Of a stretch of DNA of 36,503 nucleotides, positions 1-36,503 are shown one piece after another. The notes beneath the pieces are model-generated. The model saw nothing but the letters and a program-made list of their open reading frames with translations. It ran no database searches and was not told the DNA's origin. The stretch lies in contig VXMP01000073.1 of NCBI GenBank assembly GCA_009841075.1, positions 1-36,503 of the forward strand, written 5' to 3'. A program made the translations under genes and the position numbers. The stretch is from Acidimicrobiia bacterium (GTDB taxonomy: Bacteria > Actinomycetota > Acidimicrobiia > Spongiisociales > Spongiisociaceae). Numbering within the stretch: the first letter of the stretch is position 1; each line of letters opens with the position of its first letter.

Positions 1-54
1 ATGGAGCGAAAGCCAATCAGTAGTCTCCCGGCTTCAGTCCGGGCATGGCTGACC
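1..54 (+). mobile_element. possible right end of an IS200/IS605-type element (remnant)
   Basis: A 5-bp stem (CCCGG at 27-31, CCGGG at 39-43) encloses the loop CTTCAGT and is followed shortly by TGACC. A hairpin with a CTTCAG-type loop just after a tnpB gene is typical of IS200/IS605 right ends and of the 3' scaffold of TnpB guide RNA. A short open frame runs into the hairpin from the left edge, as a tnpB end would, but too little sequence is present to identify a transposase. This could also be an unrelated hairpin; the call is weak. Confidence 0.25.
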
Positions 55-82
55 GCGCTCCTTCTCGGTGGCGGGGGCTGGG

Positions 83-99
83 GCCCGGCGTAGCCGGGC
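83..99 (+). repeat. GC-rich hairpin, possible terminator
   Basis: A perfect 7-bp stem, GCCCGGC/GCCGGGC with loop GTA. A run of five T lies 11 nt further on the plus strand, too far for a textbook intrinsic terminator. It would end transcription entering from the left edge if it acts at all. Confidence 0.35.
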
Positions 100-160
100 G
101 AGGTGGGCGGTTTTTCGCGTTCTTTTGAGTGTTTCCCCTGGTTATAACTAGTTTTTTCAA

Positions 161-208
161 CCTTTAGAGGCAGGACGGAACCTAAGGCTCTAAAGGGTTA
201 CCAGTAAC
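161..208. repeat. two adjacent inverted repeats
   Basis: CCTTTAGAG (161-169) and CTCTAAAGG (188-196) form a 9-bp perfect inverted repeat around an 18-nt spacer. Immediately beside it GTTAC-CA-GTAAC (197-208) forms a second, compact palindrome. They lie just beyond the end of the glycosylase gene. There is no T-tract, so an operator or an element end is as likely as a terminator. Confidence 0.4.
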
Positions 209-247
209 GTCAAAGTTTATAGTGTGGCTGCCGCCGAAGGGGGAGGG

Positions 248-1102
248 TCAGGTTTTCAGTAGTCGAGACAGGGCGCGGTCGGCCAGGATTTTCCCTTTGG
301 TCTGGCAGGTGGCGCAGTAGTTGGTTTCGTTGGAGGCGTTGACGATCCGCCGCACCTGATCGCCGCAAACCGGACAGGGTTGCCGATATTTCCCGTGCAC
401 CGCCATCTCGGGACGAAAGGCGGTCACCTTCTCGGGAAAACCGTCACCCACTTCATTCCGTAAACGCTGCACCCATTCGGTCAAGGTGAAGATGGTCGCC
501 TTATAAAGTTGGTCTATCGCCCCATCATCCAGGCGGCTGGTCAAGGTCACCGGGGAGAGTCCGGCGCGGTGGAGAATCTCATCGGAGTAGGCGTTGCCGA
601 TCCCCGAAAGAATGCGCTGGTCGGTCAGAGCCCGCTTCAGGGTACGGTTCTCCCTTCGAAGCGCCCGGGCAAAGGCCTCCGGATCGGCTTCGAGCGGCTC
701 GACACCCCCTCTATCGTGGATAGTCAGCCCCTTCTCACCTCTATGTACGTGCAGCGAGGCCCGTTTCTTGGTGCCTTGCTCGGTCAGAACCAAGGTGCCG
801 TTCGGGAAATCGAAGGCGGCATGACCTACCCTCTTGGGAACCGGTGCCCCTCTCTTCCGCCATCTGAATCGGCCGGCGATCATCAGATGGAACACCAGAA
901 AAAGGTCGCCTTCTATCTCTACCACCAAGCGTTTCCCTATCCGGTGGAAACCCACCACCCGCCTGCCCTCCACCTCGGATAGCGGCGGATCGAAGGTACG
1001 GAGCAGGGAGAACGAAACCACCCTCGCCTTCTCCAGTCTTCGGCCGCCCACGAATCGTTCCAGGGCTTCGAGATAAACCACCACATCGGGAAGTTCCGGC
1101 AT
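248..1102 (-). CDS. Fpg/Nei-family DNA glycosylase (formamidopyrimidine-DNA glycosylase-like)
   Basis: Base-excision repair glycosylase/AP lyase of the Fpg/Nei fold, expected to remove oxidised bases and cut the abasic strand. The N-terminus MPELPD supplies the catalytic Pro2 and Glu3, and Lys57 in the beta-hairpin (IGKRLV) matches the conserved DNA-contacting lysine. A C-terminal zinc finger has Cys243, Cys246, Cys263 and Cys266. The finger reads SNETNYC before the second Cys pair where classical MutM has GR(S/T)xxYC, so the usual phosphate-contacting Arg is missing. From memory this NETNYC form belongs to a widespread actinobacterial and proteobacterial subfamily rather than to canonical MutM, so I give no symbol. 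It lies downstream of pnp, separated by a hairpin, and is probably expressed independently. The length of 284 aa is normal for the family. Confidence 0.85.
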   Translation of the reverse strand: MPELPDVVVYLEALERFVGGRRLEKARVVSFSLLRTFDPPLSEVEGRRVVGFHRIGKRLVVEIEGDLFLVFHLMIAGRFRWRKRGAPVPKRVGHAAFDFPNGTLVLTEQGTKKRASLHVHRGEKGLTIHDRGGVEPLEADPEAFARALRRENRTLKRALTDQRILSGIGNAYSDEILHRAGLSPVTLTSRLDDGAIDQLYKATIFTLTEWVQRLRNEVGDGFPEKVTAFRPEMAVHGKYRQPCPVCGDQVRRIVNASNETNYCATCQTKGKILADRALSRLLKT

Positions 1103-1116
1103 GGGGAAAATTGTAA

Positions 1117-1153
1117 TTCGGCCCCTCCCCCGAAACCCGAAGAGGGGGCCGAA
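1117..1153 (-). terminator. probable terminator after pnp
   Basis: TTCGGCCCC (1117-1125) pairs with GGGGCCGAA (1145-1153), a 9-bp stem just past the pnp stop codon and before the glycosylase start. Reading on the minus strand it is followed by an A/T-rich stretch (TTACAATTTT) instead of a clean T-run. It may therefore be a leaky terminator or an RNA 3'-end stabiliser. Confidence 0.5.
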
Positions 1154-1165
1154 GTTGTCTAACTC

Positions 1166-3601
1166 CTAAAAGCCGTCGGTGAAGGCGTCCTCGAAGGAGG
1201 CGAACCGCCGGTCACTCGACCGAGACGAACCTTGCCGCCGGCGATTGCCACCGCCCTGGTTGCGTCCTCCCTGGTTTCTTCCGCCCTGGTGGCGGCCTCC
1301 ACCCTGGTTGCGTCCTCGACCTCCTGACCGACCTTGGCCTTTACCTTGGCGGGGGCCACGACCTCGACCCTGGCCTGGTCCGCCTCCTCGGCCCGAACCC
1401 CGATTACGTCGGTCGCCGCGCGGTCCTCGGTCGCTGAGATCGGCATCCGGCTTGGGGGTGAGATCGGACGTCACCTTGAGCGAAACCTTGTCGTTACGGT
1501 CAATGGCATCGACCACCACCGTCAGAACATCACCCTCCGACAGGTAGTCGTCAACCCGCCGAACATGGCGGGTGCTGTCGAACTTCGAGATGTGGAGCAA
1601 ACCGTCCCGACCGGGCATGATGTTGATGAACGCCCCGAAGTCGGTGATGCTCACCACCTTGCCCTCGTACTCGTTATCCACCTCGGGAGTGGGCGGGAAG
1701 GCTATCTGGTTGATCCGCTCCATGGCGGCGGCCAGTGAGCTGCCCTCACTGGAGGCAACCAGCACCGTCCCGTCATCCTGTACCTCGATGGTGGCACCGG
1801 TGTCGGCCTCCAGCTCGCGGATAATCTTGCCCTTGGGGCCGATGATGTCGCCGATCTTCTCGACCGGAATCTTGACGGCCTCGAGCCGGGGAGCGTGCTC
1901 CTTATAATCCTCTCTCGGCCCGGCGATGGCTCCTTCCATTACCTCGAGGATTTGCATCCTGGCCTGTTTGGCCTGGACCAGGGCATCGGCCAGCACTTCG
2001 GACGGCAGGCCGGAGATCTTCATATCCAGCTGTAGGGCGGTGATTACCTCGGCCGTCCCCGCCACCTTGAAGTCCATGTCACCCACCGCGTCCTCGGTCC
2101 CGAGAATGTCGGTCAGGGTGATGTAATTGTCGCCGTCGGCGATCAAACCCATGGCGATCCCGGCCACCGGCCCGGCGGTTTTGATGCCGGCGTCCAGCAA
2201 GGAAAGGGAGGAGGCACAAACCGACGCCATCGACGAGGAGCCGTTGGAAGAAAGCACCTCCGACACCAGACGCAGCGTGTACTGGAACCCTTCGTCGGCG
2301 GGAATCACCGGCTTGATGGCCTTCTCGGCCAACGCACCATGTCCGATCTCTCTGCGCTTCGGCCCTCTCATAAACCCGGCCTCGCCGGTGCAGAAGGGAG
2401 GGAAGTTGTAGTGGTGCATGAAGCGCTTGGCTTCCTCGTTGCTGATGGTGTCGAGCATCTGTTCCATGCGGGGCATGCCCAGGGTAAGAACGTTAAGAAC
2501 CTGGGTCTCGCCCCGACTGAACAAGGCCGATCCGTGGGCTCGACTCAAAACGTTGACCTCGGCCGAAAGGGGCCGGATATCGCTCACGCCCCGTCCGTCC
2601 ATGCGGGTTCCCGTTTCGATGGTCTGCTGCCGGATGTTCTTCTTCAGGGCCGCTCTCAAGGCCTCCTTGACCTGTCGGATGGTCTCGTCATCATCCTGAT
2701 CGACCCCGTATTCGGCCAACACACGCTCGGCCAGCTCAACCTCGGCGTCCTTCCGCTCGGATTTGTCGGCAATGCCGTAGATCGCTCCGATCCCGTCGCC
2801 GGCCAATTCGACCACCCGCTCGTAAACCTCTTCGGTGTAGTCGAATACCTGCGGCCACTCTTTGACCTCGATCCCGGCCAGCCCGTCCATCTCAACCTGG
2901 AGCCCGATCATCTGGTCGATGTAGGTCTTGGCCTCTTCCAAACCGGCGGCCACGGTGTCCTCGTCGGGCGGGGTATGTCCGTTTTCGATCAGGGCCATAG
3001 CCCCGTCGGTGGCTCCGGCCTCCACCATCACGATGTCCACCGCACCTGAATCGTTGCGCTTACCGACCACTACCAGATCGAATACGCATTCTTCCAGCTC
3101 GCTGAAGGTGGGGAACGGTATCCAACCGTCCTCGCCCAAGCCCATCCTTACTCCACCCAGCGGACCCTCGAAAGGCAGGTCGCTGATGGTCAGGGCGGCA
3201 GAAGCTCCGTTCAGGGCCAGGATGTCATAGGGGGTTTCTCCGTCAACCTGCAGGACGGTGGCCACCACATGGGTGTCGTTCCGGTAGCCCTCCTGGAATG
3301 AGGGCCGCAGCGGACGGTCGATCAGGCGGGCGCTCAGTGTGGCCCGTTCCGTAGCCCGACCTTCCCTACGGAAGAAAGAGCCCGGGATCTTACCCACCGC
3401 ATACATGCGTTCCTCTACGTCGATGGTGAGCGGGAAAAAGCTCACCCCCTCCCTCGGGGTGTCGTTGGCCGATGCGGTGACCAGGATTTCGGTTTCCCCC
3501 ATGGTCACCTTGACCGCTCCGTTGGCCTGCCAGGCCATTTTTCCGGTGGAAAGCACCACCTCTTTGTCGCCCAGAAGGGCGCTTACCGTATGTTCTGACA
3601 C
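1166..3601 (-). CDS. pnp: polyribonucleotide nucleotidyltransferase (PNPase)
   Basis: Phosphorolytic 3'-5' exoribonuclease and RNA-tailing enzyme of RNA turnover. Order of parts: first RNase PH core (about 10-140), helical linker, second catalytic RNase PH core (about 330-550, with FSRGETQVL and the active-site GDMDFKVAGT), KH domain with GPKGK (about 565-620), and S1 domain (about 640-712). A 96-residue tail (716-811) is almost wholly Arg, Gly, Gln and Asn with repeated NQGG units, and ends in the aromatic-acidic FASFEDAFTDGF. The tail is extra to the roughly 700-residue bacterial core and could bind RNA or partners. I chose the GTG start (MSEHTVSALLG) because AAAGGAG lies 6 nt upstream and it matches where the family begins. 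An in-frame 45-codon extension reaching 3736 lacks family similarity. It is transcribed from its own promoter after rpsO. Confidence 0.95.
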   Translation of the reverse strand: MSEHTVSALLGDKEVVLSTGKMAWQANGAVKVTMGETEILVTASANDTPREGVSFFPLTIDVEERMYAVGKIPGSFFRREGRATERATLSARLIDRPLRPSFQEGYRNDTHVVATVLQVDGETPYDILALNGASAALTISDLPFEGPLGGVRMGLGEDGWIPFPTFSELEECVFDLVVVGKRNDSGAVDIVMVEAGATDGAMALIENGHTPPDEDTVAAGLEEAKTYIDQMIGLQVEMDGLAGIEVKEWPQVFDYTEEVYERVVELAGDGIGAIYGIADKSERKDAEVELAERVLAEYGVDQDDDETIRQVKEALRAALKKNIRQQTIETGTRMDGRGVSDIRPLSAEVNVLSRAHGSALFSRGETQVLNVLTLGMPRMEQMLDTISNEEAKRFMHHYNFPPFCTGEAGFMRGPKRREIGHGALAEKAIKPVIPADEGFQYTLRLVSEVLSSNGSSSMASVCASSLSLLDAGIKTAGPVAGIAMGLIADGDNYITLTDILGTEDAVGDMDFKVAGTAEVITALQLDMKISGLPSEVLADALVQAKQARMQILEVMEGAIAGPREDYKEHAPRLEAVKIPVEKIGDIIGPKGKIIRELEADTGATIEVQDDGTVLVASSEGSSLAAAMERINQIAFPPTPEVDNEYEGKVVSITDFGAFINIMPGRDGLLHISKFDSTRHVRRVDDYLSEGDVLTVVVDAIDRNDKVSLKVTSDLTPKPDADLSDRGPRGDRRNRGSGRGGGPGQGRGRGPRQGKGQGRSGGRGRNQGGGRHQGGRNQGGRNQGGGNRRRQGSSRSSDRRFASFEDAFTDGF

Positions 3602-3806
3602 TGGTTCTCCTTTGTTGTTGTGACAGATGTCGGCTGCGGGAGAACGGCGGCGAAGCCAATTACCAGTAGTCATGCCTCCGGAGGTCCCTCGGATCGGGGA
3701 TAATGGCGAAGGTATGGCGACTGACAACCGAATCAACGCCGGTTATCCTCAGCCGTCCTAATTTTCTTACTTTATCGGAAAGCTAGATTTTTCCTTGATC
3801 CACCTC

Positions 3807-3812
3807 ATTATA
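3807..3812 (-). promoter_or_regulatory. -10 box of a likely pnp promoter
   Basis: A perfect TATAAT on the minus strand in an A/T-rich patch. The best -35 at 17-nt spacing is GGGAAA, matching TTGACA at only three positions. The predicted transcript starts near 3800. Confidence 0.55.
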
Positions 3813-3845
3813 TACAGATGATTAACAGATTTCCCGTTTGCCCGT

Positions 3846-3863
3846 CCCGATCAACCCGATCAA
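3846..3863. repeat. tandem 9-bp direct repeat upstream of the pnp promoter
   Basis: CCCGATCAA occurs twice head to tail. Relative to the pnp -10 box it covers about -40 to -60, where an activator or repressor site would sit. It could also be chance. Confidence 0.4.
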
Positions 3864-3936
3864 AACGGTTCAAGTCCATCCGGAACGGTTTAGTACCCGG
3901 CCCACGGATCCAACCTGGTCCCGGTTAGAAAGTTCT

Positions 3937-4194
3937 TTATCGCCTCAACCCGAGTTTGTTGATAACCCGACGATAACGTTCGGCATCGGTCTTGCGAAGA
4001 TAATCCAGCAACCGCTTGCGTTTGCCCACCATCATCAGCAACCCACGGCGGCTGTGATGGTCATGCTTGTGTTCCCGAAGGTGCTCGGTCAGATAGCTGA
4101 TGCGTTGGGAAAGCAGCGCCACCTGAACCTCGGGGGAACCGGTATCGCTGTCATGGGCACCGAATTCGGCGACTATTTCCTGGGTGGCTCTCAT
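3937..4194 (-). CDS. rpsO: 30S ribosomal protein S15
   Basis: Primary 16S rRNA-binding protein of the small subunit platform. At 85 aa it is slightly shorter than the usual 88-89. The family core is clear: the [14 protein letters not shown] motif, the [18 protein letters not shown] segment that contacts rRNA, and a C-terminal basic helix with LLDYLRK. It lies after ribF with an 89-nt gap that holds its own TATAAT box, and before pnp, as in many bacteria. In E. coli S15 represses its own mRNA; no such pseudoknot could be recognised here by eye. Confidence 0.96.
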
Positions 4195-4251
4195 ATTCTC
4201 ACTTGCTTAGGACACCCCGAAGCGTACTTGCTGCGATTCGGGAACCGGATC

Positions 4252-4257
4252 ATTATA
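4252..4257 (-). promoter_or_regulatory. -10 box of a likely rpsO promoter
   Basis: A perfect TATAAT on the minus strand, about 58 nt before the rpsO ATG. A TTACCT hexamer 18 nt upstream matches TTGACA at three of six positions. The site falls in the ribF-rpsO gap, so rpsO can be expressed apart from the long upstream operon. Confidence 0.6.
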
Positions 4258-4283
4258 CACGCCGTGAAAGGCCAAAGGTAACC

Positions 4284-5105
4284 CTATCCCTTGATCCGGC
4301 CGACAAAAGACATCGTCAACCTCTTGGGTCGCTTGCGCAAATAGGCCTCCATTCCGAAGGGATGCACCTCAAAGTGCTTCTTGACCGGCGGGATCCTGCA
4401 GATACCCGCAAAACCCTCGTCCCCCGCTTTCACACCTACGTAATACAGTCCGGGTTCGGGCACCGAAATCGGGCACCGGTCAACCTTCACCTTTATTCCC
4501 TTCGGTTTTATGATTGCGACCCAGGTTCCCGCGATCTCATGGGGTCGTCCCAACAGCTCGGCAGCTTCTTTTACCTCTCCGGCCGCTATGTGGCCACGGA
4601 TGGTGGAGGACGAAACCGGTGCCGACCCGCCTTGCAGCAGCGGTGTGGCCCGAACCGAGAAGCCGTGCTCCTGGCCCGAGGCCTTCAGGGTAGCCTGGTT
4701 ACCGGCCCTTCCGGCACCGTATCGGAACCCCTCCCCCACCAAAACCGACCGCGCCCGAAAACCATCCACCATCACGCGGCGGACGAACTGATCCGGCCCC
4801 CAGGTTCGGATGTCGGCAAAGGGCAGCACCCCCACCTGGTCGACTCCCGCTTCTTCCAATAGCTCCAGCCGCCTGGACAGCGACACCAGAAGCGTGGGCC
4901 CACCGTCGGGATCGAAGAACCGCTTGGGATGGACATCAAAGGTCACCACCACCGTTTCCAGTCCCTCGGCCGCGGCGATGCCCCTTAGTTCGGTCAGCAA
5001 GGCCTGGTGCCCGAGATGAACCCCGTCGAACACCCCCACCGTCAGCGCAGTGCCCGACCCGGGTGCCGGACCCCAGAAACCGGGATCTCCGGTCAGTACC
5101 TTCAC
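4284..5105 (-). CDS. ribF: FAD synthetase (RibF) with degenerate riboflavin-kinase domain
   Basis: In most bacteria RibF makes FMN from riboflavin and then FAD from FMN. The N-terminal FMN adenylyltransferase domain is intact: GVFDGVHLGH at 24-33 (nucleotide-binding HxGH-type motif) and SSSTIR at 165-170. The C-terminal domain (191-273) keeps its rough outline (GTWVA, a Pro-Gly-(L/V)-Tyr turn, and FEVHPF around Glu246). However, the riboflavin-kinase signature GDxRGxxxGFPTAN is replaced by IKPKGIKVKVDRCPISV, and the C-terminal helix is missing. At 273 aa it is shorter than the usual 305-320. No alternative frame restores the motif, so this is not a simple frameshift. I infer a FAD synthetase with little or no kinase activity. 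The GTG start has GAGGG about 5 nt upstream, 10 nt after truB. Confidence 0.85.
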   Translation of the reverse strand: MKVLTGDPGFWGPAPGSGTALTVGVFDGVHLGHQALLTELRGIAAAEGLETVVVTFDVHPKRFFDPDGGPTLLVSLSRRLELLEEAGVDQVGVLPFADIRTWGPDQFVRRVMVDGFRARSVLVGEGFRYGAGRAGNQATLKASGQEHGFSVRATPLLQGGSAPVSSSTIRGHIAAGEVKEAAELLGRPHEIAGTWVAIIKPKGIKVKVDRCPISVPEPGLYYVGVKAGDEGFAGICRIPPVKKHFEVHPFGMEAYLRKRPKRLTMSFVGRIKG

Positions 5106-5115
5106 CCGATCCCTC

Positions 5116-6006
5116 TCAACTCAGCACCACCTCGGGCAACAAAACGTCTTCTCCGGCCCGATAAACCGCCAGCATCTGTCCCTCCGCCATGATTCGTACC
5201 GACCCGCGCCCGATCTCCCAACCGGAAGGCCTCTCCAGCTTCCGTCCGTTCCGGATCCATCCGGCGGTAGTGGCATCGACCTCCAGAGCAGGTAAATGGG
5301 ACAAGGCATGGCCAGGAGGGATCATCGCCCCAGCCGGCCGGTTTTCACCACCGATTTGCGACATCTGTTCGATGGTCAGGGCGTCCTCCACCCGAAGGTG
5401 TCCGCTTGCCACCCGCCGCAGGCAGGTGAGATGGGCCCGACCTCCTAATTGCTTGGCCAGGTCATCGGCCAACACCCGAACATAGAAACCCTTACCTGCC
5501 ACCACCCGAAATCTAACCAACGGGTATTCGCCCGGCATAAACTCTTCCAGCTCCAAACGGTTCACCAGGACGGCTCGGGCCGGTCTTTCCACTTCTTCCC
5601 CTTTCCTGGCCAGCTCATGAAGCCGTTTACCTCCTACCTTGACTGCGGAAACCATCGGCGGGGTCTGCCTGATGTCGCCGAGGAACCCCCGCATGGTCTG
5701 TTCGAGGGCTTCCTGGTCGAAATCCATCGGTTCTTGTCCGGTTATCTCACCGTCGGCGTCCAAACTATCGGTCGCCACCCCGAATCGGGCCACCGCTTCG
5801 TACTCCTTGGGTAGGTCGGTCACATAACGGAGCAGTCGGGTGGCGCTACCGACACCCAGGACCAACAGGCCGGTTGCCATCGGGTCGAGCGTGCCGGCGT
5901 GTCCTATCTTACGGATTCCGGTGATGCGTCGGGCCTTGGCTACTACATCATGGGATGTCCACCCGCCCGCCTTATCCGCCAGTAGGAACCCGGGGTCGAG
6001 GCTCAC
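5116..6006 (-). CDS. truB: tRNA pseudouridine(55) synthase TruB
   Basis: Converts uridine 55 of the tRNA T-loop to pseudouridine and also acts as a tRNA folding chaperone. The catalytic motif GHAGTLDPMATGLL contains the nucleophile Asp41; the KxGGKRLHELAR and GxYxRxLxxDL-like segments (FYVRVLADDL) also match. A C-terminal extension of about 60 residues after the catalytic domain fits the PUA-like TruB C-terminal domain found in actinobacteria. The GTG start overlaps the nrnA stop as GTGA, a sign of translational coupling. 296 aa is normal. Confidence 0.95.
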   Translation of the reverse strand: MSLDPGFLLADKAGGWTSHDVVAKARRITGIRKIGHAGTLDPMATGLLVLGVGSATRLLRYVTDLPKEYEAVARFGVATDSLDADGEITGQEPMDFDQEALEQTMRGFLGDIRQTPPMVSAVKVGGKRLHELARKGEEVERPARAVLVNRLELEEFMPGEYPLVRFRVVAGKGFYVRVLADDLAKQLGGRAHLTCLRRVASGHLRVEDALTIEQMSQIGGENRPAGAMIPPGHALSHLPALEVDATTAGWIRNGRKLERPSGWEIGRGSVRIMAEGQMLAVYRAGEDVLLPEVVLS

Positions 6007-6971
6007 CCGGACAGCTGCTTCCTTACCGCTTCGACGGCTGCTTCGATCGTCCCTTCGAACTCACCTCCGGCGGCCCGATGATGGCCTCCCCCGCCCATGG
6101 TTTCGGCGATGGCGGCCACATCTGTCCGGTATCGGGAGCGCAGGCTCAATTTCCATTTTCCGTCGGGCTGTTCCTTAAGCAGCAAGGCCACCTCCGCTTC
6201 TTTGGCGATCCGAACATTGTCGATCAGACCATCCGCGTCGGCCATGTCCAGCTGGTGGGTTTGGAGATCGTCCAGGGTGACGTAGGACCAAACCAGCTCG
6301 TGTTCGGGTTCGAGAGTAGCCCGGGAAAGCACCGCCCCGGCTACGCCCAGATAGCCGAAAGGCACCGATTCATAGACGGAGCGGCCGATCACTTCCGGAC
6401 GGGCCCCCGCCTCGACCAGGTTGGCAGCGACCCGATAGGCTTCCGGGCCGGTATTCTCGAACTGGAAGCGACCGGTGTCGGTTACCAGGCCCAACAGCAG
6501 GGCGGTGGCGACCTCCGAAGTTAAAGGCCGGCCCAACCGTTCGAGTAATCGGTAGCACAGGAGAGCGGCGGCGGGGGCTTTCGGATCCGCCACCCGGATG
6601 TCGCCGAAACCTGTGCCCGACACATGATGGTCGATCATCACCACCGTTCCCGCCGACTCCAGTACCGGCTTCAGTTCCTCCCCCAGACGATCCGGATCGT
6701 TGCAATCAAAGGCCACCAGACAGTCGGGTGCCTCCACCTGATCGGCTTCTACCACCGGCGACGTGTCCAGAAAAGAAAATTGATCTCCCAAAACGAACCC
6801 CCCGCCGAAGCAAACCTGCGCCGAGCGGGTTTCGGCTCGGGCTGACAGGGCCAGGGCCAGGGCCGACCCGAAGGCGTCGCCGTCCGGACTGATGTGGCCG
6901 GTGGTGACCAAGGTTTTTGCTCCCCGAACGGCGGCGGCGGCGGCCTCAAGTGCCTCATTCATTCCGGTCAT
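6003..6971 (-). CDS. nrnA: DHH/DHHA1 phosphoesterase, NrnA-like (oligoribonuclease/pAp phosphatase)
   Basis: NrnA-type enzymes degrade 2-5-mer RNA (nanoRNA) and dephosphorylate 3'-phosphoadenosine 5'-phosphate. Metal-binding DHH-family motifs are present: DGDA at 30-33, an Asp at about 89 (VAFDCNDPDR) and DHH at 114-116. The DHHA1 substrate-binding motif GGGGHHRAAG is near 293. At 322 aa it matches the family. The gene lies between rbfA and truB, a common actinobacterial order, and overlaps both. The first ATG is preferred because GGAGG lies 6 nt upstream; a second ATG three codons later is possible. It probably finishes RNA decay begun by PNPase. Confidence 0.9.
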   Translation of the reverse strand: MTGMNEALEAAAAAVRGAKTLVTTGHISPDGDAFGSALALALSARAETRSAQVCFGGGFVLGDQFSFLDTSPVVEADQVEAPDCLVAFDCNDPDRLGEELKPVLESAGTVVMIDHHVSGTGFGDIRVADPKAPAAALLCYRLLERLGRPLTSEVATALLLGLVTDTGRFQFENTGPEAYRVAANLVEAGARPEVIGRSVYESVPFGYLGVAGAVLSRATLEPEHELVWSYVTLDDLQTHQLDMADADGLIDNVRIAKEAEVALLLKEQPDGKWKLSLRSRYRTDVAAIAETMGGGGHHRAAGGEFEGTIEAAVEAVRKQLSG

Positions 6972-7326
6972 AACCCGCCTCCGTTTCCTCCGTCTGGTCC
7001 ATCCCCCGCAGAATCTCTTCGATGCGCCGGGCGTGGGCTACGGCGGGATCGGGAACGAACCTCAATCTGGGCAGATACTTCATCCGAACCTGGTGTCCCA
7101 CCGCCGCCCGGACCCGGGGGGCGGCCGACTGCAGCGCTTCGGCGGTACTGGCTTCGGCCTCATCGTCACCCAGCACCGTGTAGTAAACCTCGGCGTTGCG
7201 AAGATCCGGGGAGGTAGACACCCCGGTGACGGTCAGGAACCCGATCCTTGGGTCCTTGAGGTTCCGGCACTCCTCGGCTATCACCTCCCGCAGGATCTCG
7301 TTGACCCGGCGAATCCTTAAACCCAC
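6955..7326 (-). CDS. rbfA: ribosome-binding factor A
   Basis: Small KH-fold protein needed for late maturation of the 30S subunit and 16S rRNA 5'-end processing, especially in the cold. Diagnostic parts are RVNEILREVIAEE, DPRIGFLTVTGV, DLRNAEVYYTVLG and the KYLPRLRFVPD strand followed by RRIEEIL. 123 aa is typical. The GTG start has GAGGAG 6 nt upstream. It follows the DUF503 gene by 10 nt and overlaps nrnA, all in the nusA-infB operon. Confidence 0.95.
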   Translation of the reverse strand: MGLRIRRVNEILREVIAEECRNLKDPRIGFLTVTGVSTSPDLRNAEVYYTVLGDDEAEASTAEALQSAAPRVRAAVGHQVRMKYLPRLRFVPDPAVAHARRIEEILRGMDQTEETEAGYDRNE

Positions 7327-7336
7327 TGCTCACTCC

Positions 7337-7642
7337 TCATTGCGGAGGATCTTCCAGATAGGAAACCCCCACCGACAGCACTTCCGCCTCCTCCCAACGG
7401 TCCAGAAACCGACAAACCGAATGCACCGCCATCTCCAGCTGGGAAGCATGGGGAGACACGATTCCCACCCCTACCGCGGTCCGTTGCCATTGATCGTGGA
7501 AGTCGACCTCGGCAAAGGCCACCGGAAAGCTACGCCTCAGCTGATTGGACAAGCGGGCTATCCGCCGGCGCTTGGCTTTGAGGGAATGGACATCCCGTAA
7601 CCGAAGATCCACTCGGAGTGCCGCAGCATGTAAGTTCGCCAT
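7337..7642 (-). CDS. DUF503 family protein (YlxP-like)
   Basis: A roughly 100-residue protein of the DUF503/YlxP family, which commonly sits between infB and rbfA. The family pattern is visible as LRVDLRLRDVHSLKAKR near the start and FAEVDFHDQWQRTAVGVGIVS in the middle. The molecular role is not established; the constant placement suggests a role in ribosome assembly or translation initiation. It starts 24 nt after the infB stop. No signal peptide or membrane segment is present. Confidence 0.9.
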   Translation of the reverse strand: MANLHAAALRVDLRLRDVHSLKAKRRRIARLSNQLRRSFPVAFAEVDFHDQWQRTAVGVGIVSPHASQLEMAVHSVCRFLDRWEEAEVLSVGVSYLEDPPQ

Positions 7643-7666
7643 CCGGTCTCACTTTTAGTTCAAGGA

Positions 7667-9691
7667 TCAGGTAGCGGCGATCTCGTCAACCCGGTAGGTC
7701 TCGATGACGTCGCCTTCCTTGACGTCTCTGAATCGTTCCAGCCCGATACCGCACTCGTAGCCGGCCACAACTTCCCGCACGTCATCCTGAAACCGGCGTA
7801 AGGATGCCAGCTGTCCGTCGTAGACCACGCTCCCGTTCCGGACCACCCGGGCCTTGGTATCCCGCATGATTCTTCCCTCGGTTACATAACAGCCGGCCAC
7901 CGCCCCCAGGCGTGGAACCCGGAATATGGCTCGAACCTCGGCCACCCCTACCAGGGTCTCCTCAATGGTCGGGGCGAGGCGGCCGACCAACAACTGTTCT
8001 ATGTCGTCAAGTAGTTCATAGATGATCGAATAGGTGAGAACCTCAACACCGACCGCCGCCGCCGCCCGCCGTGCGTTGGGGTCGGGCCGAACGTTGAAAC
8101 CCACCACTACGGCACCGGTGGCATCGGCGAGGGTGATGTCGTTCTCGTTGATTCCTCCCACCGCGGAATGCACCACGTTTACCCTTCCGCCCTCTCGGGC
8201 GATCCGGCCCACCGCTTCGCGTATCGCTTCTACCGACCCGTCGGCGTCGGCTTTGATGATCAATAACAACTCGGTCTGTTCCTGGGAGCGAAGCCTTTCC
8301 AGGAGCTGCCCGAGCCGTTCCCTGGCGCTGGGCACCACCAAGGTCTTGGACCGCACTTCGTCGACCCGTTCGGAGGCCATGGAGCGGGCCACCCGATCGT
8401 TCTTGACCACCTCAAACAGGTCACCGGCGGCAGGAACCGAGGTCCACCCCGAGATCAATATCGGCATGGAGGGGCCGGCCGACTGCACCCTCCGGCCCGT
8501 ATGATCGGTCAACGAACGGGCTCGCCCGCTCACCATGCCCGCCACCAAAGAGTCGCCCCGCTTCAGCGTCCCTCGCTGGATTATGACGGTGGCGACCGGA
8601 CCCAATCCTCGATCAAGATGGCTCTCGATCACCACTCCCGAGGCGGGTGCCTTCGGGTTGGCTTTGAACTCCGAAACCTGTGCTACCAGGTCGATCATCT
8701 CCAAAAGGTTGTCCAAACCATCCCCGGTGGTGGCCGACAACTCAACCGAAACCACCTCACCACCCAGCTCCTCGGTTATCACGCCGTGTTCGGTCAACAT
8801 GGCCCGAACCCTGACCGGATCGGCATTGTCCACATCCATCTTGTTGATCGCCACGATCATGGACACCCCGGCCGCCTGGGTGTGGCTGATGGCCTCGATG
8901 GTCTGGGGCATCACCCCGTCATCCGCCGCCACAACCAGAACCACGATGTCGGTCACCTCGGCACCTCGGGCCCGCATGGCGGTGAAAGCGGCGTGCCCGG
9001 GGGTGTCGATAAAGGTAATCGGGCGTTCCTCCACCTCGGCCTGGTAGGCACCGATATGCTGGGTGATGCCGCCCGCCTCTCCTGCTACCACATTGGCGTT
9101 TCGGATGGCGTCCAACAGGGTTGTCTTGCCGTGATCGACGTGTCCCATCACCGTAACCACCGGAGGACGTCCGGCCAGGGTGGAGGGATCTTCATCAAAG
9201 ACCCGCTTGGGTTTGACCAGCGGCTTGACCTCTTCGATAACCTCATCCGCGTCGGGAACCACTTCAACCTTGACCCCGTAAAGAAGGGCGATAGGTTCAA
9301 TCGCCTCGGTCGGTACCGGGGCAGCACCCGCAGCCATATAGCCCCTGGACAGTAGCTCTCTGACCAGATCACCGACCGGTTGGTTCAAGGCCCGGGCCAT
9401 TTCACGAACGGAGACCCCTTCCGCAAGGGTTACCGATACCTCTTCCGGCGGTTCGGGCTCAGCATAATCCTCATCCGAAACTTCGTCCGCTTCCGTATCC
9501 AGGGTTTCAGAAGCTTCGGGGGTTTCCTCCTCTTCTGGTAGAAGGATGGAGCGGAGCGCCTCGGCATCGCCCTGATCAAGTCCCGACGAAGCAGTGGTGA
9601 CCGGTAGGCCAAGACCTTGCGCGGTGGCCAAAACATGGCGGGATTCCAGGCCCATCTCCCTGGCTAGTTCATAGATACGCTTGGTCACCAT
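7667..9691 (-). CDS. infB: translation initiation factor IF-2
   Basis: GTPase that places fMet-tRNA on the 30S subunit and promotes subunit joining. Two short N-terminal IF2_N-like modules (about 1-50 and 85-145) are joined by an acidic linker. The G domain has GHVDHGKTT, DTPGH and NKMD, followed by the usual domains II-IV. At 674 aa it lacks the long Pro/Gly/Ala-rich N-terminal extension that brings many actinobacterial IF-2 proteins to about 900-1,000 aa. The ATG start lies 7 nt after nusA with only a weak ribosome-binding site, so coupled translation is likely. No ylxR gene separates nusA from infB here, although one commonly does in related operons. Confidence 0.96.
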   Translation of the reverse strand: MVTKRIYELAREMGLESRHVLATAQGLGLPVTTASSGLDQGDAEALRSILLPEEEETPEASETLDTEADEVSDEDYAEPEPPEEVSVTLAEGVSVREMARALNQPVGDLVRELLSRGYMAAGAAPVPTEAIEPIALLYGVKVEVVPDADEVIEEVKPLVKPKRVFDEDPSTLAGRPPVVTVMGHVDHGKTTLLDAIRNANVVAGEAGGITQHIGAYQAEVEERPITFIDTPGHAAFTAMRARGAEVTDIVVLVVAADDGVMPQTIEAISHTQAAGVSMIVAINKMDVDNADPVRVRAMLTEHGVITEELGGEVVSVELSATTGDGLDNLLEMIDLVAQVSEFKANPKAPASGVVIESHLDRGLGPVATVIIQRGTLKRGDSLVAGMVSGRARSLTDHTGRRVQSAGPSMPILISGWTSVPAAGDLFEVVKNDRVARSMASERVDEVRSKTLVVPSARERLGQLLERLRSQEQTELLLIIKADADGSVEAIREAVGRIAREGGRVNVVHSAVGGINENDITLADATGAVVVGFNVRPDPNARRAAAAVGVEVLTYSIIYELLDDIEQLLVGRLAPTIEETLVGVAEVRAIFRVPRLGAVAGCYVTEGRIMRDTKARVVRNGSVVYDGQLASLRRFQDDVREVVAGYECGIGLERFRDVKEGDVIETYRVDEIAAT

Positions 9692-9698
9692 GTTGGGT

Positions 9699-10745
9699 TC
9701 AGGTGGCGGCCGGGGGCTGATCGCCGCCTGCTTCGGTCGGTTCCTGGGCGGGTTCGGGCGTTACGGAAGCCCGCCGCGCCTCGCTGTCGCTTCGAATCTC
9801 GATTCGATAACCGGTAAGTCTGGTAGCCAACCGGGCGTTCTGGCCTTCCTTTCCGATAGCCAGGGATTGATGGTGGTCGTTAACGATGACCAGCGCCGCC
9901 TTTTCCTCCTCGTCAACCTCTACGCTGCGCACCTTGGCCGGCCCGAGGGCCTCGGCGATGAACTGGGCCTGATCGTCTCGCCATTGCACCACGTCCACCT
10001 TCTCCCCTCGCAGCTCGTTGACCACGTTACGAACCCGGGAGCCGCGGGCACCGACACAGGCCCCTTTGGGATCCACATTGGGGTCGTTGGATATCACGGC
10101 GATCTTGGTGCGATGGCCGGCTTCGCGGGCGATAGAACGAATCTCCACGGTTCCGTCCAGCAGCTCCGGCACGGCCAGCTCCAGGAGCCGCCTGACCAGA
10201 TCGGGATGGGAACGAGAAACCACGACCTGAGGACCTTTGGCCTCCTGGCGTACCTCAATGATCAAGGCCTTGGCCCGGGCCCCCCGTTCCAACCGCTCAT
10301 AGGGTATGCGTTCGGAACCCGGCATTACCGCCTCGGCGTTACCCAGATCCATTATGGTGGAACGGTTGTCGTGCTGCTGCACCATGCCGGTGACCAGGTC
10401 GCCTTCCCGTCCTTCGTAGGCGTCGAAAACCTGCTCCCGCTTGGCCTCCCGTAGCTGCTGGGCTATCACCTGCTTGGCGGTACTGGCGGCGATCCGGCCT
10501 AAGTCGGTGGTGCCGTCCTCCCATTCCTTGATGACGTTTCCGTCGTCGTCGAGCTCCTGGGCGTAAAGGATGATCTCTCCCGAATCCCACTCAATGGTTA
10601 CCCGGGCCTCCTCGGCCGCCCCGGGCGTGCGCTTATAGGCCGATACCAGGCCGCTGGCCAGGGCGGCGAGGATGGTATCCACCGGGATGCCACGTTCTCT
10701 TTCCAAGAGTTCAAGGGCTTCCCTCACCTGATAGTCAATCTTCAT
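9699..10745 (-). CDS. nusA: transcription termination/antitermination factor NusA
   Basis: Binds RNA polymerase and nascent RNA to modulate pausing, termination and antitermination. Layout: N-terminal RNA-polymerase-binding domain (about 1-130), S1 domain (about 135-200), then KH1 (with GACVGARGSRVRNVVNEL) and KH2 (with AIGKEGQNARLATRLTG). The protein ends in a short Pro/Glu-rich tail without the acidic repeats of E. coli NusA, as in other Gram-positives. 348 aa is typical for actinobacteria. It sits between rimP and infB. The terminator in the rimP leader is a plausible target for NusA feedback (inference). Confidence 0.96.
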   Translation of the reverse strand: MKIDYQVREALELLERERGIPVDTILAALASGLVSAYKRTPGAAEEARVTIEWDSGEIILYAQELDDDGNVIKEWEDGTTDLGRIAASTAKQVIAQQLREAKREQVFDAYEGREGDLVTGMVQQHDNRSTIMDLGNAEAVMPGSERIPYERLERGARAKALIIEVRQEAKGPQVVVSRSHPDLVRRLLELAVPELLDGTVEIRSIAREAGHRTKIAVISNDPNVDPKGACVGARGSRVRNVVNELRGEKVDVVQWRDDQAQFIAEALGPAKVRSVEVDEEEKAALVIVNDHHQSLAIGKEGQNARLATRLTGYRIEIRSDSEARRASVTPEPAQEPTEAGGDQPPAAT

Positions 10746-10755
10746 AACTAACCCT

Positions 10756-11241
10756 TTACTTCCTGGTCGCCTTGGTCGGTTTGTTTGGTTTCTTCCACTC
10801 GAAACGGGTGCGCGCCGACCGAATCGAGGCGTAGTCGATTTCGATCAGAGCATCGTCGACCCGCACCGCTATACCCTCCTCGCCGGCGGATTCCAACCCA
10901 CCCCGATGATGGCGGGACCCTTCGATTTCGGTTCGGGTTTTCACTACCACTTCCCGGCCGATCGACTTGCGATAATGGTCGGGGATATGCAGGGAACGCT
11001 CCAAACCAGGCGAGGTCACTTCCAGCGAATAGGCCCCATCAAACGGATCGATTTCATCCAAAGCGCGGGACACCGCACGTGACGCCTGGGCCAGCCGGTC
11101 AACCTCCACCCCTCCGGCCTGATCAACTATGACCTTTACCACCCGAGGGCCCTTGCCCAGCACCTGGAGATAGTCCAATTCCAACCCCAGGTCGGAAAGA
11201 CGGGATTCGAACAAAGGCCGCAGTCGATCCTCTATACCCAT
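10756..11241 (-). CDS. rimP: ribosome maturation factor RimP
   Basis: Two-domain protein (RimP N-terminal alpha/beta domain and C-terminal SH3-like domain) required for early 30S assembly near S12. Family landmarks are LGLELDYLQVLGKG, VDRLAQASRAVSRALDE and DGAYSLEVTSPGLERSL. I chose the ATG giving MGIEDRL (161 aa) because GGAGG lies 9 nt upstream and the length fits. An in-frame GTG at 11355 would run the protein straight through an intrinsic terminator and is unlikely. It is the first gene of the rimP-nusA-infB operon. Confidence 0.93.
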   Translation of the reverse strand: MGIEDRLRPLFESRLSDLGLELDYLQVLGKGPRVVKVIVDQAGGVEVDRLAQASRAVSRALDEIDPFDGAYSLEVTSPGLERSLHIPDHYRKSIGREVVVKTRTEIEGSRHHRGGLESAGEEGIAVRVDDALIEIDYASIRSARTRFEWKKPNKPTKATRK

Positions 11242-11313
11242 AGGATCAAGCCTCCGGTCCATAATGGATTGGCCGCGGCCGACCGAGCCGTTCGGCCGGT
11301 CGATTTCGGCAAT

Positions 11314-11337
11314 AAAAAAAGCGGGCGAGGCGCCCAC
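11314..11337 (-). terminator. intrinsic terminator/attenuator in the rimP leader
   Basis: On the minus strand GTGGGCG-CCT-CGCCCGC forms a 7-bp stem (one G-T pair) with a 3-nt loop, followed at once by seven T. It stands between the rimP promoter and the rimP start, so it can end transcripts prematurely; it would also end read-through from proS. Terminator-like hairpins ahead of rimP-nusA operons are known in other bacteria. Confidence 0.85.
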
Positions 11338-11378
11338 CTTGTTCCACAAAGTCACGTCCTTCTAGAGTGTCGGCAGGT

Positions 11379-11384
11379 ATTATA
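11379..11384 (-). promoter_or_regulatory. extended -10 promoter of the rimP-nusA-infB operon
   Basis: The minus strand reads TGG-TATAAT, a perfect -10 with an upstream TG extension, and no good -35. Transcription should start near 11372, about 35 nt before the attenuator stem begins and about 130 nt before the rimP ATG. Confidence 0.7.
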
Positions 11385-11451
11385 CCATTACCTCTCCGCT
11401 ATCCACGGTCGCCCGACCCATCGTTTTCGGCCCGTGCCCGACCTGGTTTTC

Positions 11452-13149
11452 CTAGGACATCAATCCCACCAGTCGTTCCGTAACCTGGAGGATGGGTAGG
11501 TTCTCTCGTAACCAGCCGTCCCGAGCAGTCAGCTCCACCTCTCCGGCTTCCAAACCCCTGGGTCCGACCGTCAGACGATACGGGATTCCGATCAGCTCGG
11601 AGTCGGCAAACTTGACGCCCGGACGCTCCTTACGATCATCTAGAAGAACGTCCAAACCGACCTCGACCAGATCCCGGTAAAGGCGATCCCCCGCTTCTGC
11701 AACGCCCGGATTATCGGGTCTCAGCAGGGTAATCACCACCGTGAAAGGAGCTACCGAAACCGGCCAGATAATCCCCCTGTCGTCATGGCTCACCTCCACC
11801 ACCGCGGCCATGGCCCGACCTACCCCTATCCCATAGGAACCCATAACAATCGGGGTGGGCCGCCCCGTCTCATCTAAAACGTTCGCCCCAAGGGCCTGGC
11901 TGTATTTGGTGCCCAGCTTGAATATGTGACCGACCTCAATGACGTTCGTCACCGACAGTGCCCCCTCACCGCAGCTGCCGCAGCGCTCACCGTCGTTGAC
12001 CGTACGCAGATCTAACCACTTCGTCACCGGCAGATCCCGATCCACATCCACCCCTCGGATATGGACGTCGTCCTCGTTGGCACCGGTCACCAGGTTGGTG
12101 CGTCCTTTCAGGGCATGATCGGCGACCACCGGATAAAGCACCCCCACCGCACCCAGGCTCCCCGGGTGGGCACCCAGCTTGGCCACGATCTCTTCTTCGG
12201 TGGCCGTGCGAACCGCTTCGCCTACCGAGTCCGCCAGCTTCTGAACCTCCAGATCGTGATCCCCCCTCAGCACCACCAAGGTGAACTCGTCTCCGACCAT
12301 GTAGGCCAGGGTCTTGATCTGGCGCTCCGCGGCGGCGAACTCCCCCACCTCGGCCAGGCCGGCGATGGTTCTTATACCCGGGGTTGCAAACGGCTGCGGC
12401 TCTCCTCCCCAAGGAGTGTCTTCTATCTCTTCGACCAGGCTGACAGCCCGTTCCAGGTTGGCGGAATAGCCACACCGCCCGCACCTGGCCACCCGATCTT
12501 CGCCCGTTTCGGATCGCACCACGAACTCCACCGAGTCGCTTCCGCCCATATTGCCCGACGAGGCTTCCACCGCGATGGAATCCAGGCCCAGCCGGGTAAA
12601 AATGCGGTTATAGGCACCTCGATGAGCTTCGAACTGTCGATCCAGACCATCCCGATCCCGATCCAGGGAGTAGGAATCCTTCATGATGAACTCCCGAACC
12701 CTCAGCAGCCCGGACTTGGGGCGGGCCTCGTCACGGAACTTGGTTTGCAGGTGATACCAGAGCTGGGGTAGCTCCTTGTAGGAGCTGATTTCCGAGGCCA
12801 GATGGGCGAACACTTCCTCATGGGTCAAGGCCAGAACCAGATCAATCCCCCGACGGTCCTCGAACTTGACCATTATCCCCTCCACGTCGTCCCAGCGGCC
12901 GGTCGTTTTCCAAAGCTCGGCCGGATGGATTACCGGTGCCAGGAACTCCTGCCCACCGATGGCGTTCATCTCCTCCCTGATGATGTCCGAAACCTTGGTG
13001 GCGACCCGCATACCCAGCGGGAGCATGGAGTAGGAGCCCGCCATCAGCTGCCGGATGAAGCCTCCCCTTATCAGCAGGCGATGGCTGGGGGCAACCGCAT
13101 CCGCCGGGTCGTCGCGCAGGGTGGGTATGAACATCTGGGACCAACGCAC
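11452..13149 (-). CDS. proS: prolyl-tRNA synthetase (bacterial type, with editing domain)
   Basis: Class II aminoacyl-tRNA synthetase charging tRNA-Pro. The N-terminal catalytic region has the motif-2-like KFRDEARPKSGLLRVREF and FIMKDSYSLD. A YbaK-like editing insertion (about 225-390), which clears mis-charged Ala-tRNA, is present. Motif 3 (GSYGIGVGRAMAAVVE) and the C-terminal anticodon-binding domain follow. 565 aa is the normal long bacterial form. The insertion is flanked by CGRCG and CGSCG cysteine pairs. The GTG start has AGAGG 6 nt upstream, 20 nt after ispG. It is the last gene of the cdsA-dxr-rseP-ispG-proS series and is followed by the rimP promoter and terminator. Confidence 0.96.
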   Translation of the reverse strand: MRWSQMFIPTLRDDPADAVAPSHRLLIRGGFIRQLMAGSYSMLPLGMRVATKVSDIIREEMNAIGGQEFLAPVIHPAELWKTTGRWDDVEGIMVKFEDRRGIDLVLALTHEEVFAHLASEISSYKELPQLWYHLQTKFRDEARPKSGLLRVREFIMKDSYSLDRDRDGLDRQFEAHRGAYNRIFTRLGLDSIAVEASSGNMGGSDSVEFVVRSETGEDRVARCGRCGYSANLERAVSLVEEIEDTPWGGEPQPFATPGIRTIAGLAEVGEFAAAERQIKTLAYMVGDEFTLVVLRGDHDLEVQKLADSVGEAVRTATEEEIVAKLGAHPGSLGAVGVLYPVVADHALKGRTNLVTGANEDDVHIRGVDVDRDLPVTKWLDLRTVNDGERCGSCGEGALSVTNVIEVGHIFKLGTKYSQALGANVLDETGRPTPIVMGSYGIGVGRAMAAVVEVSHDDRGIIWPVSVAPFTVVITLLRPDNPGVAEAGDRLYRDLVEVGLDVLLDDRKERPGVKFADSELIGIPYRLTVGPRGLEAGEVELTARDGWLRENLPILQVTERLVGLMS

Positions 13150-13169
13150 GGTAAACCTCTGGAGTTAAT

Positions 13170-14390
13170 TCAGCCGTCCCGGGAGACAATCCCGGCCACG
13201 GCGGCCCGACGATCCTTCACCCGGTTGGCATCCCCTTGGATCTCGATCAGCACCTGCCGGTCCTGGGCGGCCAGGTCGGCCGCGTTTTGGTCGGCTGCGG
13301 CCAAACGGGCATCCAAGCCCTCTTCGACCAGCTTGCGGGCCTCGTCCAACAGGGCGTCTACCATCTCGTCCTCGGGTACCACCCGGATCACCTTCCCCTT
13401 GATGAACAGGTGTCCTCGGCCCCGCCCGGCGGCGATCCCGATATCGGCCTCACGGGCCTCGCCGGGCCCGTTCACCACGCACCCCATCACCGCCACCTGG
13501 ATGGGAATCTTCTCGTTCTCCAGCTTGTCCTGGGCTTCTTTGGCCACCTCCAGCACATCCACCTCGGCCCGACCGCAGCTAGGACAGGCGATCAGGTCGA
13601 GACCGGTCCGCTCCCGCAAATCCAGATATTCGAGCAGTCGTCGGCCGGCCTGGGCCTCTTCCACCGGGTCGGCGGTTAAGGAGAAGCGGATGGTGTCTCC
13701 GATACCTTCGAGCAGGAGGGTGGCGATACCCGCTACCGACTTGATCAGCCCGCCCGGCGGGGGGCCGGCCTCGGTTACCCCCAGATGGAGCGGATAGTTG
13801 AGCGTTTCGGCCAGGAGCCGGTAGGAATTCACCATAGAAGGGACGTGGGAGTGCTTGACCGATATTTTGATGTCTTCGAAATCTTCTTCGGCCAGGTACT
13901 CGATCTCCTTGAGGGCCGAAGCCACCAAAGCCTCCGGAGTGGCGGATCCGTATCGGGCCATCAGATCCCGATCCAGGCTTCCGGCGTTGACCCCCACCCG
14001 GATGGGGATACCACGATCCTTGGCCTCCCGGGCTACCGTCCTGATCTGTTCGGGCTTACGGATGTTGCCCGGGTTCAGACGAAGGCCTTGCACGCCCGCT
14101 TCCAAGGCGGCCAAAGCCAGCCGGTATTGGTAGTGGATGTCGGCGATGATCGGCACCGGCGAACGGGGGACGATCTCGGCCAGACCCACGGCGGCGTCAA
14201 CGTCGTTGCAGGTGATGCGGACGATGTCGGCTCCGGCACCCGCCAACGCATAGACCTGGGCCAAGGTATTCTCCACGTCGGCGGTTTTGGTGGTGGTCAT
14301 CGACTGGACCGACACCGGAGCACCACCACCAACGGGCACCCGGCCCACTTTGATCGGTCGGGTTTGGGAACGGTGGGTGGTCTGGCTCAT
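13170..14390 (-). CDS. ispG: (E)-4-hydroxy-3-methylbut-2-enyl-diphosphate synthase (IspG/GcpE)
   Basis: [4Fe-4S] enzyme of the MEP isoprenoid pathway that reductively dehydrates MEcPP to HMBPP. The TIM-barrel part has VQSMTTTKTADVENTLAQ, GADIVRIT and LRLNPGNI. The cluster domain supplies ACPSCGR (two Cys) and MGCVVNGPGEA (third Cys), with the conserved ENEKIP segment between. I prefer the ATG giving MSQTTHRSQ (406 aa) over an in-frame GTG 12 codons earlier. The gene follows rseP by 50 nt; dxr, two genes upstream, belongs to the same pathway, and the dxr-rip1-ispG order is conserved in actinobacteria. The ferredoxin at 28319-28636 could be its electron donor, but nothing here shows that. Confidence 0.96.
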   Translation of the reverse strand: MSQTTHRSQTRPIKVGRVPVGGGAPVSVQSMTTTKTADVENTLAQVYALAGAGADIVRITCNDVDAAVGLAEIVPRSPVPIIADIHYQYRLALAALEAGVQGLRLNPGNIRKPEQIRTVAREAKDRGIPIRVGVNAGSLDRDLMARYGSATPEALVASALKEIEYLAEEDFEDIKISVKHSHVPSMVNSYRLLAETLNYPLHLGVTEAGPPPGGLIKSVAGIATLLLEGIGDTIRFSLTADPVEEAQAGRRLLEYLDLRERTGLDLIACPSCGRAEVDVLEVAKEAQDKLENEKIPIQVAVMGCVVNGPGEAREADIGIAAGRGRGHLFIKGKVIRVVPEDEMVDALLDEARKLVEEGLDARLAAADQNAADLAAQDRQVLIEIQGDANRVKDRRAAVAGIVSRDG

Positions 14391-14440
14391 CTCAGCGCCT
14401 ATGTTAATAGTCCTACTACGGATCACCGAAGGAAGGGGCT

Positions 14441-15547
14441 TCAGATCGTCAGCGGGTTCACGATGTCCAGCACGATCGCCACCACACCCAGGAACAGCAT
14501 GAAAAGGAGCACCATGGCGGCGATCGGTACCAGGGTTCGATGGCTGAGCGGACGACCGGTCACCTTCTCGTAAAGCGCCACGGCGAAATGTCCTCCATCC
14601 AGGGGATACAGAGGAAGGGAGTTAAACAGGCCCAGGGTGACGTTAACCACCGCCAGGATGAAAACCAGGTTGCCCAGGCCCAACTCCGAAGCCTGGGTTC
14701 CGATCCTGACCAGACCGATCGGGCTTACCGGACGGATATCCTGGGACACCTCCTCTTCCCCCACCAACACCCCGCCCAACTCCAGCAGGGATTCGGGGCT
14801 GATAATGCGGGAGAAGGCCTCCAGAACTCCGGTAACTATCGCCCACTCCGAGGCTATGGCCTGGCCGGCGGCGGTGATCGGGCCGACCGAAACCCTTCGA
14901 ACCGTGGGTGACACCCCGAGAAAGCCCACCCCTTCGCCGGTCCGGGGATGATAGGAACCCAGCGTGACCGGCACGGAGTTGGGGAGGCCATCCCTGATAT
15001 AGGTAAGCGTGACCGTCTGGCCGGGTCGGCTCATAATGACCTCAACCGCCTCCTCCCAGTCGGTCAGCACCACCCCGTCGATCGCCTCCAAGACATCGCC
15101 TTCGACCAGACCCGCCTCGGCAGCCGGCGTGGGCACTCCGGATATCTCCGGGCTAACCCAATCCACCTCGGTGGTCCATTTCAACACGCCCGAATACCAG
15201 AACAGGCCGAACAGCAGGAAAAACGCGGTGAAGAAATTGAGCACCACCCCCGAAAGAACCACCACCGACTTCTTCCAGAACGGCTTATCCCGATAGGTTC
15301 GCCCCAGGTCGGCCGGGTCAACCTCTTCGGTAAGGCTCATACCGGCGATCCGCACGTAGCCGCCCAACGGCAGGGCTTTGACCCCGTATTCGGTTTCCCC
15401 TCTGCGGAACGACCACAACCGAGGGCCGAAGCCGAGAAAAAATTCGGTGGCCTTCATGCCGGTAGCCCGGGCGGCCCAGTAATGGCCTGCCTCGTGAATG
15501 ATGATGAAGGCGGAAAAGGCGATCACCATCAGAACTCCACCGAACAA
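14441..15547 (-). CDS. rseP: RIP metalloprotease RseP/Rip1 (site-2 protease, M50)
   Basis: Integral membrane zinc protease that cuts membrane-bound anti-sigma factors and similar substrates inside the bilayer. The active site HEAGH is in the first membrane helix (about 18-22), and the second zinc motif NSLPLYPLDGGH lies near the C-terminus. A PDZ domain (about 150-215, containing GLVEGDVLEAIDGV) sits between them. Four hydrophobic segments can be seen. The start is TTG: GGAGG lies exactly 6 nt upstream, whereas the next ATG (codon 7) would cut into the first helix. Its place between dxr and ispG matches Rip1 (Rv2869c) of mycobacteria. Confidence 0.94.
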   Translation of the reverse strand: MFGGVLMVIAFSAFIIIHEAGHYWAARATGMKATEFFLGFGPRLWSFRRGETEYGVKALPLGGYVRIAGMSLTEEVDPADLGRTYRDKPFWKKSVVVLSGVVLNFFTAFFLLFGLFWYSGVLKWTTEVDWVSPEISGVPTPAAEAGLVEGDVLEAIDGVVLTDWEEAVEVIMSRPGQTVTLTYIRDGLPNSVPVTLGSYHPRTGEGVGFLGVSPTVRRVSVGPITAAGQAIASEWAIVTGVLEAFSRIISPESLLELGGVLVGEEEVSQDIRPVSPIGLVRIGTQASELGLGNLVFILAVVNVTLGLFNSLPLYPLDGGHFAVALYEKVTGRPLSHRTLVPIAAMVLLFMLFLGVVAIVLDIVNPLTI

Positions 15548-15553
15548 ACAGGC

Positions 15554-15558
15554 CCTCC
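15554..15558 (-). promoter_or_regulatory. Shine-Dalgarno fixing the TTG start of rseP
   Basis: GGAGG on the minus strand, followed by 6 nt and then TTG. This spacing decides for the TTG at 15547 over the ATG at codon 7. Confidence 0.75.
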
Positions 15559-15690
15559 AATTACAGTTCGCCTAAAGAATAGGAGGGTACTGAAAATATC
15601 CGGTTGGCCCGACCGCAGAAACCGAAATCCCGGTTAAGAAGAAGCCCGTGAGGGCCGACCTATCCCCGTTTTTCAGCACACTCCTAGGAT

Positions 15691-16824
15691 TCAGAGCCGC
15701 CTTATCGTGGCCTCCGCAGCGCGACGGGCCGTCCGGTCGGCACCGATCACCGCTTCCACCGATGAGGCCTTGATGCTCGGATGGTTTTCCAACACCTCGG
15801 AGATAACCGCCGGAATGCCGAGGAATGCGATCTTCCCTTCCAGGAAGGCGGCCACCGCCACCTCATCGGCGGCGTTGAAAGCGGCCGGGAAGGTTCCTCC
15901 TGCCCTCCCCGCCTCATAAGCCAGATCCAAGGCCGGGAAAACCTCCCGGTCGACCTCTTCAAAGGTCAGATTGGTCCTCGCCAAGTCAAATTCCGGCAGC
16001 TCCAAAGGTGCCCGTTCCGGATAGGTGAGGGCGTATTGGATCGGAATCCGCATGTCGGTTACCCCCAGGTGGGCTTTGAAGGATCCGTCCACAAATTCCA
16101 CCATGGAATGGACGATGCTCTGCGGATGGACTATTACCGATACCTTCTCAAACCCCAGGCCGAACAGGTAGTGGGCTTCGATCACCTCCAAGCCCTTGTT
16201 CACCAGGGTGGCCGAGTCGATGGTGATCCGGGGACCCATATTCCAGGTGGGGTGGTCCAAGGCCTCGGCCACTCCCACCCGGGCCAGTTCCGCCCGGCTT
16301 CTACCCCGGAACGGGCCGCCGGAAGCGGTAAGCACCAGCCGGGAAACCTCGGGAAGCTGCTCCCCGACCAAACATTGGTAGAGGGCCGAGTGTTCCGAAT
16401 CCACCGGGATCAGCTCTCCTTGTCGAGCCGCCTCCATAACCAGCTCGCCGCCCACCACCAGGCTTTCCTTGTTGGCCAGGGCGAGGCGGTTGCCGGCTTC
16501 CAGGGCGGCGATGGAGGCTTCCAGGCCCGCCGACCCCACCACGCCATTGACCACGACCGAACCGGTTAGTCGGGCCATTTCGAGCAAGGATGGTTTACCC
16601 CGACTGTATCGACGGCCGAACTTTCGCCTGAAAAAGTCGTGCCCCTCCGGCACCGGGTCCACCGCCACCACCTGGGCATCCGGGTAACGATCGGCCATCT
16701 GAGCCAGCTGATCACCTGCTCGCCGGGCGGCCAAACCGACCACCTCCCAGCCCAGACGGTCCGCTACATCAAGGGTTTGTAGTCCGATCGACCCGGTCGC
16801 CCCCAGGACGACAAGGGAACTCAC
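15691..16824 (-). CDS. dxr: 1-deoxy-D-xylulose 5-phosphate reductoisomerase
   Basis: Second step of the MEP pathway: NADPH-dependent rearrangement and reduction of DXP to MEP, the target of fosmidomycin. The Rossmann motif LGATGSIG opens the protein; ALANKESLV, PVDSEHSA, LTASGGPF and NMGPRITIDSATL(V/M)NKGLEVIEA are the substrate- and metal-binding motifs. I chose the GTG giving MSSLVVLGATGSIG (377 aa) because it overlaps the cdsA stop as GTGA and matches the usual family start. A TTG five codons earlier is possible. It is followed by a 143-nt gap before rseP in which I see no gene and only a weak GCCC/GGGC hairpin. Confidence 0.96.
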   Translation of the reverse strand: MSSLVVLGATGSIGLQTLDVADRLGWEVVGLAARRAGDQLAQMADRYPDAQVVAVDPVPEGHDFFRRKFGRRYSRGKPSLLEMARLTGSVVVNGVVGSAGLEASIAALEAGNRLALANKESLVVGGELVMEAARQGELIPVDSEHSALYQCLVGEQLPEVSRLVLTASGGPFRGRSRAELARVGVAEALDHPTWNMGPRITIDSATLVNKGLEVIEAHYLFGLGFEKVSVIVHPQSIVHSMVEFVDGSFKAHLGVTDMRIPIQYALTYPERAPLELPEFDLARTNLTFEEVDREVFPALDLAYEAGRAGGTFPAAFNAADEVAVAAFLEGKIAFLGIPAVISEVLENHPSIKASSVEAVIGADRTARRAAEATIRRL

Positions 16825-17930
16825 AGATAACCGAGCCAAAGGTACAACAGATAGGCACCCGGGATGGTGAACAGGAAAGCATCCAGCCGATCCAGCACCC
16901 CACCATGACCAGGCAGGCTGCTACCCATGTCTTTGATACCGATCGAACGTTTAACCGCCGATTGCGCCAGGTCACCGATGGGCCCGAACACCGAGATAAC
17001 CCCGGCCAGGGCAAGCCCGGAGACCATGTCAAAGGGCTCCAGCAGCTCGAACCATCCGATTACGAACCCGGCCAACAAGGTGAAAACCGTGGCCCCGAGA
17101 AAACCTTCCAAGGTCTTGTTGGGCGACAGTACCGGTGCCATCAAACGTTTTCCTAACGCCCGACCGTAGGTGAACCCGGCGATATCGTTGAGCGCCGTCA
17201 GTACCACCAATGCGGTGGTCAAACCCCAGGCCTGGGGGGATTGGAAGATCGGGATGGCGAACGAGGCCAAGACCGGTACCCAGGCCACCCCTAGGACGGT
17301 TACCCCGATATTGGCCAGCGGATAGCCTCGGTCAACCGCCGCATAGAACAAACCGGACAGCAGGATTACCGCCGCCAACACCCCACCCACCGAGGTTGGC
17401 CCGTTATTCCAGACCATATAGAAGACCGCGCCTGCACCGGGTAGGCCGATAAAGGCCAGCGGGGTGTAACCGACCTGACGGGTTACCTGATAGAACTCGC
17501 CCAACGCCACCACCAGAATTACCCCGACCAACAGGGTGACCCATCCCGCCCCGGCGGATAGCACGCCGAAGAACACCGCTACGGCTACCAGTCCGGTCAG
17601 TATACGAAAGGCCAGCTCCGATCGGCGGGCCCGATCGATCTCCTCGATTTGTTGCGGGTCCTCTTCTTCCTCGCCGGTTACATCCTCAAAACCGACCACA
17701 CCCGTCCCCACCCCGGGAATGGAGGCGGCGACCGCCGACTGTTCAACGTCTTCCTCGCCCGCCTTGGCCACCGATTCGGCCAGGCCTTGGTATTCGCGGG
17801 TGGTTGATTTGATGTAGTCGCGGTCGGTGAACTCGTCCGTTTCGGAAGTTGGTTCACCAGGATCGACCGGCTGATCATCAGCCTCGGTATCGACTTTTTC
17901 TTCGGGGCGCTCGGGGCCATCACCGGCCAT
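16821..17930 (-). CDS. cdsA: phosphatidate cytidylyltransferase with long acidic N-terminus
   Basis: Makes CDP-diacylglycerol from CTP and phosphatidic acid, the branch point of phospholipid synthesis. The complete CDP-alcohol signature is present near the C-terminus: SAVKRSIGIKDMGSSLPGHG followed by GVLDRLD. About eight membrane segments begin near residue 105. Before them lies a highly acidic, Pro/Glu/Asp-rich cytoplasmic extension of about 105 residues, predicted disordered, not needed for the fold and absent from E. coli CdsA. The gene overlaps dxr by 4 nt. Upstream is a 214-nt gap after frr without a gene; it holds a small TTAGG/CCTAA inverted repeat but no promoter I can name. Confidence 0.94.
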   Translation of the reverse strand: MAGDGPERPEEKVDTEADDQPVDPGEPTSETDEFTDRDYIKSTTREYQGLAESVAKAGEEDVEQSAVAASIPGVGTGVVGFEDVTGEEEEDPQQIEEIDRARRSELAFRILTGLVAVAVFFGVLSAGAGWVTLLVGVILVVALGEFYQVTRQVGYTPLAFIGLPGAGAVFYMVWNNGPTSVGGVLAAVILLSGLFYAAVDRGYPLANIGVTVLGVAWVPVLASFAIPIFQSPQAWGLTTALVVLTALNDIAGFTYGRALGKRLMAPVLSPNKTLEGFLGATVFTLLAGFVIGWFELLEPFDMVSGLALAGVISVFGPIGDLAQSAVKRSIGIKDMGSSLPGHGGVLDRLDAFLFTIPGAYLLYLWLGYL

Positions 17931-18144
17931 ACAGGATCATTTCCTAGGGTAAAGAAGCCCTTTTAGGATAACCCCTAAGACCCTCCATCCCTAACAATTG
18001 CTTCCAGGAAAGCGGCGGATAGATGACCTCTGGGCCCGAACCCTGCCGACAAGGGATTTTTTCGCGTTCTGCATAAGGTTCCGTGGAAGATGACGAGCGA
18101 TGGGAATCACCGTCCCTCCCCCACCACAGACGCCGGGATCAGGC

Positions 18145-18687
18145 TTATATCTTCAGGAGTTCCCGTTCCTTGTTGGAGAGGATCTGTTGGATAAGACCGA
18201 TATGGTGATCGGTGTGATCCTGAAGCTGTTTCTCGGCCCGCCAGATATCGTCCTCGGACTCGCCGACCTCGTTCAGGTCGTCGCGGGTGGAGCGACGTAT
18301 GTTGCGGATGGATACCCGACCCTCCTCGGCCATCTTGCGGGCCATCTTCACCAGCTGATGCCGCCGCTCCTCGGTTAAGGGAGGAAAGACCAGGCGAATT
18401 ACCTTGCCGTCGTTGGCCGGATTGAGGTCAAGACCGGAAAGACGTATGGCCCGTTCGATACTGACCAAATCGTTGGAGTCGTGGGGGATGATCATCAGCA
18501 TGTTCTCATGGATGGTTGTCCTGGCCAGCTCCAGAAGGGCGACCTGGACTCCGTAATATTCCACCGTGACCCTGGACAGTACGGCACCGCTGGCCCGATC
18601 CGTCCGGAGGGTGGCGAATTCGCCCTGGGTGAACTCAACGGCCGCGCCCATCCGGTTTTCGGCGTCTTCAAGCAGCTCATCCAGCAT
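18145..18687 (-). CDS. frr: ribosome recycling factor
   Basis: With EF-G it splits post-termination ribosomes. The tRNA-shaped protein is about 180 aa. Landmarks are FATLRTDRASGAVLSRVTVEYYG, PHDSNDLVSIERAIRLSGLDLNP and the long C-terminal helix with PPLTEERR and RRSTRDDLNE. ATG (MLDELLEDAENRM) is preferred because GGAAGG lies about 8 nt upstream; a GTG three codons earlier is possible. It follows pyrH by 25 nt in the conserved rpsB-tsf-pyrH-frr order. Confidence 0.95.
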   Translation of the reverse strand: MLDELLEDAENRMGAAVEFTQGEFATLRTDRASGAVLSRVTVEYYGVQVALLELARTTIHENMLMIIPHDSNDLVSIERAIRLSGLDLNPANDGKVIRLVFPPLTEERRHQLVKMARKMAEEGRVSIRNIRRSTRDDLNEVGESEDDIWRAEKQLQDHTDHHIGLIQQILSNKERELLKI

Positions 18688-18712
18688 TGGTACCACCCTT
18701 CCGAAGGCGACT

Positions 18713-19426
18713 TCAGCTCACCGTGGTGCCGATCGGTTCACCTTCCACGGCTTTCAGGATGTTACCCTCGTCTAACAGTCGGAACACCACGATCGGCATA
18801 TCGTTGTCCATGCACAACGTTACCGCCGTGGTGTCCATCACCTTGAGCTCGGCGTTGATGAAATCCATGTAGCTGATTTGTCCCAGCAACCGGGCGTCCG
18901 GGTCGATTTCCGGATCAGACGAATAGATCCCTTTTACCTTGCTGGCCTTGAGCATGGCTTCGGCCCCGATCTCCACCGCCCGTAGAGCCGCCGCCGTGTC
19001 GGTGGTGAAAAAGGGATTACCGCTCCCGGCCGCAAAGATCACCGACCGGCCCTTCTCCAAATGCCGGATAGCCCTTAACCGGATATAGGGCTCGGCCAAC
19101 TGCTGCATGGTTATGGCCGACTGCACCCTACATTCAACTCCATGTGACTCGATGGCGTCGCGCAAGGCCAAGGCGTTGATAACGGTGGCCAGCATGCCCA
19201 TATAGTCGGCGTTGACCTGATCCATTCCGGCCGCCGCCACGGAAACACCTCGGAAGATGTTGCCCCCACCCACCACGATTCCCACCTGGTGCCCCGCCTG
19301 CTGTGAGGCTGCGATCTCACCCGCCACCACCCGAACCGTCTCGGACGATATCCCGTAGCCGATTTCGGGATCGGCGAAAGCCTCGCCCGACAGTTTGAGC
19401 AAAACCCGGCGAGGAGAACCCGTCAC
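18713..19426 (-). CDS. pyrH: UMP kinase
   Basis: Phosphorylates UMP to UDP in pyrimidine nucleotide synthesis; bacterial hexameric amino-acid-kinase fold, usually activated by GTP and inhibited by UTP. Motifs: LLKLSGEAF (P-loop-like), [26 protein letters not shown], and [19 protein letters not shown]. 237 aa is typical. The GTG start abuts the tsf stop (TGAGTG), so translation is probably coupled. Confidence 0.96.
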
Positions 19427-20047
19427 TCAGGCCTCTTCTTCACCAACTGCCAGGCGGGCGAACTTGCGCACGCTGACGTTCTCGCCCATGGTTGCCGCCA
19501 ATTCGGTGACCATCCGGCCTACTTTCCCTTCGTACTGTTCGGTCTTGATGAAATCCTGCTCGTAAAGGACTCTTTCCTGGTAGAAGGACCTCAGCCTTCC
19601 CTCCACGATCCGATCAATTATCTTCTCGGGTTTGCCCGATGCTATCGCCTCTCGGGCGATCATGCTCTTTTCATGCTCGACCACCTCGGCGGGGATATCC
19701 TCGATCCTCACCCATCTGGGTTGGGAGGCGGCTATATGCATGGCCAGATCACGGGCCATCTGCTGAAACTCGGGACTTTTTGCCACGAAATCGGTTTCCG
19801 AGGCCAACTCCACTATCACCCCCACCGTCGGATAGCCGGAGGGTTGGTGGATGTAGTAGCCGACCGTTCCCTCGTTGGCGTCCCGTCCGGCCCGTTTCTT
19901 GGCATCCGCCAGCCCCTGCTCCCGGAGTAGCTCCTTGGCCTGGTCCATGTCGCCCTCGCACTCCACCAGAGCGTTCTTGGCGTCCATCATTCCCACCCCG
20001 GTGGCCTTGCGCAGGGCCTGTACGTCTTTGGCTGTGAATTTCGGCAT
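19427..20047 (-). CDS. tsf: elongation factor Ts (short form)
   Basis: Guanine nucleotide exchange factor for EF-Tu. The N-terminal UBA-like domain (ALRKATGVGMMDAKNALVE) and the TDFVAK motif that enters the EF-Tu nucleotide site are intact. At 206 aa it is much shorter than the roughly 270-280 aa of E. coli or Mycobacterium EF-Ts and resembles the short single-core form of Thermus: the second half of the core and the coiled-coil are reduced. A good ribosome-binding region (AGGAGAGG) precedes the ATG. It follows rpsB by 40 nt. Confidence 0.95.
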   Translation of the reverse strand: MPKFTAKDVQALRKATGVGMMDAKNALVECEGDMDQAKELLREQGLADAKKRAGRDANEGTVGYYIHQPSGYPTVGVIVELASETDFVAKSPEFQQMARDLAMHIAASQPRWVRIEDIPAEVVEHEKSMIAREAIASGKPEKIIDRIVEGRLRSFYQERVLYEQDFIKTEQYEGKVGRMVTELAATMGENVSVRKFARLAVGEEEA

Positions 20048-20087
20048 CCTTCTGATCCTCTCCTATCGAGACTCGGCTCGAAACGTC

Positions 20088-20864
20088 TTAACTGTCCGGG
20101 TTGGTTTGATCGGCGGTTGAAGCCCCGACACCGGGCTCTTCTTCTTCCTCTTTCTCGTCGGTGCCTTCGGTAGCGGCCAACACCATTTCCTTGCCCTTGA
20201 TACAGCCGTTGGCGATGACCTGGGCTATGAGCGAGGCCGACCGGAGGGCGTCATCGTTTCCTGGTATGACGAAATCGACCTCATCAGGGTTGCAGTTGGA
20301 ATCCACCAGGGCGATAACGGGAATCTTCAGGCGGACGGCTTCCCGCACCGCAATATGTTCCGTGTTGATATCCACGATGAAAACAGCCGCCGGCGTGGTG
20401 TTCATATTCTGTACCCCACCCAGGGTTCTGACCAGATGGGTCTGCTCCCGGCGAAGGCGGAGGCGTTCTTTTTTGGGAAGCTGGTCCATGTCACCCGACT
20501 CCTCCATGGCCGCCAGCTCCTTCATGTAAAAAATCCGCTGGTTGATGGTCTTGAAATTGGTGAGCATCCCCCCCAACCAGCGAAAGTTCACGTAGGGCAT
20601 ATCCGCGCTTTCGGCTGCCTTGGAAATGGCCGACCGGGCTTGTTTCTTGGTGCCGACAAACAGGACGGTGCCGCCCTTGGCTACCAGATCACGGACGAAA
20701 CTATGCGCACTCTCCACCTCTTTGAGGGTTTGGCGAAGATCAATGATGTGGATTCCGTTGCGCTCACAGAAGATGTAGGGGGCCATCTTCGGGTTCCAAC
20801 GCCGGGTCTGATGTCCGAAATGGACTCCCGCCTCAAGCAGCTGCTTCATGGTGACAGCAGGCAA
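20088..20864 (-). CDS. rpsB: 30S ribosomal protein S2
   Basis: Late-assembling small-subunit protein. The family start VTMKQLLEAGVHFGHQTRRWNPKM is unmistakable; VGTKKQA, NFRWLGGMLTNF and DSNCNPDEVDFVIPGNDDA follow. A Glu-rich C-terminal tail (about 230-258) is a lineage extension. The start is TTG: AGGAGG lies 7 nt upstream and family members begin a few residues before VTMKQLL. It heads rpsB-tsf-pyrH-frr and is preceded by a structured leader with a TACAAT box. Confidence 0.97.
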   Translation of the reverse strand: MPAVTMKQLLEAGVHFGHQTRRWNPKMAPYIFCERNGIHIIDLRQTLKEVESAHSFVRDLVAKGGTVLFVGTKKQARSAISKAAESADMPYVNFRWLGGMLTNFKTINQRIFYMKELAAMEESGDMDQLPKKERLRLRREQTHLVRTLGGVQNMNTTPAAVFIVDINTEHIAVREAVRLKIPVIALVDSNCNPDEVDFVIPGNDDALRSASLIAQVIANGCIKGKEMVLAATEGTDEKEEEEEPGVGASTADQTNPDS

Positions 20865-20871
20865 AGTTGTT

Positions 20872-20877
20872 CCTCCT
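20872..20877 (-). promoter_or_regulatory. Shine-Dalgarno fixing the TTG start of rpsB
   Basis: A perfect AGGAGG on the minus strand, then 7 nt, then TTG. The next ATG, five codons in, has no such site. Confidence 0.8.
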
Positions 20878-20929
20878 GGGTTTGGTTATTTCCTCCGTCC
20901 GCCCGATTCGTAGTGCCGAAGCCTGCGAA

Positions 20930-20963
20930 CCTCCCCGAGCCTGATCAGCCCGACCGCGGGAGG
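20930..20963 (-). promoter_or_regulatory. hairpin in the rpsB leader
   Basis: CCTCCC pairs with GGGAGG across the ends (6 bp), and an inner 6-bp helix with two G-T pairs forms around GATCA. It lies in the roughly 120-nt leader between the -10 box and the rpsB start. S2-responsive leaders control rpsB in enterobacteria; whether this one is related is unknown. Confidence 0.4.
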
Positions 20964-20990
20964 CTGTAGCGAACGTGTGTGATTAGAGCC

Positions 20991-20996
20991 ATTGTA
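20991..20996 (-). promoter_or_regulatory. -10 box of a likely rpsB promoter
   Basis: TACAAT (5/6 to consensus) on the minus strand in the gap after xerC, with a poor -35. Predicted transcription start is near 20984. Confidence 0.5.
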
Positions 20997-21022
20997 GTCC
21001 GACCTTTGACTTCTCGGCACCC

Positions 21023-21934
21023 CTAGGCTCGGGGATGGCTCCTATCGAAGGTTTCCCGCATGTGGTGGCGGGTGACAGAGGTGTAGATCTGGGTGGACCC
21101 GAGTTCGACGTGGCCCAACAATTGCTGCACCGAAGACAGGTCGGCACCCCGCTCCAGCAGGTGGGTGGCGAAGGAGTGACGGAGGGCGTGAGGAAAGGTA
21201 CCGGCCCGGTTTCTCACCACCCGACGGAGGGTTCGGGGGCTCATCGCCGCCCCTCTGGCCCCCACCCAGAGGGCGTTGGTTGCCTGCTTGCCGAGCAGAT
21301 GGGGACGACCCTCCTGCATATAACGGTTGATGGCGTTACGAGCATGGGCACCGAGCGGGATGATCCGATGTCTGCCACCCTTCCCTTCCACCCTCAGGCT
21401 GTCCTGTCCGTCCACCATATCCGTAGTGAGCGAGGCCAGCTCGGAAACCCGCATCCCGGTGGCATAGAAAGTCTCCAAAATGGCCCGGTCTCTTAGAGAC
21501 TTGGGATCGTTTCCATCAATCCCTTCCAGTAATGAGGTGACAGCTCGCTGGGGGAGGGCCTTGGGCAGGGTTCGGCGGGGTTTGGGACGGGCGATACCGT
21601 CGGCCGGATTAGCCGATAGTTCCCCTCGTCGCACCGCATCGGATAGGAAAGCCCGGATGGCCGAGGTTTTTCGGGCTATCGAACGGCGGGCATAACCGGC
21701 TCGGTCCAGTTCGGCCAGAAACCTCCTGATCAGGGTCCGGTCGATCTGGGCCAACGAATCGGCACCATGTTCTTCGGCTTCTCGAAAAAACCGGGTCAGG
21801 TCGCTCCGATAGGCGGACACGGTGTGTTCGGACAAGCCCCTTTGGCTTTCCAATCGAGACAGATAGGCCTCCAGGTCTTCCTCCCACCACGACGGGGCAT
21901 CGGAATCGGTGGAACCTGGTGCGGGTGTTGCCAT
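21023..21934 (-). CDS. tyrosine recombinase XerC/XerD
   Basis: Site-specific recombinase that resolves chromosome dimers at dif. The N-terminal SAM-like core-binding domain (about 15-105) precedes the catalytic domain. The full catalytic set is present: Arg162 (TGMRVSEL), Lys185 (EGKGGRHR), His249 and Arg252 ([12 protein letters not shown]), His275 ([12 protein letters not shown]) and the nucleophile Tyr284. 303 aa is normal, and the housekeeping position upstream of rpsB matches XerC-like genes of Gram-positives and not a phage integrase. XerC and XerD cannot be told apart by eye, so no symbol is given. It starts 6 nt after the JAMM gene. Confidence 0.92.
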
Positions 21935-21940
21935 GATTCC

Positions 21941-22402
21941 CTATCTTGGTCGATTATCCACCGATAGTCGTGTCATTGGAGCCGAACCTCTTCTTCGCCC
22001 TCTGTCCAGGCAGGTAGCCCGTCCGTCTCGGATGGAGTAGGCCCGTATGGCCCATTTTCCGGTGAGGGTTCGCCCGATTAGGTAGTGAACCCACTCCGGA
22101 TCCCAGTCGATGGCCAGGTCGATCGGCGAGGGTCGGGGCGGACCGTGCGGATGGGAGTGATAGAGGGCACCGATCCGTTGACCGGCCAGGTCGGCCTCGT
22201 TGATGATTCGAAAATGTTGAACCGGATCCACCTCGAAACGGGATTCGTCCGGGTGAATATTGTTGGTTCGATATATTCGGGTCGGCCTTCCCGCCTGGTC
22301 GTAAAGCACCAAGCCGCAGGCCTCCTTCGGGGCCGATTCCACCGCATCGGCGATCATTATCCGAGACATTTCGTCGGGGAGTAAACCTCTCGCGGCGATC
22401 AC
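21941..22402 (-). CDS. JAMM/MPN+ metallopeptidase (M67, Mec-like)
   Basis: Zinc peptidase of the JAB1/MPN/Mov34 fold. The complete JAMM motif is visible: Glu27 (PKEACGLV) with His82, His84, Ser92 and Asp95 (HSHPHGPPRPSPID). The best known bacterial relatives are mycobacterial Mec (Rv1334), which frees cysteine from the sulfur carrier CysO, and others acting on ubiquitin-like carriers. No carrier gene lies beside it here. The GTG start overlaps the pdxH stop as GTGA and gives 153 aa; an ATG 11 codons later is the main alternative. Clustered with pdxH and xerC, so a link to cysteine or PLP metabolism is only a guess. Confidence 0.85.
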   Translation of the reverse strand: MIAARGLLPDEMSRIMIADAVESAPKEACGLVLYDQAGRPTRIYRTNNIHPDESRFEVDPVQHFRIINEADLAGQRIGALYHSHPHGPPRPSPIDLAIDWDPEWVHYLIGRTLTGKWAIRAYSIRDGRATCLDRGRRRGSAPMTRLSVDNRPR

Positions 22403-23067
22403 GGGGCCAGCCGGATTCGCCGCCATCCCTCATCTTCCTTCAGGTAGACGATCCGATCATGGAGTCGATGTAACCGGCCCTGCCAGAACTCAAACCGGTC
22501 CGGCCGGACCCTCCACCCTCCCCAATAGGAAGGTCTGTACACCTGGTCAGGTGAGTCCTTTACCTCCTCCATCATCCGTTCCAGGGTGGCACGGTCCGGA
22601 ACCTCTCGACTCTGGGGGGAAACCGAGGCTGCTATCCGGGAGTCGCGGGGACGGGAGTCAAAGTATCGGTCGGCTTCTCCGGCCTCGACCCGCCCCACCG
22701 AACCCTCGATCCGAACCTGACGGTGCAAATCCAGCCAGAGAAAACAGAGCGAGGCCCGGGGGTTTTCCCTCAGCTCCCGAGACTTGCGGCTTTCCAGATT
22801 GGTGTAGAACACAAAACCTTCCTCGCCATATCCCTTCAGCAACACCACCCGAGCGGAGGGCTGCCCGTCGAGGCCTGCGGTAGCCAAGGTCATGGCGTTG
22901 GCCTGAGGCACCCCCGATTCCACCGCTTCGGCCAACCAACGGTCGAACTGTGCCACCGGATCAGGGTGGGTCTCGGCCTTAGCCAACCCGTCGGTTTCAT
23001 ACTCGACCCGAATATCCGCCATCCGCCGATCAGGGGGACCCGAACCGACCAAGCGCTGCTCCACCAT
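22399..23067 (-). CDS. pdxH: pyridoxamine 5'-phosphate oxidase
   Basis: FMN-dependent oxidase forming pyridoxal 5'-phosphate from PNP or PMP. Family landmarks: VEYETDGL near the start, DPVAQFDRWLAEA, SARVVLLKGY (FMN site), FYTNLESRKSREL, RIEGSVGRV, SRPRDSRIAASVSPQS, and the C-terminal PSYWGGWRVRPDRFEFWQGR followed by RLHDR. 222 aa fits. The first ATG is kept because GGAGG repeats lie just upstream; the ATG at codon 16 is closer to the E. coli start but has no ribosome-binding site. First gene of pdxH-JAMM-xerC. Confidence 0.95.
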   Translation of the reverse strand: MVEQRLVGSGPPDRRMADIRVEYETDGLAKAETHPDPVAQFDRWLAEAVESGVPQANAMTLATAGLDGQPSARVVLLKGYGEEGFVFYTNLESRKSRELRENPRASLCFLWLDLHRQVRIEGSVGRVEAGEADRYFDSRPRDSRIAASVSPQSREVPDRATLERMMEEVKDSPDQVYRPSYWGGWRVRPDRFEFWQGRLHRLHDRIVYLKEDEGWRRIRLAP

Positions 23068-23163
23068 CCTCCTCCGACCTCCTATAGCTGCTGGGGTGAC
23101 GCTTCAGCCTGACCTGAAATGATGGTATCCGAGAGCCGGGCAACTCGGAAACACCTAGCCGGG

Positions 23164-24438
23164 CTATCGGGCACCGAAGCCGCTGAGGACCGTCCAGCAA
23201 CTACGGCCCAGTATTTCCAGATCCAGCCAGGGGCTCATGTGTTTGACGTAGAACAGATCGTAGGCCAGCTTCTGGATGGTGTCTTCCTCCCCATCGGCGT
23301 ATCCGTAGTTGACCTGTGCCCAGCCGGTTATACCCGGTCGAATAAGGTGGCGCTGCGAGTAGAAGGGGATGGTCCGGTTGAAGCGGTCTACGAACTCGAC
23401 CTGTTCGGGACGAGGACCGACCAAACTTAGGTCGCCCTTGATTACGTTCCAAAGTTGAGGCAGTTCGTCCAGCCGGAACCGCCGCAGGATACGGGCCACC
23501 GGCACCACCCGCTCATCGTCCCGGCTGGTAAAAGAAGCACCATTTCGGCCGGGATCGTGCCACATGGAACGGAACTTGTACTGGATGAACGGTTTCCCAC
23601 CTTTCCCCACCCGGGCCTGACGAAAGACGACCGGTCCTGAAGAGCCGAACCTGATGACGATCGCCGTCACCGCCGCCAGCACCAGGGTTATAGGCGCGGT
23701 CACCAGCACCGCCAAGACATCGAACACCCTTTTCCCGGCCAGATAGGGAACGGTTCGGAGCATCGGCATAGACATCTCCCAGCCCTCTGCCGGTGCCAGA
23801 ACCGGAATACGGCCGGTGTGCAGCTCGTAGATACCCGAAAGGGGCCGCACATCAAGTCCGGCCAGGGTGCAGGAGGAGACATATTGGGCCATGCGGTCGG
23901 ATAGCGCCGAACGAAAATCGACCCCCAACACCACTCGCCGGCCGGGCGGGTCCAAACCGACCTCCGAGGAGGGATCGACCACGTCCAGTATTTGGGCACT
24001 GGAGGTGGCCCGCAGATCCTCCACCAGAGCTTTTTCCCCGGTAATCAGGATCATCGCCTCGGTCCAAGGATGGCGTCTTAGCCAGGCGCGATGGGCGAAG
24101 GCCCCGATCACGAAAAAAACCATCGCCCAGCTGATGAAAGAGCGCGAGAAATAAACCCGGGTGGCGATAAGCATCAACGAGGTGGTGGCCAGGATCATGA
24201 ACGCCACCGCCAGAGCCCGCCCGTAGCTGGGGCGCTGAGGTCCACCGATCAGCAGCCAGGCACCCATCCCCTCCGCCGCGATCAAACCGCCCAGCATTAT
24301 CAAAAGGAGAGGCCATATCCGGGCTTCGAACTGCCAGGGGAACGGGGTTCCGAAGCTGACCATCGAAGCGGCCGCTACCGCCACTACCAACGCCGCTGCG
24401 TCCAGTAGGGCTTGGGTCCAGAAAGGTCTTATCCGCAT
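23164..24438 (-). CDS. polyprenyl-phosphate sugar-1-phosphate transferase (bacterial sugar transferase family)
   Basis: Membrane enzyme that starts assembly of a cell-surface glycan by moving a sugar phosphate from a nucleotide sugar to a lipid carrier. About four to five N-terminal membrane segments (about 8-125) precede a variable cytoplasmic region. A further membrane segment starts at KRVFDVLAVLV (about 235). The catalytic domain has PVVFRQARVGKGGKPF, KFRSM, LRRFRLDELPQLWNVIKGDLS, LVGPRPE, and RPGITGWAQVNYGY. 424 aa is close to WbaP/WcaJ-like proteins. No glycosyltransferases or polymerase lie nearby, so the final polysaccharide is unknown. The ATG has no clear ribosome-binding site. Confidence 0.9.
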   Translation of the reverse strand: MRIRPFWTQALLDAAALVVAVAAASMVSFGTPFPWQFEARIWPLLLIMLGGLIAAEGMGAWLLIGGPQRPSYGRALAVAFMILATTSLMLIATRVYFSRSFISWAMVFFVIGAFAHRAWLRRHPWTEAMILITGEKALVEDLRATSSAQILDVVDPSSEVGLDPPGRRVVLGVDFRSALSDRMAQYVSSCTLAGLDVRPLSGIYELHTGRIPVLAPAEGWEMSMPMLRTVPYLAGKRVFDVLAVLVTAPITLVLAAVTAIVIRFGSSGPVVFRQARVGKGGKPFIQYKFRSMWHDPGRNGASFTSRDDERVVPVARILRRFRLDELPQLWNVIKGDLSLVGPRPEQVEFVDRFNRTIPFYSQRHLIRPGITGWAQVNYGYADGEEDTIQKLAYDLFYVKHMSPWLDLEILGRSCWTVLSGFGAR

Positions 24439-24488
24439 CCGGCTATCTGATCGGACGTTTCAGAACCGAACCGGGGCCGGAATACGCC

Positions 24489-25949
24489 TCATTCGGAGTT
24501 GGCGAACTCGTGCTCGGCCAAATCTGAAACCAGGTTCACCAGCGTGCGTACCCCAAATCCCGAACCGCCCTGCGACTGATAATGCTCGTCACGTGGCCAT
24601 CGGGCCGGACCGGCTATGTCAAGATGCGCCCAAGGCACCTCGCCGACGAACTCTTTGAGCAAAAGTGCGGCCGTGATAGCGCCCCCCCAGCGTCCACCGA
24701 TGTTCTTCATATCCGCCATATGGGTATCCAACTGTGAGCGATACTCTTTGGGCAAAGGTAGCTGCCATAGCTGTTCGCCGGCGTCTTTACCTGCTCCGAT
24801 CAGCCGCTCGATGAGCCCCTCGTCGGTTCCCATCACCCCGGCGATGAAATCGCCCAGCGCCACCTTGCAGGCACCGGTCAGGGTGGCCAAATCGACCATA
24901 AGATCGGGACCCGATTCCACTGCGTAGGACAGGGCGTCGGCCAGGATCAGCCTCCCTTCCGCGTCCGTATTCAGCACCTCGATGGTTTTACCGTTGCGGC
25001 AGCGGAGCACGTCACCGGGTTTGGTGGCGAGAGGTCCGGGCATATTGTCGGTGAGCGGGACCAGACCTAGCACCCTGACCGGCAGGCCGAGGCGGGCGAT
25101 GGCCGATATGGAAGCCACCACCGCCGCCGCACCGGACATGTCTGTCTTCATGGTCATCATGGCACTGGCCGGCTTGATACTTAAACCCCCCGAGTCGAAG
25201 ACGATGCCCTTGCCGACCAGGGCGATAAAGGTCTCGGCGTCTTCCGGTTCGTACCACATCTCCAGCATGCAGGGCTCCCGATCCGAACCGGCCGCCACCC
25301 CGAGCACCCCGCCGAATCCGCCCTCTTTCAGGTCTTCCAAGTCGTGGGTTACCAGGCGAACCTCCGCTTCGGAGAGGCGTTCGACAACCTCTGTGCCGAA
25401 TACCTGGGGGGATTTATGCTGAGCCGGGGTGTTTACCAGGTCACGGGCCCAGCAGACCGCCTCCGATATCACCTTCCCCTTCTCCAAATCCTGGCCGGCC
25501 CCCTCTCCTAATAGCACCAACGATTCGATTTGAGAGGGCTTCGGTTTGCTCTTGAATCGGTCGTAGGAGTATTGGGAAAGCCGGATCCCCTCCACTACCG
25601 CCGCCGCCATCCCCTCCCACGCCAACGTGGAAGCCACCGATCCACTCTTCTTGGCGATCCGCCCCAGCCGGCCGGCCGCCCTACGGATGTCGTCTTCACC
25701 AGGTTCTTTACCGACCCCTAACGCCACCACCGTATGGGGGTGGGTCAATCCGGTTCCGAATACGGCACTTTCGCCGGCCTCTCCTTTGAACTCGGCTCGC
25801 TCCAGGGCTTGCGAGAAGCCCGTACCCAGCGTCTCCACATAGTCGTCCATACCGCCCGGCCAGGACAACCCCGGTTGGGCGGCCAAACCTAAGACCTCCA
25901 CCTCGGTTAAGGCGTCAGGTGTCGACTCAAACCTGGTATCCAAATCCAT
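24489..25949 (-). CDS. pepA: leucyl aminopeptidase (M17, PepA-like)
   Basis: Dinuclear zinc/manganese aminopeptidase removing N-terminal residues from peptides in the cytosol. The M17 signature NTDAEGRL is present, with GKGIVFDSGGLSIKPASAMM and KTDMSGAAAV carrying metal ligands and catalytic Lys. The N-terminal macro-like domain (about 1-165) is divergent, as usual. 486 aa is typical. ATG (MDLDTRF) is preferred because AAGGAG lies 10 nt upstream; a TTG three codons earlier would overlap that site. Confidence 0.94.
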   Translation of the reverse strand: MDLDTRFESTPDALTEVEVLGLAAQPGLSWPGGMDDYVETLGTGFSQALERAEFKGEAGESAVFGTGLTHPHTVVALGVGKEPGEDDIRRAAGRLGRIAKKSGSVASTLAWEGMAAAVVEGIRLSQYSYDRFKSKPKPSQIESLVLLGEGAGQDLEKGKVISEAVCWARDLVNTPAQHKSPQVFGTEVVERLSEAEVRLVTHDLEDLKEGGFGGVLGVAAGSDREPCMLEMWYEPEDAETFIALVGKGIVFDSGGLSIKPASAMMTMKTDMSGAAAVVASISAIARLGLPVRVLGLVPLTDNMPGPLATKPGDVLRCRNGKTIEVLNTDAEGRLILADALSYAVESGPDLMVDLATLTGACKVALGDFIAGVMGTDEGLIERLIGAGKDAGEQLWQLPLPKEYRSQLDTHMADMKNIGGRWGGAITAALLLKEFVGEVPWAHLDIAGPARWPRDEHYQSQGGSGFGVRTLVNLVSDLAEHEFANSE

Positions 25950-26022
25950 TTTTTCCAAACTCCTTTTCGATCTACCAATGCCCGTATTTTCTTAGAAAGC
26001 CGAAGCTCGTATGTTCTCAAAT

Positions 26023-26670
26023 CTAACCAAACGGAGCCGCCCCGGAAGCCAGCGCCCGTATAAGTATGACCGATCCGAGGCCGGTCAAAACCGCCAGATA
26101 GCTGAGACCGGTGGCGGCCATAACCCCGGGATAGGACGGATAGCCCAGGCAGAACCAGACCGCCATCATCAGCACCAGCGTGGTGAGGAAAAGCCCCACC
26201 GACACGATTATCGCGGTCGAGGAAGCAGAAATGCCTGGTATCAGATGGAGGGCGGCATCAAGAGCGACACCGGTGCCACCTATCACCCCTAGGGCACGAA
26301 GAGGGCGGCGGGGCATTCTCGGGTCGATCAGGTACCAGTGGCCGAGCACCATTTCGGCTGTTATGCCGCCCAAGGCCAGGCTTCCGGTCAGGGCAGGAAG
26401 GAGCCGGCTGTCGGCCGAGGCATGGGCCAGAAAAAGTAGGGAAGAAACCGCCAACGCCGCCCCCGCCTGCCCGGGGCTCCGACTCATCAGAGCCGCACCG
26501 ATCCCCAAAAGGACCGCTACCGCAGTCAACGGCGTGGGGTCGAAGAACCAGGCCCCCCCGCCCAGCAGCACCACCGTAGCCGCCACCAGGACGGTGTAGC
26601 CGCCCCCTACCACCTTCCAGTAGACCACCAGCGCCCCGGTGCCGGCAACACCCGCGGCCCACATCCCCAT
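26023..26670 (-). CDS. uncharacterised multi-pass membrane protein
   Basis: I do not recognise a named family. The 215 residues form about seven hydrophobic segments joined by short loops, with little outside the membrane. The most conserved-looking piece is the polar loop GHWYLIDPRMPRRPLRALG near the middle. The segment MWAAGVAGTGALVVYWKVVGGGY opens the protein. I chose the ATG with GGAG 6 nt upstream. A TTG eight codons earlier would overlap the amidase stop as TTGA and is a real alternative. Linkage to the amidase and pepA is close (overlap or a few nt), so it is likely co-transcribed. It could be a channel or a membrane-bound enzyme subunit; nothing decides. Confidence 0.75.
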   Translation of the reverse strand: MGMWAAGVAGTGALVVYWKVVGGGYTVLVAATVVLLGGGAWFFDPTPLTAVAVLLGIGAALMSRSPGQAGAALAVSSLLFLAHASADSRLLPALTGSLALGGITAEMVLGHWYLIDPRMPRRPLRALGVIGGTGVALDAALHLIPGISASSTAIIVSVGLFLTTLVLMMAVWFCLGYPSYPGVMAATGLSYLAVLTGLGSVILIRALASGAAPFG

Positions 26671-26690
26671 GACCGTCTCCGGGCTGAAGG

Positions 26691-28205
26691 TCAACCCGAA
26701 TCCAACCCGTTATGGAGGGGAGGGACGGGATTTTGGGGAGAAGGGTGGACGGGGGGCGGAAATATCCTTAACGCCCGGGCCAGATACATGGCGGTCTCTG
26801 CCTTGGTTAGGTGCTCTTCGGGACAGAACCGAGCCGGAGGTGCCGAGCAAATCCCGGTGATGCCGGCCGCAACCACCTTGTTGATGGCCTCGGCGTGAGA
26901 ACTTTTACTGACATCGACGAAGACGATCTCGTGGTTCTCCGACAAGGGAAAGGCGCGGGAGATCAGCGAGGCCGCCTGAGCCCGGTTAACCATCTCATAG
27001 GGACAGAAACGGATCGGATCAACCGCACAACCTCGGGTTATCCCCAACTCGGCCAGACGCTCCACGAAGGGTGCCCACCAGCGGTCGGTCGGGCTATCGG
27101 CAAAACGGGACTTCAGAATCGGGTCCGGATCCTGCCCGTCGATGGTTCTCACCAGCCATACCGCCATCATCCACCGCCTGATCGGCTGATCCGGACATAT
27201 CAAATCCGGCCCGCATTCTGTACCGGCCAGGATTCCGTAGGCGGCCAGCTCGTCCACCCCGTCCAGGTAGTCGCCACTCTGATAGTCGTCGAACCCCTGC
27301 TCGTCCCGTCCGATGTCTTCGTATTCAAAATCGGGGCAGCCTCTAACCCCTCCGGTGGTGGCAGGGCGGGTGAAGCTGAACATCGGATTGAAACCGGAGC
27401 CGGGGTCGGTGGTGGTGAGATACCGTTCGATACCGTCGGCGATCGCCATCGCCTCCACCTTCTGCACGGCCGGATCGGCCAGGAGACTGGCCTCCGCAGG
27501 ATTAGACAGGTAGGCGGCCTCGGTGATAACGGTTGCTATGCCCGGGGTTCGTCTGAGAATCCCGTACAGATCTGCGTCGGTCTGGTAATCCCACACCGAG
27601 GAGGCACCTTGAAGAGCGGTTTTGCGCCAGTCGACGTCGTAGACGGCCAGCGCCCCCTGAACCTCCTCGTAGAGTATCCCGGCCAAACGCCTGGAGTTGG
27701 TGTTCCGGATCTGATGGAAAATCTCCGTACCAGGAAGGGTGGAACGGCTTACCGCCCCGCCGTTGTGATGGATCGAAATGAACACGTCCGGTTTCAGGGC
27801 TCGGGCTATTTCGGCCCTGACCACGATCGGGAGCCTGATATCGTCGGTTCTGGTCAAAACGGCACCGAAGCCTCGGCTGCGTAGCTCTTCGGCCAGCAAT
27901 TTCGAGACCGCCAGGTTCAGGTCTTTTTCGGACAGCCCGTTTCTACCTACCGCACCGGTTTCGCTTCCTCCGTGTCCCGGGTCGATAACCACCTCCACAC
28001 GGGACAGGTGGGTTCCTCCCCTGACGGTGGCCTCGTTCCAGCAGGTGGTGGTGACCAGGTAGCCGTCCGGCTGTTTTTCCCGTACCGGAAGCACCAGTCC
28101 GCTTTCGGTTACGACCACCCCGTCGCCGGGTGGACCGGTTTCCTGGGCACCGGCAGGTGAGGAGGGCATCACGGGTATTAAAGAAAGGAGAGCCGTAATC
28201 AGCAC
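26691..28205 (-). CDS. exported N-acetylmuramoyl-L-alanine amidase with SLH-like repeats
   Basis: Zinc amidase cutting the bond between MurNAc and the stem peptide of peptidoglycan. A signal peptide (about 1-21, ending SSPAGAQ) is followed by an Amidase_3 domain (about 70-265). Zinc ligands are His78 (DPGHGG), Glu93 and His146 (SIHHN); the catalytic Glu229 is in ITEAAYLSNP. The C-terminal region (about 300-490) has three repeats of the SLH type, two with the pattern C...FCP followed by an A/T-rich helix (CAVDPIRFCPYE, CSAPPARFCPEE); these likely anchor the enzyme to the wall. The Cys pairs suggest one disulfide per repeat. The GTG start has GGAGG 6 nt upstream. Confidence 0.9.
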   Translation of the reverse strand: MLITALLSLIPVMPSSPAGAQETGPPGDGVVVTESGLVLPVREKQPDGYLVTTTCWNEATVRGGTHLSRVEVVIDPGHGGSETGAVGRNGLSEKDLNLAVSKLLAEELRSRGFGAVLTRTDDIRLPIVVRAEIARALKPDVFISIHHNGGAVSRSTLPGTEIFHQIRNTNSRRLAGILYEEVQGALAVYDVDWRKTALQGASSVWDYQTDADLYGILRRTPGIATVITEAAYLSNPAEASLLADPAVQKVEAMAIADGIERYLTTTDPGSGFNPMFSFTRPATTGGVRGCPDFEYEDIGRDEQGFDDYQSGDYLDGVDELAAYGILAGTECGPDLICPDQPIRRWMMAVWLVRTIDGQDPDPILKSRFADSPTDRWWAPFVERLAELGITRGCAVDPIRFCPYEMVNRAQAASLISRAFPLSENHEIVFVDVSKSSHAEAINKVVAAGITGICSAPPARFCPEEHLTKAETAMYLARALRIFPPPVHPSPQNPVPPLHNGLDSG

Positions 28206-28318
28206 CCAGACCCTCCAGGAGTGGGCGACCCTGATAGATTTTGGAGAGGTTTTGCCGCTTTTTGCGATAAGAATTGGTTTGAGGATTGGGTAGATGGGTT
28301 TGATTTTCGCTTTTCTGG

Positions 28319-28636
28319 TCAGCGACCCTCAGCCACCAGTTCAGGATTGTAGGGTTCGATCATTATGCACTCCCCCGGGCACTCTTCGGCAGACTCTATA
28401 ACGTCTTCTATCAGGCTGTCCGGCACCCGGGCCACCCCGCGGGCTCCCTCCGGCCCGTGACCGTCACCGTCACCGTCATCAAAAATAAGGGTCGAACCGA
28501 AGTGGCGGGCTTCTTCTTTCACCACCCAAAGCCCGTCGTCACGACCCTCGAATACATCGGGGGCGATTTCCTCGCAAATGCCGTCACCGGTGCACAGGTC
28601 CTGGTCGATCCACACCATCATCTTGTAGTCGGCCAT
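28319..28636 (-). CDS. single-cluster ferredoxin with Asp at a ligand position
   Basis: Small iron-sulfur electron carrier. The motif CTGDGIC gives Cys15, Asp18 and Cys21, and CPGEC gives Cys86 and Cys90. Cys15, Cys21 and Cys86 match the three ligands of one-cluster bacterial ferredoxins; Asp18 occupies the place of the fourth ligand, as in Pyrococcus furiosus ferredoxin, where a [4Fe-4S] cluster is held by Asp. Cys90 replaces the usual Ala-Ile after CPxxA. An acidic Gly-rich insert (about 47-70) is unusual. At 105 aa it is longer than the 60-80 typical of the group. Partner enzymes are not adjacent. Confidence 0.85.
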   Translation of the reverse strand: MADYKMMVWIDQDLCTGDGICEEIAPDVFEGRDDGLWVVKEEARHFGSTLIFDDGDGDGHGPEGARGVARVPDSLIEDVIESAEECPGECIMIEPYNPELVAEGR

Positions 28637-28824
28637 GGCTTCTTAGACTCCTTCAATCCGGTCGGTTCCATTATGGCCCATCCCTACCAACGACCCCTAA
28701 TCCGGGCCCTGGTATGTGGTGGGGATATCCTATAGGGTAACAGTCGGGAAACCCTACCGGTGGTTACCCTTTCGGCAGAATCATGGCGGGTCGGCCTACC
28801 CCTACTTGATCTGAGCTAAATGTA
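28637..28824. promoter_or_regulatory. divergent intergenic region with inverted repeat
   Basis: The point where minus-strand genes on the left meet plus-strand genes on the right. AGGGTAAC (28734-28741) and GTTACCCT (28763-28770) form an 8-bp perfect inverted repeat with a 21-nt spacer. CTATAGGAT on the minus strand near it may be a -10 for the ferredoxin. A regulator binding the repeat could control either gene. Confidence 0.4.
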
Positions 28825-29082
28825 ATGACAAATGAAACGGAATTACTTGCTCGTATCACAGTACGGTCGGATGTGTTCGGTGGTAAACCTATCATTCGTG
28901 ATATGCGTATGGCCGTAGAGCACGTTCTGGGGATGCTCGCGGCCGGGGATACAGTTCCTACCATCCTGTCTGAGTACCCGTTTCTTGAGGCCGAGGATAT
29001 CCAAGCCTGCCTGGTATTTGCCTATCGCTCCCTGGCCGGGGAGCAGGTGTACGAACGCTTGGCGGTACGTTCAGCACCATGA
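28825..29082 (+). CDS. DUF433 family protein (VapB-like antitoxin), orphan
   Basis: An 85-residue DUF433 protein. The family signature is plain: ITVRSDVFGGKPIIRDMRM (usually GxPxIxGTR), then a helix-turn-helix-like stretch with MLAAGDTVPTILSEYP and EAEDIQACLVFAYR. DUF433 proteins usually precede a DUF5615 PIN-like toxin and act as DNA-binding antitoxins. No toxin gene follows: the 91-nt A/T-rich gap leads to a membrane protein. The usual GTR is replaced by RDMRM. The gene is less GC-rich than its neighbours, which with the missing partner suggests a transferred and reduced module. Confidence 0.8.
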   Translation: MTNETELLARITVRSDVFGGKPIIRDMRMAVEHVLGMLAAGDTVPTILSEYPFLEAEDIQACLVFAYRSLAGEQVYERLAVRSAP

Positions 29083-29173
29083 GTATTGGGCTTCACAGGA
29101 ACTCCTTGTCTCTCTTAGTTCATACAGTTTAAGATTGTTATCCTTTTTATTCCTCTAAACTGCCTCTTGTAAA

Positions 29174-29773
29174 TTGTTTTCTGCGCGCGCTCGAACGGTT
29201 TGGTCTCGCATGCCGGGGCTGGTGTTTGGGTTGATCCTGTTTGGATCGGGTATGGCCCTGACCGTGCGGGCCGACCTGGGCTTGACCCCGTGGTTCGTTT
29301 TCCATCAGGGACTGGCCGCCCATATCCCTTTATCTATCGGGCTGATCACGATTGTGGTGAGCATGGTCCTGCTGTTGGCCTGGATTCCTTTGCGCCAACG
29401 GCCCGGTATCGGCACCATTTTGAACGCCACCGTGGTCGGGGTGGTGATCGACCTGATCTTGTTTCTGGTGGGAGAGACCGATCTCCTGTGGCTACAGATT
29501 TTTTACCTGGTGGGCGGAATCGGCCTGGTGGCGATCGGGTCCGGCCTGTACATCGGTGCCCGGCTCGGTCCCGGGCCGAGGGACGGGATCATGACCGGTC
29601 TGGCCGAGCGCGGCTTGTCGATCCGCCTGGCCCGAACCCTTATCGAAGGAACGGTTTTGGTAGCCGGATGGTTGTTGGGTGGTGCGGTCGGGGTCGGGAC
29701 CGTAGTTTTCACCATCACTATCGGGCCATTGATCCAGCCGGTCCTCAGGCGGGCCGATAAGGGCCCGATATAA
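29174..29773 (+). CDS. YczE/YyaS/YitT-type membrane protein
   Basis: Integral membrane protein with about five to six helices. It shows the pattern typical of YczE-like proteins: FGSGMALTVRADLGLTPWFVFHQGL near the start, WIPLRQRPGIGTILN, then GARLGPGPRDGIMTGL and RLARTLIEGTVLVAGWLLGG. The function of the family is unknown. The start is uncertain: TTG at 29174 and ATG at 29210 are both in frame and neither has a clear ribosome-binding site. The A/T-rich gap upstream may hold its promoter. Confidence 0.8.
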   Translation: MFSARARTVWSRMPGLVFGLILFGSGMALTVRADLGLTPWFVFHQGLAAHIPLSIGLITIVVSMVLLLAWIPLRQRPGIGTILNATVVGVVIDLILFLVGETDLLWLQIFYLVGGIGLVAIGSGLYIGARLGPGPRDGIMTGLAERGLSIRLARTLIEGTVLVAGWLLGGAVGVGTVVFTITIGPLIQPVLRRADKGPI

Positions 29774-29803
29774 AAGTCCGGACCCAGGGCTAACCTTCCG
29801 CAG

Positions 29804-30565
29804 GTGCGTTTCCGGCTGTTCGGGTTTCCTGTCCACCTCCATTTCAGCTTCCTACTGATTCTGGTATTCCTGTTCGACAGCGCTTACAGTCGGGAAGCCG
29901 CCCTCCTCTGGGCGGCAGCCATCCTTATCTCGGTGATACTCCACGAGCTGGGACACGCGGCCACCGTGCGTAGGCTGGGTGGCCGGGTCGAAGGCATCAC
30001 CATCCACGGCTTGGGAGGGGCCACCTACTGGCGGGAAATGGGTAACAGCCTGGACGGCTGGAAGCTCTTCGCCATCGCCGCCTCCGGGTCAGGGGTGGGA
30101 TTGTTCGCCGGTCTGGGCCTTTACTGGTACGCACGGATGGGGGGATTGGGCCGGTTTGGCCAACTGGCCATCGAAAGCCCCTGGACTATCAATCTGAGGG
30201 CGGCAGACTTCTACGACCAATACCTGGTCTTCTTTGTGGGGGCGTTCATCTGGGTTTCGGTGGTGTGGGGTTTGGTCAACTGGCTACCCATCGGCGGGTT
30301 GGACGGGTCGAAGATGCTCCGGGCAGTCATGATCCGCTTCCTAGGTCCAAGTGGTGACCTCCATTCCCGAATTATCGGAATGCTCTTCGGTATCGCCGTA
30401 GCGTATTGGGCCTGGCAGCGGGGGTTTAGGATAGCGGCCGTCCTCGCTCTGGTGTTCTCCGGTGCCGACCTGGTGTCCTACCGGCGGCCCATCCTTCCTC
30501 CTCCGGTACCGCCGAGTGGTGCCCCTCCTCGACCCATGAATCCCGAGGATCGGGCCGAAGAGTAG
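29804..30565 (+). CDS. site-2 protease family zinc metalloprotease (M50)
   Basis: Second intramembrane protease of the window, of the compact type without a PDZ or CBS domain. HELGH (about 47-51) is the zinc site and NWLPIGGLDGSK (about 163-174) supplies the third ligand Asp. Hydrophobic segments at about 10-25, 34-52, 87-108, 140-162 and 195-220 fit a five- to six-pass protein. The C-terminal tail is short, Pro-rich and cytosolic-looking. It starts with GTG 30 nt after the YczE-like gene and is probably co-transcribed. Substrate unknown; at 253 aa it is much shorter than RseP. Confidence 0.85.
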   Translation: MRFRLFGFPVHLHFSFLLILVFLFDSAYSREAALLWAAAILISVILHELGHAATVRRLGGRVEGITIHGLGGATYWREMGNSLDGWKLFAIAASGSGVGLFAGLGLYWYARMGGLGRFGQLAIESPWTINLRAADFYDQYLVFFVGAFIWVSVVWGLVNWLPIGGLDGSKMLRAVMIRFLGPSGDLHSRIIGMLFGIAVAYWAWQRGFRIAAVLALVFSGADLVSYRRPILPPPVPPSGAPPRPMNPEDRAEE

Positions 30566-30746
30566 GCGACAAACCCCTTCTTCCCCCTGTTCATCAGGGT
30601 AATCGATCAATCTCTCCTTGCCTTAAGTCATCAGTCGCCGTCCTTTAACCCGAGAATGAGAAAAATTTCCCTTATATAAGAGTTTTTAGCCTTGTAAATA
30701 GTGATACATTTGATAGAGGTTCATTTTTGCCGACAGATGGAGGGTT
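30566..30746 (+). other. A/T-rich region upstream of the exported cassette
   Basis: A 181-nt gap that turns strongly A/T-rich in its second half. TGA-TACATT (an extended -10-like element) and TTATATAA occur in it, but no -35 is convincing. A GGAGG-type site lies just before the next ATG. It probably holds the promoter of the two exported-protein genes. Confidence 0.35.
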
Positions 30747-31637
30747 ATGGGCAATTCGGTCGAAAGAAGCCTTTTCCTGGTCTTTGTAGCAGGGGTTTTG
30801 GCCACGTTATACCTGTTCAACGATTCCGGTTCATCCCCACAGCCGGAAGGTGACCTACCTCCTGAGCCGACGGTTCAATCCGCTGACAGTCCAACTACGT
30901 CCGACCTGGAGATAGTCGAGATAACCGACCCCATTACCGGCGATCAACCGGAAGCGCTCGAAGAAACCCCTCCCGGCCACCAAGACACCCACGACCATAA
31001 TCACGACCACCATGATCACGACCGCGAAAATATCCCCACCACCACCCTCATCTATCCGCCCACCGGACGCATCGAGCAGATCGACCCGTCTCCACCACCG
31101 GAGGAAGACGGACAGCCCGGCAAGTGTGCTCCCATCCAAGAGTTGTGGGGAGGAGATAGCTATCCGGTCGAGGATCCCTGCACCCTGGCAGAGGTGCGCC
31201 GAGCCCTATACCTGGCCTATACCGGAACAGACGAACAACGCCGGTCGGTGATCCGGAACGGACATCTCCTAGACGAGGTTTTCGCCGCCCTGGACGACTA
31301 CGGACGAACCCATGATGCCGCCTTCTTCGATCCGGAACGGCGGGGCCAGGCCGAGGTTATCTTCGAAGGCATTTCCTGGCGAGGAGGTCCGGAAGCCGAA
31401 CAGGGAGTGATCGCGGTGCTGTTCCGGCTTAATCATCCCGAAATCGAGCCGACCGATTCCCTATTGGACACCCTGGTTCAGGTAGACGGACGTTGGAAAC
31501 TCTCCTACCGAAGATCGTATTGCGTAAAGGTGGTGGTAATCATGGAATTCATGGGAAATGACGTGCGCTGCCCGGTTGACCCGAATCCCGAGATCAACGA
31601 GGACGAGGCGACGGACTCGACCGGTAGGTACCGTTAA
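30747..31637 (+). CDS. unrecognised membrane-anchored exported protein with His-rich linker
   Basis: No family recognised. One N-terminal membrane segment (about 8-24), without a clear cleavage site, anchors a 270-residue exterior part. An acidic Pro/Thr/Glu-rich spacer (25-125) contains a His/Asp cluster at 78-92 with seven His, a likely divalent-metal binding patch. The rest (127-280) looks like a small alpha/beta domain; LDTLVQVDGRWKLSYRRSYC resembles the closing strands of NTF2-like domains, and Cys127, Cys145, Cys259 and Cys275 could form disulfides. The stop is followed directly by the ATG of the next exported protein, so the two are almost certainly co-translated. Confidence 0.75.
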   Translation: MGNSVERSLFLVFVAGVLATLYLFNDSGSSPQPEGDLPPEPTVQSADSPTTSDLEIVEITDPITGDQPEALEETPPGHQDTHDHNHDHHDHDRENIPTTTLIYPPTGRIEQIDPSPPPEEDGQPGKCAPIQELWGGDSYPVEDPCTLAEVRRALYLAYTGTDEQRRSVIRNGHLLDEVFAALDDYGRTHDAAFFDPERRGQAEVIFEGISWRGGPEAEQGVIAVLFRLNHPEIEPTDSLLDTLVQVDGRWKLSYRRSYCVKVVVIMEFMGNDVRCPVDPNPEINEDEATDSTGRYR

Positions 31638-32882
31638 ATGGCCCGGCTATATCGATACCTGTCGGATCAGCTGCCCAAGCCCCAAGCTGTGCTTACCACC
31701 TGGGTATGGATCTTTCTGGCCGGATTGCTGGCCGTTGGTGCCTGGTGGGCGTCACAACCGAGCGCCGCCGATCCTCCCACCACCTCCTGGAAGGCGGGCA
31801 AGTTGGGCACCACCTGGGAGTGGGAACAACATTGGAACTACTGGCAAAAACAGAAATGCACCATGAACGGGCTCTACAACGGGATACCGACCTGCGACGC
31901 CTGGTCTTCGGTCGGTAAGGTGTGGAAGCCGTGCGGAAAGAAAATCAGACCTCCCGACCCCGGCAGGATCAACAGCTGCAACATCGGTAGGCCAGGCGGC
32001 CACCAGCCGCACGGGGATGGGATCACGGTTAAGTACCGATACATAAAGCATGAGGATCGGCTGGGGCCGAAAGTATATTTCTGCCAAGGCAACAAGAACC
32101 TGCCCGCCAACACCGGTCCGGGCAACTGCGGAACCTGGGTAACGAACCCCACCCACACTCATTGCCCCGGCGATACCCTAAGGCACCCGCCCGACTGCAC
32201 GACCGACAGCACCAAAGCCTGGTTTACGACCACCTCCGCCAACCGACCCCGATCAACCACCGCCACCACCCGAAGGTCGCCGAGCAGAACCACCGCCACC
32301 ACCCGTCGAAGCTACACCACTACCACCCGGAGGCCGACCACCACCAGTGCCCCACCACAGGCGGCGTGCGCCACGCCCGAGGCGATCAACAGCTTCCGCA
32401 AGATCATCGACCAACTGGCCGGCCCTTCCCTTGGATTCATGCCCGCCCGCAACGGCTATGTGAGGTTTCCGGTGCGCGCCTTCTATCCGGGTGACCCTTC
32501 CCGCACCTTCAGCACCAAGGTGGTAGGAACCGGTGTGTCCCTCCGTATCTGGGTGAACGAGATCAGCTGGCGGATGACCGGTCTGGGACTAACAGACGGA
32601 ACCGACCTGGCACCCCGTACCTTCCGCCGCTCCGCCCTTTCCTATAGCAGTGCCGACTCTTTGAAGAGCCCGGCCGAGGTAAAACCCGGCGGCGTGCAGG
32701 TGGTCTATCTAAGGAGCTCGCTCCAGGCCGGTTATCAGAACGGTTATCCGGTCGCCCTGACCGTCACCTGGAAAGGCGAATGCCGTGAGGACGGCACCTC
32801 CGGCTGGACCTCTCTAGGGGAAAGGTCACAGAACGCCTCCTTCTCCTATGTGGTCTTCGCCATACGGAGCCGGCCTAGCTGA
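31638..32882 (+). CDS. unrecognised exported Cys-rich protein with Thr/Arg linker
   Basis: No family recognised. A membrane segment (about 19-39) follows a short basic N-terminus, either a signal peptide or an anchor. Residues 45-187 form a module rich in Trp, Gly, His and Cys (Cys74, 86, 99, 114, 149, 164, 176, 187), suited to disulfide bonding outside the cell. A Thr/Ser/Arg/Pro linker (about 188-240) with repeated TTATTRRS units resembles O-glycosylated stalks. The C-terminal domain (about 244-410) seems beta-rich, with Cys244 and Cys382. The gene abuts the His-rich exported protein and precedes pgm by 30 nt. A wall-associated binding or adhesive role is a guess. Confidence 0.75.
   Translation: MARLYRYLSDQLPKPQAVLTTWVWIFLAGLLAVGAWWASQPSAADPPTTSWKAGKLGTTWEWEQHWNYWQKQKCTMNGLYNGIPTCDAWSSVGKVWKPCGKKIRPPDPGRINSCNIGRPGGHQPHGDGITVKYRYIKHEDRLGPKVYFCQGNKNLPANTGPGNCGTWVTNPTHTHCPGDTLRHPPDCTTDSTKAWFTTTSANRPRSTTATTRRSPSRTTATTRRSYTTTTRRPTTTSAPPQAACATPEAINSFRKIIDQLAGPSLGFMPARNGYVRFPVRAFYPGDPSRTFSTKVVGTGVSLRIWVNEISWRMTGLGLTDGTDLAPRTFRRSALSYSSADSLKSPAEVKPGGVQVVYLRSSLQAGYQNGYPVALTVTWKGECREDGTSGWTSLGERSQNASFSYVVFAIRSRPS
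32255..32320 (+). repeat. 33-bp imperfect tandem repeat in the linker
   Basis: An 18-nt core (32255-32272 and 32288-32305) recurs with a 33-nt, 11-codon period and encodes the TTATTRR units of the exported protein. It stays in frame, so it is coding repeat expansion. Confidence 0.7.
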
Positions 32883-32912
32883 GCAAATCAGGTTTGAGGA
32901 GGCGGCCGACTA

Positions 32913-34637
32913 TTGTCGGCGGCGATGAGCGAGCTGGTGGATCAAGCCCGGCAATGGATCGACGGGGATCCCGATCCGACCACCCGAGCCGAGCTGACCG
33001 CCCTTATAGAGTCGGGTGACCATACCGAGCTGGCCGACCGGATGGATGGGGGACTTGACTTCGGGACCGCCGGTCTGCGAGGTCTGATGGGGGCCGGTTC
33101 CAACCGGATAAATCGGGCCACGGTTATCCGAACCACCCGAGGGCTGGCCGACTATCTGGTGGATCGCTATGGGGGAGTACCTGAGAATCCGGTGGTGGTA
33201 GGCCGGGATGCCCGGGTGGGTAGCTCGGTCTTCATGGGCGACGTGGTGGGGGTGCTGCTGGGGGCGGGGCTGTCTGTGAAGGTATGGGAAGAGGTGGTGC
33301 CTACCCCCCTACTGGCCTATGCGGTGACGGCTTCGGGAGCCTGCGCCGGGGTGATGATCACCGCCAGCCACAACCCGCCCCTATACAACGGCTACAAGGT
33401 GTTCGACCACAACGGTGCCCAGATCATCCCTCCGGTCGACACCGCCATAGCCGAGGCGATCGACCGGGTGGCACCGGCGATAACCGTTCCTTACCATCAC
33501 CCTTCCGCCGACCTAATGGCCGAGCCGATCCCTCCACAGGTCTTGGACGACTACCGGAACCGGCTCTCCCGGCTACGAACCCCGCTGGAGACAGATCCGG
33601 ATCAAGGTATCGTCTACACCCCCCTGCACGGAGTGGGTTGGAGATACATCAAAGACCTGTTCGCCGAGGCCGGTTACCGAAATGTCCATCCGGTCGAACC
33701 GCAAATTGAACCGGATGGACGCTTCCCCACCCTGCCCTTCCCTAACCCTGAGGAGCCGGGTGCCATGGATCTGGCCATAGCCCGGGCCGAAGAAACGGAC
33801 GCCGACCTGGTCTTGGCCAACGATCCGGATGCCGACCGGTTAGGGGTGGCGGTGCCTAGTGCGTCAGGATGGGTTCGGCTGACCGGCAACCAGATCGGGG
33901 TGCTTCTGATCGACCACCTCCTCTCCCGAAGTGATCTACCCTCTCATCCCCCACCTCTGATAGTAAGCACCATCGTCAGCTCTCCCCTGGCCGAGCGGGT
34001 AGCCCACGCCCACGGTGCCCGCTTCGAGACCACCCTCACCGGCTTCAAATGGATCATGAAGGCAGCCCTGGATGTCGAATCCACAGGCCAAGGCACCTTC
34101 GTGTTCGGATTCGAAGAAGCGCTCGGCTATGCGATCGGAGGCTTGAACCGAGATAAAGACGGCCTTTCGGCGGCTCTGTTGATGGCCGATCTGTCGTCGG
34201 AAGCCCGGCGGGAAGGCCAGACCATCCTCGACCGCCTCGAATCAATCTATCGCCGCCACGGACTGTGGGTTTCGGTCCAAAAAGGTATCGTCCGGCCCGG
34301 GCCGGAAGGAGCCGTAGAGATTGAGTCGGCCATGACCTACCTGGGCAACCATCCTCCGGATAGTCTGGGCGAAAAGAAGGTCGGGTCGGTGACGGATTAC
34401 CGTAAAGGTGCCGACTCCCGTCCGGCCTGGCTGGGTGCCGCCAACCTGATTGCTTTAGAGTTGCCGGGCGGCGGTCGGATGCTGGCCCGGCCCAGCGGAA
34501 CCGAACCTAAACTGAAGATATACATGGACGCCACCCGTCCGCTTGCCATCGCCGATGATCCGGCCCGTATTGAATCGGTCATGGTAAGGGAAGCCGAGAC
34601 GGCGGTATCCGAGCTGGTCGACCATATCGGTTTATAG
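32913..34637 (+). CDS. phosphoglucomutase/phosphomannomutase
   Basis: Alpha-D-phosphohexomutase, probably interconverting glucose 1-phosphate and glucose 6-phosphate. All four domain signatures are present: phosphoserine loop TASHNP (Ser152), metal loop DPDADR (304-309), sugar-binding GFEEALGYAIGG (about 398), and phosphate-binding RPSGTEPKLKIY (about 530). 574 aa and the N-terminal DFGTAGLRGLMG fit the PgcA/PGM2-like subfamily. The TTG start is 10 nt after GAGGAGG; an ATG four codons later is possible. Its product could feed nucleotide sugars for surface glycans. Confidence 0.93.
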   Translation: MSAAMSELVDQARQWIDGDPDPTTRAELTALIESGDHTELADRMDGGLDFGTAGLRGLMGAGSNRINRATVIRTTRGLADYLVDRYGGVPENPVVVGRDARVGSSVFMGDVVGVLLGAGLSVKVWEEVVPTPLLAYAVTASGACAGVMITASHNPPLYNGYKVFDHNGAQIIPPVDTAIAEAIDRVAPAITVPYHHPSADLMAEPIPPQVLDDYRNRLSRLRTPLETDPDQGIVYTPLHGVGWRYIKDLFAEAGYRNVHPVEPQIEPDGRFPTLPFPNPEEPGAMDLAIARAEETDADLVLANDPDADRLGVAVPSASGWVRLTGNQIGVLLIDHLLSRSDLPSHPPPLIVSTIVSSPLAERVAHAHGARFETTLTGFKWIMKAALDVESTGQGTFVFGFEEALGYAIGGLNRDKDGLSAALLMADLSSEARREGQTILDRLESIYRRHGLWVSVQKGIVRPGPEGAVEIESAMTYLGNHPPDSLGEKKVGSVTDYRKGADSRPAWLGAANLIALELPGGGRMLARPSGTEPKLKIYMDATRPLAIADDPARIESVMVREAETAVSELVDHIGL

Positions 34638-34667
34638 AAAAACAACCTTCCAGAGGAGAGAGGAAAA

Positions 34668-36113
34668 ATGACCGCAGTAAATGAGCTTATCCAAGGCTTG
34701 GACACCCGACTTCGGATCGGCAGCGACCGGGCCGAGGGGATTGACCAGATCGAGGTGATCGATCCCGCCACCGAACAGACCCTGACGACTGTCTACGCGG
34801 CCGGTACCGGCGAAGCCCTCCAGTCCGTGGACGCCGCCGCCCAGGCCGCTCCCGGATGGGCAGCCACCCCACCCCGCCAAAGATCGGACATTCTCCGCAA
34901 GGCCTACGACCTGATGCTGGAGCGGGAGGAACAACTCGCCGAGCTGATCATCCTGGAAAACGGCAAAACCTATCCCGATGCGATCGGCGAGATTCGATAC
35001 GGTGCCGAGTTTTTCCGCTGGTTTTCGGAGGAGGCGGTGCGTATTATCGGCGAGATCCGAACCGCCCCCCGAGGGGATAAGCGGATCGTGGTGTTGCCGG
35101 AACCGGTCGGTATATCCCTCATGGTCACCCCCTGGAACTTCCCGTCGGCGATGGCCACCCGCAAGATCGCCCCGGCCTTGGCCGCCGGATGCACCACCAT
35201 CCTCAAGCCCGCCTCCGACACCCCTCTTTCGGCGCTGGCGGTGGCGGATATCCTGACCGAGGCCGGTGCCCCACCTGGAACCGTCAATGTGGTGGTGGCG
35301 CGAGGTTCCTCCGGAGTGGTGGACGTCATGCTCGAGGACCCCAGGGTCAGAAAACTCTCTTTCACCGGCTCGACCGAAGTAGGACGGATTCTGATGCAAA
35401 AAGCCGGTAGCCGCATCCTCCGGACAAGCATGGAGCTGGGAGGTAACGCCCCCTTCGTGGTCTTCAAAGACGCCGATCTGGGTGCCGCAGTGGAAGGGGC
35501 CATGCTCGCCAAGATGCGAAACGCCGGCGAAACCTGCGTGGCCGCCAACCGCTTCTATGTCCAATCCGAGGTGGCAGAGCAGTTCACCAACCTGTTGACG
35601 GACGCCATGTCGAACCTGCGGATGGGGCCGGGCATCGACCGTTCCAACCAGGTGGGACCCATGATCAACTCGGCCGCGGTGGAGAAGATCGATTCGTTGG
35701 TGTCAGGGGCAGTCGACGCCCGGGCCAACGTCCTGACCGGCGGTTCGGCAGCAGAAGGCCCCGGGTTCTTCTACCATCCCACCGTTCTTTCGGAGTTGTC
35801 CCCGGACGCGGCGATCCTCGGCGAGGAAATCTTCGGCCCGGTAGCACCGGTGGTGACCTTCGACTCCGAGGAGGAGGCCATCTCAGCCGCCAACGACACG
35901 GTGCACGGTTTGATCTCCTACGTCTACACCTCCGACCTGAACCGTGCCTTCCGGGTAGGAGAAGCCATCGAATCGGGCATGGTAGCCCTGAACCGAGGCC
36001 TCATCTCCGACGAAGCCGCCCCCTTCGGGGGAGTAAAAGAGTCCGGAGTAGGCCGCGAAGGCAGCCATCACGGCCTAGAGGAGTTCCTAGAACTCAAATA
36101 CCTGGCCTGGTAG
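34668..36113 (+). CDS. aldehyde dehydrogenase, succinate-semialdehyde dehydrogenase-like
   Basis: NAD(P)-dependent oxidation of an aldehyde to its acid. Catalytic set: Asn157 (TPWNFP), Glu256 (MELGGNAPF) and the nucleophile Cys290 (NAGETCVAANR); the cofactor motif FTGSTEVG lies at 232-239. The overall pattern, including LKPASDTPLSALA and the C-terminal APFGGVKESGVGREGSHHGLEEF, is closest to GabD-type enzymes, but substrate cannot be fixed from sequence alone. 481 aa is typical. A purine-rich AGAGGAGAGAGG precedes the ATG. It starts 30 nt after pgm. No GABA transaminase is nearby. Confidence 0.92.
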   Translation: MTAVNELIQGLDTRLRIGSDRAEGIDQIEVIDPATEQTLTTVYAAGTGEALQSVDAAAQAAPGWAATPPRQRSDILRKAYDLMLEREEQLAELIILENGKTYPDAIGEIRYGAEFFRWFSEEAVRIIGEIRTAPRGDKRIVVLPEPVGISLMVTPWNFPSAMATRKIAPALAAGCTTILKPASDTPLSALAVADILTEAGAPPGTVNVVVARGSSGVVDVMLEDPRVRKLSFTGSTEVGRILMQKAGSRILRTSMELGGNAPFVVFKDADLGAAVEGAMLAKMRNAGETCVAANRFYVQSEVAEQFTNLLTDAMSNLRMGPGIDRSNQVGPMINSAAVEKIDSLVSGAVDARANVLTGGSAAEGPGFFYHPTVLSELSPDAAILGEEIFGPVAPVVTFDSEEEAISAANDTVHGLISYVYTSDLNRAFRVGEAIESGMVALNRGLISDEAAPFGGVKESGVGREGSHHGLEEFLELKYLAW

Positions 36114-36176
36114 CACCTACCGGATCGCTCGTTGATCTCGACCCGCTGTCTCGCTCTTTAGTTATGCTGTAGGGCG

Positions 36177-36503
36177 ATGCAATTGTTTCAGGCCAACACC
36201 GATGCCTCCCAGGATCCGATTCCCCTGGATAACATCACCGATTGGTGTCTGGAATTGTTTCAGGAGCGGTATGGTACGCAGGTCACCAAAGACGACATCT
36301 GGACTTACCTTTACGGGGTTATGCACGCGCCGGACTGGCGGGAGCGTTATCGGTTCGACTTGCAGCGCAGCCTTCCGCGGGTCCCTTTGGCCGAGGATTT
36401 CGAGGCCTTCAAATCGGCCGGACGTGAGCTGATGGACCTGCATATCGGCTATGAGACCTGCCCGGAATATCCGATTCTGGCCGTAGTTTCTGTAGAGGGG
36501 GGG
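36177..36503 (+). CDS. fragment resembling the C-terminal part of a Type ISP restriction-modification enzyme (runs off the window)
   Basis: An open frame from ATG to the right edge, 109 codons. NITDWCLELFQERYG, VTKDDIWTYLYGVMHAPDW and LPRVPLAEDF-AFKSAGREL-DLHIGYE match the pattern I know from the C-terminal region of Type ISP enzymes (fused nuclease, helicase, N6-adenine methylase and target recognition in one chain of about 1,600 aa). In those the segment lies some 1,300 residues from the start. Here a TAG stands six codons before the ATG and the aldehyde dehydrogenase ends 63 nt upstream, so the nuclease, helicase and methylase parts are absent. It is a truncated remnant, a free-standing small gene, or an assembly junction. 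No clear ribosome-binding site except GGGCG. Confidence 0.65.
   Translation, partial: MQLFQANTDASQDPIPLDNITDWCLELFQERYGTQVTKDDIWTYLYGVMHAPDWRERYRFDLQRSLPRVPLAEDFEAFKSAGRELMDLHIGYETCPEYPILAVVSVEGG

Follow-up and report, generated by a model that had tools for sequence, protein, structure and literature searches.

Results

A conserved pair of abutting genes

The locus studied here raises the question of whether two abutting genes of unfamiliar sequence form a genuine functional unit and, if so, what that unit might do for the cell. Both genes lie on the forward strand of the window, by which we mean the whole 36,503-nucleotide stretch of Acidimicrobiia DNA that was analysed. Gene A (30747..31637) begins with ATG and encodes a membrane-anchored protein of 296 aa, and gene B (31638..32882), also with an ATG start, encodes an exported protein of 414 aa that is translationally coupled to A. 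The ORF coordinates (30747-31637 and 31638-32882) confirm that the stop codon of A (TAA) runs directly into the start codon of B (ATG) with no intervening nucleotide, as the initial annotation had claimed. A GGAGGG ribosome-binding site is located just 5' of the A start codon at 30747, and the B start has none of similar quality. The AT-rich intergenic region between the preceding M50 protease gene and A (30566..30746, forward strand) is, judged from its sequence, the presumed promoter of the pair. In the relatives that were read, the stop of A and the start of B likewise abut or overlap by 1–4 nt.

Whole-genome searches found A and B together in the same 13 of the 15 genomes of the window's family, distributed over three genera; the genomes compared are MAGs of varying completeness, and the two lacking A and B are only 72% and 78% complete. 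In all 13 genomes having either gene, both are present, adjacent and in the same order, which answers in the affirmative the question of co-occurrence raised in the initial annotation and contradicts the refuting outcome named there, namely homologues that never occur together. The M50 protease gene precedes the pair in 13 of 13 genomes, and a phosphoglucomutase (PGM-ALDH) gene is found downstream in 11 of 13. For two loci, L038 and L047, the available stretch contains no phosphoglucomutase match, and the L047 contig stops right after B. Further upstream in the window lies a gene for an N-acetylmuramoyl-L-alanine amidase with an S-layer homology domain (26691-28205, reverse strand), whose position upstream of the pair is conserved in nine relatives. 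The named matches from the genome-contig scan were MAGs labelled Acidimicrobiia or simply "bacterium", such as SB0661_bin_37, CO36387bin_10 and RHO1_bin_64, series which we take to be sponge-derived.

At the usable divergences, dN/dS was below 1 in both genes (about 0.30–0.50 for A and 0.23–0.40 for B). This excess of synonymous over replacement change in the aligned sequences indicates that purifying selection acts on A as well as on B. In G009 (L042, 9643-10515), gene A is frameshifted near its 3' end, about 26 codons before the end of the gene; the frameshift may reflect an assembly error. A and B are a genuine, conserved and previously undescribed gene pair.

Protein A carries a four-cysteine domain on a disordered linker

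Protein A has three parts: a single membrane helix at the N-terminus, a long linker that is disordered, and a four-cysteine domain. The helix (residues 4-25, 30756..30821, forward strand) is predicted by hydropathy and by AF2, which places it at exactly residues 4-25, and it is conserved in the alignment. The linker is rich in Pro, Asp, Glu and Thr and measures 86–181 residues by the parse used. The core (residues 127-276, 31125..31574, forward strand) is common to the Tad-linked paralogues described below (hhalign E 3.9e-31 between the core of A and those of the paralogues), and all four Cys are retained in every aligned orthologue of A (12 of 12). NTF2-like proteins have an alpha+beta cone fold in which helices from the N-terminal side pack on a curved sheet. 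In the AF2 model of A, three helices are followed by a four-stranded sheet, with pLDDT values of 82–92 through most of the core. Many NTF2-like folds were among the top Foldseek matches to this model, the best of them at a non-significant E of 0.03; the weak matches included the conjugation proteins TcpC (3ub1) and TraM (4ec6), RsgI9 and the N-terminal region of PBP2a. Pfam searches returned no meaningful match for any of the 18 members of the A family, and the PDB profile search yielded only a scytalone dehydratase-like chain (3ef8, E 0.68), so that neither search linked A to a profile or a solved sequence of the NTF2-like superfamily. The NTF2-like label given to A in the initial annotation thus holds weakly, as a description of the model and of its non-significant Foldseek matches, and not as proven membership through a profile.

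The linker contains a His/Asp patch, HQDTHDHNHDHHDHD (residues 78-92, 30978..31022, forward strand), in a region with pLDDT below 50. This patch had been taken for a metal-binding site. It is indeed present in window A, but the number of linker His residues falls from 3–7 within the genus to 0–1 in three orthologues that come from the two sister genera, and orthologues from the three genera share no conserved His cluster. Since no other genus conserves the patch, we dropped the metal-binding reading. A charge pairing between the acidic A linker and the basic B stalk was likewise rejected, as it is not kept across all genera.

Protein B ends in a divergent PKD-type domain

The layout of protein B is more elaborate. 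A predicted N-terminal membrane or signal helix (residues 18-38, 31689..31751; hydropathy and AF2) is followed by a Trp/Cys-rich beta domain with 8 Cys (residues 39-187, 31752..32198), which is weakly similar to the B-like proteins described below, by a Thr/Arg-rich stalk whose length varies among orthologues (residues 188-243, 32199..32366) and by a C-terminal PKD-type beta-sandwich-like domain (residues 244-414, 32367..32879), which is beta-rich in the AF2 model, all on the forward strand. B contains exactly 10 Cys and 17 Trp, and each of the 10 Cys is conserved in 12 or 13 of the 13 orthologues. The earlier portrait of a ten-Cys, Trp-rich and stalked protein is therefore accurate, and the predicted N-terminal membrane or export helices of both A and B agree with the export or membrane anchoring that had been claimed for the pair. 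Sequence searches against Pfam, NCBIfam and PDB gave nothing meaningful for window A or B, as expected from the initial claim that they match no known family. The outcome that would have undone that claim, each protein falling into an unrelated known family, was approached at the level of fold only, and no described family was matched.

The C-terminal domain of B matched b14 (L014), a secreted protein of another family in the order, with 18.7 bits, compared to a best score of 6.9 bits in 2000 shuffles. Relatives of b14 occur in 15 of the 61 genera of the order, with weak ones outside the class, and one of them, L177, exceeds the Pfam PKD cut-off (PF00801, E 3.6e-8). A profile of the b14 group aligned to window B over 145 columns with an hhalign probability of 90% and an E of 1.6e-6, giving the C-terminus of B domain-wide homology to a group with a proven PKD member. 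Neither window B nor any of its 12 orthologues reaches the PF00801 cut-off. The assignment follows from a chain of homology in which no single step lifts window B over a Pfam threshold, and by this chain the head of B is a divergent PKD-type beta-sandwich. An apparent B match in G306 (L061) fell within an ORF of glycosyltransferase type and was judged to be due to chance.

With regard to gene arrangement, eight b14-type loci extended far enough upstream to be assessed, and in six of them the preceding gene overlaps the b14-type gene and encodes a membrane helix or lipoprotein signal followed by a Thr/Ser/Pro-rich linker. Five of these were flagged by script (L177, L180, L188, L189 and L192), and the sixth (L057/L014) was added manually, its upstream gene having been masked by the automatic start call. 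The background frequency of an anchor combined with such a linker was 22 of 330 genes (6.7%). In several of these upstream proteins the C-terminal strands resemble GIDGRWRMADLD, an ending also seen in NTF2-like domains, yet no homology of A to these partners could be detected. The two-gene architecture thus recurs without demonstrable kinship of the first gene, and the upstream partners of the distant B relatives are architectural parallels rather than shown homologues of A.

Paralogous pairs are built into Tad-type clusters

Within the family, profile searches revealed another six A-type loci spread over five genomes (G001, G002, G010 and G013 with one each, and G006 with two), and additional ones in six genomes belonging to one genus of another family. 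Beyond these, searches of 138 genomes from the order and 346 from the phylum gave no convincing A-type locus; matches in G055, in G230 and in the phylum sample were discarded since they covered only the linker, the helix or a short fragment. A B-like gene follows nearly every A paralogue, usually with a 4-nt ATGA overlap, the exceptions being L103 and L104. The B-like proteins share with B the order of helix, Cys-rich and Thr-rich parts, and their N-terminus aligned to that of window B with an E of 3.8e-5 over 38 columns, mostly signal helix (z of 4–5.6 against shuffled alignments). Their C-terminal heads are unrelated both to the head of window B and to the PKD-type group, and C-terminal homology of window B to the Tad-linked heads was accordingly abandoned. 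In one genome of the other family, G187, several A-type copies are located on different contigs (L100-L104 and one more match), some without a B-like neighbour; the A-type domain is an expanding family in this genome.

Eight of the paralogous loci (L050-L052, L054, L055, L096, L099 and L100) combine the pair with CpaB/SAF-like, T2SSE, T2SSF-type and one or two small TadE-like genes. In these clusters T2SSE passes its Pfam cut-off and T2SSF falls just under its own, and the CpaB and TadE labels rest on sequence pattern and gene order. A further locus, L097, has a CpaB-like gene and the start of an ATPase gene before the contig ends. In one type of Tad cluster the pair lies at the downstream end, in the other at the upstream end, and the linkage counts are not independent of each other, since a minimum of two arrangements and a single clear transfer underlie them. 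An 8.2-kb block, which reaches from A to the small membrane proteins and includes both, is 79–86% identical at the DNA level between two families, which indicates from sequence comparison that pair and pilus cluster travelled between families as one piece. Genes resembling ligA and leucyl aminopeptidase flank the cluster in the other family. A tree of 18 A sequences places the window lineage in a clade of its own, and both other clades hold Tad-linked members; this tree is unrooted with long branches and is compatible with either the stand-alone or the Tad-linked state as the ancestral one. These results call for revision of the initial view of an isolated new system, since the A family occurs elsewhere in Tad-type clusters with a B-like gene and the C-terminal domain of B belongs to a widespread PKD-type group.

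Three of the paralogue contigs (G006:C49, G006:C47 and G010:C88) also carry genes for a VirD4-type coupling protein, about 3–18 kb from the pair, and ArdC-like genes. G006:C49 additionally has a TrwC-type relaxase and, about 24 kb from the pair, a VirB4-like ATPase. On this conjugation-like contig, a 1625-aa protein (L116, 2-4876, reverse strand) combines the TrwC relaxase with helicase-type AAA and DnaG-type primase/Toprim domains, and the gene for a class II (B12-dependent) ribonucleotide reductase lies at 13273-15933 of L116 (forward strand). On both G006:C49 and G010:C88, the ORF after ArdC is about 2100 aa long (L092, 11161-17427, and L094, 8541-14864). Plasmid and PHROG searches gave no useful match.

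The window locus itself contains no genes for a T2SSE ATPase, a T2SSF platform or pilins near A and B, and no VirB4, VirD4 or other T4SS genes. T2SSE loci are nevertheless present in all 13 family genomes searched, with at least two in all but the partial G012. The window's own genome has two Tad-type loci, TadZ-TadA-TadB-TadC-Flp on C27 and CpaB-TadZ-CpaF-TadB-TadC-Flp on C2, neither of which carries A or B genes. The ATPase of the Tad clusters that bear A and B is about 25–33% identical to the chromosomal ones.

Discussion

We tentatively favour the interpretation that A and B form a translationally coupled, exported surface module in which A is the tether and B the displayed head, the window copy being a vertically inherited, stand-alone branch. 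Coupled translation would place A and B at the membrane together, where A, anchored by its single helix, would bear the Cys-rich NTF2-like domain on its long disordered linker. This domain may hold or assemble B in the envelope, and B could then present its PKD-type head by means of the Trp/Cys-rich base and the Thr-rich stalk, so that the head would bind a partner surface in adhesion or recognition. The steps from A–B binding to exposure at the surface and adhesion, like any part that the window copy might play in a pilus, are our inference. The A branches within Tad clusters would probably serve as adhesin or anchor subunits, supplying the pilus with a head or an anchor. That the heads differ between loci while A is kept would fit a recognition function.

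An unlikely alternative, with some points in its favour, is that the stand-alone pair acts in trans, as tip adhesin and anchor, for the chromosomal Tad/Flp pili. Such pili would be at hand, as T2SSE is found throughout the family genomes searched and the own genome has its two Tad loci without A and B, and the paralogous pairs built into Tad clusters make accessory subunits of this kind conceivable. However, the clusters that bear A and B use a distinct ATPase, the T2SSE loci occur order-wide where A and B are mostly absent, and the pair is physically unlinked to the chromosomal Tad genes. We give still less credence to the idea of a sensor or receptor, in which the NTF2-like pocket of A would bind a small extracellular ligand and B would be the surface partner of A, with no adhesion involved. 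Anchored extracellular NTF2-like DUFs of the same layout have been proposed as ligand-recognition domains (PMC3924330), but A has no intracellular signalling domain, with only a few residues preceding its N-terminal helix, and the conserved gene setting includes no regulator. It is very improbable that the pair is left over from a Tad cluster and on its way to being lost: the Tad linkage seen in two A clades out of three, a window locus devoid of Tad genes and the frameshift in G009 could be read in this manner, but the reading is largely refuted by conservation, with dN/dS well below 1, all Cys retained and intact genes in 12 of the 13 genomes, which span three genera. Finally, a metal-binding chaperone or delivery pair, suggested by the His/Asp patch of window A, can practically be set aside, as the patch is absent from sister genera and lies in a disordered, length-variable linker, and the conserved neighbours of the pair include no metal transporter.

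If the tether-and-head interpretation is right, it gives a name to a recurrent two-gene module that has so far been annotated as two unrelated hypotheticals, and the pair becomes a handle on surface contact by uncultured, apparently sponge-associated Acidimicrobiia. The joint transfer of the A-B-Tad block between families provides a specific and testable link of the module to pili, including those encoded on conjugation-like elements. A bolder generalisation, which we regard as rather doubtful, is a phylum-wide class consisting of an NTF2-like anchor and an exchangeable stalked head that would serve surface recognition in Actinobacteriota and that Tad pili, some of them encoded on conjugation-like elements, would have adopted as an adhesin.

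Comparison with known systems

The C-terminal domain of B resembles those of PKD domain surface proteins (PF00801) in that it aligns over its full length with a group including one member above the cut-off; it differs in that window B reaches no Pfam model and adds a Trp/Cys-rich domain and a stalk. As in the model of A, the VirB8/TcpC conjugation proteins (3ub1, 4ec6; PMC11753425, PMC8012802) have one N-terminal membrane helix and an extracytoplasmic NTF2-like fold, and these two structures were among the weak Foldseek matches of A, with no significant sequence or structural match. A is distinguished from them by its long Pro-rich linker and four invariant Cys, and the window locus by its lack of T4SS genes.

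Tad/Flp (type IVc) clusters of Actinobacteriota offer a parallel in gene content. According to the portions of the account cited here (PMC5696575), conjugative plasmids of Cutibacterium acnes combine tad with conjugation genes, much as some of the A-B paralogue contigs add genes for a relaxase, a VirB4-like protein and VirD4, and the functional connection between pilus and conjugation is left open there; those portions name no NTF2- or PKD-type pair. In contrast to such clusters, the window pair stands without Tad genes, and by no profile are A and B CpaB, TadE/F/G or Flp.

The PilV adhesins found on the conjugative type IV pili of TP114 and R64 (PMC9045228) provide an analogy only: in these pilus-linked proteins the head varies while the rest is kept, as the B-like heads vary in relation to that of window B. 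PilV and B share no homology, and the A-B paralogues are found in an actinobacterial Tad context. Should the phylum-wide generalisation be true, the anchor and head pairs adopted by Tad clusters would be the actinobacterial counterpart of PilV-type partner recognition.
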